Source: Blastocatellia bacterium
GTDB lineage: Bacteria; Acidobacteriota; Blastocatellia; HR10; J050
DNA: 50,534 nucleotides
Direction of reading: 5' to 3'
Assembly: GCA_025054955.1 (NCBI GenBank)
Contig: JANWZE010000143.1
Span: 1 to 50,534, forward strand
The position numbers and the translations under genes are program-made. This document shows, one piece after another, positions 1 to 50,534 of the stretch (positions within the stretch are counted from its first letter, which is position 1; each line of letters starts with the position of its first letter). The notes below the pieces were generated by a model. It was given only the letters and a program-made list of their open reading frames with translations, had not been told where the DNA came from and made no database searches.

Positions 1-14
1 TTTGATCTGCGCTT

Positions 15-211
15 CCAGACGTTTCACCTCTGGCTACCTTCTTACGCGCCGCTTGCGCGGCCCCCGGCAACGCGATCATTTGATCTGCGCTTCCAGACGT
101 TTCACGTCTGGGTACCTGCTGATTGCGCCTCCAGCGCAAGCTGACCTTGCACGTTTTCCGCTCCAGACGTTTCACCTCTGGCTATCTTCTTACCCGCCGC
201 TTGCGCGGCCT
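15..211. repeat. Three copies of a palindromic intergenic repeat
   Basis: A unit built around CCAGACGTTTCACcTCTGG begins at about 15, 93 and 163, so the copies lie 78 and 70 bp apart. The middle copy reads CCAGACG-tttca-CGTCTGG, a perfect 7-bp hairpin stem; the outer two have a shorter CCAGA/TCTGG stem. In copies 1 and 3 a second small palindrome, CCGC-TTGC-GCGG, follows about 20 bp later. Copies 1 and 2 also share the preceding TTTGATCTGCGCTT. Open frames cross the block, but their protein is repetitive and shows no family motif, so I read it as non-coding. The window edge cuts the array, so its full size is unknown. Confidence 0.75.
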
Positions 212-215
212 CTGG

Positions 216-522
216 AGCGTGACCCACATCATGACGACGTCATAAATGCCCACAGAGAATCGGAGAGCACCGCTTGGGACGGAAGTTTTGGAGTGACGCG
301 TCACCGGTTTCTGGCCAAAGCTGCGACACGTCGCAGCACTCCAAAAACGCCACGAACTTTTGTCACGTTGCTTAGCTCATGAAACATGCCAATGACGCGA
401 AAGAATTTCGACTTCAGCGTTCGTGACGAGCATCAGCTCATGGACGAATGCTTACGAAAATAGCTCCGAAACGGCAGACCGAAGACCGGACGATGTCCGT
501 TTCCTGTCCCCCGCGCCCGGCG
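216..522. other. Intergenic stretch without recognised gene
   Basis: About 300 bp between the left-end repeat block and the stop of the universal stress protein gene. Open frames here have neither a ribosome binding site nor recognisable protein motifs. A short palindrome-like stretch, GACGCGTCACC followed by GCGACACGTCGC, lies near 295-333. I see nothing else that I can name. Confidence 0.4.
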
Positions 523-972
523 TCACTGCGGCTGCGGTGCCCGCACCGTCAGCACCGGACACGTGGCCAATCGCACGACCTTCTCAGCAACCGAGCCAAA
601 GACCAGATGCCGCCAGCCGGTCAACCCGTGTGTGGCGATCACAATCACATCCATCTGCTCCTCACTGGCTACGCGCACAATCTCAGTGGCAGCATCGCCA
701 TGACTGATGATCCGACGCACCTGCATCCCGGCGGGAATGCGTTGCTGAAATAATTCCTGGAAGCGATGCTCGACATCAGCGCGCGCGGATGTCTCATACT
801 CGGCCACGTGGAACGTCACAGCGGCTTCACCAAGGGCGGGAGAGATCGGTATGACGTGTATGATGGACAACTCAGCGCCGAAATGTTGCGCCAATTGAAG
901 TGCCCACTTCAGGCCTTCATAAGACGGCTCGCTGAAATCCGTGGGACAGAGAATCTTTTTGAACGGAAACAT
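523..972 (-). CDS. Universal stress protein, UspA family
   Basis: A single-domain universal stress protein of 149 residues, the usual size for the family. It begins with the typical beta-strand FKKILCPTDFSE, whose Asp is the conserved nucleotide-site acidic residue. It ends with ATHGLTGWRHLVFGSVAE, which fits the ATP-binding pattern G-x2-G-x9-G-S except that the first Gly is Ala, followed by the terminal strand CPVLTV. Such proteins bind ATP in the cytoplasm and help cells survive starvation and stress; the precise role cannot be read from sequence. The start is firm: AAGGAGG lies 8 nt before the ATG. It lies 253 bp downstream of the RND pump gene on the same strand, so it may be transcribed with the efflux operon or separately. 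Confidence 0.93.
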   Translation of the reverse strand: MFPFKKILCPTDFSEPSYEGLKWALQLAQHFGAELSIIHVIPISPALGEAAVTFHVAEYETSARADVEHRFQELFQQRIPAGMQVRRIISHGDAATEIVRVASEEQMDVIVIATHGLTGWRHLVFGSVAEKVVRLATCPVLTVRAPQPQ

Positions 973-1225
973 ACCGCTACCTCCTTTCCGGCTCGTAGAA
1001 TTTTTCCACTGTGTGCAATGAGCCGAACAATGATCGGTGCAAACACCATACCATCACTGAGCCTTTCCCAGGGGCGAGTTATCTTGCGCGACAACAATTC
1101 GTAAGCTGACTGATGCTCAGCCAATCAACACATCACGATGCGGCTAAATCACCCAGATGGGTCAAATCAACCAAGAGCCAAGATCAACACAGCGCCGGGG
1201 AGCGCCGATCGGTTAGCAGTTGCCT

Positions 1226-4200
1226 TCACGATCCGATTTGATGTTCGGGCTGGCGCAAGGTCGGGGCAATACCAGTCTCACGGGGCGGCTCATGATGGCG
1301 ACGTTCACTCAAATAGTAAAGAATCGGCACGGTCATGCGTGAGAGCAGCAGCGAAGCGACTTCGCCAGCCATCAGTGAAATGGCCAGGCCTTGAAAGATC
1401 GGGTCGAACAGGATCACCGCCGAGCCAACAATGACGGCAGCCGCGGTCAACATCATCGGACGAAATCGCACGGCGCCGGCATCCACCACCGCTTCAGCCA
1501 GCGGCATGCCCTGCTTCAATCGAAGCTCGATGAAGTCAACCAAGATAATTGAATTGCGCACAACAATCCCCGCGCCGGCGATAAAACCGATCATCGAGGT
1601 CGCCGTGAAAAACGCCCCCATCGCCGCATGAGCCGGCAGAATCCCGACCAGCGAAAACGGGATCGCCGCCATGATGGTGATCGGCGTCTTGAACGACTGG
1701 AACCAACCAACCACCAATATGTAGATCAAGATCAACACAGCAGCAAAGGCCAATCCCAGATCACGAAACACTTCGTAGGTGATATGCCACTCGCCATCCC
1801 ATTTCATGGCCAGCTTGTCAGTGAGCGGCGGTTGTTGCGCGACGTAGCGTTCCAAGCGGTAACCTTCAGGCAACTCGATTTGATCAATCGCCTGGTTGAG
1901 CTTGAGAATCGCATAGACCGGACTCTCTTCACGACCAGCGACATCAGCGGTGACGTAAACGACGGGCATCAGATTCTTATGGTAGATGCTTTTGTCAGCG
2001 ATCCGCTGCTCGACCTGCACCAGCTCACCCAGCGGCACTAACTGCCCGTTCTGCCCCATCAGTTTGATCTGATTCAAATCTTCTACGCTCGAACGCTGCT
2101 GGCGCGGCAAGCGCAGCATGATCGGCACGTCTTCCTTCTCCTGCGGCTGATGCAACAAGCCGACGCTCATGCCTTCGACGGCAATGCGCAGCGTCGCAGC
2201 GACCTGCTCGGCCGAGATGCCGTGCAGAGCCGCTTTCTGTTTGTCCACAACGAAGCGATAGATCGGTTGATCGTCTTCCACGTACCAATCCACATCCACG
2301 ACGCCATCGGTTCGATCAAAGATGTCACGCAGTTGACGCGCCACTTCAATCTGACGGGCATAGTCGGGACCGTAGACTTCGGCGACCAATGTTTGCAACA
2401 CCGGCGGTCCCGGCGGCACTTCGGCGATCTTCACTCGCGCTTGGTATTTCGCAGCGATGGCCTGAATCGGCGGGCGCACACGCTTGGCGATGTCATGACT
2501 TTGTGCGTCCCGCTCACCTTTGCCAACCAGATTCACCTGAATATCGGCCACGTGCGGCCCACGTCGCAAAAAGTAGTGACGCACCAGCCCGTTGAAGTTA
2601 TACGGCGATGCCGTCCCGATGTAGAGTTGATAATCGGTGACCTCCGGCACGGTTGCCAGGTAATCGCCGATCTCGCGTGTCACTGCCGCTGTCTGCTCCA
2701 ACGTGGAGCCTTCAGGCATATCAATCACGACTTGAAACTCGCTCTTGTTGTCAAACGGCAGCATCTTCACCCGAACCGCTTTGATGGCAAACAGCGAGAC
2801 GGAGAGGAGCAACAACAGCACCACGCCGATTAAAAACGCATGTCGCCAACGCCGCTGATGAATCAATTGCGACATCACGCGACGATAGAGTTTGGTTGAC
2901 CAGCCTTCCTCGGCATGGTGGCTCTCACCGTTGCGCTTGAGCAATCGCAAGCTGGCCCACGGCGTGACAATGAAGGCGACCAACAATGAAAAGACCATCG
3001 CCGCCGACGCGCCAATCGGAATGGGGCGCATATACGGCCCCATCAAGCCGCTGACAAACGCCATTGGAATAATGGCGGCAATCACCGTGAACGTCGCCAA
3101 GATCGTCGGGTTGCCAACTTCGTCAACGGCCTCCACGGCAATCTCCACGATGGAACGCCCGCGATTGCCCGGCAAGCGATAATGACGCACGATGTTTTCG
3201 ACCACGACAATGGCGTCATCCACCAGAATGCCGATGGAAAATATCAGCGCAAACAGCGTGATGCGATTCAGTGTGTACCCATACAGGTAAAACACCGTCA
3301 ACGTCAACGCCAATGTGACAGGGATAGCGATGGCGACAATGCCCGATTCGCGCCATCCGAGCGTCAACCAGATCAGCGCCGAAACCGACACAATGGCGAT
3401 CAGCATGTGAAAGAGCAGCTCGTTGGATTTTTCCTCGGCTGTTTCTCCGTAATTGCGCGTGATGGTGAGCTGTACATCGGCGGGAATCAACGATCCCTTC
3501 AGCGCATGGACCTTTTCGATAACCTGCTCCGCGATGTCAATTGCGTTGGCGCCCTTGCGTTTGGCGACCGCAATGGTCACGGCCGGCAACAACCCAGACG
3601 CGCCGGCGGCCTGATGGTCTGCGTGAGCTGGACCTGTGCCAAACAGCACATAATTGGCCGGCTCCTCTGGGCCGTCTTCGATCGTGGCCACGTCGCGCAG
3701 GTACACAGGCCGGCCATCAAACACGCCGACCACGACGTTGCCCACATCTTCAGCCGTTTGCAAGAAGCCGCCGGTCTCCACTAAGAATTCGCGATTGCCG
3801 GCGGAAAAACTTCCCGATTGCAATTGCCGATTGGCCTGCTCCAGCATCGGCACAATCAGCGCCGGCGCGACGTGATAGGCCGCCATGCGCCCGGCATCAA
3901 GGGTTACGCGCACCTGTCGCCGCTGACCGCCAATGATGGTGACCTCGGAAACGTTGTGAACTTGTTTGATCTGGTCATGAACTTGCGCCGCGATGCGCCG
4001 TAGCGCGAAGTGATCGTAGCGGTCGCTCGACAACGTGAGCGCCAGAATCGGCACATCGTCAATCGAGCGCGGTTTAATCAGCGGCGGACTGGCTCCGGGA
4101 GGAATCAGATCGAAGTTGGCAAACATCTTTTGATTGAGCCGGACGATGCTGTTTTCTTCGTCCTGACCCACGTAGAACCGGACAACAGCCATGGCGTAAC

Positions 4201-4480
4201 CGGGCGAGGAGGTCGAATAAATGTATTCGACGCCGGGAATCTCCCAGAGCAGTTTTTCCATCGGTTTGGTGACGCGCTCCTGGACTTCCTGCGCAGACGC
4301 GCCGGGCATCTGCACAAAGATGTCAATCATCGGGACGATGATTTGCGGCTCCTCCTCACGCGGCAGCATGAGCACGGCTCCCAGACCCAACAGAATTGAA
4401 GCCGTGATGATCAGCGGCGTCAATTTTGAGTCAATAAACGCCTGCGCCAGCTTGCCCGCTAAGCCTCGTTGATGAGTCAT
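1226..4480 (-). CDS. RND-family efflux transporter permease
   Basis: Inner-membrane proton-driven pump of a tripartite efflux system, 1084 residues, normal for AcrB-like proteins. The N-terminus has the short cytoplasmic segment and first membrane helix ([20 protein letters not shown]). The central transmembrane block carries [15 protein letters not shown] at about 413-427; its paired Asp residues correspond to the proton-relay Asp pair of TM4. A second membrane block lies in the C-terminal quarter ([17 protein letters not shown] onward). The paired acidic residues favour an organic-substrate pump over a metal pump, but the substrate cannot be predicted. I chose the second in-frame Met (MTHQRG) because GAGGAG lies 6 nt upstream; an upstream frame adds seven residues without a better site. 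It is the last gene of the tolC-like/fusion-protein/pump operon, 51 bp after the fusion protein. Confidence 0.94.
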
Positions 4481-4531
4481 TGCTTTCTCCTCGTGCATCA
4501 TACGCGCATTCGTTCACACGGCACGGCCGGC

Positions 4532-5725
4532 TCACTGGACCTGCGACCCATCCGTGACAGCCGCGACGTTCTCCACCACAATGCGCTCCCCTTCGTTCAA
4601 CCCGGCCAGCACTTCCACCCGTTCGCCATAGGACTTGCCCAGTTGAATCAGTCGCAGACGGGCGATCCCCGATGAGTCCACGACATAGACGCCGACCAGT
4701 TGACCACGCCGGACAATCGCCGATGACTGAATGGTGATCGCCGAGCGTTGACCAATCTTAAATCGCGCTCGACCGTAAAGCCCTGAGCGAAGCGTCCCGG
4801 ACTGCATCGGCAAATCAATCTTGACCGTATAAGTGCGACTACGCGGGTCGGCGGCCGGCACGATTTCCACAACTCTGCCATCCAGTTCCTTATCGCCAAG
4901 GGCGTCAATTCGCACATCCGCGCGATCGCCTGAACGAATCTTGTCGAGTTGTGATTCGTCCACGATCGTTTCCAGGCGATATTGAGCGCCATCTTCAATG
5001 GTCAGCAACGGCACGCCCGGCGCCGCCAGCATGCCAACGTCAACGTGCTTGGCGACGACGATGCCGGCTATCGGCGCTGTCACACGAGCGTAACCAACCA
5101 TGACCTGCGCTGTTGTCACTTCGGCTTTGGCCTGTTCAATCTTGGCCAGCGCCTGATTCTTTTTGGCGAGCAATGATTGATGCACTTGACGGAGCCGCTC
5201 GACCTCGGCCACAGCCGCCTGATATTTGGCCTGCGCTTCGTCGAATTCCTGTTGGCTGACCGATCGGCGTTCCAGCAATGCCTGAAACCGATTGTAGGTT
5301 GATGTGGCCAGGGCCTTGTTTGCTTCGGCGGCTGCCACGGCTGATTCGGCCGCGCGAATGGCGCTCTCCACTTCCTGCAAGGCGTTTTCTGCTTCGCTCG
5401 TTCCGGCCTGCGCTCTTCTCAATTGCGCGGTCGTGTCGCGGTTGTCAATCTCCACCAGCACCTGACCGGGTCGCACGCGGTCGCCTTCACGCACGTGCAC
5501 AGCCGTCACGCTGCCAACAACCTTCGCCGACAGTACACTGCTCGTCTTTGACCGGACGGTGCCAACGGCTTCGTAGTACTCGTCAACCGGCGACGGGCTG
5601 ATCACTTCAAGTTTGACGCCGGTCACAACGGGTCGCGTCTGGGCCGCCTTCTGCTGCCTCCCGCAAGCGGCTGTCATGCCGGCGGCGAGCACGCTGATGA
5701 GAATCAAACCGATTGTCCTCTTCAT
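4532..5725 (-). CDS. RND efflux periplasmic adaptor (membrane fusion protein), probable lipoprotein
   Basis: HlyD/AcrA-type adaptor bridging the RND pump and the outer-membrane channel, 397 residues. A signal peptide ends in a lipobox-like GMTAAC with the Cys at residue 21, so lipid anchoring is likely, although Thr at -3 is unusual. Next come a half lipoyl motif (VREGDRVRPGQVLVEID, about 77-93), a long alanine/glutamate/glutamine-rich coiled-coil hairpin (about 95-205), the second lipoyl half (VTAPIAGIVV), and beta-barrel and membrane-proximal domains. Two ATGs lie close together; I prefer MKRTIG because GAGGG then sits 7-8 nt away. The gene stands 97 bp after the TolC-like gene and 51 bp before the pump, the normal order for such operons. 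Confidence 0.94.
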   Translation of the reverse strand: MKRTIGLILISVLAAGMTAACGRQQKAAQTRPVVTGVKLEVISPSPVDEYYEAVGTVRSKTSSVLSAKVVGSVTAVHVREGDRVRPGQVLVEIDNRDTTAQLRRAQAGTSEAENALQEVESAIRAAESAVAAAEANKALATSTYNRFQALLERRSVSQQEFDEAQAKYQAAVAEVERLRQVHQSLLAKKNQALAKIEQAKAEVTTAQVMVGYARVTAPIAGIVVAKHVDVGMLAAPGVPLLTIEDGAQYRLETIVDESQLDKIRSGDRADVRIDALGDKELDGRVVEIVPAADPRSRTYTVKIDLPMQSGTLRSGLYGRARFKIGQRSAITIQSSAIVRRGQLVGVYVVDSSGIARLRLIQLGKSYGERVEVLAGLNEGERIVVENVAAVTDGSQVQ

Positions 5726-5822
5726 AGCCATTCCCTCAAACAGCCGCCACCAAGCCACCATTGAGTGCAGCGCCGTTTGGTCATCGCGCGTGGTATGGCT
5801 GGCGTCTTGATGGTCGTCTCTT

Positions 5823-7211
5823 TCATGACACAAACGGATGAACATCATTCAATCGCCCGCTGGCTAGCAAGACCTGCGCGTAGCCGACATAGTAATCATA
5901 GCGGGCCGCCAGCAGGTTCAGCCGCGCCCGCACCAACGCCGTCCCCGCCCGGAGCACTTCCGTGATCGTTGTCAATCCCTCCTGATGGCGGTCTTGGACG
6001 ATGCGCAACACTTCCGCAGCCTGATCCACAGTGCGGGCGGCAACTTCCAACCGCGCCTGAGCCGAGACAAATTGCTGATGCGCCCGGATCACTTCAAAGC
6101 GGATTTGATCGGCCAGCCGCGCCTGCTCAGCGTCTGTCAACGATTCTGCGGCCTCCGCTTGCTTGATCCTGGCGCTGCGACCGAAATCGAGCAGATCAAA
6201 CGTCACAGTTGCGCCAACTGCGTAATCGGCGCTGCCATTGAACCCGCGATGGCTACCACCAACCGAGGCGAATACATCAAATCGCGGCAACCATTGGCCA
6301 CGCGCGCGGCGCACCCCCTGCTCACTCGAACGCACGGCCAGTTGCGCGCGCGCATAATCGGGACGATGAAGCAACGCCAACTTCAATAATTCCTCTGCAT
6401 CAACCGCGTCAAACCTTTTTTCGACCAATGCGCCTTCCACTCGATGCGGCGTGTTGACGGGCAGCCCAATGGCTGTATTGAGCGCCGCCTGAGCCACGAC
6501 AATGGCGCCAGCCGCTTCAATCTGCTGTTGACGAAACTCGGCCAATTGCACTTCAGCGGCCAACAAATCAGATTGCACAACGACGCCGGCTTCGTACAAA
6601 TCGCGAATCCGCTTGACATCAGCCGACGCCGTCTTGACGGCTTCATCGGCTACGTCTTTGCGCGCGTTCGCGACCAATACGCCATAGTAAGCTCGCAGCA
6701 CCTCAAACCGGATTTGCTGCTGGACAAATTCCTTCTGTTTATCAGCCTGTTGCTGACCGAGTCGGGCCTGCTCAATGCGTGAGCTTGTCTGCCATTGATC
6801 AAACACCGGCAACCGAACTGTCAGTGCTGTCCGAAAATTGTTGAGCGGGTCAGGGCTATTCAACGCATTCAGGTCAAAATTCTGCGGGCCGAACCGTCCT
6901 TGCTCCAGTAAAGAACCAAACACGAACACGGGATTATTACTGTTGGTATACGTCTCGGTGAACTGCACCACCGGCAATCGGCCAGCGCGCGCTTCATCCA
7001 GTTGAGCATCGGCCTGCTGGCGCCCTGACGCGGCAGCGCGCATCATCGGATTGTTGCGCAGCGCCAGCTCCACTGCCAGCGGCAACGTCAATCCTTGGGT
7101 CGTGTCAGTTTGAGCGTGAACAGAAGAAGTTGGCATCACGCTGACGGACACGCTCAGCACAACGAGCCAGATCACCAGTTTGCTCCTCACACCACCGCCT
7201 TTGTCTTGCAT
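5823..7211 (-). CDS. TolC-family outer-membrane efflux protein
   Basis: Outer-membrane channel component, 462 residues, typical for the family. A signal peptide ends near VHAQ at about 33. The rest is a long helical protein with internally repeated Ala/Gln-rich coiled-coil segments (for example ALRNNPMMRAAASGRQQADA early and the related LLKLALLHRPDYARAQLAV in the second half), as expected for the duplicated TolC fold. The start was chosen because GGAGG lies 4 nt before the ATG of MQDKGG. It is the first gene of the efflux operon, and a promoter-like motif shared with three other stress genes ends only about 31 nt before the ATG (see 7242-7270), so the whole operon is probably stress-inducible. 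Confidence 0.93.
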   Translation of the reverse strand: MQDKGGGVRSKLVIWLVVLSVSVSVMPTSSVHAQTDTTQGLTLPLAVELALRNNPMMRAAASGRQQADAQLDEARAGRLPVVQFTETYTNSNNPVFVFGSLLEQGRFGPQNFDLNALNSPDPLNNFRTALTVRLPVFDQWQTSSRIEQARLGQQQADKQKEFVQQQIRFEVLRAYYGVLVANARKDVADEAVKTASADVKRIRDLYEAGVVVQSDLLAAEVQLAEFRQQQIEAAGAIVVAQAALNTAIGLPVNTPHRVEGALVEKRFDAVDAEELLKLALLHRPDYARAQLAVRSSEQGVRRARGQWLPRFDVFASVGGSHRGFNGSADYAVGATVTFDLLDFGRSARIKQAEAAESLTDAEQARLADQIRFEVIRAHQQFVSAQARLEVAARTVDQAAEVLRIVQDRHQEGLTTITEVLRAGTALVRARLNLLAARYDYYVGYAQVLLASGRLNDVHPFVS

Positions 7212-7241
7212 GCAACCTCCAAACGTTGTTCGCTGAACCCC

Positions 7242-7270
7242 TATGATCCAACACAAAACAAAAGGATTCA
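7242..7270 (-). promoter_or_regulatory. ECF-sigma-type promoter motif, copy 1 (efflux operon)
   Basis: Read on the minus strand: TGAATCC (7270-7264), 13 nt, TGGATCATA (7250-7242). The same two blocks with exactly 13 nt between them occur before DUF2892 (14364-14392), OsmC (15494-15522) and Hsp20 (25246-25274). The tolC-like ATG is at 7211, leaving room for a leader of roughly 20-25 nt with its GGAGG. Assigning it to an ECF sigma factor is inference from the bipartite layout, the stress-type targets and the sigma gene in the window. Confidence 0.72.
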
Positions 7271-7472
7271 GAATCTCTGCTCATCCGTCATTCTCAAGCC
7301 CTTCTTTGACGGCGCCGTCGCGGTAAAACCAGCCCCATTGTCACCACATCCGTAACACTTGACGATCAGAGAAAGAGCGCACGTCACCGTGCAGCAGCGT
7401 CTGTACCGAGAAGGTGAGCTAACAGGTTGCTAAGCGTCAGCCTCATCCCAGCGGGATGCTCCGATGCGGCCG

Positions 7473-8306
7473 TCATTCATGCCGGGACACATGAAACAGC
7501 GCCGAGTCCGGCAGCGCCAGGATGTGCTCGAACTGCATCTGGCGCCAGCTTGGTTGCTCACGCTCCGGTTCGCACAGCGCATAGTCATACCGCGCACCAT
7601 CTTTGATAAGCACGATCGCGTTGCCTTTGTGCATTTGCAACGTCGCGCGGCCCGGCGTTGCGCCAACCAGCGCCATGATTGCGTCAATCAAGCAGCCGGC
7701 ATCTTCCGGCACATGAGCCGTCGCGCCGATCACTTCGGCAAACTCAAAATAACTCGACCGCCAGTGCTCGATCACGCGCGCGCCGAGGGCCACGCCGGCG
7801 CACCGCTCACCGTGGAACTGTTCAGCTTGATAGAGCAATGATTCAAGCATCGCCGCGCGGCTGGCCGGTTTGCCGATCTGCTCATTCCGCGCGGAAAAGA
7901 TCATATCCCGACTGCGAAAATACGGCTTCAGATCAATGACAGGCGTCCCGTCAATCAAGTCAAGGCGATCCACGTGGAGGCAATTCCCTTGCAGGCTTAC
8001 AATCCGCGCCACCGTCATCGCAATCGGATTGGGACGCGTCGGCGAGCGAACAGCAAAGACGCCGTGCATGGCCGCCTCACTGGTGTCAGCGACGCCACGC
8101 GGCGTCACTAGCACTCGCTCGCGATCTGCTTCATGCAACCAGGCCAGAATCCAAACGTGGCTGTGTTTTTCCAGGTGGCGCAGCCCTTCTCTGTAAGGCT
8201 CAAGTATCTCAATCATGGCCGGCACGCCAAACGTCGGCATGAGCTGACGATCCCTCACCTCACATCGAACCACGCCAACCTGGATGAGTTGAGCCAGGGT
8301 ACTCAT
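7473..8306 (-). CDS. trmO: TrmO-type tRNA (t6A37 N6) methyltransferase fused to FmdE-like domain
   Basis: Residues about 1-140 match the TrmO/YaeB (TsaA) beta-barrel family, which uses S-adenosylmethionine to methylate t6A at position 37 of tRNA. Seen here are GVPAMIEILEPYREGL, LEKHSHVWILAWLHEA and the signature VRSPTRPNPIAMTVARI followed by DLIDGTPVIDLKPYF. Residues about 150-265 look like the FmdE family: FHGERCAGVALGARV and later a Cys-containing GCLIDAIMALVGATPGRA, resembling the FHGH.CPG...DA....G.T.G pattern of formylmethanofuran dehydrogenase subunit E. The FmdE part may bind metal through its His and Cys; its role is unknown. I use MSTLAQ as start (GGAG about 9 nt upstream). The 5' end of this gene is partly duplicated just upstream. 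Confidence 0.85.
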   Translation of the reverse strand: MSTLAQLIQVGVVRCEVRDRQLMPTFGVPAMIEILEPYREGLRHLEKHSHVWILAWLHEADRERVLVTPRGVADTSEAAMHGVFAVRSPTRPNPIAMTVARIVSLQGNCLHVDRLDLIDGTPVIDLKPYFRSRDMIFSARNEQIGKPASRAAMLESLLYQAEQFHGERCAGVALGARVIEHWRSSYFEFAEVIGATAHVPEDAGCLIDAIMALVGATPGRATLQMHKGNAIVLIKDGARYDYALCEPEREQPSWRQMQFEHILALPDSALFHVSRHE

Positions 8307-8457
8307 CTTGTTAAACTCCAAATCAAACCCAGCTCAACGCGCCTTCCATACCAACTGAGCTATCTCTCGGACCACGCCAGTCTGGATGAGTTGAGCTAGG
8401 GCGCGCATTGAGTTGGGCTAGGGTACTCATCGTGTCAAAATCCAAACCAAACCTACA
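8269..8457. repeat. Direct duplication of the trmO 5' region
   Basis: Block A (about 8269-8337) covers the first codons and leader of the trmO-like gene; block B (about 8371-8457) repeats it in the same order. Both contain ACCACGCCA followed by CTGGATGAGTTGAGC, then AGGGTACTCAT (the start codon on the minus strand), then a run similar to CCAAAtCAAACC. Block B has an extra insertion of about 21 bp inside the repeated coding part. This looks like a segmental duplication that has since diverged. Confidence 0.7.
8323..8430 (-). CDS. Short leader ORF made from duplicated trmO start (doubtful)
   Basis: A 35-codon frame begins with MSTLAQL, identical to the first seven residues of the trmO-like protein, then leaves that frame and stops 16 nt before the trmO ATG. 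It arises from the upstream copy of the duplicated block. It may be an untranslated relic or may act as a leader ORF that lowers or couples translation of the downstream gene. The region upstream of the ATG (TTTGGATTTTGACACG) has only a weak ribosome-binding match. I record it because of its position, not because I believe the peptide has a function. Confidence 0.25.
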   Translation of the reverse strand: MSTLAQLNARPSSTHPDWRGPRDSSVGMEGALSWV

Positions 8458-8959
8458 TCAACCTACTTTCCACACCGATTGATCACTCCACGAGGCGGCC
8501 ACAAGAGCCTGACCGGCAAACCACCTACTTAGAACACCCAAAGCGCAATGGCCACGGGTGACTGTTACAGACCAGACATTGAGGCGAGCCGAGCGCAGCA
8601 AGGCGAAGCGTGTCGGGTGCATGCGCTGACTAGCCCGCTTTTGCCACTTTTGAGCCACCTTTGAAACTCAAGCGTAGCAACTGTCAGCCCATTGGTCTCA
8701 TACAGCCACCAGAATCAGCATTCCGAATGTCGGAACTACTGCGAACAGAATGTACGCACCGAGAAGCATGTTGACGGGCTTGTGGCCGGATCGCCAACCG
8801 GACAACGCTCCTACTTGTGAGCTTTGCCTTGCCAAAGTAAGCACCCTGGCTTGTCATTTACTTCGTGAGACCTAATAGTCTCAACAGGTCATGACTTGTT
8901 CAATCCAAGCGAAGCATTGCCCGCCTCCTGATTCAAACTCTGCACATCGGCAGGCAACT
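8431..8959. other. Intergenic stretch with possible membrane-peptide remnant
   Basis: About 530 bp without a convincing gene. On the minus strand a 48-codon frame with a GTG start (8844 to 8698) ends in a strongly hydrophobic segment beginning PVNMLLGAYILFAVVP and running to its stop, preceded by a basic stretch (GWRSGHK). It resembles one membrane helix and could be a small membrane protein or the decayed end of a larger one; no good ribosome binding site is seen. A GAGAC/GTCTC palindrome lies near 8866-8882. Confidence 0.3.
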
Positions 8960-9604
8960 CTACTTCGGCTCCGATGGTGACGGCAAAGCAATTTTCACGC
9001 TGACGGCCCCGCGCACGTCACCGGTGTGATAGCCGGTGGCGCGATCGTCAGGATACTTTTCTTCCAAAATCGCTCTGACGTCAGCGGGTATCTGCTGTTT
9101 CTCGCCATGACAAGTCAGGCACATTGGCCCAGTGAGCAGTGGCCTCAGATAGCGTAGATACCGGCCTCCTTGCTCGGTAACCACTTCGTAATACTCACTC
9201 TCCAACTTACCTTCGCGATTGAGGCGATCAAACAGCTCGAGCTTCTGCCGTTCATATTCATCGGGCACGTCCTTGGGATGGCGATATCCCAAGCTGACGC
9301 GGCGAACATAGTGGCCTGTGCGCGCGGTAAATTCGCGTGGAATCTCTTGCGCGACCTCTGAACAGACGCGCACTGCGCCAACATAGCCGCCTTTCTCCAG
9401 CTCCTTGAACAACAGGCCGCGAACTTTCTCTGTTAACTCATTAGCTACCCGACGCGCCTGTTGCAGCGCCTGCTGCACAGGTGCATCTTCGCCGGTCGGC
9501 TGTTGTGGCAACGGTGATGCCGTTGTCACCCAACCGAGTGCTGCAAGAAAAACGAGAGCAACACTCAGCTTCACACCGATATGTGATGACCGATGTTTCA
9601 TCAT
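8960..9604 (-). CDS. Tll0287-like (DUF3365) haem-binding protein, exported
   Basis: 214 residues. An N-terminal signal or anchor (about 11-30) is followed by a helical sensor-like domain of the Tll0287/DUF3365 type: VRVCSEVAQEIPREFTARTG, then RRVSLGYRHPKDVPDEYE, and PMCLTCHGEKQ with one CxxCH c-type haem motif at 162-166. Such domains bind one haem outside the cytoplasmic membrane, often as sensor inputs; here the domain stands alone. The gene lies 61 bp after cydB on the same strand, so it may belong to the cytochrome bd unit and act as an electron carrier or redox/gas sensor for it, but that is inference. The start has GGAGG 5 nt before ATG. Confidence 0.85.
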   Translation of the reverse strand: MMKHRSSHIGVKLSVALVFLAALGWVTTASPLPQQPTGEDAPVQQALQQARRVANELTEKVRGLLFKELEKGGYVGAVRVCSEVAQEIPREFTARTGHYVRRVSLGYRHPKDVPDEYERQKLELFDRLNREGKLESEYYEVVTEQGGRYLRYLRPLLTGPMCLTCHGEKQQIPADVRAILEEKYPDDRATGYHTGDVRGAVSVKIALPSPSEPK

Positions 9605-9665
9605 GCCTTCCTCCGTGTTTCTACAAATCGCCCGGGATCATACCTGAGCCAGTGCTGGCAGCGCA

Positions 9666-10706
9666 TCAATAGCCTTCCTGCTCATCCAGACGCACTTTCC
9701 CGCGAAACGAGCGGTAGAGATAGATGAAGTAGCCCAGAGCTAAGACAATTCCTATGCTCCACCACACGACGCCCACCGACAAACCATAACGACCCGTCAC
9801 GGTATTGTGCACGGTGAGGCTGTAGTCTGGGTTTGTGCTGGCCGGCAGCACGGTGGGATACATCCCGAAGGCGATGCCACCAAACATCCCAACAATGTAT
9901 GCGCACGATGAAAGAAAAGCGGCATGGTCCCGCGCTTTCGCGCGAAAATAGAACATCCCGATCAAACTTGCTGACACAATCACGGGAAAAATGAGGCCAG
10001 CCGGATGCCGATAGTTATGCAGCATCTGCGGACGCACGCTCAAGGTTGCGATCAAGCCGATGATTGTCAACGCGGCGACAAGCCACCACATCCGGCCAGC
10101 GAGGCGGCGGGCGCGCGCGTTCAGGTCCCCTTCCGTTTTCGCGGCGATGTAGAGCGCGCCGTGCGAACTTAACGTGGCCAGCGCCATCACGCCGGTCAGC
10201 ACCGTGTACCAGTCGAGGATGCCCGGATGCGCGCCCACTCGGAAGTTTGTCCACAATGGCTGGAAGAAATAGCCTTCCGCATTCAACGGCACGCCACGAA
10301 TCACGTTGCCCAACGCAGCCCCGAAGAAGAGAGTGAGCAACAAGCTGGATACCGAAAACACCACATCGAAGAAGGCGCGCCAGTGCGGATCATCCACATG
10401 CGACCTCAGCTCAATGCCGATGCCGCGCAGCATCAGCAACCACAACACAATCATCAACGGCAGATAAAAACCGCTGAAGCTGGATGCATAGAGCGCCGGA
10501 AAGGCGAAATAAAGCGTGCCGCCCGCCGCCAACAACCAGACTTCATTGCCATCCCATACCGGACCGATCGCGCGCAGAATCGCCCGCCGCTCATCGTTCG
10601 TTTTGGCCAGCAGCAAATGCAAGCTGCCTGCCCCCAGATCAAACCCGTCCAGCACGACGTAAGCAGTCAGCATAAAAGCAACCAGCACGAACCATAGCGT
10701 CTCCAT
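9666..10706 (-). CDS. cydB: Cytochrome bd ubiquinol oxidase subunit II
   Basis: 346 residues, the usual length for CydB. It opens with WFVLVAFMLTAYVVLDGFDLGAG, the first helix and the conserved DGFDLG motif, followed by GPVWDGNEVWLLAAGG and further hydrophobic helices (about eight in all). With CydA it forms the high-affinity quinol oxidase that reduces O2 to water in the cytoplasmic membrane, relevant to low oxygen and to resistance to H2O2, NO and sulfide. AGGAGG lies 7-8 nt before the ATG. It follows cydA with a 175-bp gap that contains two repeat hairpins, longer than usual within a cydAB operon. Confidence 0.96.
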   Translation of the reverse strand: METLWFVLVAFMLTAYVVLDGFDLGAGSLHLLLAKTNDERRAILRAIGPVWDGNEVWLLAAGGTLYFAFPALYASSFSGFYLPLMIVLWLLMLRGIGIELRSHVDDPHWRAFFDVVFSVSSLLLTLFFGAALGNVIRGVPLNAEGYFFQPLWTNFRVGAHPGILDWYTVLTGVMALATLSSHGALYIAAKTEGDLNARARRLAGRMWWLVAALTIIGLIATLSVRPQMLHNYRHPAGLIFPVIVSASLIGMFYFRAKARDHAAFLSSCAYIVGMFGGIAFGMYPTVLPASTNPDYSLTVHNTVTGRYGLSVGVVWWSIGIVLALGYFIYLYRSFRGKVRLDEQEGY

Positions 10707-10720
10707 CTGGATTCCTCCTC

Positions 10721-10843
10721 AAAAAGTGGCACAGGCGTTCCCACCTGTGCGCCATTTTCATGCTTCGCGGTGAACGTAAGTTCATGGGCGATTGCTCAGA
10801 AAAAGTGGCACAGGCGTTCCCGCCTGTGGCGTTTTCATCGTTT
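10721..10843. repeat. Pair of REP-like palindromes between cydA and cydB
   Basis: Two near-identical units begin at 10721 and 10801, 80 bp apart. Each reads AAAAAGTGGCACAGGCGTTC and continues CC(a/g)CCTGTG. The second forms CACAGGCG-TTCC-CGCCTGTG, a perfect 8-bp stem with a 4-nt loop; the first has one mismatch. They sit between cydA (upstream) and cydB (downstream), so the transcript would carry two hairpins that could affect the ratio of the two subunits. There is no U-tract, so a simple terminator is not indicated. Confidence 0.8.
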
Positions 10844-10881
10844 CTCTCGCGTCGTGGCTAACGACATGAACAACTCCTCAT

Positions 10882-12261
10882 TTAGTGAGCGCCAACGCCG
10901 GCGACAACTTGGCCGGTCTTCATGCTCGACGCTTCAGCCGCCAGCAGTTTCGGGCCATGCTCGATCTCGCGCCACATCAGCAGCAGGTACAAAATGGCCA
11001 ACACTGTATACATGCCCATGAAGCCAAGCAGCGTGAACATGACATTGCCCGCCGATACGGTCGGTGAGAACCCTTCACTGGTGCGCATCAAGCCATATAC
11101 CAACCAAGGCTGACGACCCAGCTCAGCGGTCATCCAACCGGCCGTGTTGGCAATGTAAGGGAATGGAAAGCTCAACATCAAAATCCACAACATCCACTTT
11201 GACTCATAAAGCCGGCCCCGCCAGAGCAACCAGGCGGCAGCCAGCGTGATGGCAATGAAGATGGTCCCTAATCCAACCATGATGTGATAGCTGTAATATA
11301 GCAGCGGGATGTTGTCCGGCCATTGATCCTTGGGGAAGGCATCCAAGCCTTTGACTTCCACATTCCAGCGACGGTAGGTCAGAAAGCTTAACAGTCGCGG
11401 GATAATGATCGGGTTATCCAATTTCTGCTCGGCCGTATTCGGCTGGCCAATAATCACCAACGGCGCGCCCGCTTCCGTCTTAAACAATCCTTCCATCGCC
11501 GCCAGCGTCGCCGGCTGATGCAGCGCCACCATGCGCCCCTGCTTGTCTCCTGTTGGGAACAACTGCAACACACTGGCCACAACAGCGACGCTCACGCCGA
11601 GCTTGAGAAACAGTCGTCCGTGCTCCGGCTCTCTGTTGGTCAACACGTAAAAAGCGCCCACCGCCGCCATCACGAACGAAGCTGTGATGACCGAACCACC
11701 CATGGTGTGTAGGTATTGCCAGATCGCCCACGGGTTCAACAAGAGCGCCCAGAAGCTGCTCAAATGGACCGAGCCATCAGCAGCGATCGTATAACCGACC
11801 GGATGCTGCATCCACGCATTGGTCGCAATGATGAAGTAGCCGGACAACCATGAGCCGGCAAACACAAGGAAGGCCGCCAACCAGTGCCCACGCGGCCCAA
11901 GCCGCTTCTCTCCGAATAAAAACAGACCAAGAAACGATGACTCCAGGAAGAAAGCAAACACGCCCTCCATGGCCAGCGTCTGGCCAATCACGCCGCCGGC
12001 AAAACGGGAGAACTTCGCCCAGTTGGTCCCGAATTGAAACTCCATTGGAATGCCGGTCACAACACCGAAGACAAAGGAAATAGCAAAAATCTTCCCCCAG
12101 AAACGCGCTGCCTGATTATATCGCTCATCATTGCGACGGATCGCTATCGTCTTCAGGATCACGATCAGCAGCGCCAATCCCATCGTTAATTGAGGAAACA
12201 GGTAGTGAAACGTGACGGTGAAAGCAAATTGGAATCTGTCAATGGCTAGTGCATCGTCCAT
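10882..12261 (-). CDS. cydA: Cytochrome bd ubiquinol oxidase subunit I
   Basis: 459 residues with about nine membrane helices. His19 in FTVTFHYLFPQLTMG is the expected haem ligand near the N-terminus; GVVTGIPMEFQFGTNW and the signature GWMTAELGRQPWLVYG are also present. The protein is shorter than the E. coli form and seems to have the short Q-loop type found in many non-proteobacteria. It carries the haems and the quinol-oxidation site of the bd oxidase. I start at MDDALAI, with AGGAG 7 nt upstream, rather than six codons earlier. It is divergent from the PEBP-like lipoprotein gene; the 233-bp space probably holds both promoters. Confidence 0.96.
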   Translation of the reverse strand: MDDALAIDRFQFAFTVTFHYLFPQLTMGLALLIVILKTIAIRRNDERYNQAARFWGKIFAISFVFGVVTGIPMEFQFGTNWAKFSRFAGGVIGQTLAMEGVFAFFLESSFLGLFLFGEKRLGPRGHWLAAFLVFAGSWLSGYFIIATNAWMQHPVGYTIAADGSVHLSSFWALLLNPWAIWQYLHTMGGSVITASFVMAAVGAFYVLTNREPEHGRLFLKLGVSVAVVASVLQLFPTGDKQGRMVALHQPATLAAMEGLFKTEAGAPLVIIGQPNTAEQKLDNPIIIPRLLSFLTYRRWNVEVKGLDAFPKDQWPDNIPLLYYSYHIMVGLGTIFIAITLAAAWLLWRGRLYESKWMLWILMLSFPFPYIANTAGWMTAELGRQPWLVYGLMRTSEGFSPTVSAGNVMFTLLGFMGMYTVLAILYLLLMWREIEHGPKLLAAEASSMKTGQVVAGVGAH

Positions 12262-12494
12262 AGTGCTTCTCCTACACACCTATTATGTCTTGCCCGCTTG
12301 ATGCGCTTAGCATATCGAGCCAGTTATTCCCGGTCATCAACCCACCTCTCATCACTCACCAAGCAACTATGATTCAATTTCACGCCAAAAGATTCAGCCA
12401 ATGTTATCTCTTGGAGATGTGTCACCGATTTGGTGTATCATGTCTGCTCTCGCCCCACGGGGTGAGGTTGTTTCTCACAAGTAAGGATGTAACC

Positions 12495-13079
12495 ATGCGA
12501 CGATGGTTGCACTTATCTTTGGCGCTCGCGGTTCTGGTCATCCTCACCGGTTGCCAACCAGAACGCTCGTCGCCAACGCCGCCCACTTCACCACAGGAGG
12601 CAGTGGATATGGACCTGCAACTCAGTAGCAACGCATTTCAATATGGCGGGACAATCCCGATCAAACACACCTGCGACGGCATGGACCTCTCGCCGCCCTT
12701 GGCATGGACAGCCCCGCCGCGCGATACCAAAAGTTTGGTGTTGATCTGCGACGACCCTGACGCGCCCGCCGGCACATGGGTGCACTGGGTGCTCTATGGA
12801 TTGCCCCCGGAGACGACATCTTTGCCCGAAGGCATTCCTCCAGACAAAATAGTGCTGGGCCAGGCTCGGCAGGGCATCAATGATTTTCGCCGAATCGGCT
12901 ACGGCGGCCCCTGCCCGCCGCCGGGCGCGCCGCACCGGTACTTCTTCAAACTCTATGCCGTGGCGATTCCCACCACCTTTGAACCGGGCTTGAGTAAGCA
13001 GCAACTGATGGATGCCATCAAGGGACACATCCTGGCACAGGGCGAGCTGATGGGAAAATACAAACGCCAACGCCCATAA
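12495..13079 (+). CDS. YbhB/YbcL family PEBP-like lipoprotein
   Basis: 194 residues. A signal peptide ends with the lipobox LTGC, giving a lipid-anchored mature protein. The remainder matches the bacterial phosphatidylethanolamine-binding-like (Raf kinase inhibitor-like) family: HTCDGMDLSPPLAW, LICDDPDAPAGTWVHWVLYGLP, and GYGGPCPPPGAPHRYFFKLYA, containing the conserved DPDAP and GPxPP-HRY ligand-pocket motifs. Molecular function in bacteria is mostly unknown. The start is the ATG before RRWLHL, with AAGGA about 7 nt upstream; the open frame reaches 70 codons further but has no signal peptide there. It converges with the tandem universal stress protein gene. Confidence 0.92.
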   Translation: MRRWLHLSLALAVLVILTGCQPERSSPTPPTSPQEAVDMDLQLSSNAFQYGGTIPIKHTCDGMDLSPPLAWTAPPRDTKSLVLICDDPDAPAGTWVHWVLYGLPPETTSLPEGIPPDKIVLGQARQGINDFRRIGYGGPCPPPGAPHRYFFKLYAVAIPTTFEPGLSKQQLMDAIKGHILAQGELMGKYKRQRP

Positions 13080-13107
13080 CAAACGGCGGAAGAGGAACAC
13101 CTGCCCA

Positions 13108-13203
13108 TTGTTCATGACCGGCCTCACGGCGCTGAAAAGACGAGCTGATTTCACTGGCGGATTTCAACGCCGATTATTCATGACCGGCCTCACGACGCTG
13201 ACT
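13108..13203. repeat. Direct repeat duplicating the 3' end of the UspA-like gene
   Basis: The segment ATTnTTCATGACCGGCCTCACGrCGCTGA occurs at about 13108 and again at about 13174, 66 bp apart. The right-hand copy covers the last codons and stop of the minus-strand stress protein gene; the left-hand copy is downstream of it. A local duplication of the gene end is the simplest reading. Confidence 0.6.
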
Positions 13204-14065
13204 CGCTGACCACCGTCAGCACCGGACAAGGCGCGTGCCGATTCACACGCACGGTCGTCGTGCCCAGCACGGTCGTGTTCAAGAAACGCCGATGTTGAGC
13301 GGCCATGACGATCATGTCGCAACCGAGTGAACTCGCGGTTGTGAGAATCTGCTCGGCTGCTTCACCCCGCGCCACGGTCTCCTGGAGGCGACAGCGCGCG
13401 CGAATATCTGGCGCAACCCATTCACAAAGACGATCCACCTCTTCTTCTTCGCTGGGCGGACTGCTCGGCGATTCGATCACGTGTAAGACCCATAGCTCCG
13501 CGCCTAAACAAGCAGCCAGCGCGCTGGCATGCTCGAGCGACCGCGCTGACGTGTCGGTGAAGTTGACGGGACAGAGCAGGCGTTGAATCGTCAGGCCAGA
13601 TGACGGGGCGACGGTTGATTGTGGGCGCACCGTCAGCACAGGCCGGCGCGTCTCACGCAGCACTTTCTCGGTGACCGAACCAAGCATCAGCCGGCTCCAG
13701 CCGCTCCGCCCATGCGTGCCCATGATAATCATGTCCGCGTTGTATTGGTCAGCCGTGGTCATAATCGCGCGAACGGGATAGTCTTCGACGACACGCGCTT
13801 CCGCCGGCACAGTCTGAGCGATGTGCTCGTGCACGTAACGATCCAGTTGCTCGCGAGCAAGGCGTTTGGACTGCTCTAAGACAGCGGCAATGTCTTCAGC
13901 CTGCCGCGTCGAAAAATAAGGCGGCGGCAGAAACGGGTCAGCAAAAATGACCTGCAATCGCGCGCCACAACGGGCAGCCAGACTCCCGGCATACTGCAAC
14001 GCCCCGGTGGCAATCTCGCTGAAGTCAGTCGGCACGAGAAACAAGTTCGATTGAAACAGTTGCAT
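13190..14065 (-). CDS. Tandem-domain universal stress protein
   Basis: 291 residues made of two UspA domains. Domain 1 (about 1-143) starts SNLFLVPTDFSEIATG and ends with GTHGRSGWSRLMLGSVTE, a complete G-x2-G-x9-G-S nucleotide motif. Domain 2 (about 150-291) starts RLLCPVNFTDTSARS and ends with the degenerate AAQHRRFLNTTVLGTTT, in which the first glycines are lost, so probably only domain 1 binds ATP. The start is the ATG after AGGAG (5 nt spacing); two GTG codons just upstream are less likely. It lies 45 bp after the DUF2892 gene, so both are probably transcribed from the shared stress promoter at 14364-14392. Confidence 0.92.
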   Translation of the reverse strand: MQLFQSNLFLVPTDFSEIATGALQYAGSLAARCGARLQVIFADPFLPPPYFSTRQAEDIAAVLEQSKRLAREQLDRYVHEHIAQTVPAEARVVEDYPVRAIMTTADQYNADMIIMGTHGRSGWSRLMLGSVTEKVLRETRRPVLTVRPQSTVAPSSGLTIQRLLCPVNFTDTSARSLEHASALAACLGAELWVLHVIESPSSPPSEEEEVDRLCEWVAPDIRARCRLQETVARGEAAEQILTTASSLGCDMIVMAAQHRRFLNTTVLGTTTVRVNRHAPCPVLTVVSESAS

Positions 14066-14110
14066 CACCACTCCTTTGGCGGCATCGAGCCGTCACGCTC
14101 GCTGGCCCTC

Positions 14111-14329
14111 TCAGGCATGTCGCGCGACCGTGGCCGCTTCCTCACAGCCGACGCCCAATCGGCGCAGAATCGTCATCATCGGACACCAGTTCGTGAACGC
14201 CGACTGAATCAAATTGACGGCCACAAATCCGGTAAACCAAAACCAGTATGGACTGTGATAGTAACCAAGCAACACACTGGCCAATACAAAACTGCCTGCA
14301 ATCAGTCGTAAGTATCGCTCAACTGTCAT
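14111..14329 (-). CDS. DUF2892 (YgaP-type) inner-membrane protein
   Basis: 72 residues with two hydrophobic helices: YLRLIAGSFVLASVLLG, then WFWFTGFVAVNLIQSAF, followed by TNWCPMMTILRRLGV. This matches the small DUF2892 membrane domain that in YgaP is fused to a rhodanese, where the membrane part accompanies sulfur or thiol chemistry. Here the domain stands alone; the Cys in NWCP is conserved in the family. AAGGAGG lies 8 nt before the chosen ATG. It is the first gene after promoter motif 2 and precedes the tandem stress protein gene. Confidence 0.88.
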   Translation of the reverse strand: MTVERYLRLIAGSFVLASVLLGYYHSPYWFWFTGFVAVNLIQSAFTNWCPMMTILRRLGVGCEEAATVARHA

Positions 14330-14363
14330 GTCGTGATCCTCCTTCATCGTTGTTCTGCACCTG

Positions 14364-14392
14364 TACGATCCAAATCGAACGAAAAGGATTCA
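14364..14392 (-). promoter_or_regulatory. ECF-sigma-type promoter motif, copy 2 (DUF2892-UspA unit)
   Basis: On the minus strand: TGAATCC (14392-14386), 13 nt, TGGATCGTA (14372-14364). The spacer begins TTTTCGTT, very close to the Hsp20 copy. It ends 35 nt before the DUF2892 start codon, a normal promoter position. Confidence 0.72.
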
Positions 14393-14563
14393 CCACCCGT
14401 CTTTGGTCTGTTTCCATGTAGCGGTTTTGCGCAACGCAGGCCCGTCGTCCCCACAGCGAAAGCGTCTCGGAAGTTAACTTCTGGGGGTTCTTAACGCATG
14501 AGCGATCATTTCAAAATGATGAGTGTGCCGACCGCGCTCTCGCGCATTCGATCGAGCAACACA

Positions 14564-14836
14564 TTATGAAGCATGCGGCTTCCAGTTGCTCCATTCGTTT
14601 TGCAGAACTTCTTTGAGATGATTTTTCATCTCATCGGGTAAGGGATGGTGGGGAAGCTCTTGGCACATCTGGATAGTCTTTCGCAGTGTATTGACAAACG
14701 CGACGCAGGGCGCGCAATCAGCGATATGGGCTTGAATCTCCTGACAGAGATGGGCAGGAAGCTGGCCATCAATGAATTCTGAAAGCAATGTCACCAACTG
14801 CTTGCATTCCATCATGTCAAATGCCTCATGATTCAT
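14564..14836 (-). CDS. Zinc-finger anti-sigma factor (zf-HC2 / ZAS type)
   Basis: 90 residues. MECKQLVTLLSEFIDGQLP and then HIADCAPCVAF give the zinc-binding pattern Cys...His-x3-Cys-x2-Cys of ZAS anti-sigma factors such as RsrA and ChrR, which hold an ECF sigma factor inactive and often release it when the thiols are oxidised or zinc is lost. No membrane helix is visible, so it is probably cytoplasmic. Its ATG overlaps the stop of the sigma gene (ATGA), so the two are translationally coupled. The finger region is nearly identical to the C-terminus of the fused protein at 34273-35223 (CAPCVAFVNTLRKTI in both). Confidence 0.9.
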   Translation of the reverse strand: MNHEAFDMMECKQLVTLLSEFIDGQLPAHLCQEIQAHIADCAPCVAFVNTLRKTIQMCQELPHHPLPDEMKNHLKEVLQNEWSNWKPHAS

Positions 14837-15450
14837 AGACCCATTTTCCCGACAAAGGATTCAGCCTCGGTCTGCCAGTATTGCGTCAGGCGGTCGCGCA
14901 CAAACAATCGAGCGCGGTGCAGCCGTGATTTAACGGCCTCCGGCGACAGATGAAGCGATTGGGCTGTTTCCTGCGTGCTCAGTTGTTCGATGTCCCGCAA
15001 GATCAGCACAACACGATAGGGGGGAGGTAGATCGGCGATGGCCTGCTCCACCTGCGTCTTGAGTTCAGCGCGTTGAAACAACTGGTCAGGATTCTGCGAC
15101 CAATCAGCAATGTCCGGTTTCTGGCCTTCACTGGCAGGCGTTGGGATCAGTTCATCCAACGAGAGTTCATGCTCAGGCTCAAATTTCCCCTTCCGCTTCA
15201 TTTTGCGGCAGGCGTTGGCGGCAATCGTGAAGAACCACGCGCGAAACGACCCTTGGCCGCGAAAATCCTTCAGGGATCGAAACACGCTGATGAGCGTCTC
15301 TTGAACGACGTCTTTGGCGTCTTCCTCATTCTTACACATCCGCGCGGCAAAACTGTATAGACGAGCTCCGTAGGTGTTGAATAATTCCTCAAAAGCTTCC
15401 TGCTTGCCGGACTTCAATGCCTCGACCAGCATGCGCTCACGTTCGTCCAT
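14833..15450 (-). CDS. ECF-type RNA polymerase sigma factor (RpoE-like)
   Basis: 205 residues. Region 2 (about 13-85) contains YSFAARMCKNEEDAKDVVQETLISVF and FRAWFFTIAANACRKMKRKG; region 4 (about 140-195) contains LPPPYRVVLILRDIEQLSTQ and a helix-turn-helix ending SPEAVKSRLHRAR. There is no region 1 or 3, as in all ECF factors. The linker has the unusual GKFEPEHELSLDE, shared exactly with the fused sigma protein in the sulfur island, so the two are close paralogues. It is coupled to the anti-sigma gene by overlap and divergent from the OsmC gene. It is the best candidate for recognising the TGAAyCC-N13-TGGATC motif found in this window, but that is inference. Confidence 0.95.
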   Translation of the reverse strand: MDERERMLVEALKSGKQEAFEELFNTYGARLYSFAARMCKNEEDAKDVVQETLISVFRSLKDFRGQGSFRAWFFTIAANACRKMKRKGKFEPEHELSLDELIPTPASEGQKPDIADWSQNPDQLFQRAELKTQVEQAIADLPPPYRVVLILRDIEQLSTQETAQSLHLSPEAVKSRLHRARLFVRDRLTQYWQTEAESFVGKMGL

Positions 15451-15460
15451 ACGCGGCTAC

Positions 15461-15489
15461 AGTCTATGGTGTGTCGGTGATTTGAGCAA
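15461..15489 (-). promoter_or_regulatory. Possible housekeeping promoter for the sigma/anti-sigma pair
   Basis: On the minus strand TTGCTC (15489-15484) and TAGACT (15466-15461) are 17 bp apart, 11 nt before the sigma ATG. Each hexamer has two mismatches to the sigma-70 consensus. The sigma gene has no copy of the ECF-type motif in its own orientation, so I do not see evidence for autoregulation here. The leader would be very short. Confidence 0.3.
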
Positions 15490-15493
15490 GCCG

Positions 15494-15522
15494 TGAACCC
15501 TTTTCGGCGATCTTGGATCAAG
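15494..15522 (+). promoter_or_regulatory. ECF-sigma-type promoter motif, copy 3 (OsmC unit)
   Basis: TGAACCC (15494-15500), 13 nt, TGGATCAAG (15514-15522), ending 37 nt before the OsmC start codon. It differs from the other copies by C for T in the upstream block and in the last two bases of the downstream block. It lies in the divergent space next to the ECF sigma gene. Confidence 0.65.
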
Positions 15523-15559
15523 AAGGATGGATGACAATCATACAGTAGGAGAACATACG

Positions 15560-16018
15560 ATGACGCAACAACTGCCATACTACTATGACACAATCGTTGA
15601 GTGGACGGGCGAGCGCAAGGGGCTGCTCAGCGCATCGAACCTGCCGACATTGACGGTCGCCACGCCACCTGAATTTCAAGGCCACGAGGGGATTTGGTCA
15701 CCGGAGCACCTCTACGTCGCCTCTGTCAATTCCTGCTTGATGACGACATTCCTAGCAATCGCCCAGATGTCAAAGCTGGAGTTTGTCAAGTTCCGCTCGC
15801 AAGCTCGCGGGCAACTGGATAAGGTCGAAGGTCAGGGATTTCAAATCACCAACATCGTCATTGAGCCACAGCTCACCATCGCGCGCGAGAGCGACCGGGA
15901 GCGCGCGCTGCGAATTTTGGAAAAGGCCGAGAAACATTGCCTGATCTCCAATTCAATTAAGACGACGGTGCGGGTTCAACCTGACATCCGCGTCGCCGAG
16001 ACGCAACAAGCGGCATGA
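15560..16018 (+). CDS. OsmC/Ohr family protein
   Basis: 152 residues. The family's two redox cysteines are visible: Cys59 in ASVNSCLMTTF and Cys127 in KHCLISNSI. OsmC-type proteins reduce organic hydroperoxides, and some act on persulfides or related thiol species, in the cytoplasm. SPEHLYVASVNSCLMTT is the classic helix around the peroxidatic Cys. Start at MTQQLP, with AGGAG 8 nt upstream; the open frame reaches 11 codons further with no site. It is preceded by stress promoter motif 3, divergent from the ECF sigma gene and followed by a membrane miniprotein. Confidence 0.93.
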   Translation: MTQQLPYYYDTIVEWTGERKGLLSASNLPTLTVATPPEFQGHEGIWSPEHLYVASVNSCLMTTFLAIAQMSKLEFVKFRSQARGQLDKVEGQGFQITNIVIEPQLTIARESDRERALRILEKAEKHCLISNSIKTTVRVQPDIRVAETQQAA

Positions 16019-16041
16019 GCCGGCAATGATAATAGGAGGAG

Positions 16042-16134
16042 ATGATGAACGATGCTCTCCTGATGATTTTAGTGGCGGTCGCTTACGTGGTGCTCATGCG
16101 CGTCGTGCTGCCCAAGCTGGGCGTGCCGACCTGA
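16042..16134 (+). CDS. 30-residue single-helix membrane miniprotein
   Basis: A short frame 23 bp after the OsmC stop, with AGGAGGAG immediately upstream of two adjacent ATG codons (16042 and 16045; the second has the better spacing). The peptide starts MNDALLMILVAVAYVVLM and ends RVVLPKLGVPT before TGA. This gives one membrane-spanning helix followed by a short positively charged, proline-containing tail. I do not recognise the family with certainty. The near-perfect Shine-Dalgarno sequence, tidy hydrophobic profile and operon position behind an oxidative-stress gene argue that it is real. Possible roles are a membrane anchor or a small regulator, but nothing in the sequence decides this. Confidence 0.6.
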   Translation: MMNDALLMILVAVAYVVLMRVVLPKLGVPT

Positions 16135-16619
16135 GCCTCACCTGTATGTGAGACCGAGGATCGGTCCACACCATCCACCGATGAACCACAGAAGCCGACG
16201 ACATCCGGTAGCCGTCGTCATAGGGATTAGTTATATCGAGACAGTAACCGACGGCTCGTTGAGCTGACCGCATCCGGTGCGCCTTAGTCAGGAGAAACAG
16301 AACAACACGACTTGACTACTGGCCTGAGATGCCTTCTGAATGGCCTCCGCTCCGGTCTTGCTTTCGTTAAATCTCGTTACATGTCGCGCCAGCCGTGCCA
16401 CGGCGTGTCGTCATGACTCGCGTGGATGATCCCTGCTGATACGCTCGCATCGGGCACTCCACGCGCATGCCACACACTGTCTCGGCTCGACCAATGTCGC
16501 TCGTTGACAAAACGACTGCACAATGGAGACCGGCCGTTCAACGCGACGGCGCTGGCGCTGCCGATTACGTATGGGGCGCAGAGCGCCTGCATGATGCAGA
16601 CCAGCCGTTCAACTGCTCT
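16135..16619. other. Intergenic stretch, no gene recognised
   Basis: About 485 bp between the membrane miniprotein and the end of the convergent thiolase gene. Open frames here lack ribosome binding sites and family motifs. I note a weak local repeat of GCGC-rich segments containing ACCGGCCGTTCAACGCG and ACCAGCCGTTCAACTGC (near 16530 and 16598), about 68 bp apart and partly adjacent to the thiolase end. Confidence 0.35.
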
Positions 16620-17810
16620 TCAGGATGCCCGCTCCACCACCATGGCTACGGCCTCGCCGCCGCCAATGCAGAGCGTCACCAATCCGCGCTGCGCCTGCCG
16701 CCGTTTCATCTCGTATAGCAGCGTCGTCAGCAATCGAGCGCCGCTGGCTCCAATCGGATGACCAAACGCAACCGCGCCGCCGTTGACGTTGACCTTCTGC
16801 GGATCGAGTTCGAGCTGTTTGATCGCAGCCAATGCTACTACTGCAAACGCTTCGTTGATTTCAAACAGATCAATGGCGCCGAGCGTCAGTTCAGTTTTGC
16901 TGAGCACTTTCTTGATCGCGTCAACCGGCGCGACCGTGAACTCTTCAGGGGCGCGCGCGGCTGCCACTGCGCCGACAATCCGAGCCATCGGTTGTAACCC
17001 TAGCCGCTCGGCCCGTTCTCTGGCCATGACGACCACGGCCGCGGCGCCGTCATTGATCTTGGAAGCATTGGCGGGTGTGATCGTACCGCCTTCCTGAAAC
17101 GCCGGCTTCAGCGTCAACATCTTGTCGAAATTGACGCGCTTGGGTTCTTCGTCTTCGCTGACCAGCGCAGTGCCCTTGGCCTGAGGCACTTCCACCGCGA
17201 CGATCTCTTCGGCCAGCCAGCCTTGCTCTTGCGCTCGCAGCGCCCGCCGATAACTCTCAGCAGCGAAGGCATCTTGCTCCTGACGCGAGATATTGAGATT
17301 TCGAGCGCACAACTCACCGGCATGGCCCATGTGAAAATTGTTATAGACATCCCACAGCCCATCTTTGATCATGCTGTCAACAACTTCGCCATGACCAAGC
17401 CGGTAACCTTGCCGCGCTCGCTCCAGCAGGTACGGCGCGTTGCTCATGCTCTCCATGCCGCCGGCCACAACCACATCAGCGTCACCGAGCGCGATGGCCT
17501 GCGCTGCCAACATGACCGACTTAAGCCCGGAGCCACAGACTTTATTGATGGTCATACATTCGACCTTTGTGGGCAGGCCGGCAAAGATGGCCGCCTGCCG
17601 CGCCGGAGCTTGTCCTACGCCGCCTTGCAGCACATTGCCCATGATCACTTCATCTACATCTGCCGGGGCCACACCGGCTCGCTTAAGTGCCTCCTGAATC
17701 GCCGCTGCGCCGAGCTTGGGAGCCGGCAGCGCACTGAGCGAACCCAGAAACGAACCCACCGGCGTGCGGGCAGCACCGATGATGACAACTTCACGCTTAT
17801 GCTGACTCAT
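16620..17810 (-). CDS. Acetyl-CoA acetyltransferase (thiolase)
   Basis: 396 residues, standard for biosynthetic/degradative thiolases. All three catalytic elements are present: Cys92 in NKVCGSGLKS (acyl acceptor), His351 in AFGHPIGASG and Cys381 in CIGGGEA. It condenses two acetyl-CoA to acetoacetyl-CoA or performs the reverse cleavage, feeding isoprenoid, polyhydroxyalkanoate or fatty/amino-acid breakdown routes. Branched-chain and acyl-CoA genes (leucine dehydrogenase, CoA-transferase) sit near the other end of the window, which favours a catabolic role, but weakly. GGAGGG lies 7 nt before ATG. It appears to be a single-gene unit. Confidence 0.96.
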   Translation of the reverse strand: MSQHKREVVIIGAARTPVGSFLGSLSALPAPKLGAAAIQEALKRAGVAPADVDEVIMGNVLQGGVGQAPARQAAIFAGLPTKVECMTINKVCGSGLKSVMLAAQAIALGDADVVVAGGMESMSNAPYLLERARQGYRLGHGEVVDSMIKDGLWDVYNNFHMGHAGELCARNLNISRQEQDAFAAESYRRALRAQEQGWLAEEIVAVEVPQAKGTALVSEDEEPKRVNFDKMLTLKPAFQEGGTITPANASKINDGAAAVVVMARERAERLGLQPMARIVGAVAAARAPEEFTVAPVDAIKKVLSKTELTLGAIDLFEINEAFAVVALAAIKQLELDPQKVNVNGGAVAFGHPIGASGARLLTTLLYEMKRRQAQRGLVTLCIGGGEAVAMVVERAS

Positions 17811-18438
17811 ATTATTCCCTCCTTAAAAAATGCTTAGGAACGCGCGCCCTTCGGATGATTGTTGAGAACACGCTCCCAGGTTTTCTTCGTTCATCTCGTG
17901 ACGTCTCCCATGGACGATCCCTTCAAAAATGCCCTCCACAACGAAGCCACAAGTCGCTACCAAAAGCCAAGCCACAGGTCGCTGCGAAGTGATGTTTGAT
18001 TCTGATGATCACCTCTCGCTCTTCAAGCCGAGGACGATGATAACAAATCAGGCGCCCGCGGTCGAGTTGATCAACCCAGCGAAAGAGTTTCTTTTTCCGT
18101 GGCGTGCGCGGAGTTCATGGATGATTCCACCAGGCATGAGCCAGCATGCGGGGGCGCCGTCGGTTTCTGAGACGCATCCTGCGGGTGCCTAGTATCCACA
18201 CTTTTGATCGCGCCAGCGATCGGTGAATTTAGCCGAGGTCTTTCGCAAGTCCCGCAGTCACGTCAACAGAGCGACTCTGACGTCGCGTCAGCGACGACTG
18301 AACGCTGATTTCAACGTCGCTGACGCGCGGGGCATGCAGTGTGGCCGACGGCGCAGGCCATGAAAGACCCGCCTAAAGTCAGCGAGCCGTTACGCGGCCA
18401 GAGCATGATCACGCTTATGATTTTTGCGCAGTCTTCAG
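17811..18438. other. Long intergenic stretch upstream of the thiolase gene
   Basis: About 630 bp. It should hold the thiolase promoter near 17830-17900 and contains one perfect inverted repeat (listed separately at 18284-18327). Related words such as CGCTGATTTCAACG and GCCACAAGTCGCTnC recur (the latter at about 17946 and 17970). No coding potential that I trust. Confidence 0.4.
18284..18327 (-). terminator. Perfect 13-bp inverted repeat after the octaheme cytochrome gene
   Basis: CGCGTCAGCGACG (18284-18296) and its exact complement CGTCGCTGACGCG (18315-18327) are separated by 18 nt. It lies about 110 bp beyond the stop of the minus-strand cytochrome gene. It could form a transcript-end hairpin, but there is no U-tract, so it could equally be a repeat element or protein-binding site. 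Confidence 0.4.
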
Positions 18439-19767
18439 TTACTTCTTCCTGGCCTGATGGGCTCGGCGCAGCTCTTCAGCCATCGCTTTGATCTCGGCCA
18501 GGTCCCGCTTCATTTCGCTCCAGCCGTACCAGAGCGCGTAATCCGGGTTCGCATGAAACGTGCCCTGAAACGCCCGCATTCGGTGCTCCAGATGCATTAC
18601 AAACAGCTTCTGCTCAATCGGTGTCGGCGCATCGTGGAAGGTCAGCAGGTCGGGAAATGGATGCGCGTAAGACGCGGGCTTCTGCAAAACACCATCTTTG
18701 TACAACCCGGCCACGATGCGAATGGCTTCGGCCAGCAGCCGATCCGTCTCTCTGATCATCTGGTCGCCTTTCTCCAATTCACCGCGAGCAAAATTGGCCG
18801 AGTGGCACTGACTACACGTTTTTACCATCTTGTCGCGCTCTTTCTGCCACTCCTGTTGTGTGAGTCGGGCGACATCAGCGGCTTTGACGACATCAAGTCG
18901 TGCTGTCGGTTTGCCGGCAGGATCGAGCACGCCGAGCGCCTGAAGAATCGTCGTCTGATCCTGCGCCCACTGTTTATCTTCTGGCAGCGGCAGACGCACA
19001 GCCAAGAATCCCCAAGCCGTTTTGACAGCATGATTGCCGTCCTGCATGTGGCAAGTCTGACAGGTCGGGGCGGCGACGCTTTCCGGCAGCGTTCCATTCT
19101 GCTTGAGCAAATATCGCACGCCGTGCTTGGACGATGAATACATTTCCCACTGCGGATGATCGAATCCCATGTGGCAAGTCTGGCAGGCTTGCGGTTGCTT
19201 AGCCTCCTTCACCGAGAACAGATGGCGGGTGTGGCACGCATCGCAGGAAGCCACGCCGAATCCACCGCCTGCTGCCTTCAGTTCTTTCAGCTCAGCCTCT
19301 GTCTTTAATCCGATCTTATGGCATCCGCCGCATCCCTTCAATCCCTCTCGCATCGCTACAGGCAACGCATGGGTGGTCGGCATTGCCTTCATCGCCGCCC
19401 ACGCGAACGCATGTTTGCCGCTTTTGAACTGCTGCACCTGCGTTTCGTGGCACATCGCGCAAGTATCCGGTGTAGGAATTTGCACTTTGGCCACGTCATC
19501 GGCAGACATGTGCCCGTCGCCATGACAGATGGCGCAATCAACGCCATTCTGACTGTGTTTGCTTAACTGCCAATCTGAAACAATGCCGGGCGTCACCGTT
19601 CGATGGCAGGCGATGCAGGCCGGGCCTTTGGCGCTTGAGGCGAGCACAACGCCTCCGGCCACTTCCGGCTTGTCCGCCGCCTGATCAATTCGGTTGGGAC
19701 CGCCGGGCACAATCGCCAAAACAAAAAAAGAGACCACCAACGTCGAGACTTTGAAGAATCTCCGCAT
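18439..19767 (-). CDS. Octaheme hydroxylamine-oxidoreductase-like cytochrome c
   Basis: 442 residues with a signal peptide (about 1-25) and eight CxxCH motifs at about 51, 78, 103, 146, 175, 195, 236 and 318. The spacing, the YSSSKHGVRY segment between motifs 6 and 7, and a helical C-terminus after the last haem (with FHANPDYALWYGW) resemble the HAO family of periplasmic octaheme cytochromes. Members oxidise hydroxylamine or reduce nitrite/hydroxylamine; the direction depends on a crosslinking tyrosine near the C-terminus. The Tyr residues in DYALWYGW are candidates, but I cannot confirm a P460-type link. With no ammonia-oxidation genes nearby, a reductive or detoxifying role is likelier. Start at MRRFF, GGGAGG 7 nt upstream. 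It has no obvious redox partner gene beside it. Confidence 0.85.
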   Translation of the reverse strand: MRRFFKVSTLVVSFFVLAIVPGGPNRIDQAADKPEVAGGVVLASSAKGPACIACHRTVTPGIVSDWQLSKHSQNGVDCAICHGDGHMSADDVAKVQIPTPDTCAMCHETQVQQFKSGKHAFAWAAMKAMPTTHALPVAMREGLKGCGGCHKIGLKTEAELKELKAAGGGFGVASCDACHTRHLFSVKEAKQPQACQTCHMGFDHPQWEMYSSSKHGVRYLLKQNGTLPESVAAPTCQTCHMQDGNHAVKTAWGFLAVRLPLPEDKQWAQDQTTILQALGVLDPAGKPTARLDVVKAADVARLTQQEWQKERDKMVKTCSQCHSANFARGELEKGDQMIRETDRLLAEAIRIVAGLYKDGVLQKPASYAHPFPDLLTFHDAPTPIEQKLFVMHLEHRMRAFQGTFHANPDYALWYGWSEMKRDLAEIKAMAEELRRAHQARKK

Positions 19768-19881
19768 AAACACGCCTCCCTCAGTTTTGAAATGAACAAC
19801 CTCAGCTTATCAACGGTCAAAGCGCGTAACAACTATCATGCCCGTTAATGGAACGCCGCCGGCCGATAGTTGTCAGCGCAT

Positions 19882-20892
19882 TCACCGTCGCAACCTGCGC
19901 GCGGCATAGGAACTGAGCACCTTCAAATAATTGGCTCGCTCGAACGCCGCCGGTTCAGCAACGGCGCGTTGACTCATGCTGCCTTGCATTTGCTGAATGG
20001 ATTCGTACTCGTGCTCTTCCATCCAGCGCCGCAAATCGGCTTCCACGACGCGCAGATGATCAATTCCATGTTTGAGCAAGGCCGAGGTCATCATCGCCAC
20101 CTTCGCGCCGGCCATCATCGCTTTGAGCACGTCTTGCGCCGTGTGAACGCCACCCGTGACGGCCATGTCAGCCTTGATACGTCCGTACAAAATGGCCACC
20201 CATCGAATGCGTAGCAATAATTCGTAGGAATTGCTCAACGTCAGCGTCGGCACGACCTCCAGATTTTCCAGATCAAAATCGGGTTGATAGAAACGATTGA
20301 ACATCACCAGCGCGTCAGCGCCGACTTGATCGAGCAGATAGGCCATATTGGCAAATGCGCTGAAGAAATGGCCGAGCTTTACAGCCACCGGAATGTTGAC
20401 CGACGCTTTGACATCACGCACCAAATCCAGATACATCTGCCGGACCTCCAGGCCGCTCAACTGCGGGTCGGTCGGGATGTAGTAGACATTCAATTCGAGC
20501 GCGTCGGCCCCGGCCTCTTCAATTTTTTTGGCGTATTTGATCCACCCACCGGTCGAAACACCGTTGAGGCTGCCGATGATGGGAATACTGACGGCCTCTT
20601 TGGCCTTACGAATGTGCTCCAGATACCCCTCCGGCCCCAACTTGTATGCGCTCAGGTCAGGAAAATAGGAGAGCGCCTCGGCATAGCTCTCCGCGCCGTA
20701 TGAAAGATACCGATCCAGCACTTCGCTCTCCAGGTTAATCTGCTCCTCAAACAACGAGTGAAGCACGACGGCAGCCGCGCCGGCGTCTTCCATACGACGA
20801 ATGTTGCCAATATCTTCACACAGCGGCGACGGAGATGCGACCAGTGGGTTCTTCAACGTCATCCCGAGATAGGTTGTTGTCAGATCAATCAT
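19882..20892 (-). CDS. Dihydroorotate-dehydrogenase-like flavoprotein
   Basis: 336 residues of the class 1 DHOD/PreA TIM-barrel type: [20 protein letters not shown], then [46 protein letters not shown] and the FMN-phosphate region [21 protein letters not shown]. The Asn of LELNVYY fits the family. The catalytic Cys/Ser position of true PyrD enzymes is not evident, so pyrimidine synthesis is doubtful. Its gene overlaps the end of nifJ by 8 bp and uses GGAGG inside the nifJ coding sequence, so it is translationally coupled to pyruvate:ferredoxin oxidoreductase. I infer a ferredoxin-linked flavin reductase or accessory role. Confidence 0.85.
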
Positions 20893-23800
20893 GCTCATCC
20901 TCCTTCTTGGTCTCGGCAGCCGGCATCGCCGCCCATTGTTCATAGAATCGCCAGCGTTTCCAAACGTCCTCCTGCGCTTGTTCCAGCAGCTCTTGCGCCG
21001 CCTGTGGATGGCTGTGCGCCAACATCGTATAGCGCGTTTCGTTGTAAATGTATTTGTGCAGCGGCAGCGACGGTGGCTTCGAGTCGAGTTGGAGCGGATT
21101 CTTGCCTTGTTTGATCAACTCAGGATTGTAACGCAATAGCGGCCAATAGCCTGTCTGCACGGCGAGCTTCTGCTGATCCATGCCGTGCACCATATCGTAA
21201 CCATGCGCGATGCAATGCGAATAGGCGATGATCAGCGATGGTCCATCGTAGGCTTCTGCTTCGAGGAACGCTTTGATCGTATGCGCATCGTTGCCGCCCA
21301 TCGCTACGCGCGCCACATAGACGTTCCCATACGTCATGGCCAGCATGGCCAGGTCTTTTTTCGGCGTTGGCTTGCCACCTGCGGCGAACTTCGCCACAGC
21401 GCCGCGAGGCGTGGCTTTGGACATTTGCCCACCGGTGTTCGAATACACCTCCGTGTCGAGCACAAGGATGTTGACATTGCGCCCCGAAGCAAGCACGTGA
21501 TCGAGTCCGCCATAGCCGATGTCATACGCCCAGCCGTCGCCGCCGACGATCCATACGCTCTTTTTGACCAGCGTATCGGCCACACTGAGCAAATCGCGCG
21601 CTTCAGGTGTGTCTACGCCTTGTAGTTTCTCAACGAGTCGCCGCACACGCTCACGTTGTTCTTGAATGCCGACCTCCGTTGATTGATCGGCGTTAAGCAA
21701 CGCCTCTGCCAATTCCTCACCCACAACTGACGAGAATCGCATCACCAGCTCACGCGCATACTCGGCCTGCTTGTCCAGCGCCAATCGCATGCCCAGCCCA
21801 AACTCTGCGTTATCTTCAAACAACGAATTGGACCACGCCGGACCACGTCCTTCCTGATTACAGGTGTATGGCGTCGTCGGCAAGTTACCGCCGTAGATAG
21901 ACGAACACCCGGTCGCATTGGCAATCAGCGCGCGGTCACCAAACAGTTGCGTCAGCAACTTGATGTAGGGCGTTTCGCCGCAGCCAGCGCAGGCGCCCGA
22001 GAACTCAAACAGAGGCAGCAGCAGTTGCGAGTCTTTGACATGACTCAGATTCAAGTGGCGACGGTCAGTCTCCGGAATGGTCAGGAAGAAGTCCCAATTC
22101 TGGCGTTCCTGCTCGCGCAGCGGCGCCTGTGGCATCATGTTGATCGCCTTGAGGCGAACTTCTTTTTTGTTTTTCACCGGGCAGACTTCAACGCACAACG
22201 CGCAGCCGGTGCAATCTTCCGGCGCCACTTGCAACGTGTAGACTCGATCCTGAAATTCGACCCAGCGCGCGCGAGCCGCTTTGAACGTCGCAGGCGCCTG
22301 TTGCAACAGCGCCGGATCATAGATTTTGGCGCGAATGACAGCATGCGGACACACAAGCACGCATTTGCCACACTGGATGCAGATGTTCTCATCCCAGACG
22401 GGAATCTCTTGAGCAATGTTGCGCTTTTCCCACTGCGTCGTGCCACACGGGTATGTGCCGTCAACGGGAAACGCGCTGACCGGCAATCGGTCGCCTTCGC
22501 CAGCGATGATCGGGGCAATGACACGTTGAACGAACTCCGGCGCCTGCGGCGGCACAGGTGAACACAGATCGAACGTGCTGGTGACACGGTCGGGAACGGT
22601 CACTTCATAAAGATGATCCAACGTGCTATCAACGGCAGCGATGTTCTTCTGCACAACGGCTTCGCCGCGCCGACCATACGTCTTCTCGATGGATGTCTTG
22701 ATCGCCTCAATCGCTTCTTCGCGCGGCAACACGCCGCTGATGGCAAAGAAGCAGGTTTGCATGATGGTGTTGATGCGCCCGCCCATGCCAGTTTCCCGCG
22801 CGACTTTGTAGGCGTCTATGACGAAGAAGCGCAATTTCTTCTCGATGATCTGCTGTTGCACTTTGCGCGGCAAATGGTCCCACACTTGTTCCGGCCCATA
22901 CGGGCTGTTAAGCAAAAAGGTCGCGCCCGGCTCGGCTGCTTTCAGCACATCCATGCGCTCCAGAAATGTGAATTGATGGCAGGCGACGAAATTCGCTTGA
23001 CTGATCAAATATGTCGAGTGAATCGGCTTGGGGCCGAAACGCAAATGAGAGATGGTGACTGAGCCGGATTTCTTCGAATCGTAGACGAAGTAACCTTGAG
23101 CGAAGTTGTCGGTCTCCTCGCCGATGATCTTAATCGAATTCTTATTGGCGCCGACGGTGCCATCAGCGCCGAGGCCATAGAAAATGGCTCGCACCGTCGC
23201 TGGGTCTTCGGTCGAGAAGGTCGGATCATAATCGAGGCTTGTGTGCGTCACGTCGTCATGGATGCCGATGGTGAAATGATTCTTCGGTTTCTCTTTGGCC
23301 AACTCATCGAATATGCGCTTGATCATCGCCGGCGTGAATTCCTTTGACGAGAGGCCATAACGTCCACCGACGATGCGCGGCGTTGTCACAAGCGGAGCCG
23401 CGCCGCGCTCCATCGCTTCATACACGGCGGCGACAACGTCCAGATAGAGCGGCTCGCCGGCGCTGCCGGGTTCTTTTGTGCGATCCAATACGGCGATGGC
23501 GCGCGCTGTGCTGGGTAACGCTGCAACGAACGATTCAGCAGAAAATGGCCGGTAGAGTCGCACTTTCACTGCGCCCACTTTTTCGCCACGCGCGACCAAA
23601 TAATCAACCGTTTCTTGCACAGCTTCGGCGCCTGACCCCATCAGCACGATAACCCGCTCGGCATCCGGCGCGCCGATGTAATCGAAAAGATGATAGCGGC
23701 GCCCGGTTCGTTCGGCGAATAAGTCCATCACATTTTGCACGATGGTTGGACACGCTCGGTAATAGGGATTGACTGTTTCGCGCGCCTGAAAATAAACATC

Positions 23801-24463
23801 CGGGTTCTGCGCAGTGCCGCGAATGAATGGATGGTCTGGTGAAAGCGCTCGCGCGCGATGGGCATGCACAAGCTGCTCATCAATCAAGGCGCGAAGATCA
23901 TCAGGGGTCAGCGGCTCAACCTTGGCGACCTCATGAGATGTGCGAAACCCGTCGAAGAAGTGGACAAACGGGATGCGCGCGCGCAACGTCGCTGCCTGCG
24001 CAATGGCCGCGAAGTCCATCGCTTCTTGCACCGAACAAGAAGCCAACATGGCAAATCCCGTTTGCCGCACGGCCATGACATCACTGTGATCGCCGAAAAT
24101 GGAGAGCGCCTGCGCGGCAAGCGAACGCGCTGCCACATGAATGACCATCGGCGTCAGTTCGCCGGCAATTTTGTACATATTAGGAATCATCAGCAACAAC
24201 CCCTGCGATGACGTGAATGTCGTGGTCAGGGCGCCGGCTTGCAGTGCGCCGTGTACCGCGCCGGCCGCGCCGCCTTCGCTCTGCATCTCAATGACCGTCG
24301 GCACAGTGCCCCAGATGTTCGTTTTGCCTTCCGCCGACCATTGGTCGCACCATTCGCCCATCGGCGACGAGGGCGTAATCGGGTAGATGGCGATCACTTC
24401 ATTGAGCTGATGCGCGATGGAAGCAACCGCTTCATTGCCGTCAATTGTTATACTTTGCCTCAT
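20885..24463 (-). CDS. nifJ: Pyruvate:ferredoxin (flavodoxin) oxidoreductase
   Basis: 1192 residues, the full-length single-chain form. Domain order follows the family: thiamine-type N-terminal domain I ([20 protein letters not shown]), domain II, gamma-like domain with [17 protein letters not shown], two 4Fe-4S ferredoxin motifs ([12 protein letters not shown] at about 694 and [12 protein letters not shown] at about 750), then the TPP domain with CAGCGETPY (about 825) and [16 protein letters not shown] (about 975) for Mg-TPP binding. It converts pyruvate and CoA to acetyl-CoA and CO2 with reduced ferredoxin. This points to at least facultative anaerobic or microaerobic metabolism, in line with the neighbouring bd oxidase. 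GAGG lies 7 nt before ATG; the DHOD-like gene overlaps its end. Confidence 0.97.
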
Positions 24464-25245
24464 AAACTCACCTCAACTCAAAACTGCCTATGAGCCAACA
24501 GAGGCAATCCTTATGCCAGCCACTTTGCAGCCTCCTGCGCAACGAAATCAACGGGTTTGCTGTGTTGCGTCGCATCAGGCGTGAGAGACCATTGGGTGTA
24601 ACAACGCACCAGACTGGGTGATCTGCCCCAACGATGGGCATGAAACTCAGTCCGCAACGGTTGAAATTGCAGGTGAGAGATGCTCAGCTCGGTCGGCCAC
24701 CGAGGTAGAATGACATTAGGCGAGACTTAACCGGCAGGCTGGAAAACCCGAGAATACTACCGATCGCAGAGCAAAAGGCCACGTTCATGGGACCAGAAGC
24801 ATGGCAGGACTCGAAGCGACCGAGCGGGAATCTGCTCCCAATTGCGGATTGAAGACCGGCGGCGGCCGCTCGGCAAGTTCGTGTCCTGCCGTGCTCTCTC
24901 CTTGGTGGAACGCCGCCCTTCGCAGGCCAATTGGTATGCGATCTTCGGCATTTGGTACCATAGAATACTCAAGAGAAAGACCAGGTTTAATGAAGCGACA
25001 TAGCCAGCAGAACGTCCTACGCGACCGTCTCCGATGTTCTTGATTGTATGTGGAGAAGAAGTCCCCGAAGGAGACCGCTTCAATAGCCGGTGGCAACTCC
25101 ACCGAAATGGCAGCCTCGTCCAGTCCAACCCGAAAGGGTTGAACTCATGGAGCGAGTGCGACCCCTTCACCCAAATCCTCTTGATGCCCATCACGAGGAT
25201 CTGGGGAAAGGCTGCGCCGAGCCCATCAGGCCAGGAAGAAGTAAC
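24464..25245. other. Long intergenic stretch between nifJ and hsp20
   Basis: About 780 bp holding the nifJ promoter region and the approach to hsp20. Several open frames of 60-145 codons cross it on both strands, but none has a ribosome binding site or family motif. One copy of a dispersed repeat lies at 24773-24838. A small hairpin CAACCC-GAAA-GGGTTG with a GNRA-type loop sits at 25126-25141. I see no RNA gene that I can name. Confidence 0.45.
24773..24838 (+). repeat. Dispersed ~65-bp repeat, copy a
   Basis: Member of a family found five times in this window: AAAAGGCCACGTT, then GAAGCATGGCAGGACTC, then GACCGAGCGGGAA. It is diverged from the others at roughly a quarter of positions. About 110 bp later, GCGATCTTCGGCATTTGGTA matches the sequence following copy c. 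Confidence 0.5.
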
Positions 25246-25274
25246 TGAATCCTTTTTCGTTGATTTGGATCATA
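25246..25274 (+). promoter_or_regulatory. ECF-sigma-type promoter motif, copy 4 (hsp20)
   Basis: TGAATCC (25246-25252), 13 nt, TGGATCATA (25266-25274). It matches the efflux-operon copy exactly in both blocks, with the spacer beginning TTTTTCGTTGATT. It lies 72 nt before the hsp20 start codon. Confidence 0.75.
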
Positions 25275-25346
25275 TCGCATGGAACCAGGCACACAGCCTG
25301 AGCCATGAGGTTCCAAGAAATCTCACGATAAGGAGGAGAAGATTCT

Positions 25347-25808
25347 ATGGCGATTGTGCGATGGAGACCATTTCAAGAGCTCGAGACATTTCGTCGGGAG
25401 ATGGATCGCTTGTTTGAGGATTTCTTCGGGCGGGAATGGTCGCTGTGGCGTCCGGCTCGAGAAATCGCTCGCGCCGGCGTCTTGACGCCCGCCATTGACA
25501 TGTATGACAAGAAAGACGAAATCGTCGTCAAGGCAGAGCTGCCCGGCTTGAGAAGAGAGGACATCAAACTGGAGCTGACCGAAGACACGCTGACGCTCTC
25601 CGGTGAGCTGAAACGCGAAGAGGAAGTCAAGGAAGCTGACTACTATTGCTGCGAGCGAGCCTACGGCAAGTTCTCGCGGACCATTGGGCTGCCGGTGAAA
25701 GTCAAAACGGATAAAGCCGAGGCCAGCTTCAAAGACGGCATTCTGGAAGTGCATCTGCCGAAGGTCGAAGAAGCCAAGCCGAAGCAAGTGCTATTGGAAG
25801 TGAAGTGA
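25347..25808 (+). CDS. Small heat shock protein, Hsp20/alpha-crystallin family
   Basis: 153 residues. The N-terminal arm (FQELETFRREMDRLFEDFF) is typical of class A bacterial sHSPs and is followed by an alpha-crystallin domain (about 45-140) with PAIDMYDKKDEIVVKAELPG, LTEDTLTLSGELK and the family hallmark FKDGILEVHLPK. It is an ATP-independent holdase that binds unfolding proteins in the cytoplasm. The usual C-terminal I-x-I motif is weak (VLLEVK). AGGAGGAG lies 8 nt before ATG. It is preceded by stress promoter motif 4; the protease gene follows 203 bp later and may be separate. Confidence 0.96.
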   Translation: MAIVRWRPFQELETFRREMDRLFEDFFGREWSLWRPAREIARAGVLTPAIDMYDKKDEIVVKAELPGLRREDIKLELTEDTLTLSGELKREEEVKEADYYCCERAYGKFSRTIGLPVKVKTDKAEASFKDGILEVHLPKVEEAKPKQVLLEVK

Positions 25809-26011
25809 ATCAGTCAATGACGAATGAATGAGTGGTGGAGTAACTGATGCTGCCTGGGGCAGAGACCGTGGTGGAGAGAGACAACCACGCGCTCCCTGCC
25901 CCACCTTGACGGCGCGTTGCGCGTCACCGGTCGGGTCGGATGTAACAGAGGCACTCACTCCAGAGAGGTAATTGCTCACGCCACAGAACCAGAACGTAGA
26001 CCACGTGCGCT

Positions 26012-27130
26012 ATGTTTACTCAGTCTATCAAACTTGGCAAACTGCTTGGGATTCCAGTTGGACTACACTATTCCTGGTTTATCGTGTTTGTCTTGGTGAC
26101 GCTCTCGCTGGTGACACAATTCGCCGCCAGCCATCCGCACTGGAGCCGAGCCGAACACTACGCTGTAGGGCTTGCGACTTCCGTTCTTTTCTTCGTTTCG
26201 GTTCTGCTGCACGAGCTAGGTCACAGCGTTGTGGCGCTGCGGAAAGGTGTTCCGGTTCGCGCGATCACGTTGTTTGTTTTTGGCGGCGTGGCTCAAATCG
26301 AGCGCGAGCCGAGTCGCCCAACGGATGAGTTTCACATCGCCATTGCCGGGCCGATGGTGAGCTTTCTGCTGGCTGGACTCTTTTATGTGCTGTCAGCCGG
26401 CACGGTGACCATGAGCGAGGCCGTCAGCACGCTCAGTCAGTGGCTCGGACGGATTAACTTCATGCTGGCCGCCTTCAATCTGATTCCCGGATTTCCATTG
26501 GACGGCGGTCGCGTCTTTCGCGCGCTCATGTGGAAATACACCGACAACTACGAGCAAGGCACGCGCATCGCCTCAGCTAGCGGCCAGATGATCGCTTATT
26601 TGTTCATCCTTGGCGGCGTCTGGATCGCCTTCACCGGCAACTTTGTCAGCGGGCTTTGGCTTGGGTTCATTGGCTTTTTCCTGCTTAATGCGGCGCAAGC
26701 GACGGTCGCTCAATTGGACGTGCGGCGAATGCTGGCGGGGATTCGCGCCAAGGATGTCATGACGACTGATTGCCTGGTGATGCCTCGCGGGGAAAGCGTT
26801 GCCGAGCTGGTTGAGGAACATCTGCTGCGAACAGGCCGACGCTGTGCCGTGATTACTGACGAGAATCGGCTTGTTGGGTTGGTTACGGTTCATCAGATCA
26901 AAAAAATCCCACGCGATGAGTGGCCGATGACACCGCTTGGCTCCATCGCGATACCGATAGCGGAGCTTCACGCCGTGCCGCCCGACATGGAGCTGGCGGA
27001 TGTGCTGAGGCTGATGGATGATCAGGGCGTCAATCAGGTTCCTGTTGTCAGTGATGGACACGTGCTCGGCTTGCTCAGCCGCGAGCAGATGATGCGCGTC
27101 ATTCGAACGCGATTTGAGCTTGGCGCTTAA
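26012..27130 (+). CDS. Site-2 protease family (M50) membrane metalloprotease with CBS domains
   Basis: 372 residues. The N-terminal half is a polytopic M50 domain: zinc motif HELGH at 67-71 and the third-ligand motif NLIPGFPLDGGR at 156-167, within about six hydrophobic helices. The C-terminal half (about 245-365) holds two CBS modules (AKDVMTTDCLVMPRGESVAE; VPPDMELADVLRLMDDQGVN), which often sense adenine nucleotides. Members cut membrane-embedded regulators, including anti-sigma factors. The anti-sigma proteins in this window seem soluble, so they are not obvious substrates. The ribosome binding site is weak (GTAGACC), making the exact start less sure. A stretch matching LHELGHSVVALRKGVPV supports the reading frame. 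Confidence 0.93.
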   Translation: MFTQSIKLGKLLGIPVGLHYSWFIVFVLVTLSLVTQFAASHPHWSRAEHYAVGLATSVLFFVSVLLHELGHSVVALRKGVPVRAITLFVFGGVAQIEREPSRPTDEFHIAIAGPMVSFLLAGLFYVLSAGTVTMSEAVSTLSQWLGRINFMLAAFNLIPGFPLDGGRVFRALMWKYTDNYEQGTRIASASGQMIAYLFILGGVWIAFTGNFVSGLWLGFIGFFLLNAAQATVAQLDVRRMLAGIRAKDVMTTDCLVMPRGESVAELVEEHLLRTGRRCAVITDENRLVGLVTVHQIKKIPRDEWPMTPLGSIAIPIAELHAVPPDMELADVLRLMDDQGVNQVPVVSDGHVLGLLSREQMMRVIRTRFELGA

Positions 27131-27303
27131 GCCGGGAGGATACATGAAGAGCATGAGGCAATTGAGCGAAAAATGGTCATAGCGCCTCTCGGACATGGGG
27201 GCGGGACAACGACGGTGCGCGTCGCGCGCCGGCACGCTTGCCACGCTCTGACGATGATTAGCCACGAGCAAGCTGGCGCAGACTCAAAACCAGGAGAGAT
27301 TGT

Positions 27304-27732
27304 ATGGATGGAGAGCTGACTATTACGCTTGAACAGAAGAAAGATTATGAGTTCGTCGTGAGATTCGACCCACAGGATGGCGGCACATGGCTCATGGATG
27401 AATCACCGCCGCTGGGAAACGGACAGGGGCCGGATGCAGCCAGAGTGCTGGCGGCAGCGGTCGGCAACTGTCTCAGTGCGAGCCTACTCTTCTGTTTGCG
27501 CAAGGCGAAGATCGGTGTTCAAGGCATGAAAACAACTGTGACGACCTCGCTTCAGCGCAATGAACAGGGGCGATTGCGTATCGGCGGCATTCGCGTGGCC
27601 ATCGCTCCTGAAATTGATCCGGCCGACCGAGAGCGCGTTCATCGCTGCCTGGAGCTCTTTGAGGACTACTGCGTGGTGACCCAGAGCGTGCGCCGCGGCA
27701 TAGATGTCCAAGTCCAGGTCAATGTCAGTTGA
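27304..27732 (+). CDS. OsmC family protein (second copy)
   Basis: 142 residues. Cysteines at about 56 (AAVGNCLSASLLFCL) and 123 (FEDYCVVTQSV) occupy the two OsmC redox positions. The family reduces organic hydroperoxides or related thiol species. It differs clearly from the OsmC protein at 15560 and is closer to the YhfA-like branch. The following gene (a double thioredoxin-fold PDO) starts 34 bp later, so it is probably part of a thiol-redox operon with the PDO and the flavin reductase. A degraded copy of its 3' end lies at 37957-38088. GGAGAG lies 8 nt before the start. Confidence 0.9.
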   Translation: MDGELTITLEQKKDYEFVVRFDPQDGGTWLMDESPPLGNGQGPDAARVLAAAVGNCLSASLLFCLRKAKIGVQGMKTTVTTSLQRNEQGRLRIGGIRVAIAPEIDPADRERVHRCLELFEDYCVVTQSVRRGIDVQVQVNVS

Positions 27733-27766
27733 TACTTGATGCGAGGGAAAAAACGAGGGAAAAAAT

Positions 27767-28567
27767 ATGATGTTGCTGAGCGAACGAGACAAAAAGCGAT
27801 TGGAGAGCTTTTTCCGCAGCAAGTTGGTGCGTCCGGTAAGACTGCTGTTATTTGTGCAAGAGCAGTTTCTTCTCTGGACTGAGTGGAGCCAGCCTTGCCA
27901 GTTCTGTCGGGAGACGAAGGAGTTGGTAGAGACGCTCTCGCAGCTCTCACCCTTGATCCAGGCGGAGATTCACGATTTCGATCGCGAGCAGGAGGTGGCC
28001 GAGCGGTATCAGGTGGATAAAATCCCCGCCCTCATCGTCACGGCCCAGGGTGAGGATCAGACGGGTGTTCGGTACTACGGCATTCCAGCCGGTTTTGAGT
28101 TCACGTCGCTGGTGGAAGACATCATGGATGTGTCGCGCGGGACGACGGACATAGACGCGCAGGTGCGCCAGCGCATTGGCGCCATCACCACGCCGACGCA
28201 CATTCAAGTGTTCGTCACGCCGACCTGCCCGTATTGTCCTCGCGCGGTGCGGACGGCGCATAAATTCGCTTTGGAGAATCCGAACATTCGCGCCGACATG
28301 GTGGAAGCCAACGAGTTTCCTGATCTGGCCCAACGCTACCAGGTGTTGGGCGTGCCGAAGGCCGTTATCAACGAGACGATCAGTTTTGAAGGGGCGCTGC
28401 CGGAGCACCTCTTTGCTCTTTATCTGCTCAAGGCGGCTGACCAACTGACAAGCCAAGAAGCGACCATACTCGCTCAAGTCGAGCAGCAGATGCGCCAGTT
28501 GTCGGAATTAAGCGAAGCGGAAGAACACGAGCACCATCATCACCATGACGAACACGAAGGTGAGTGA
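27767..28567 (+). CDS. Protein disulfide oxidoreductase (PDO), two thioredoxin folds
   Basis: 266 residues with two thioredoxin units. Unit N has CQFC at 44-47 and the cis-proline segment VDKIPAL; unit C has CPYC at 154-157 and VLGVPKAVI. This tandem layout is that of PDO/glutaredoxin-like proteins of thermophilic bacteria and archaea, which take electrons from thioredoxin-reductase-like flavoproteins and reduce or isomerise disulfides in the cytoplasm. CPYC is the more reactive glutaredoxin-like site in known PDOs. The C-terminus ends in an acidic, His-rich tail (EHEHHHHHDEHEGE), perhaps metal binding. The flavoprotein gene follows 108 bp downstream, as expected for a PDO partner. Confidence 0.9.
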   Translation: MMLLSERDKKRLESFFRSKLVRPVRLLLFVQEQFLLWTEWSQPCQFCRETKELVETLSQLSPLIQAEIHDFDREQEVAERYQVDKIPALIVTAQGEDQTGVRYYGIPAGFEFTSLVEDIMDVSRGTTDIDAQVRQRIGAITTPTHIQVFVTPTCPYCPRAVRTAHKFALENPNIRADMVEANEFPDLAQRYQVLGVPKAVINETISFEGALPEHLFALYLLKAADQLTSQEATILAQVEQQMRQLSELSEAEEHEHHHHHDEHEGE

Positions 28568-28675
28568 TTCATCCGGTGGCGGCAGCATCGAGATCAAGTC
28601 CATGCGCGATCACCATGATGAATACGAAGGCGGGTGATCCACCCAGCTTCTTCCGCATGAAGGAGGCAGAGGGAT

Positions 28676-29665
28676 ATGACCGAGGAGATGGGTCTTGAAT
28701 TTCGGCTGGACTTACCGGAAGAGGAAGAACCTTACGATGTCATCATCATTGGCGGCGGACCGGCAGGATTGAGCGCAGCCATCTACGCCGCACGGGCCAA
28801 ACTCCGCACGCTCGTGCTCGATAAGCATCCTCTTACGGGAGCGCTCGGATTGACGAGCCGGATTGAAAACTATCCTGGCATCCCGTATGCCTTGAGTGGC
28901 GCCGAGTTATTAGACATCTTGCGCCAACAAGCGACGCAGTTTGGGGCAGAGTATCGGCAGGCACAGGTGACGGGCGTGGAGCTTCAAAAGGATCCGAAAG
29001 TGGTTGTTTCCACCGAAGGAAATTTCTACGGGCGCGCGGTCATCATTGCCACCGGAGCGATGGGACACAAACCTTCGATTCCCGGCGAAGCGCAACTGAT
29101 TGGGCGTGGGGTGAGCTATTGTGCCGTGTGTGATGCGCCCTTCTTTGGCGGAAAAGATGTGGCCGTTCTGGGCGATAATGATGAAGCGTTGGACGAATTG
29201 GCTTTCGTCGCTCGATTTGCTCGCACGGTGTATTTACTCTCTCCGCATCGGGAACCGCGAGCGCGTCCAGAAGCAGTGGCGACAGCAAAGGCCATCCCCA
29301 CAGTGGTGTGGCGACTGGGAACGCGTGTGACGGCAATTGAAGGAACAAATCACGTCGAGGCGGTGAGAGTCGAGCACGCCGGACAGCAGGAACGCATTCC
29401 GGTCGCCGGCGTGTTCATTTATCTGGTCGGCAACCGACCGGTCACCGATTTCGTGAAAGGTCAGTTGGCGCTGAGCTCTGAGGGTTGTCTGCGAACTGAT
29501 CCAGAGACCAAACAAACGAGCATCGCCGGCGTCTTTGCTGTGGGTGACGTGGTGTGCAAAGAGATTCGACAAGCCGTGATCGCTGCGGCGGAAGGCGCGA
29601 TTGCTGCTTTGGAAGCGGATAGGTTTTTGCGTCATCGAGCAAAACCGCGATCGGATTGGGCCTAG
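28676..29665 (+). CDS. Thioredoxin-reductase-like flavoprotein with atypical pyridine nucleotide motif
   Basis: 329 residues in the low-molecular-weight thioredoxin reductase layout: FAD motif VIIIGGGPAGLSAA (about 22-35), redox pair CAVC at 149-152, and the C-terminal FAD-binding SIAGVFAVGDV. In the NAD(P)H domain the usual GGGDSA is replaced by GDNDEA (VAVLGDNDEALDELAF), which would weaken dinucleotide binding. The electron donor may therefore differ from NADPH, for instance ferredoxin as in ferredoxin-dependent flavin thioredoxin reductases; nifJ is about 4 kb away. An extra N-terminal stretch of about 20 acidic residues precedes the FAD motif. It probably reduces the PDO encoded just upstream. 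AAGGAGG lies about 8-9 nt before ATG. Confidence 0.88.
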   Translation: MTEEMGLEFRLDLPEEEEPYDVIIIGGGPAGLSAAIYAARAKLRTLVLDKHPLTGALGLTSRIENYPGIPYALSGAELLDILRQQATQFGAEYRQAQVTGVELQKDPKVVVSTEGNFYGRAVIIATGAMGHKPSIPGEAQLIGRGVSYCAVCDAPFFGGKDVAVLGDNDEALDELAFVARFARTVYLLSPHREPRARPEAVATAKAIPTVVWRLGTRVTAIEGTNHVEAVRVEHAGQQERIPVAGVFIYLVGNRPVTDFVKGQLALSSEGCLRTDPETKQTSIAGVFAVGDVVCKEIRQAVIAAAEGAIAALEADRFLRHRAKPRSDWA

Positions 29666-29968
29666 CGGTAATCGGGAAGACGACTCTATGGCGAGAGGGC
29701 ACTCCGCCTACAGACGTCATTTGCATCCTTCGTTTGGCTCATCAGAAATAATAGAGGTAAGGCCAATCGTCCGAAGAAAGGCCCTATCTGATGAAGGTAG
29801 ATGGCCAGCAGGACCGAAACGTCACACGTAGCGGTCTTCGGTGCTCTGTGGGCGTAAGGTCTAAGACCAAGAAACATAGGAGCGACCGACAGACTTCGTC
29901 TCCTGATCGTGGCTCACCCTGCTCACCAGAGTTTGGCGACTCTGATCTTTTTGCTCAAGCTGCCGGCC
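29666..29968. other. Intergenic stretch between flavoprotein and superoxide dismutase genes
   Basis: About 300 bp between the ends of two convergent genes. Short frames cross it, without ribosome binding sites or motifs. Around 29760-29830 there are several short complementary segments (for example GGCCAATCG/GAAAGGCCC and ATCTGATGAAGGTAGAT), suggesting some RNA structure, but I recognise no riboswitch or RNA family. Confidence 0.35.
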
Positions 29969-30697
29969 TCATGTGAGCTTCGGCGCATGCTCGAACCTTT
30001 GGTGAACCACCGTCCAATCTATGGCCTTGAAAAAGGCCTCGATGTACTCACCGCGCCGGAGATCATAGTCAACCATATAAGCGTGCTCGAACACATCCAT
30101 CACAAGCAGTGGAACAGCTCCTGCCAAATGGCCAAGATCATGCTCGTTGATCCAGGTATTGAAGGTTCGGTTGGCGATGGGATCGAGGCAGAGAATCACC
30201 CAGCCGATTCCGCGAATCGCTCCCACAGCCTTAAACTCTTTCTCCCAATTGTCGTACGAGCCGAAGTCCGCGACCAACTTTTTGAAAAGCGGGGAATTTT
30301 TCTCGAGCGTCCTTCCTGCCTTGAGCATGTTGCCGAAGTAGTACTCGTGCAGTCGCATGCCGTTGAACTCCCACGCGAATCGGCGTTTCAACTCGGCATA
30401 TTCAGGCGACCCGGTCTTCCCCTCTTTCACCATACCAGTCAAAGCCTCAGCGAGTTTGTTGGTGTTCGCCACATAGCCCTGATACAGGGCGAAGTGATTC
30501 TTCAAAAGCCGGTCGCTGAACCCGGCTGTTCCAAGTAGATGATCGTAATTACGTGCTTCGTAAGCCATAGGCCTCTCCTCACCTGAATGTCCATGAGGAT
30601 TGACGTTCACGAGCTTCATCGCCGCTACTGAGCCGAGCAGCTTCCCGGTCCACCGTAGAAGCTCTCGCCGGGTAAACATCTTTGAAGCCAAAGGCAT
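29969..30697 (-). CDS. Iron/manganese superoxide dismutase with Tat-like leader
   Basis: 242 residues. The SOD body starts at about residue 43. Ligands are in place: His in LKNHFALYQGYVANTNK, His in MRLHEYYFGN, and Asp/His in VMDVFEHAYMVDY. The sequence resembles the cambialistic/Fe branch rather than classic MnSOD. The start MPLASK (GGAGG 6 nt upstream) gives a leader with twin arginines, FTRRELLRWTGKLLGSVAAM, which fits a Tat export signal, so the enzyme may act outside the cytoplasm. An internal ATG before AYEARNY, with GAGAGG nearby, could give a cytoplasmic form. It follows the sulfur operon on the same strand after a 192-bp gap. Confidence 0.92.
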   Translation of the reverse strand: MPLASKMFTRRELLRWTGKLLGSVAAMKLVNVNPHGHSGEERPMAYEARNYDHLLGTAGFSDRLLKNHFALYQGYVANTNKLAEALTGMVKEGKTGSPEYAELKRRFAWEFNGMRLHEYYFGNMLKAGRTLEKNSPLFKKLVADFGSYDNWEKEFKAVGAIRGIGWVILCLDPIANRTFNTWINEHDLGHLAGAVPLLVMDVFEHAYMVDYDLRRGEYIEAFFKAIDWTVVHQRFEHAPKLT

Positions 30698-30889
30698 CGT
30701 CGTCCTCCAATTCCCAGAAAAGCCATCAACTGCCTCAGCCGATATTCGCGCAAAAAATGGCGGCTTTCATCCACGTGGCCCGGCTCGAACATCGCCTTTT
30801 GGTGATGTGAATGGCCATTTTCATCCGCTTTCTTTCCACCCTCTGAGGATCGAAGGAAACGCGTAGGCACCATTCGGGCATGGGCGCGT

Positions 30890-32071
30890 TCACAGATGAA
30901 CGTACTGTCCCAGCGTCAGGGCCAGAGCGAGGCCAACGAGACCGACGAATAAAGCTCCAGCGAGGCCCACGGCAAAGGGTTTCAGGCCTACGCCCTTGAA
31001 CACCGAGAAGCTGGTCCCTAACCCGACAGCCGCCATCGCCGTGCCGAGCAGATATTGTGAGCCCCATACATCGCCGATCTCTTTGGTCAGGGCCTTCCAC
31101 GCCGAGGCGTCAAAAAGGCCGAACGCAGCGCCGCTTTGCACCCCCGCGTCGCCCAGCGAGCGCAGCACCGCCATGGCGATGAAGCCAACGACGAACAGCG
31201 GAAAGAGCTTGGTGATGCTCACGCGGGTGCTGCGGCCCTGCCCGCTTCGGTTGTTGCGCAGATAATACAAAGATAACGCAGGCACCACGGCAGCGAGGAA
31301 CAGATTGCGCGTCAGCTTGGTCACCGTCGCGGCCTTAAATGCCGTGTCGTCATTAAACACTTCTTTGTACGTCAGCGCAGCGCCGACGACTTGCGAAGTC
31401 TCATGCACAGCAGTTCCCAAAAACAGGCCGACTTGCTCCGAGCTGTGCAGGAGCAAGTGGGCAATGTACGGGTACAGGAACATGGCCATCAGGCCGAAGA
31501 GCGTGATATTGGCCACGGCATACGCCACTTCGCGGTCTTCTGCTTCAATGGCGGGAGCCGTCGAGACGATGGCCGTCACGCCACAAATTCCCGTGCCCGC
31601 AGCGATCAACGTTCCTAAGCGCTCCGGCAAGCGGAGCACCTTGTTGAACCAGCTCACGAACACCAGGCCTGAGGCAATCACCACCAAGACAATTGGCACT
31701 CCCCAACCACCCAGCCTGAGGACATCAACCAAGCTGAGCTTGATGCCCACAAAGATGATGCCCAACCGCAGTATCTTGGTGACGCTGAACTGAATACCGG
31801 GTTTGATCCATTCCGGCAAGATGATGGCATTGCGCAGAAGCATGCCGATGACAATGGCCATCAATACGCCGGAAACCGGGCTGGCCTTTCCGGTCGGGTC
31901 AATGCCTTGAAAACTCAAAACCCAGTTCCCGACCATGTTAGCCAGCGGTAACGCCACCAGCATAACGGTTGCGGCCAGGGCAACGCCGGGCACCAGCTTC
32001 ACCACCTCGCTCACCCGACTGACGCCAAAGATGGCTTTGACGAAAGGATTTGTTTCCACGTTTGCGCTCAT
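30890..32071 (-). CDS. YeiH family putative sulfate exporter (UPF0324)
   Basis: 393 residues with about ten membrane helices. Conserved family parts seen are GVLMAIVIGMLLRN, GIIFVGIKLSLVDVLRLGG, GTGICGVTAIVSTAPAIEAEDREVAYA and GTAVHETSQVVGAALTY. YeiH proteins are annotated as sulfate or small-anion exporters, with limited experimental support. Its place as the last gene of rhodanese/MBL-TusA-DsrE-YeiH (19 bp after DsrE) fits export of oxidised sulfur (sulfite or sulfate) formed by persulfide oxidation. The start is preceded by GGGAAGAG 5 nt upstream, a moderate site. Confidence 0.92.
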   Translation of the reverse strand: MSANVETNPFVKAIFGVSRVSEVVKLVPGVALAATVMLVALPLANMVGNWVLSFQGIDPTGKASPVSGVLMAIVIGMLLRNAIILPEWIKPGIQFSVTKILRLGIIFVGIKLSLVDVLRLGGWGVPIVLVVIASGLVFVSWFNKVLRLPERLGTLIAAGTGICGVTAIVSTAPAIEAEDREVAYAVANITLFGLMAMFLYPYIAHLLLHSSEQVGLFLGTAVHETSQVVGAALTYKEVFNDDTAFKAATVTKLTRNLFLAAVVPALSLYYLRNNRSGQGRSTRVSITKLFPLFVVGFIAMAVLRSLGDAGVQSGAAFGLFDASAWKALTKEIGDVWGSQYLLGTAMAAVGLGTSFSVFKGVGLKPFAVGLAGALFVGLVGLALALTLGQYVHL

Positions 32072-32089
32072 TGACTCTCTTCCCTAGTT

Positions 32090-32713
32090 TCACACGAACA
32101 GGGTCACCCGCGATTTGAGGGCATCACCTAGGAACGTGGCGACGCCGCCTATGTCTAGGCCCTCAATTAACTCCTCATCCTTAATCCCCATCACGTCACG
32201 CGACATCTCGCAGGCGACCAAGCGCACGCCCAACTGGCGCGCCAGGGCGATCATCTCCTCAAGCGAATTGATTTGTTTCCGCTTCATCATGGCGCGCAGC
32301 ATCTTCGCTCCGATGCCGAAGAAGTTCATCTGCGACAGCGGCAATTCGTGCGTATTGGCCGGCGACATCAGCGCCATCAATTTCTCGAAAAGCTCTTTCC
32401 CTTCGGTGACTTTCTTGCGCCGCAGCGCATTCAGTCCCCAGAACGTGAAAAACATGCTCACCTGCTGGCCCAGCGCGGCTGCTCCGCTGGCGATGATGAA
32501 GGCGGCGAGCACCCTGTCCAGGTCGCCGGAGAAAACGACCACCGACACCCGGTCTTCCGGTAGACGCTCTTCAAGCTCAGCAAGCTTCTGCTCAACGGCT
32601 GCCAGTCTCTCGGCAATGTGGGCTGGCAACTGGCCGGAGGAAACGGACTCTTCATTGTCGTCGAGCGTGCTTTCGACTACTTGTTCTCGTTCAGTTTTCA
32701 CCAACGGTTCCAT
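32090..32713 (-). CDS. DsrE/DsrF/DrsH-like family protein
   Basis: 207 residues. An acidic N-terminal segment with a short coiled coil (ERLAAVEQKLAELEERL, about 31-47) precedes the DsrE fold: VVVFSGDLDRVLAAFIIASGAAALGQQVSMFFTFWG, read in parts, and the Cys site RLVACEMSRDVMGI, typical of the DsrE-like proteins that accompany TusA and rhodanese in sulfur transfer. The Cys probably carries a persulfide. It lies 71 bp after TusA and 19 bp before YeiH in the same operon. GGAG lies 8 nt before the ATG. Confidence 0.9.
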   Translation of the reverse strand: MEPLVKTEREQVVESTLDDNEESVSSGQLPAHIAERLAAVEQKLAELEERLPEDRVSVVVFSGDLDRVLAAFIIASGAAALGQQVSMFFTFWGLNALRRKKVTEGKELFEKLMALMSPANTHELPLSQMNFFGIGAKMLRAMMKRKQINSLEEMIALARQLGVRLVACEMSRDVMGIKDEELIEGLDIGGVATFLGDALKSRVTLFV

Positions 32714-32784
32714 AGGCTGTTCTCCTTCTCGCTCTAAGCATGGTTGAGAACGACCGACTTTCTCCCGCTGGGCGCCGTTGACCC

Positions 32785-33039
32785 TCAGCCAATCTTTTGC
32801 ACGTAGTGCACGTAGACTTCCTTGCCGTCAATGACTTCGGTCGCCTGGCTCACCAGCGAGATGTTCTTTGCCGTCTTGGCCCAACCCTGAAAGTCTTTCA
32901 CTGACCCGCGGTCGGTGGCAAGTACCTTGAGCACCTGACCGGGTTCTAAGGTGGTTATCTCCTGACGCGCATTGATAATGGGCAGCGGACAAGAAAGCCC
33001 GCGCGCGTCCAGCACTCTGTCAAAATTTATCGCTGTCAT
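32785..33039 (-). CDS. TusA family sulfurtransferase
   Basis: 84 residues, the normal length. DARGLSCPLPIINARQEI carries the family Cys-Pro-x-Pro motif, whose Cys accepts sulfane sulfur, followed by EPGQVLKVLATDRGSVKDF, a typical TusA/SirA strand. It shuttles persulfide sulfur between cytoplasmic partners; here the likely partners are the rhodanese domain and the DsrE-like protein encoded next to it. It starts 7 bp after the rhodanese/MBL gene and has GGAGGT 10 nt before ATG, so the two are tightly coupled. Confidence 0.94.
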   Translation of the reverse strand: MTAINFDRVLDARGLSCPLPIINARQEITTLEPGQVLKVLATDRGSVKDFQGWAKTAKNISLVSQATEVIDGKEVYVHYVQKIG

Positions 33040-33046
33040 CGTTCAT

Positions 33047-34228
33047 TCACCTCCCAGTTGGAATCGCGCTCGCCGCGCATTGATTCTTGCCGAGTTCCAT
33101 CTCGGTCACCTCATCTTCGTCGGCCTGAATCCATCCGAGGTTGGCCTTACGGATCTTGCCGTAGATGGCCGGTTGCTCGGAAAGGCTGGCCAGCACGGAT
33201 CGGATGAATTCTTCCTCGCTTCTGCTTTGCATGACCGCGTTGGTGCGGCGAATCTCCCCAAGCCTTTCCGTCACCAATCCATCCTCTCTCTGCTCATCCG
33301 CGGAAGAGAAATGCGCCGGTAGAACCCACACATCATCCGGCAGAGGGGCAAGTTTCTCGAAGAGGGTGCGATACAAATCGCGTGCCCAGGGTTCGGCCTG
33401 ACCACCCAGGTCCGGTCGGCCTGCGCCTAAAACGAAGATCGTATCGCCGGTCAGCAGGAACTTGTCGTTGATGAGGAACGTCGTGCTGCCGGGCGTGTGT
33501 CCCGGTGTCTCAAGAGCAATGACGCGCAACGTCACATTGCCCACGTCGAACCGCTGACCATCCCGGAGCGACTCATAGGGGAAGCGGGCTCCCTCAGCAT
33601 CCGCCATCCGAATGTGGTAAGTGGCTCCCACGCGCTCAGCCAGCGCCGCTCCACCTGAGATGTGATCGGCATGCAGGTGGGTATCGAAGACATGCTTGAT
33701 CTTCAGCCCCTTTTCATTGGCTAGGTTGATGTACTGGTCAATATGACGTGACGGGTCAACGACGATGGCCTCACCCGCCGAACCGATCAGGTACGAGAGG
33801 CACCCCTTGCCGAACCGGTTGATCTGATAGAACACAATGTCAGGCTGCCCTTCCTTGGCCATTGACACCTCAGTGAATTGATGGGCATTGCCCCATGCAA
33901 TCATCCCACCCGCCAGATTCCGTGCCTGATAGCCACGCTCACTGAGCAACTGAGCAACATACTCGGAAGACCCGCCCTTTGCGCATACGACCGTGATCTC
34001 ACGACCCTTGGGAACCTTGCCGATGTTGACCTCAGGGTCTTCCAAGAAATCGAAGTATGGGATGTGAAGTGTTTCCACCGCGTCCTTGCCCTCGATGCGC
34101 CATTGCTGGAATTCATCCTCGTTGCGCACATCGAGGATGAATGGTTTCTCTCCCAGAGCCAGTTCGCGCATGAGCTGTTCTGGTGTGACACTGCGAACGT
34201 TCTGTATCGTTGTGCTCATCTCATTCAT
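33047..34228 (-). CDS. Rhodanese-metallo-beta-lactamase fusion (persulfide dioxygenase-like)
   Basis: 393 residues. An N-terminal rhodanese domain (about 14-120) has catalytic Cys82 in VVCAKGGSSEY. The second domain (about 132-345) is of the MBL fold: THLHADH at 183-189 and GHTPGSTTFLI, as in ETHE1-type persulfide dioxygenases, which oxidise glutathione- or CoA-persulfide to sulfite at mono-iron. About 50 residues follow with no clear motif. The rhodanese-first order is the reverse of CstB. It probably oxidises sulfane sulfur and passes thiosulfate or persulfide to TusA. First gene of a four-gene operon, divergent from the fused sigma/anti-sigma gene with only 44 bp between start codons. GGAGG lies 8 nt before ATG. 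Confidence 0.92.
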   Translation of the reverse strand: MNEMSTTIQNVRSVTPEQLMRELALGEKPFILDVRNEDEFQQWRIEGKDAVETLHIPYFDFLEDPEVNIGKVPKGREITVVCAKGGSSEYVAQLLSERGYQARNLAGGMIAWGNAHQFTEVSMAKEGQPDIVFYQINRFGKGCLSYLIGSAGEAIVVDPSRHIDQYINLANEKGLKIKHVFDTHLHADHISGGAALAERVGATYHIRMADAEGARFPYESLRDGQRFDVGNVTLRVIALETPGHTPGSTTFLINDKFLLTGDTIFVLGAGRPDLGGQAEPWARDLYRTLFEKLAPLPDDVWVLPAHFSSADEQREDGLVTERLGEIRRTNAVMQSRSEEEFIRSVLASLSEQPAIYGKIRKANLGWIQADEDEVTEMELGKNQCAASAIPTGR

Positions 34229-34272
34229 TGTTTGGTCCTCCCTTCTATGCTACTATCGTCACATTCCAAGAA

Positions 34273-35223
34273 ATGCAAAACCAGGCCAAAGGATACATCG
34301 AAGGCGGGCAATCTGACAGTCTACTGGAACTCTTTCACCGCGCTAAGTCGGGTGATTCCGAGGCTCTCGATCAATTCTTCGCGCTCATCAAGGCGCGAGT
34401 TTCATCCTTCGGCAAGAGGGTCTGCGGCAACTTGGAGGACGCTTATGACATGTTGCAGGAGACCTTGCTTTCGATGTTCAAATCGCTTCCTAAGCTCGAC
34501 TTCAAAGATCCAAAGGCCTTGAACGTGTGGCTCTACAGAGTGGCCGTGAATGCCTGCCTGATGATGCGACGCAAAGGCAAGTTCGAACCCGAGCATGAAC
34601 TCTCACTTGACGAATTCATCCCAGGCGGCCAAGACGATGGGAAAACCCTTGAAATCCCCGATTGGTCGAATATCCCCGAAGAGAGATTGCTCGAAAACGA
34701 GATCAAGGAAGCCGTAAACAGGGCGACGCAAGCCTTGCCAGCGAACTACCGAAAAGTGCTGGTGCTCAGAGATATGGAAGGGCTTTCAACGAAAGATGTA
34801 GCCAAAGTATTGGGCATCTCCGAGCACAACGTTAAGATTCGCTTGCATCGCGCCCGGCTTGCTCTGCGGCGGGAACTGGAGGGATACTTCCTCGCTCATA
34901 GGCAAGGGCTGGATCAAAGGATTGAACTCAAACGAGCTAGTATTCCGCAAGAAAGCAAGTCGGCCTGCCGTGATATACTCCAGAAGCTCTCCGAATACTT
35001 AGACGGCCAACTCCGCCCCAAGCTGTGTCAGCGCATTGAGCGCCACCTGCAAGACTGTGCCCCATGCGTGGCGTTTGTCAATACGCTGCGGAAAACGATC
35101 GAACTATGTCGAAGCTATGCCGCCGACGAAAAGATGACAATTCCGCCAGAGGAGAAGGAAAAGCTCAGAGCGGCCTTGGAGGCCTGTCGGCAGGCGATCT
35201 TGCAGGATCGGACATCGCCTTGA
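34273..35223 (+). CDS. Single-chain ECF sigma factor fused to zinc-finger anti-sigma domain
   Basis: 316 residues in one open frame. Region 2 (about 20-100): EALDQFFALIKARVSSF, GNLEDAYDMLQETLLSMFK, NVWLYRVAVNACLMMRRKG. Region 4 (about 148-200): LPANYRKVLVLRDMEGLST and the helix-turn-helix GISEHNVKIRLHRARLALRR. After a linker (about 203-228) comes a ZAS-type zinc finger: Cys232 in SACRDILQKLSEYLDGQL, and HLQDCAPCVAF (His258, Cys262, Cys265). A separate sigma/anti-sigma pair at 14564-15450 shares GKFEPEHELSLDE and CAPCVAFVNTLRKTI, so this is a fused paralogue. I infer that the finger folds back on the sigma part and is released by oxidation, persulfidation or zinc loss. Start MQNQ has only a weak ribosome site; an upstream ATG (34210) overlaps the divergent gene. 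Confidence 0.93.
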   Translation: MQNQAKGYIEGGQSDSLLELFHRAKSGDSEALDQFFALIKARVSSFGKRVCGNLEDAYDMLQETLLSMFKSLPKLDFKDPKALNVWLYRVAVNACLMMRRKGKFEPEHELSLDEFIPGGQDDGKTLEIPDWSNIPEERLLENEIKEAVNRATQALPANYRKVLVLRDMEGLSTKDVAKVLGISEHNVKIRLHRARLALRRELEGYFLAHRQGLDQRIELKRASIPQESKSACRDILQKLSEYLDGQLRPKLCQRIERHLQDCAPCVAFVNTLRKTIELCRSYAADEKMTIPPEEKEKLRAALEACRQAILQDRTSP

Positions 35224-35264
35224 CCCTCAGTATGTGTTCCATCAGTTTGGCCTGAACGCCCAGG

Positions 35265-35837
35265 TCAATTCTGAACGGGCGCCTTAGCGCGCTCCCGCAT
35301 CCTTCGCTCTAGTCGCGTGAGCCACCAGATGACCCCCACTAACATCAGGGCAAATGCCAGAGCCACCGGCAGAACGGGCAACCCCAACACAGAAGGGATC
35401 GTGATCTTCCCCAGGTTTGCCGGTTCGATCAGGATCGGCTTCAGCCAAGGATAGACGACGATGAACGCCAATGCGCCCATCAGTCCTCCCACCACGGCCA
35501 AGATCGCTTCGCCGATGCCAGAGCCAAGGCCCACAACGGCGGTCCCCGGACAATACCCGCCGAGCGCGATGCCGACTCCGAAAATGAACCCGCCAGCGAT
35601 TACACCCCACAGGTACAACGGTTTGATCTTCCAATGAACCAGCTCTGGCGACAACGCGCTGAGCGCTGCGATCCCGATCAAGCTCACCACGATGGCCGTC
35701 AGCATCACCTTGAGCATCGTGAAATCTCTCAGCCAAAGACCGCGATGCACGAGATTGCACCGGCTGAATCCGGCCCGGTGCAGCGCAAATCCAAACCCGA
35801 TGCCCGTGAGGAATCCTAAAAGTAGCGTCGTGGTCAT
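35265..35837 (-). CDS. YeeE/YedE family membrane protein, half 1
   Basis: 190 residues with about five membrane helices. GFALHRAGFSRCNLVHRGLWLRD includes Cys27, and ALGGYCPGTAVVGLGSG includes Cys95, the GGYCPGT hallmark of YeeE/YedE (TsuA-type) proteins that move thiosulfate or sulfur across the membrane using membrane-embedded cysteines. The sequence corresponds to one half of full-length YeeE; the other half is the gene just upstream (21 bp gap), so the two probably form a heterodimer. GGAGGG lies 8 nt before ATG. It converges with the fused sigma gene. Confidence 0.92.
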   Translation of the reverse strand: MTTTLLLGFLTGIGFGFALHRAGFSRCNLVHRGLWLRDFTMLKVMLTAIVVSLIGIAALSALSPELVHWKIKPLYLWGVIAGGFIFGVGIALGGYCPGTAVVGLGSGIGEAILAVVGGLMGALAFIVVYPWLKPILIEPANLGKITIPSVLGLPVLPVALAFALMLVGVIWWLTRLERRMRERAKAPVQN

Positions 35838-35858
35838 CTCAATTCCCTCCTTGACGAA

Positions 35859-36431
35859 TTACCGGGACGGCTCTCGGAACAAAAGCTTGGCGAAGAGCAT
35901 CCCGGTACCAAAGGCCACGGCTCCGAAAACCAGTCCGCTAATGGCCATCTGTGCCATTCCGCTCAACATGTGCCCGGTCGTACATCCTCCGGCGAGCCTC
36001 GCTCCGAAGATGAAGAGGAACCCGCCCAGCCAGGCGCGAACGTAGCGCCGCATCCGGCTGCCCTCGAAACCCGTCACGCAGACGGGCGCAACGGCCGGCT
36101 GGCTGTGAAGCCCTCCCTTCATGCGGCCTAAAAGAAAAGAGAGCAATGCTCCCGTAAATAACCCCGCCAGGAGCATCACCTCCCAGGTGACTCCAGTTCC
36201 GATCTCGCGTAGATAGAGCTGTTGCGCGGCGAAACCGGGGAAGAGGCGATCAAGCACCAATCCAACAAACTGCGGATAGGCCGTTGAGACGCCAAGGGGT
36301 GCGACCGTGGCGATGGCAAATATCTGCACGAGCCCAATCAACGCGCCCCATTTCAGCCAATTTGGCATGCGAGCCGCATCTGACTTCCCTGTCGCCGGAA
36401 ATGTGCGTACTTTCATTTCACTAACAGCCAT
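35859..36431 (-). CDS. YeeE/YedE family membrane protein, half 2
   Basis: 190 residues. A hydrophilic N-terminus of about 25 residues precedes roughly four or five helices; GARLAGGCTTGHMLSGMAQMA (shown in part: GGCTTGH, Cys150) is the second YeeE/YedE signature, and a further Cys is in PVCVTGF (about 118). Together with the 35265-35837 gene it makes up a split thiosulfate/sulfur transporter. GGAGG is 9 nt before the ATG. It starts 19 bp after the truncated peroxiredoxin gene and is probably co-transcribed with it. Confidence 0.92.
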   Translation of the reverse strand: MAVSEMKVRTFPATGKSDAARMPNWLKWGALIGLVQIFAIATVAPLGVSTAYPQFVGLVLDRLFPGFAAQQLYLREIGTGVTWEVMLLAGLFTGALLSFLLGRMKGGLHSQPAVAPVCVTGFEGSRMRRYVRAWLGGFLFIFGARLAGGCTTGHMLSGMAQMAISGLVFGAVAFGTGMLFAKLLFREPSR

Positions 36432-36450
36432 ACATGAAATCCTCCATCAT

Positions 36451-36759
36451 TTATCCAGGCTCACTGAGTAGCCGTCCGGCTGAGGCGATCAAAGACAGGC
36501 CGGCCTGCTCATCAACGTAGACGCTGTCGCTGCTCAGACCCCGCGATTCTACGCCGTGCTCTTTCAGTTGTGGCGTGATCTCAGCGACCGCCAGAAACTT
36601 GGTGGTACACACCGGAGTCAAATCCGCCAGTTGCGAGAACGATAGCAACCAATCCCCACTGAAGTCTCCAAGCCCCACCCGGCCGTGCGTTATCTCGGCC
36701 TCAAGGGCCGGAGCCGGCTCACCCAGCCGAGGTAGACTCGGTCCAGCGGCTACGCTCAT
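36451..36759 (-). pseudogene. Truncated 1-Cys peroxiredoxin (Prx6-like) remnant
   Basis: 102 residues that match only the N-terminal half of Prx6/AhpC-type peroxiredoxins, which are normally above 200. Family pieces are LPRLGEPAPALEAEITHG, LLSFSQLADLTPVCTTKF (Cys51; normally SHPADFTPVCTTE) and EITPQLKEHGVE. After LSSDSVYVDEQAG the similarity stops and the frame ends within 17 codons. The His-Pro before the active site is changed to Gln-Leu and the Glu after CTT to Lys, so activity is doubtful even for the retained part. The intact ribosome binding site and tight spacing to the YeeE gene suggest that it may still be translated. It could now serve only to lead the operon. Confidence 0.75.
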
Positions 36760-37093
36760 CCTTTTTCTTCCTCCCTCTCGCTGATCCACACGTGATAAAT
36801 GCATTGTGCGGGGATACGGATACACTGGCGCTGTTTTTCTCAAGCTGGCCTCAATGATGTGCAGCAAACTACCAGCCTGGTCCAGGCCATTATGGATACA
36901 GAACGGATCGAAAGCCCAACGATATTGACCTCGCTGTCGCGCCTTTGCTGCTCAAAGCTTTCACATCGAATCTCCAAAACAGATTGTGGGGAATCACGTC
37001 AAACCTCTATAGTGTATCTTCTTTTGATGATCCGCATTTCTAACATCGGAGAGGCAGGATTCATAGCATAGCAGTGAAGAGACGGTTGAAAGA
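36760..37093. other. Divergent promoter region between the YeeE operon and tauE-like gene
   Basis: About 330 bp between divergent genes. It should hold both promoters. I see no copy of the TGAAyCC-N13-TGGATC motif; the downstream-like word TGGATCA occurs alone (minus strand, about 36783-36789) with no upstream block at the right distance. AT-rich words such as TATAGTGTATC near 37008-37020 may be a -10 for the plus-strand gene. Confidence 0.3.
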
Positions 37094-37873
37094 ATGGCGG
37101 TGGGTTTGAACGTGATTCTTGGATTGTTACTGAGCGCGGCCATCGGTTTATCGCTGGGATTGATTGGTGGCGGCGGCTCGATTATCACGGTGCCGGTGCT
37201 CGTTTATGTGATCGGCGTCGAGCCGCATCAGGCCATAGGTATGTCGCTTGCCGTGGTAGGTGTCACCAGCCTGATCGGTGCGGTCCTTCATTCGCGGCGC
37301 GACACGGTGCGTTGGGGAACGGGTCTGCTTTTCGGCGGTTCCGGGATTTTCGGGGCATTTTTCGGCGCGCGGCTGACACATCTGTTTTCGCCGGGGGCGT
37401 TGCTGCTGCTGTTTGCCGCCTTGATGATAGTGATCGCGCTACTGATGTTGAAAAAGAAGCCACACGAAGTCAACGGAAACGGATCGCGGCAGTTCAGTTT
37501 TGGCAAGGCCATCTTGGCCGGCGTAGGCGTCGGCACATTGACAGGTTTTCTTGGCGTGGGCGGCGGTTTCCTCGTGGTGCCGGCAATGAGGCTCTTTGGT
37601 GGGCTGGCGATGAAGGAGGCCATCGGCACATCGCTTGTGGTGATCGCCATTAACTGCGCCGCCGGATTGCTGGGGCAGATGCAGCATGGCAGCGACTTCG
37701 ACATGGGAATGACAATTTTGGTGGCAACGCTGGCGGCTATCGGTATGCTGGCGGGCGTGACATTCTCGCATAACACGTCGGCGGAACGGCTTAACAAAGG
37801 ATTCGCAGCTTTTGTGTTGGCTGTAGCAATCTTCCTGGTGGCGAAAAACTATCAGGTGCTGATCGCCTGGTGA
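37094..37873 (+). CDS. TauE/SafE family sulfite exporter (TSUP)
   Basis: 259 residues with seven or eight membrane helices and the internal duplication typical of the family: GLSLGLIGGGGSIITVPVLV in the first half and GTLTGFLGVGGGFLVVPAM in the second, each followed by AIGMSLAVV / AIGTSLVVI. Members export sulfite, sulfoacetate or related anions. In the sulfur island it could remove sulfite made by the persulfide dioxygenase. The ribosome binding site is weak (GAAAGA). A degraded OsmC fragment lies 84 bp downstream. Confidence 0.93.
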   Translation: MAVGLNVILGLLLSAAIGLSLGLIGGGGSIITVPVLVYVIGVEPHQAIGMSLAVVGVTSLIGAVLHSRRDTVRWGTGLLFGGSGIFGAFFGARLTHLFSPGALLLLFAALMIVIALLMLKKKPHEVNGNGSRQFSFGKAILAGVGVGTLTGFLGVGGGFLVVPAMRLFGGLAMKEAIGTSLVVIAINCAAGLLGQMQHGSDFDMGMTILVATLAAIGMLAGVTFSHNTSAERLNKGFAAFVLAVAIFLVAKNYQVLIAW

Positions 37874-37956
37874 TTAGCACGAGCAGCGCGTCGGAGAGAT
37901 TGACGGAGCATAAGACGAAGGTTGAAGGTTGACGACTTCATCGCGAGGTTCAGGTG

Positions 37957-38088
37957 ACCATCGCTACGAAGCTGATCCCACCGACAGCAGGCGCGCGCGG
38001 CACTGCCTGGCCTCTTTGAGCACTACGGAGAGGTGAGCCAGAGCATGTGCTGCAGAATGGATGTGCAAGTCCAGGTCAATGTCGGTTG
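37957..38088 (+). pseudogene. Degraded 3' fragment of an OsmC gene
   Basis: About 130 bp that align along their length with the end of the OsmC gene at 27304-27732, including the stop codon. The best run, GTCCAGGTCAATGTC followed by GTTGATACTTG, is the same in both and continues past the stop. The 5' part needs a 2-nt gap to stay in frame. The second redox Cys region FEDYCVVTQ has become FEHYGEVSQ, so the Cys is lost. No start codon or first half remains. It is a relic of a partial duplication. Confidence 0.8.
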
Positions 38089-38162
38089 ATACTTGGTGCG
38101 CGTTGAGTGACGAATGGGTGGAAGTCTGCCAATGTGTCGCGCTTGATTATACCAATGGCGGC

Positions 38163-38227
38163 GAAAAAGACCACGTTTGTGGAGTCACACAGCATGGCCG
38201 AACCTGAGCTGACAGAGCGCGACGCTT
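38163..38227 (+). repeat. Dispersed ~65-bp repeat, copy b
   Basis: GAAAAAGACCACGTTTGTGG, then CACAGCATGGCCGAACCTGA and GCTGACAGAGCGCGACGC. Best preserved over its full length and the reference for the family. Confidence 0.6.
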
Positions 38228-38260
38228 GACGTGCAACGTCGTATATCGCAGCGATTTGCG

Positions 38261-38311
38261 CACAGCATGGCCGAACCTGGGCTGACAGAGCGCGAACCTG
38301 CGATCTTCGCT
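38261..38311 (+). repeat. Dispersed repeat, copy c (5' part missing)
   Basis: CACAGCATGGCCGAACCTGg then GCTGACAGAGCGCGA, nearly identical to copy b but without the AAAAGACCACGTT head. It continues CTGCGATCTTCGC, as copy e does. Tandem with copy b at 72-73 bp spacing. Confidence 0.6.
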
Positions 38312-38743
38312 TCGGCATTTGGTATCACATTTGGAGTTTGGTCATTGGAATTTGTTTCGGATTTGGTGCTTCGGATTTCCCCGCAGGGGTTCGGATTCCT
38401 AAAGAGGCACTAGGGTCGCTTATGACGCTCGAAAAGAAGAGAACAAATGCTCACCGAGCCAGCGAGCACCGTGACGAGTGAACATCCGTTGCCAAAGTGC
38501 ATCAACGCTCAAGCTGTCAACGCTCGCCCTACGCCTGCTCACACTAAGCTGAGTTTGTTCATGTGATGAGAAGCGCGTCAACGCTCGGACTAGAGCGGTT
38601 TGCGAATGACTCTGGGAGCGCCCGCTCGCAGCGTGCACATTAGCTCGCAAGATGCGTGGCCTGCAGGCCAAAGGCAAATTAAAATCGCTCTAAGGCTATC
38701 GGCTCTGCGCTCTCTTGGCGCGAGAGGCGCAGGCATTAACCCG

Positions 38744-40198
38744 TCACCCTCCTGCTAAGCATGAATCAGGGAGTGGACTCCACAGCTTTGATTCTTCGGC
38801 TGGTTCCTCCTCATCCTCAGGGCATTCGAGCTGTTTCCTGAGCGTAGGGGCTTTCGGGTCTTTTTTCTTTTCTTCTTCGACGACAGCCTTGAGTCGTTTT
38901 TTGATCTCTTGGAACTCCGGCGAGTCGGTGATGTAGTTCTCTTTCGGCGGCAAGAAGGCAATTTCGCGGAAGGTGCTCACAATCCGGTCGTAAAACGGCG
39001 GATGCGTGCGGAAGAAACTCACGCTCCGGATATAGCCCTTCTCGCTCGCCATCTTGTCAAAGAAGCTCACAAAGCCTCTGGGATCATAGCCAGCTTTCCA
39101 CAAATACTGCGCCCCCAACTGGTCAGCTTCGACTTCAAACGCGCGGCTGACACCAAGCAACGCGAGGCTCAATGCCAGGCCTAACCCGTAGAACCCATAT
39201 TGCAGAGCATAATACACGCCGACCGTGGCCACACCGCCCGTGAAGATCAACGCAGCGACTTGGGCGGCTTGATAGATAATGTTGGCAATGGTGGCGCGTG
39301 TCATCAATCGGGCTGAATGGCGCGCCGTAATGTGGGCAATCTCGTGCGCCAACACGCCGGCCAACTCCGATTCGTTCTCCGCTTTTAGAATCAATCCTGA
39401 ATTGATGTAGAGGAACCCACCGGGCAAGGCAAAGGCGTTGATCTCGTCGGTGCGAAGCACTTTGACCCGCAGTGGCACTTTCAGGTCAGAGTTGTTTCCA
39501 ATTTTCTCAGCAAGGTTGCGAATGTACGTATTGACGGTTTCGTCCTCCAGTTCAGGCGGCAGCAGGCCATACCGATGCAGTTCTTTGACTGCTTCCTCAC
39601 CTCGTTTGATGTCTTTCTCCTGCCCCTCGCCCAACTCCCGGAAGCCGATGTCCTCAACATCGCCGTGCTTACGCTGTCGCGCCCGGCCCGAAGCGATTGT
39701 CTGAGCGACTTCGGCTTTGACGCCCGGCCACTCTCTCAAGAGGTCGAGCTTGGCCAGTCTGTTATCATAGAGCACATTAAGCCCGTGTTCGCGTTCAACC
39801 TTGGTTCGGGCAGACTTCTTTCGAAATCTCAAAATTTGACATTGCAGCTCCTGACGCCGCTTGGCCATCTCGGCATCATCGCGCGACGCGCTCTTGTTCA
39901 GGCGATCCAACTCCTGTCGGGCTTGCTTGATCTGCCGGTCCAGCGCTTGCTCTTGGTCCTTCAGGCGCGTCTGTTCGGCCTTCTTTTCCCTCTCCAATTT
40001 TTTCTTGAACGCCTCGATTTCTGCCGGTCGAATCGTGAGTGTGGGCGCGATATCCAACACCTGCAAGTAGGATTGCTGGACCAACTGCTCGAGCGAAGGT
40101 GTAACGTCATCCGCGCGCGCTGCAGTAGGCCGAGGCCCGCGCAGCAGTGCTACTACGGACAGCACCAAAATCCAACATGTTATTTTTCGCATCCTCAT
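38744..40198 (-). CDS. M48 family zinc metalloprotease (BepA/Ste24-like), exported
   Basis: 484 residues. A signal peptide (about 1-29) is followed by a charged coiled-coil segment (about 60-120, EAFKKKLEREKKAEQTRLKD onward) that is not part of the standard peptidase. The peptidase domain has the zinc site VLAHEIAHITARHSA (HEIAH at about 285-289) and a third-ligand helix AFEVEADQLGAQYLW, with a hydrophobic pair of helices between. Close relatives act in periplasmic quality control of outer-membrane proteins. A Glu/Pro-rich tail ends the protein. The start was chosen by GAGGAG 5 nt upstream; the frame could extend two codons. Confidence 0.92.
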   Translation of the reverse strand: MRMRKITCWILVLSVVALLRGPRPTAARADDVTPSLEQLVQQSYLQVLDIAPTLTIRPAEIEAFKKKLEREKKAEQTRLKDQEQALDRQIKQARQELDRLNKSASRDDAEMAKRRQELQCQILRFRKKSARTKVEREHGLNVLYDNRLAKLDLLREWPGVKAEVAQTIASGRARQRKHGDVEDIGFRELGEGQEKDIKRGEEAVKELHRYGLLPPELEDETVNTYIRNLAEKIGNNSDLKVPLRVKVLRTDEINAFALPGGFLYINSGLILKAENESELAGVLAHEIAHITARHSARLMTRATIANIIYQAAQVAALIFTGGVATVGVYYALQYGFYGLGLALSLALLGVSRAFEVEADQLGAQYLWKAGYDPRGFVSFFDKMASEKGYIRSVSFFRTHPPFYDRIVSTFREIAFLPPKENYITDSPEFQEIKKRLKAVVEEEKKKDPKAPTLRKQLECPEDEEEPAEESKLWSPLPDSCLAGG

Positions 40199-40648
40199 AA
40201 CCACTCCTCAGTTTTGAATTTTGATCCATCACAGCACAGGGGCGCAAGCTCATCGCCACACGGCGATGGGCTTGCAGCACATCAGGGCCTACGAAGATAA
40301 TTAAAAACTATGCATAAATGCTAATTGGCCTGCAAAAGACCACGTTTCACGAAGCAGAGAGGATGGCAGGAGATGACCTTACCGAGCGGCCATCGCTGGT
40401 TTTCAACCTGCAATCGGCCTAGGCTTGAGCATGCTTGGCCGCACAGCGGCTCATTGACGTTAGCCGTGACCTTGAGTGCACGGTGAGCGCGGCATCACCA
40501 GTCGTTCGTCACGTCAGCAGCGGGTATCGTGGTGGATGAGCACCGTTCAATCGTCGCTCGCGCGACGGGATGTGATCGTTGCTATGCCGTTGCCGACTTT
40601 GAACCTGAATTCACTGCACCGCCCACGCGGCGGATTTATGCACCGGCT
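40199..40648. other. Intergenic stretch between M48 protease and TlpA-like genes
   Basis: About 450 bp. It should contain the promoter of the M48 gene near 40230-40330 and the end of the TlpA-like transcript. Dispersed repeat copy d lies at 40334-40398. A frame of 114 codons crosses 40476-40820 but overlaps the real gene and has no motif. Nothing else recognised. Confidence 0.4.
40334..40398 (+). repeat. Dispersed ~65-bp repeat, copy d
   Basis: AAAAGACCACGTTTCACGAA, then GAGGATGGCAGGAGATGACC and TTACCGAGCGGCCATCGCTG. The head is well conserved; the middle is diverged from copies b and e. Confidence 0.5.
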
Positions 40649-42832
40649 TCACTTATCTTGGCCGGACTGCACCTTCGCAATCGCTTCTATGACCTGGGCA
40701 ATCCACTTGTCACCATCACCGCCGAAGCCGACTTGCTCCAGCCGCAAAATGCCGTCTGGTCCGATGATCCAGTTGCGCGGAATAGCGAGCACGGGAACCA
40801 AATCCTGGACATACGCCTGAGCGGGAATGACCGTGAACGTATAGCCATTCTTCTTGACGAATGGCTCGACTAATCCGATGGCCGTATCTACATTGAAGGT
40901 CAACACCAACACATCTTGTCGGTCCTTCATCTGTTCATGGAGTTTTTGCACGTGGGGCAGCTCCTTGCGACACGGCCCGCACCAGGTGGCCCACACGTTG
41001 ATAAAGGCGACCTTGCCTTTGAGATCGGCCAGCCGCCACGGCTTGCCTTGCAAATCGCTTAGTTCAAAGTCGGGGAGAACCTTGTCTTGTTTCTCCCAGT
41101 TCGTGACCTCTGTTGCTTCAGCGACCGACCGATCGGCGGCGAGCATCGCGTTCCAGGCTGCCCAGCCGTCTTGCGTCCCGCCTAACTCCGTCCACATCCG
41201 TCGCACCTTCTCCGGGAGCTTGTCCGAGCCTTCATCGTCAAGTGGCCATTCCTTCGGATGCGTGCGCAGCGCGTGTTGATAAAATGCGATCGCATCAAGC
41301 TTGCGATTTTCTGCCTCAGCCAATCGCCCGGTCCATTTCCAGACGGTGGCCTGCCGTTGAGCATACAACCGATGCTCGCCGGGCTTGGCTTTTTCATCGG
41401 GCTTTTCTTCGACCAGCGCCGCGTTCATCTGAGCGAGCACTTCCCGTGCTTTCTCATGCTGATTGAGTCGCAGGTACGCATCCACCAACAGCGGCCACGC
41501 CACCCAGCGCGTGTACTTCAGATTGTGCTCCTCTATCTTTCTCAACTGTTTAGAGTGTGAAGCTCGAGCGGCTCGCTGTTCAACCTCGTTGATCCCTTCC
41601 TGAATCAGCAACGGCACCTGCTCAATGCGCAGATTCCGCTTCACGTATTGGCTGGCCACGCGGATGGAAAACGGTGGAGTGCTCAAGAATCGCTTGGGGT
41701 CTTTCTTCAAGGCATTGAGTAACCCGTCTGCCGCTGCCAGCACATCGGCATCAGTGCTACCTTGTAAATTGGTCACGGCGTCAAAGTGATCAAGCCAGCC
41801 AGCGACACTCTCCGGGAGCAAGCGAAGCTTCTGCTCAGCATGCTGCAAGAGGGCTTGAAAGTACGCTTGCTTCTCTTCTGGTGTGGCGTTCCGCTCGGGA
41901 TACGGATGCTTGGCGCGCCAACGCTCGTCAATCATCCACCGGGTTGTGCTGTAGTAAGGATAGAGACGCCGCATTTGCTCTTCCACCCAGTTTTGCCCTT
42001 CCGTGTCGTTCACATATTTGTACCCCTGATACAGCGTCCAGAACCACTGGCGCTCGGAAGTCAGGTTGAGCGCCCGTAAGCGTTTCACATCTTCTGCTAC
42101 TTGTTGGCGCAGCGCAGCGTGTTCCGGCACCGGCCGGGCGCGAAATTCTAATTCCCAGAGCTGTTCGTAGGCTGTCACCGACTCAATATCCTTCTTTCCT
42201 TGAATCCGCGCCCGCAACCGAGCCGTTAGCTCCCGCAATTGCTGTTGGTCAGTGATCAACGAGGCGTAACGATAGGCCTCCATCGCGTCCGGGCAGAGCT
42301 TCATGAACTCGGCCAGATGTGTGCGTGCCTTGTTCCGGTCCAGAGAGAAGTAAATGCTGGTTAGTAACAGATGCGTCCACGGAAACAAGGGCGATTGCTT
42401 CAAGGCTTTCTCCGCAACCGGAAGGGCTTCTTCGGGATTGCGTCGGCTAAGCAACCGTCCGTACAGATAGAGCGCGGTCGGATCATTCGGGCGCTTTTCC
42501 ATGCGGGCTTGATATTCAGCGATCAGACGCGGCAGGTCCTCCTCATGGCTGAGCGCGTCTTGATACTCGCGATGAACAAAGAGGTCGTCAGGATATTTCT
42601 TCAGCAGCTCGCGCAACTGTCTGAACCTCTGCTCTTGGATCTCCTGAGAAGGAATTCGCTCATCGTCATCGTGGGGCAGCTTATCCAACGCAGCTTTGAC
42701 TTTCGGCGAAGGCGCACACCCGTACTGCGAGCTTTGTGCGCGCCCCGCAAGTGGCATGGAACACACGATAACCAAGAGCACTAAGCAATGACTGAAGCGA
42801 ACAATGATGGAAGAAAATGAACTTTCGCACAT
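40649..42832 (-). CDS. Exported TPR protein with C-terminal TlpA/ResA-like thioredoxin domain
   Basis: 727 residues. A signal peptide ends near LAGRAQ (about 33). The middle (about 60-580) is helical with TPR-like repeats (for example NDPTALYLYGRLLSRRNPEEALPVAEKAL). The last 140 residues form a thioredoxin fold: VLPDFELSDLQGKPWRLADLKGK, then FINVWATWCGPCRKELP with the CGPC pair at about 616-619, and a Pro-containing segment before LDGI-like ends. TlpA/ResA proteins reduce periplasmic disulfides, often for cytochrome c maturation. The octaheme and Tll0287-like cytochromes here would need such reduction, but no direct link is shown. Start MCESSF, AGGAGG 9 nt upstream. Confidence 0.88.
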   Translation of the reverse strand: MCESSFSSIIVRFSHCLVLLVIVCSMPLAGRAQSSQYGCAPSPKVKAALDKLPHDDDERIPSQEIQEQRFRQLRELLKKYPDDLFVHREYQDALSHEEDLPRLIAEYQARMEKRPNDPTALYLYGRLLSRRNPEEALPVAEKALKQSPLFPWTHLLLTSIYFSLDRNKARTHLAEFMKLCPDAMEAYRYASLITDQQQLRELTARLRARIQGKKDIESVTAYEQLWELEFRARPVPEHAALRQQVAEDVKRLRALNLTSERQWFWTLYQGYKYVNDTEGQNWVEEQMRRLYPYYSTTRWMIDERWRAKHPYPERNATPEEKQAYFQALLQHAEQKLRLLPESVAGWLDHFDAVTNLQGSTDADVLAAADGLLNALKKDPKRFLSTPPFSIRVASQYVKRNLRIEQVPLLIQEGINEVEQRAARASHSKQLRKIEEHNLKYTRWVAWPLLVDAYLRLNQHEKAREVLAQMNAALVEEKPDEKAKPGEHRLYAQRQATVWKWTGRLAEAENRKLDAIAFYQHALRTHPKEWPLDDEGSDKLPEKVRRMWTELGGTQDGWAAWNAMLAADRSVAEATEVTNWEKQDKVLPDFELSDLQGKPWRLADLKGKVAFINVWATWCGPCRKELPHVQKLHEQMKDRQDVLVLTFNVDTAIGLVEPFVKKNGYTFTVIPAQAYVQDLVPVLAIPRNWIIGPDGILRLEQVGFGGDGDKWIAQVIEAIAKVQSGQDK

Positions 42833-43187
42833 ACTGGTTTCCCTCCTTGCGCGCGATTCTAGCAAACCAAGGAGGGCAAGCCAAGTTTGATTTACACAGG
42901 TTGGCGAACATCGGACGCTCAATCTGGCAATAGGTGGCATCTGGGAATGCAGGCTCGCAACAATCTGCTTAAAAGTCATAGGCCGGTGAGGCGGCTATGG
43001 TTGCTGTCTCGTCCTGAAACTCAACGAACCAATCACAACACCGCGCCACGGCAATCGCTCGCGTGGCTCCGTGGTTACCGACTTGTTCAGTCAGCATCAC
43101 CGCGCAGGACCTTGAGAAGCCTACCGAAACCTATTCGGTTGCTGACGCGGCTGCGTCGCTGCCGACTTGTGAAATACCACCGGCGGA

Positions 43188-43296
43188 TAGATTGAGCACA
43201 CGGATTCAAATTGAAGAATCGAGCACCCAACAACCACACTCTCCCTGTCCAATCCCAAGATAGATTGAGCACACGGATTGAAATTGAAGGATCGAA
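43188..43296. repeat. 73-bp-period direct repeat downstream of the hydrolase gene
   Basis: TAGATTGAGCACACGGATT, then cAAATTGAAG and ATCGA, occurs at 43188 and again at 43261 with at most three differences over about 36 bp. The intervening 37 bp are not repeated a third time. The spacing equals that of the tandem array at the right end, but the sequences are unrelated. Confidence 0.6.
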
Positions 43297-43321
43297 GATT
43301 GTCTCTTCTCATCTTCGATCC
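43289..43321 (-). terminator. Hairpin after the hydrolase gene
   Basis: GGATCGAAGAT (43289-43299) and ATCTTCGATCC (43311-43321) are perfect complements around an 11-nt loop, 29 bp past the stop of the minus-strand hydrolase gene. On that strand the hairpin is followed by TTCAATTTCAATCC, a T-rich but interrupted tail. A weak intrinsic terminator is plausible. Confidence 0.5.
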
Positions 43322-43349
43322 TCCGTCTTCCAGCGTTAGTTCTCAAATA

Positions 43350-44579
43350 CTACGGCTGTGGCCAGGGCGGTGGGACGAAGTTTGGCAAAAAGCCAAGCGC
43401 TTCGGGGAAAGCTGAGGCCGACGGTCGCATGCCCGTTCTAACCCAAGAGTCCATCGCTTCAGCGACAGCAACAAGCTGGGCAACCGTGAAAGTGCAGTGC
43501 CCGACTGAATCGGTATAAACTTGCAGCAGGTTCTCCTCTCGGCCAGCTTGCCGCACGGTCTCACGGTAAGCCGACATGTTGGCCGGCAGCACAAGGCCAT
43601 CAATCCTCGTATGGAGCGTCAGCACGGGCCGGGTGATCTGGCCGGTGTACTCGGCATAGTTCTCCAGATAGCGGCGCGCCTTGGGCGGGGGATTGAAATT
43701 TCTTCTGGCATTCATCTGAGCCAGCAACGAATCCGCATCAACGCCCAATGCGGCCAGATAGGCCTTTTCCTGAGGCGTCAGCCGATAAACATGATCGAGG
43801 TTTTGAACCACTGGACCGCCAGCGCGTCGTTCCAGCTCAGCGCGCGCTTCCGTCACGAAGAAGAAGTCCTGGAAGAGCCAATTTGAACCCGTGTAGAAAT
43901 CCTCAGCCGGTCCACCCAGCACCAATCGAATGAACTCGAAACGGCCGAAGTTGGCTCGGTCACGCACCTGAGCTAGCAGCACAGGCACAACATCCCTCTG
44001 GAAATTCAGGTCATCGCGCACGTCTTCAGGCGCGCCCCACGCCGATGGCCAACCGAACGTCACGTCATAAGCCAACGCAATCGCTCCGGTCAAGTCAAAA
44101 TTCCGTGGTGTGCCGGCGCCAAGCCCGCAGCCCGGAATCACTCCATCGTAGACATTGGGGTAATCCTCGATGCTCTTGAAAGCGACGACTGAACCCATCG
44201 AAGTGCCCCAGAGAATCGTGTATTGCGGCTCGCCGATCCGTCCTTTGAAGAACGAAACCAGCGCCAGCGTGTCAGCAATGCCTTCCTTGACCGCCCAGCC
44301 GTCCGTCAGATACGCTGAGCCGGCCAGCGCATACCCACGCGCCAGTAACGCATTTTCGACCGGCGTGCCCCCCGGCGCAGCTTCCAGCCGACGTGTATAA
44401 CCGTGCGCGAAGACCAGCAGCGTTCCATTCCAATTGGCCGGCACGCGAATCTTGTAAGGCGCTCCATGAAGCGTTCCCTCCAACTCCACCGGTCCTTGTG
44501 CCGTAGCCGTGGTCGGCAAAGGCCAGCTCGCCAACAGAAACGATAAGACGAGAAGTCCGATCAAGACCACTTTCTTCAT
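43350..44579 (-). CDS. Secreted alpha/beta-hydrolase fold protein
   Basis: 409 residues with a signal peptide (about 1-28). LVFAHGYTRRLEAAPGG is the strand and oxyanion loop; ILWGTSMGSVVAF is the nucleophile elbow with Ser127; LHTRIDGLVLPANM supplies the likely acid Asp; SVGHCTF supplies the His. The spacing fits an esterase or lipase-like enzyme, and substrate is unknown. A helical lid region lies between about 160 and 290. Probable start MKKVVL, with AAGGAGG about 7 nt upstream. The gene is alone on its strand segment; the hairpin at 43289-43321 probably ends the transcript. Confidence 0.85.
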   Translation of the reverse strand: MKKVVLIGLLVLSFLLASWPLPTTATAQGPVELEGTLHGAPYKIRVPANWNGTLLVFAHGYTRRLEAAPGGTPVENALLARGYALAGSAYLTDGWAVKEGIADTLALVSFFKGRIGEPQYTILWGTSMGSVVAFKSIEDYPNVYDGVIPGCGLGAGTPRNFDLTGAIALAYDVTFGWPSAWGAPEDVRDDLNFQRDVVPVLLAQVRDRANFGRFEFIRLVLGGPAEDFYTGSNWLFQDFFFVTEARAELERRAGGPVVQNLDHVYRLTPQEKAYLAALGVDADSLLAQMNARRNFNPPPKARRYLENYAEYTGQITRPVLTLHTRIDGLVLPANMSAYRETVRQAGREENLLQVYTDSVGHCTFTVAQLVAVAEAMDSWVRTGMRPSASAFPEALGFLPNFVPPPWPQP

Positions 44580-44941
44580 TATTTTCCTCCTTGAGCAAAA
44601 ATTGACTGTTACAAGACGCCCGCCATTTTAGCAAAGCCACCGAGCGCGGAAAAGTCTTATCAGTTGCCTTTGAAGAAGCCCGTTCAGTTAATACTCCTGC
44701 ACGTTCCTTGCACCACTCGTGGAGAAAAAGACCATGCGTGTGAAACCCAAAAGCATGCCCGGAACCGAATTGACTGGGCGCGATGCTGCGATCTTCACGC
44801 AGCATTTACTTCGCCGGCGGCAGCCGCCACCAGCGGGTAGTTAGACGTGCAACGTCTGGATGTGCGTCATCCCCACTCCTTCGCGGACTGAGATGGAGAA
44901 CGCTTAACAGCGTTAGACGCGCAGATCAAGACCGCGCAGCC
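44580..44941. other. Intergenic stretch upstream of the hydrolase gene
   Basis: About 360 bp. It holds the hydrolase promoter, copy e of the dispersed repeat, and an AGACGT-GCA-ACGTCT palindrome (about 44843-44857) of the same type as the left-end repeat. No gene. Confidence 0.4.
44724..44797 (+). repeat. Dispersed ~65-bp repeat, copy e
   Basis: GAAAAAGACCATGCGTGTGA, then AAAAGCATGCCCGGAACCGA, TTGACTGGGCGCGATGCTGC and GATCTTCACGC. Head, middle and tail are all present. Confidence 0.55.
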
Positions 44942-46264
44942 TCACGGTTCGCCAAAGCCCACCACTGTTGGAAGCAATTTCCTTTCGCGGGCGGCGCGGG
45001 TCAATTCCTCGCGGAAAGCCGGATGAGCAATGCGGATCAACGCTTCGGCTCGCTCGCGCAAATTCTTTCCGTGCAGATAAGCGACGCCATATTCAGTGAC
45101 GACATAATGCACGTCGGCGCGAGTCGTGACAACGCCGGCTCCAGGTTTGAGCATCGGCACAATGCGAGAGACGCGCCCCCCTTGCGCCGTCGCCGGCAAG
45201 GCGATGATCGGTTTGCCGCCTTTGGCGCGGGCTGCGCCGCGGATGAAATCAACTTGCCCGCCGAACCCTGAATAGATTCGTGTGCCAATCGAATCGGCGC
45301 AAACTTGACCGGTTAAATCCACCTCAAGCGCCGAATTGACCGCCACCATGTTCTCGTTCTGAGCGATCACGAACGGATCATTGGTGTAATCGCTCGGATG
45401 AAACTCAAAGAGCGGGTTGTTGTCCAGATACTCATAGAGCCGACGGCTACCCAGTGAAAACGTGGCAATCACTTTGCGCGGATGCAGCGTCTTGCGCGCG
45501 CCCGTGATGATACCTGCCTCCACCGCTTCCATCACTCCGTCGGAAACCATCTCGGTATGAATACCCAAGTCTCGCTTGCTAGTGAGCGAGGCCAGCACAG
45601 CATCGGGAATCCCGCCAATGCCCAGTTGCAACGTCGAACCATCACTAACCAGTTCGGCAATGTATTCGCCAATCCGTTTCTCAACCTCGGTGAAGCCCGA
45701 TTTCTCCAGCTCCGGCAACGCTTCCGACACCTCAACCAGTTTGTGGATGCGCGAAATGTGCACGAAGCAATCGCCCAACGTGCGAGGCATTTTGTCGTTG
45801 ACTTGCGCGATGACAATCTTGGCGGCGTTGACTGCCGCTTGCGTCATCAATGATTCCACACCCAAACTCATAAACCCATGTTCGTCCGGCGGCGATGTAT
45901 GAATCATGGCCACGTCCAGAGGAATGAGGCCCGATGAAAACAGGCGCGGAATCTCGTGAAGAAAGACCGGGACGTAATCAGCGCGACCATCATTGACGGC
46001 GTCGCGAATGGCTGAACCAACGAACAACGAATTGTAGCGAAAATGGCCTTCCATACCCGGTTTGGATAACGGGTCGTCACCGATCATCAGCGCATTTAGT
46101 ATCTGGACGTGTTCCAGCTCATCTTTGCGCGCCGCCAACGCGCGAATCAGCACATAGGGCGTGGCCGCATTTCCGCTCAGGTAGACCCGATTGCCTGAAC
46201 GAATCGCGCCAACGGCCTCTTCGGCTGTGGTCCAACGCTTCTTATATTCTTCCATCCAGTTCAT
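44942..46264 (-). CDS. Acetyl-CoA hydrolase/transferase family (4-hydroxybutyrate CoA-transferase-like)
   Basis: 440 residues. Features of the single-chain class I CoA-transferase family: GNAATPYVLIRAL near the N-terminus, IHTSPPDEHGFMSLG, LQLGIGGIPDAVLASL and catalytic Glu238 in IHTEMVSDG, with GFGGQVDFIRGAARAKGGKP and the CoA-binding C-terminal region. It transfers CoA between carboxylic acids (for example acetyl-CoA to butyrate or 4-hydroxybutyrate), or hydrolyses it. It could act with the thiolase at 16.6 kb, but these are not adjacent. Next to it are amino-acid dehydrogenases, so acyl-CoA from amino-acid breakdown is a reasonable substrate. GCGGAG lies 7 nt before ATG. Confidence 0.9.
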   Translation of the reverse strand: MNWMEEYKKRWTTAEEAVGAIRSGNRVYLSGNAATPYVLIRALAARKDELEHVQILNALMIGDDPLSKPGMEGHFRYNSLFVGSAIRDAVNDGRADYVPVFLHEIPRLFSSGLIPLDVAMIHTSPPDEHGFMSLGVESLMTQAAVNAAKIVIAQVNDKMPRTLGDCFVHISRIHKLVEVSEALPELEKSGFTEVEKRIGEYIAELVSDGSTLQLGIGGIPDAVLASLTSKRDLGIHTEMVSDGVMEAVEAGIITGARKTLHPRKVIATFSLGSRRLYEYLDNNPLFEFHPSDYTNDPFVIAQNENMVAVNSALEVDLTGQVCADSIGTRIYSGFGGQVDFIRGAARAKGGKPIIALPATAQGGRVSRIVPMLKPGAGVVTTRADVHYVVTEYGVAYLHGKNLRERAEALIRIAHPAFREELTRAARERKLLPTVVGFGEP

Positions 46265-46420
46265 ACATTCGCTCCGCGTAACCCGACGAGAAGACCCATG
46301 GACGCCCGGCTGGCCCAGGGCGTCTACTCTGCTCTACGATACGTGAGACTCACGGTCTCAGCGAGCCATCCAATGCAGCGACGAGATTGGGCCTAGACCT
46401 CATTGAAGCGATCCATCACA

Positions 46421-47554
46421 CTACGCGCGCTCCAGTATCAATGGCTCCAAATCAGCCTGCGCAACGCCACTGACCGACACGTTCGCCGCGATGAACCCAT
46501 TGAACGCGCAAAGGCCGCGCCGTAACGCGCTATCCATCTTCAACGCCTGCACCGGCCCGTGCGCCACGATCTCACGAAGATATGGCAGCAATGCATTGGT
46601 CAGCGCATGCGACGACGTCCGCGCAACCATCGCTGGGACGTTAGGAGCGCAAAAGTGCGTCACGCCATGAGCCGTGAACATGAAACTCTCATGGGGCGTC
46701 AGCGTGGCCGTCTCGACGCAGCCGCCTTGATCAATGGAAAAATCAATAATAATGCTGCCCGGCCGCATGCTCTTGACCATTGTTTCAGTTACCAACACCG
46801 GGGCGCGTTGGCCTGGAATCAGCACAGCGCCAATGAGCACGTCAGCAAACGCCACAAATTTTTCCAGATTGCTCTTGGTCGCCAGCGCCGTCACCACCAT
46901 GCCATTGAACTGCGCGTCCAGCTTGATCAGTTGTTTAATGTCTCGATCCAGCACGGAGACACTGGCGCCGGTGCCGACAAACGCGCGCGTGGCATAAAAT
47001 CCTAACGTGCCAGCTCCGAGAATGACCACATCCGCCGGCGGAATACCAGGGATGCCCCCAAGCAAGATGCCGCGCCCACCATGAGTCGTTTCAAGCAAAC
47101 GGCTGGCAATTTGCACAGCCATTTGTCCAGCAATTTCACTGGATGCGCGCAGGATCGGCAGTGATCCATCAGCCTCCTGCACCAACTCATACCCGATGGC
47201 GCTGATGTGTCGCTCAACGAGCATCTGCAGGAACTCACGCGGCGCCACCGCCAGATGCATAAACGCCATCAATGTCGAGCCGCGATTGAAAAAAGCCCAT
47301 TCGCCGCGCTCCGGCCGAGAGACCTTCACCACCACATCGGCTCGACCGATCACTTCTTCGTGAGAATAAACGACGGTCGCCCCGGCCTGACGATAGGCTT
47401 CATCGCTAAATCCAGCGCCAGCGCCCGCCCCAACCTCCACCAAGACGTTGGCGCCTAATTCCACCAACTCGCGCACACCCGGCGGCGACAGCCCAACGCG
47501 CTTCTCATCGAGCCCTTTCAAAACCGGTCGCTCTTTGGGTATCCCGATATTCAT
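46421..47554 (-). CDS. ald: Alanine dehydrogenase
   Basis: 377 residues. IGIPKERPVLKGLDEKRVGLSPP (with a few extra residues after PKE compared with the usual form), the pyruvate-site Lys77 in VVVKVSRPE and His100 in MAFMHLA, and the Rossmann motif VVILGAGTLGFYATRAF are all present, as is a second set FSIDQGGCVETA and THFCAPNVPAMVARTSS. It converts L-alanine to pyruvate and ammonia with NAD. Relatedness to transhydrogenase alpha is excluded by length and active-site residues. GGAG lies 7 nt before ATG. Leucine dehydrogenase is encoded 37 bp upstream on the same strand, so both are probably one amino-acid-catabolism unit. Confidence 0.93.
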   Translation of the reverse strand: MNIGIPKERPVLKGLDEKRVGLSPPGVRELVELGANVLVEVGAGAGAGFSDEAYRQAGATVVYSHEEVIGRADVVVKVSRPERGEWAFFNRGSTLMAFMHLAVAPREFLQMLVERHISAIGYELVQEADGSLPILRASSEIAGQMAVQIASRLLETTHGGRGILLGGIPGIPPADVVILGAGTLGFYATRAFVGTGASVSVLDRDIKQLIKLDAQFNGMVVTALATKSNLEKFVAFADVLIGAVLIPGQRAPVLVTETMVKSMRPGSIIIDFSIDQGGCVETATLTPHESFMFTAHGVTHFCAPNVPAMVARTSSHALTNALLPYLREIVAHGPVQALKMDSALRRGLCAFNGFIAANVSVSGVAQADLEPLILERA

Positions 47555-47591
47555 CTGAGCTCTCCATTGTTGATTGCTACAGGACCACCTT

Positions 47592-48692
47592 TCACCGCAT
47601 CTCCCAACGATAGCGATGCAGGTGCTGTCCAGTATACATGCCTTTCAAATGACGCACCATCGCAATTCGCTCTTCAACCAACTTGTCGGCAGCTTGATAC
47701 GTAGGCAGATTCTCGCGTCGAGCAATGTGAAAGACTTTCCGCAGATTGTAGAAAATGCCTCGCGTCATGCGCAGCGCGCGGTCTCGGTCGTAGCCTTCCA
47801 GCTCGACGAACACGTTGATCAGGCCGCCCGCGTTGATGACATAATCCGGCGCGTAGAGAATTTCGCGCCGATGCAATTCCAAACCATGACGAGGCTCATC
47901 AAGCTGATTATTGGCAGCGCCAGCTATGATCGTGAACTTCATCTGCGGGATCGTTTGATCGTTGATGATGGCGCCGAGCGCGCAGGGAGCAAAGATTTGC
48001 GCTGGCACTTGGTAAATCTCATCGGGGCTGACAATCTCGATCGGCAATTGAGCAGCCGCCTGTTTGACCTTGGCCTCATCAATATCGGTGCCGAATAGCT
48101 TGACACGCTCGTCGTTTAACAGTTTGGCCAGATGCATACCGACGCTGCCCAGCCCTTGAATGGCGACAGCCATACCGCTCAACGAATCTGTGCCGTATCG
48201 TTCCAACACACATGCCTTGATGCCTTGTAACACACCGTAGGCTGTGACCGGCCCCGGATCGCCGCCGCCGCCATGCGCTTGCGAGAGACCACACACATAC
48301 TTGGTCTCCATGTACATGTACTCAACGTCATTGACATCAATGCCCACGTCTTCACCTGTGATGAAGCGGCCTTTCAAGCTCTCGATAAACCGTCCAAATG
48401 CGCGAAACAATGCCTCGGATTTGTCCGTCCGCGGGTCACCGATGATGACCGCTTTGCCGCCACCCAAGTTCAATCCGGCGGCAGCCGATTTATAGGTCAT
48501 GCCACGCGAGAGCCGCAAGGCGTCCGTCAAGGCCTCTTCCTCCGATTTGTACGGCCACATGCGCGTGCCGCCCAGCGCAGGCCCAAGCGTCGTATCATGA
48601 ATGGCAATGATGGCTCGCAATCCAACATCCTTGTTCTGGCAGAACACGATCTGCTCATGTCCAAGCTCTTCCATTGCGGTAAAGTAAGTCAT
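47592..48692 (-). CDS. Leucine dehydrogenase (Glu/Leu/Phe/Val dehydrogenase family)
   Basis: 366 residues, the length typical of leucine dehydrogenases. GPALGGTRMWPYKSEEEAL, MTYKSAAAGLNLGGGKAVIIGDP (catalytic Lys80 in GGGKAV, second Lys68), ITGEDVGIDVNDVEYM and the Rossmann VAIQGLGSVGMHLAKLL. It deaminates leucine, isoleucine or valine to 2-oxo acids with NAD, feeding acyl-CoA pathways; valine or phenylalanine preference cannot be excluded. AAGGAGGT lies 7 nt before ATG. It heads the probable leucine dehydrogenase-alanine dehydrogenase unit. Confidence 0.93.
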   Translation of the reverse strand: MTYFTAMEELGHEQIVFCQNKDVGLRAIIAIHDTTLGPALGGTRMWPYKSEEEALTDALRLSRGMTYKSAAAGLNLGGGKAVIIGDPRTDKSEALFRAFGRFIESLKGRFITGEDVGIDVNDVEYMYMETKYVCGLSQAHGGGGDPGPVTAYGVLQGIKACVLERYGTDSLSGMAVAIQGLGSVGMHLAKLLNDERVKLFGTDIDEAKVKQAAAQLPIEIVSPDEIYQVPAQIFAPCALGAIINDQTIPQMKFTIIAGAANNQLDEPRHGLELHRREILYAPDYVINAGGLINVFVELEGYDRDRALRMTRGIFYNLRKVFHIARRENLPTYQAADKLVEERIAMVRHLKGMYTGQHLHRYRWEMR

Positions 48693-48887
48693 AAGCTCAC
48701 CTCCTTAACACAAAAACGTTTCATCCTGACAATCTTGAATCATCGTGGGGCGCCACATCTGACGCCCTCTGGTGCCTCTTTCAAGGCTCTTTTCAAATGA
48801 GTTGACGTTCTTGCCGCTGCCGCCGCTGCTGCCGGGCAAGTTCATTGGAGTATCGCTTCCCACAAGCAAACTCTTATGAGAACGAGT

Positions 48888-49349
48888 CTAATCCACCGCT
48901 GTCGTCGGATGGTAAAAAACTCGTTGAATGAGCGCGTTCTCATCGGTTTCATGCTGGCGAATCAGACTCAGCACCTGTTGAACCCGCTGCCGCAGCTCGA
49001 CAACGGAAACATCCAAGCCCGACGCCATCATGTCGCCGTCGCGAATCAACTCCTTGACCATCCGCAAAAGCTGTTCATGCTGCTGACGCAATGCTTCAAC
49101 CTGCCCAGATACCTCCGGCTGCATCGCCACGACATCAAGCATGTAACCGTCTCGCTCTTCCAGAGCAAAATGACGCTCCAGATGGTTGTAGAACGCCGAC
49201 AACTCATTGCATAGCCGCTGAGTCCATTCCACATTCTGGCCCACCAGCCCGCCTTCCTCAACCAGGCGCTCCAGTTGCCAGATGATCTCGCGCACGATCT
49301 CATGTTCCCGAAGGATCTCGTTCAGTTGAGTCAATGAGGCTTCGTTCAT
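48888..49349 (-). CDS. Hemerythrin-like HHE domain protein
   Basis: 153 residues, all helical. His/Glu residues fall in the hemerythrin pattern: LREHEIVREIIW (helix 1), NHLERHFALEE (helix 2, two His and the following Glu pair), RQQHEQLLRM and LIRQHETDENALI. These could bind a non-haem di-iron site and O2, NO or act in iron-stress repair. Start MNEASL, with GAGGT 7 nt upstream; the longer frame would add a Cys-rich stretch without a site. It stands alone, divergent from nothing on its right. Confidence 0.85.
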   Translation of the reverse strand: MNEASLTQLNEILREHEIVREIIWQLERLVEEGGLVGQNVEWTQRLCNELSAFYNHLERHFALEERDGYMLDVVAMQPEVSGQVEALRQQHEQLLRMVKELIRDGDMMASGLDVSVVELRQRVQQVLSLIRQHETDENALIQRVFYHPTTAVD

Positions 49350-49989
49350 AGGCGCACCTCCATTCTTTGACAAGATCAAGAGGCAACAGGTGTACCAACA
49401 CATGCTCTTTTGGGACCTCGGTGCAGCCCCGTCGTTGGGATCGCCTTTTTCAACAAGTTAACGTTTTGCGCTGAGCCGTGCGTTGCTCCCCTTCGTTGCT
49501 CGTCAATGGGTCAAACGCCACAGACCGAGGCAAAAGACCCAGACTGCAACGCAACCACGGGAGCCTCCACAATTCAGAACTGCCCAGTAGAAGCTCTTGA
49601 TACGCCACGGAAACGCTATCGGGCAGAAACTCTTGATAAGTCTTGGGAACGCCACCGGCTGGCCGGCTGGCATTCTTCAGGTTAGGACCTTCAAGCGCAA
49701 TCTCCTAAAGCCTTTGCAATATGGGTGCGCCTAGCCAATATGACCGTACCATAAAAAATTTCTTGCCATTGATCGGCATCCTGAATAAGATAAGGCCGGA
49801 ATGTGGGCACAAATCCGAACATAGGGTTACGTTTCGGTGACCTGAAGTCGGTTCGTTCACAATTCCAGGGGGAAATCAAATGAGTTGCTTACTGTTCCAC
49901 TCTAAAGTGAGCAGGATGCTTGATCCCACCACGGGCAAAACGGAGAGCAGCTCAAATGATTTCCCACTAAACCAACAACTGGAGACGTA
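49350..49989. other. Intergenic stretch with short tandem repeat
   Basis: About 640 bp. Two 36-bp units begin at 49590 and 49626: GAAGCTCTTGATACGCCACG... and GAAACTCTTGATAAGTCTTG..., each ending with GGAACGC-like words. A minus-strand frame (49691-49879) with an internal Met has no ribosome binding site and no motif. Nothing else. Confidence 0.4.
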
Positions 49990-50184
49990 ATGCCGATGTC
50001 TAATTCCACAAAACTAACCGAGCGCGAAATAGAAGAAATTATCTGGACCGTGGAAGCCGTCTTGCTGGAGATGGATGTGGATATGTCTCCACGGCAAAAG
50101 GAATTCTACGAACGAATGAAAGCGCGGCTTGCTTCATGGGTTAATCTTCAAGAGCGCCCGCTTGTTGGCGTGCACCAAAAGTAG
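49990..50184 (+). CDS. Small helical protein of unknown function
   Basis: 64 residues, strongly charged and predicted helical: LTEREIEEIIWTVEAVLLEMDVDMSPRQ followed by KEFYERMKARLASWVNL. GGAG lies 5 nt before the ATG, so translation is plausible; a second Met (SNSTKL) is two codons in. No family is recognised. It is followed within 100 bp by a 73-bp tandem repeat and preceded by a long non-coding stretch, so it stands alone. Confidence 0.6.
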   Translation: MPMSNSTKLTEREIEEIIWTVEAVLLEMDVDMSPRQKEFYERMKARLASWVNLQERPLVGVHQK

Positions 50185-50274
50185 GATTCACGGATCATTG
50201 ATCGCACGTCTGATGTGAGTAGGGGGGAGCCCTGTGTGATAAATGCGCGGTAGCGACGCCGTCAGTGCGTGCCA

Positions 50275-50463
50275 GTCGCAAACAAAGTCACCCGCTGCGT
50301 GGAACTGGTTGGGCGGTAGGTTGCCCTGAGATACCCCCGCAGATTGAGTCGCAAGCAAAGTCACCTGCTGCATGGAACTGACTGGGCAGCAGGCCATCCT
50401 GAGATACTGCGACAGATTGAGTCGCAAACAAAGTCGCCTGCTGCATGGAACTGATTGGTGCAC
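50275..50463. repeat. 73-bp tandem repeat, at least 2.5 units
   Basis: Units begin at 50275, 50348 and 50421, exactly 73 bp apart. Each starts GTCGCAAaCAAAGTCaCCtG and continues CTGCaTGGAACTGacTGG; the first two end with CCTGAGATAC and CAGATTGA. The third is cut short at about 50460, where sequence diverges. Frames crossing it have no biological sense. It could be a local minisatellite or part of a larger intergenic repeat. Confidence 0.85.
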
Positions 50464-50534
50464 GTGGGTGGGTCGGTTCAAGAGGCGCACGCATGGCCTC
50501 GTGTAGGACAGGATCAAGCTTAATTTGGTGAGGG

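Follow-up and report, generated by a model that had tools for sequence, protein, structure and literature searches.

A soluble ECF sigma factor joined to a ZAS-type anti-sigma domain among sulfide-oxidation genes of a Blastocatellia bacterium

Sigma factors fused to an anti-sigma are known in ECF48, ECF52 and ECF53, which combine a zinc finger with membrane helices, in IutY (ECF243) and in some members of ECF270 (PMC8999054; PMC5826349). In ECF52 (SCO4117), ECF48 and ECF53 the sigma is followed by a zf-HC2 domain in a single chain, as in the protein described here, but these proteins are found only in Actinobacteria and have a long part outside the cytoplasm along with membrane helices, while the present protein is predicted to be soluble. 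Fused members of ECF270, like WP_011419852.1 of Anaeromyxobacter dehalogenans (PMC8999054 Table 2), also consist of an ECF sigma with a regulatory extension. Other members of the group use a soluble anti-sigma and the review gives neither signal nor regulon for ECF270 (PMC8999054). CorE and CorE2 (ECF238) are cytoplasmic ECF sigma factors that act without an anti-sigma and likewise have a cysteine-containing carboxyl-terminal extension. However, theirs is a different cysteine-rich domain, they carry a CxC motif in the linker between sigma2 and sigma4, and they respond to metals.

In the SigR-RsrA and SigH-RshA pairs an ECF sigma is held by a CHCC-type ZAS with the same order of cysteines as found here, but the two partners are separate proteins, whose known signal is disulfide stress. 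Cys11 of RsrA, its amino-terminal zinc ligand, is the redox trigger and pairs with Cys41/Cys44 (PMC4960319). CHCC ZAS proteins are disulfide-stress sensors, and HHCC ZAS proteins, lacking the amino-terminal Cys, do not sense this stress in the manner of RsrA (PMC4960319). For the gene neighbourhood the closest parallel is the bigR operon of Xylella and Agrobacterium, which places sulfur transferase/dioxygenase and TauE genes under a thiol-switch regulator answering H2S and polysulfide (PMC5823870). BigR is an ArsR-type repressor, whereas a sigma factor is the sole regulator among the scanned neighbours at the present locus. A literature search for an ECF sigma or RsrA tied to persulfide or sulfane sulfur found none among the papers listed. 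The novelty lies in the sulfide-oxidation gene context of a soluble fused ECF-ZAS, sigma/anti-sigma fusion itself being already known.

The window, the whole stretch of 50,534 nucleotides that was analysed, codes on its + strand for a fused ECF sigma-ZAS protein of 316 amino acids (34273..35223), recognized by its open frame, its Pfam domains and a fused ortholog (P0002). Reading of the window's ORFs gives a single unbroken frame from the ATG at 34273 to the stop at 35223. Along it lie, on the same strand, sigma region 2 (aa 41-103, 34393..34581; PF04542 Sigma70_r2, 41.4 bits, cut-off 24), sigma region 4 (aa 146-198, 34708..34866; PF08281 Sigma70_r4_2, 61.5 bits, cut-off 25.7), a linker (aa 205-231, 34885..34965), the ZAS zinc finger (zf-HC2, aa 232-265, 34966..35067; PF13490, 45.7 bits, cut-off 22.2) and the ZAS carboxyl-terminal helices (35080..35220), placed from the ZAS alignment and predicted at aa 263-284 and 292-313, which include the conserved C279. 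The initial annotation had described sigma regions 2 and 4 running into a Cys...His-x3-Cys-x2-Cys finger, and its coordinates and domain order proved right: the ligand pattern is C232...H258-x3-C262-x2-C265, accompanied by the further cysteines C252 (conserved) and C279. The ECF superfamily model TIGR02937 (NCBIfam) matches at 87.5 bits (cut-off 42.9), and the protein has sigma2 and sigma4 without sigma3, the organization by which ECF sigma factors are recognized.

Traits of other groups were sought in the window protein. The SnoaL-like carboxyl-terminal domain of ECF41 gave no Pfam match at E 0.1, and the CxC of the ECF238 sigma2-sigma4 linker is absent, residues 96-231 being devoid of Cys. 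Its extension stops ~50 aa past the finger. No membrane span was found in the extensions of 46 fused proteins (19-aa hydropathy maximum 1.09); the window protein is thus predicted to be soluble, and an ECF52-like membrane-anchored form was ruled out, there being no hydrophobic span after the finger. RsrA-type redox ZAS proteins are separate from their sigma, unlike the window ZAS, which shares the sigma's frame and has no start of its own: no in-frame ATG, GTG or TTG occurs in the linker, nor anywhere from sigma4 to the ZAS cysteines of the window gene, from which a free ZAS could be initiated. Cysteines C51 and C95 of sigma region 2 (window numbering) are kept in 45/46 fused proteins and in about three quarters of separate homologs.

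The fused ortholog P0002 belongs to a genome of another family in the same order (G005) and is 74% identical to the window protein. Its locus repeats the layout of the window, with divergent PDO-TusA-DsrE2-YeiH genes, two convergent YeeE genes and TauE beyond. A sequencing or assembly error creating the joined frame, which the initial annotation had named as a possible refutation, is ruled out by this independent genome; the fusion is beyond chance because frame, domain order and neighbours all recur there. Between the two orthologs conservation is lowest in the linker (31% identity in a 26-residue block, aa 211-240) and highest in the carboxyl-terminal part of the ZAS, with one difference in the last 46 aa. 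Window 35080-35840, which takes in the 3' end of the fused gene together with the YeeE gene next to it, is 94-98% identical in amino acids to the ortholog with few synonymous changes, the rest of the locus being more distant; either local recombination or extra constraint would account for this closeness.

Across 73 aligned ZAS domains (28 fused and 45 separate) C232, H258, C262 and C265 are invariant. C279 is a Cys in all 27 fused rows with a residue at that position and in 19/45 separate rows. C232 aligns with RsrA Cys11, the RsrA letters used in this comparison of cysteine patterns having been entered by hand, and since the amino-terminal ligand is Cys in 73/73 domains the set is of the CHCC kind. 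Among PDB sequences the window ZAS has weak matches to RsiW and RsrA (5frf), though over the right stretch. From the ligands it probably binds zinc.

The same domain order was looked for in related genomes, as the initial annotation had suggested, and the fused homologs number at least 46 in all. Together with the fused proteins of the literature (PMC8999054), they leave the idea that a joined sigma and anti-sigma is exceptional without support. A first scan of the genome contigs with the window protein as single query gave no matches. Of 80 homologous loci on contigs of named genomes, 27 carry the fusion, in 46 the ZAS is the next gene, and in 7 no ZAS was detected; the separate sigma and ZAS genes often overlap by 4-20 nt. 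In a draw of 396 Acidobacteriota genomes, placed in that phylum by named records interspersed among them in the tree, many homologs are fused and many separate. A sigma tree, made with FastTree in its larger version, has one fused clade of Acidobacteriota (window, G005 and Acidobacteriaceae), a second one with Myxococcota, some Acidobacteriota and one Bdellovibrionales MAG, and a lone fused stray, L020, outside both. The fused Anaeromyxobacter homolog (L118) sits in the second clade; this and the shared architecture give the window protein an indirect link to ECF270. On the 120-row tree four changes of the fused/separate label are needed, at least two of them imposed by branches with good support. 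These label changes and branches indicate that overlapping sigma and ZAS genes fused at least twice and that the fusion is stable once formed.

The window itself contains an unfused paralogous pair on the - strand. Its ECF sigma (14833..15450) is 47% identical to the sigma part of the fused protein, and the separate 90-aa ZAS (14564..14836) has the same C/C/H/C/C/C pattern and overlaps the sigma gene by 4 nt. Unfused homologs that carry the same ZAS as an adjoining or overlapping gene, this one included, explain the origin of the fused gene. The latter is most likely a genuine joining of two translationally coupled genes, for an ECF sigma and a soluble CHCC-type ZAS, and the pair at 14564-15450 is its probable model. 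With a divergent OsmC gene on one side (window 14564-16018 for pair and OsmC) and a universal-stress-like gene (13190-14071) following it, the unfused pair likely forms a thiol/peroxide regulon. Two other loci deserve mention. A match with an in-frame TAG in genome G039, considered as a read-through intermediate, is actually a sigma gene on its own, with another anti-sigma gene after it. The stray L020 (L020:9665-11099) codes for a third, divergent sigma-ZAS with many Met codons just ahead of its ZAS part and has a second, free ZAS-like ORF downstream; this fusion may be recent.

Divergent from the fused gene, on the - strand, are genes for a rhodanese-MBL protein resembling persulfide dioxygenase (PDO; 33047..34228; PF00581 and PF00753), whose 89% identical ortholog adjoins the ortholog sigma gene, a TusA-like sulfur carrier (32785..33039; PF01206), a DsrE2-like protein (32090..32713; PF13686) and a YeiH-like membrane protein (Cons_hypoth698; 30890..32071; PF03601). 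Convergent, also on the - strand, are two genes for YeeE-like sulphur transport proteins (35265..35837 and 35859..36431; both PF04143, Sulf_transp), and a TauE/SafE sulfite exporter-like gene lies beyond on the + strand (37094..37873; PF01925). The initial annotation had placed the fused gene between a persulfide-oxidation and a thiosulfate-transport operon. The flanking PDO-like, TusA, DsrE2 and YeiH-like genes and the two Sulf_transp genes bear this out, but not the specificity for thiosulfate: the YeeE-like genes match TsuA models far under their cut-offs, so 'sulphur transport' is the safe name. Upstream of the second YeeE gene a short AhpC/TSA-like ORF (window 36451-36867, - strand) covers about half of the profile and may be a remnant of a peroxiredoxin.

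The persulfide/sulfur neighbourhood is repeated in unrelated lineages. On one strand, the Bdellovibrionales MAG (L146) has sigma-ZAS, MBL-rhodanese, Sulf_transp, DUF6691 and TauE genes, and an Acidobacteriota G407 locus (L058) has sigma-ZAS, MBL-rhodanese, DUF1641, an SQR-looking pyridine nucleotide-disulphide oxidoreductase and a TauE-like gene. In Corallococcus (L109) MBL, rhodanese-like, TauE-like and two YeeE-like genes are found 2.3-5.6 kb from the fused gene. In two of these three loci the fused gene is the first of an apparent operon. PDO-like genes occur at ~0.7 per genome at E 1e-15 (84 rows in 119 Acidobacteriota genomes), from which ~0.1 would be expected by chance in the ~0.5 Mb of other fused loci; this estimate is rough, two of the three loci being from other phyla. 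Of ten genomes of the window's order, two have the fused gene, and the same two have the orthologous PDO. At E 1e-10 the window's genome gave no match to the SQR of L058, in a search run without positive control, and a motif scan upstream of the sigma, PDO, YeeE and OsmC genes gave no convincing ECF-like promoter. In a planctomycete (L154:637-2649) a separate sigma-ZAS pair adjoins a gene for an MBL-fold protein that matches a PDO by tblastn.

AlphaFold modelling of 28 fused sequences gave confident helices (mean pLDDT 79), while the domain arrangement is uncertain because pTM is only 0.43. The modelled sigma2/sigma4 is closest to SigW bound to RsiW (5wuq; Z 14.9, rmsd 3.8 over 157 residues), and RNAP-bound ECF sigmas superpose on it at ~27 A rmsd only. 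This closed arrangement of the model agrees with an inhibited form but falls short of proof, and could be a habit of the model. For the isolated ZAS four helices are predicted and fold matches are weak (RslA, Z 3.4).

An inhibitor-type zinc-cysteine domain and recurrent sulfide-detoxification neighbours suggest that the fused protein may be a one-piece sensor of sulfur or oxidants. We infer from these features how it would inhibit itself, what it would sense and which promoters it would serve. Under reducing conditions in the cell the ZAS, with zinc bound, would fold onto its own sigma2/sigma4 and block access to RNA polymerase. Persulfide, polysulfide or oxidants would hit the zinc cysteines, leading to loss of zinc, and a link of C232 with C262 or C265 would form and collapse the ZAS as in RsrA. 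The sigma, still tethered, would then become active at the flanking PDO and sulfur-transport promoters. As a single chain it might switch irrespective of its concentration, as the initial annotation had proposed. Such a thiol switch in one chain, off with zinc bound and turned on by oxidation or persulfidation, driving sulfide detoxification, is favoured here with a probability of about 0.55.

The same fusion might respond instead to general disulfide or oxidant stress, like RsrA and RshA, with the sulfur genes being only part of a thiol-stress regulon. The sensing of disulfide stress by CHCC ZAS proteins (PMC4960319) and the OsmC gene beside the unfused paralog pair speak for this. Most fused homologs, from Acidobacteriaceae, adjoin efflux, OsmC or unrelated genes, not PDO, which counts against the sulfide-oxidation reading. 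Further fused copies have genes for OsmC, AhpC, thioredoxin or efflux pumps beside them; the wider fused family may therefore answer general thiol stress. The linkage to PDO, YeeE and TauE is nevertheless repeated in independent lineages, and the fused gene co-occurs with its PDO within the order; general stress is a less likely but serious alternative as the signal at the present locus. Among Acidobacteriaceae-type fused copies (L047-L057, L084-L112) outer-membrane efflux (OEP, 8/61 neighbours), HlyD and OsmC genes are often close by.

Activation by proteolysis, with the ZAS cut off or degraded to free the sigma (a route proposed for ECF52 and demonstrated for IutY), would fit the poorly conserved linker, which tolerates changes of length, and the review places fused ECF270, ECF48/52/53 and IutY under such control (PMC8999054). 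It is improbable here, given the lack of the membrane span that regulated intramembrane proteolysis needs and the invariant redox ligands, which suggest a chemical switch. A ZAS that no longer inhibits, persisting as a relic or as a structural or dimerisation part of a sigma controlled by expression alone, accords with the uncertain docking of the domains in the model and with the deduced nature of the inhibition itself. Yet the four zinc ligands and C279 are retained across at least two independent fused clades and the ZAS end is the best conserved part between the two orthologs, so that this reading has very little likelihood.

Extended beyond the window, the thiol switch leads to a more tentative proposal. 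Soluble ECF-ZAS fusions might be a class of one-component sigma factors, arisen more than once, whose zinc thiols sense persulfide or polysulfide and which activate operons for sulfide oxidation directly, taking the role played elsewhere by repressors of the BigR/SqrR/CstR type. If so, sigma factors would join the regulators that sense persulfide, which in the cited papers are repressors, and a fused ECF kind listed without signal or regulon would gain a candidate for both. The protein would also offer a compact natural system for testing how a sigma switches while tethered to its inhibitor, useful in circuit design.
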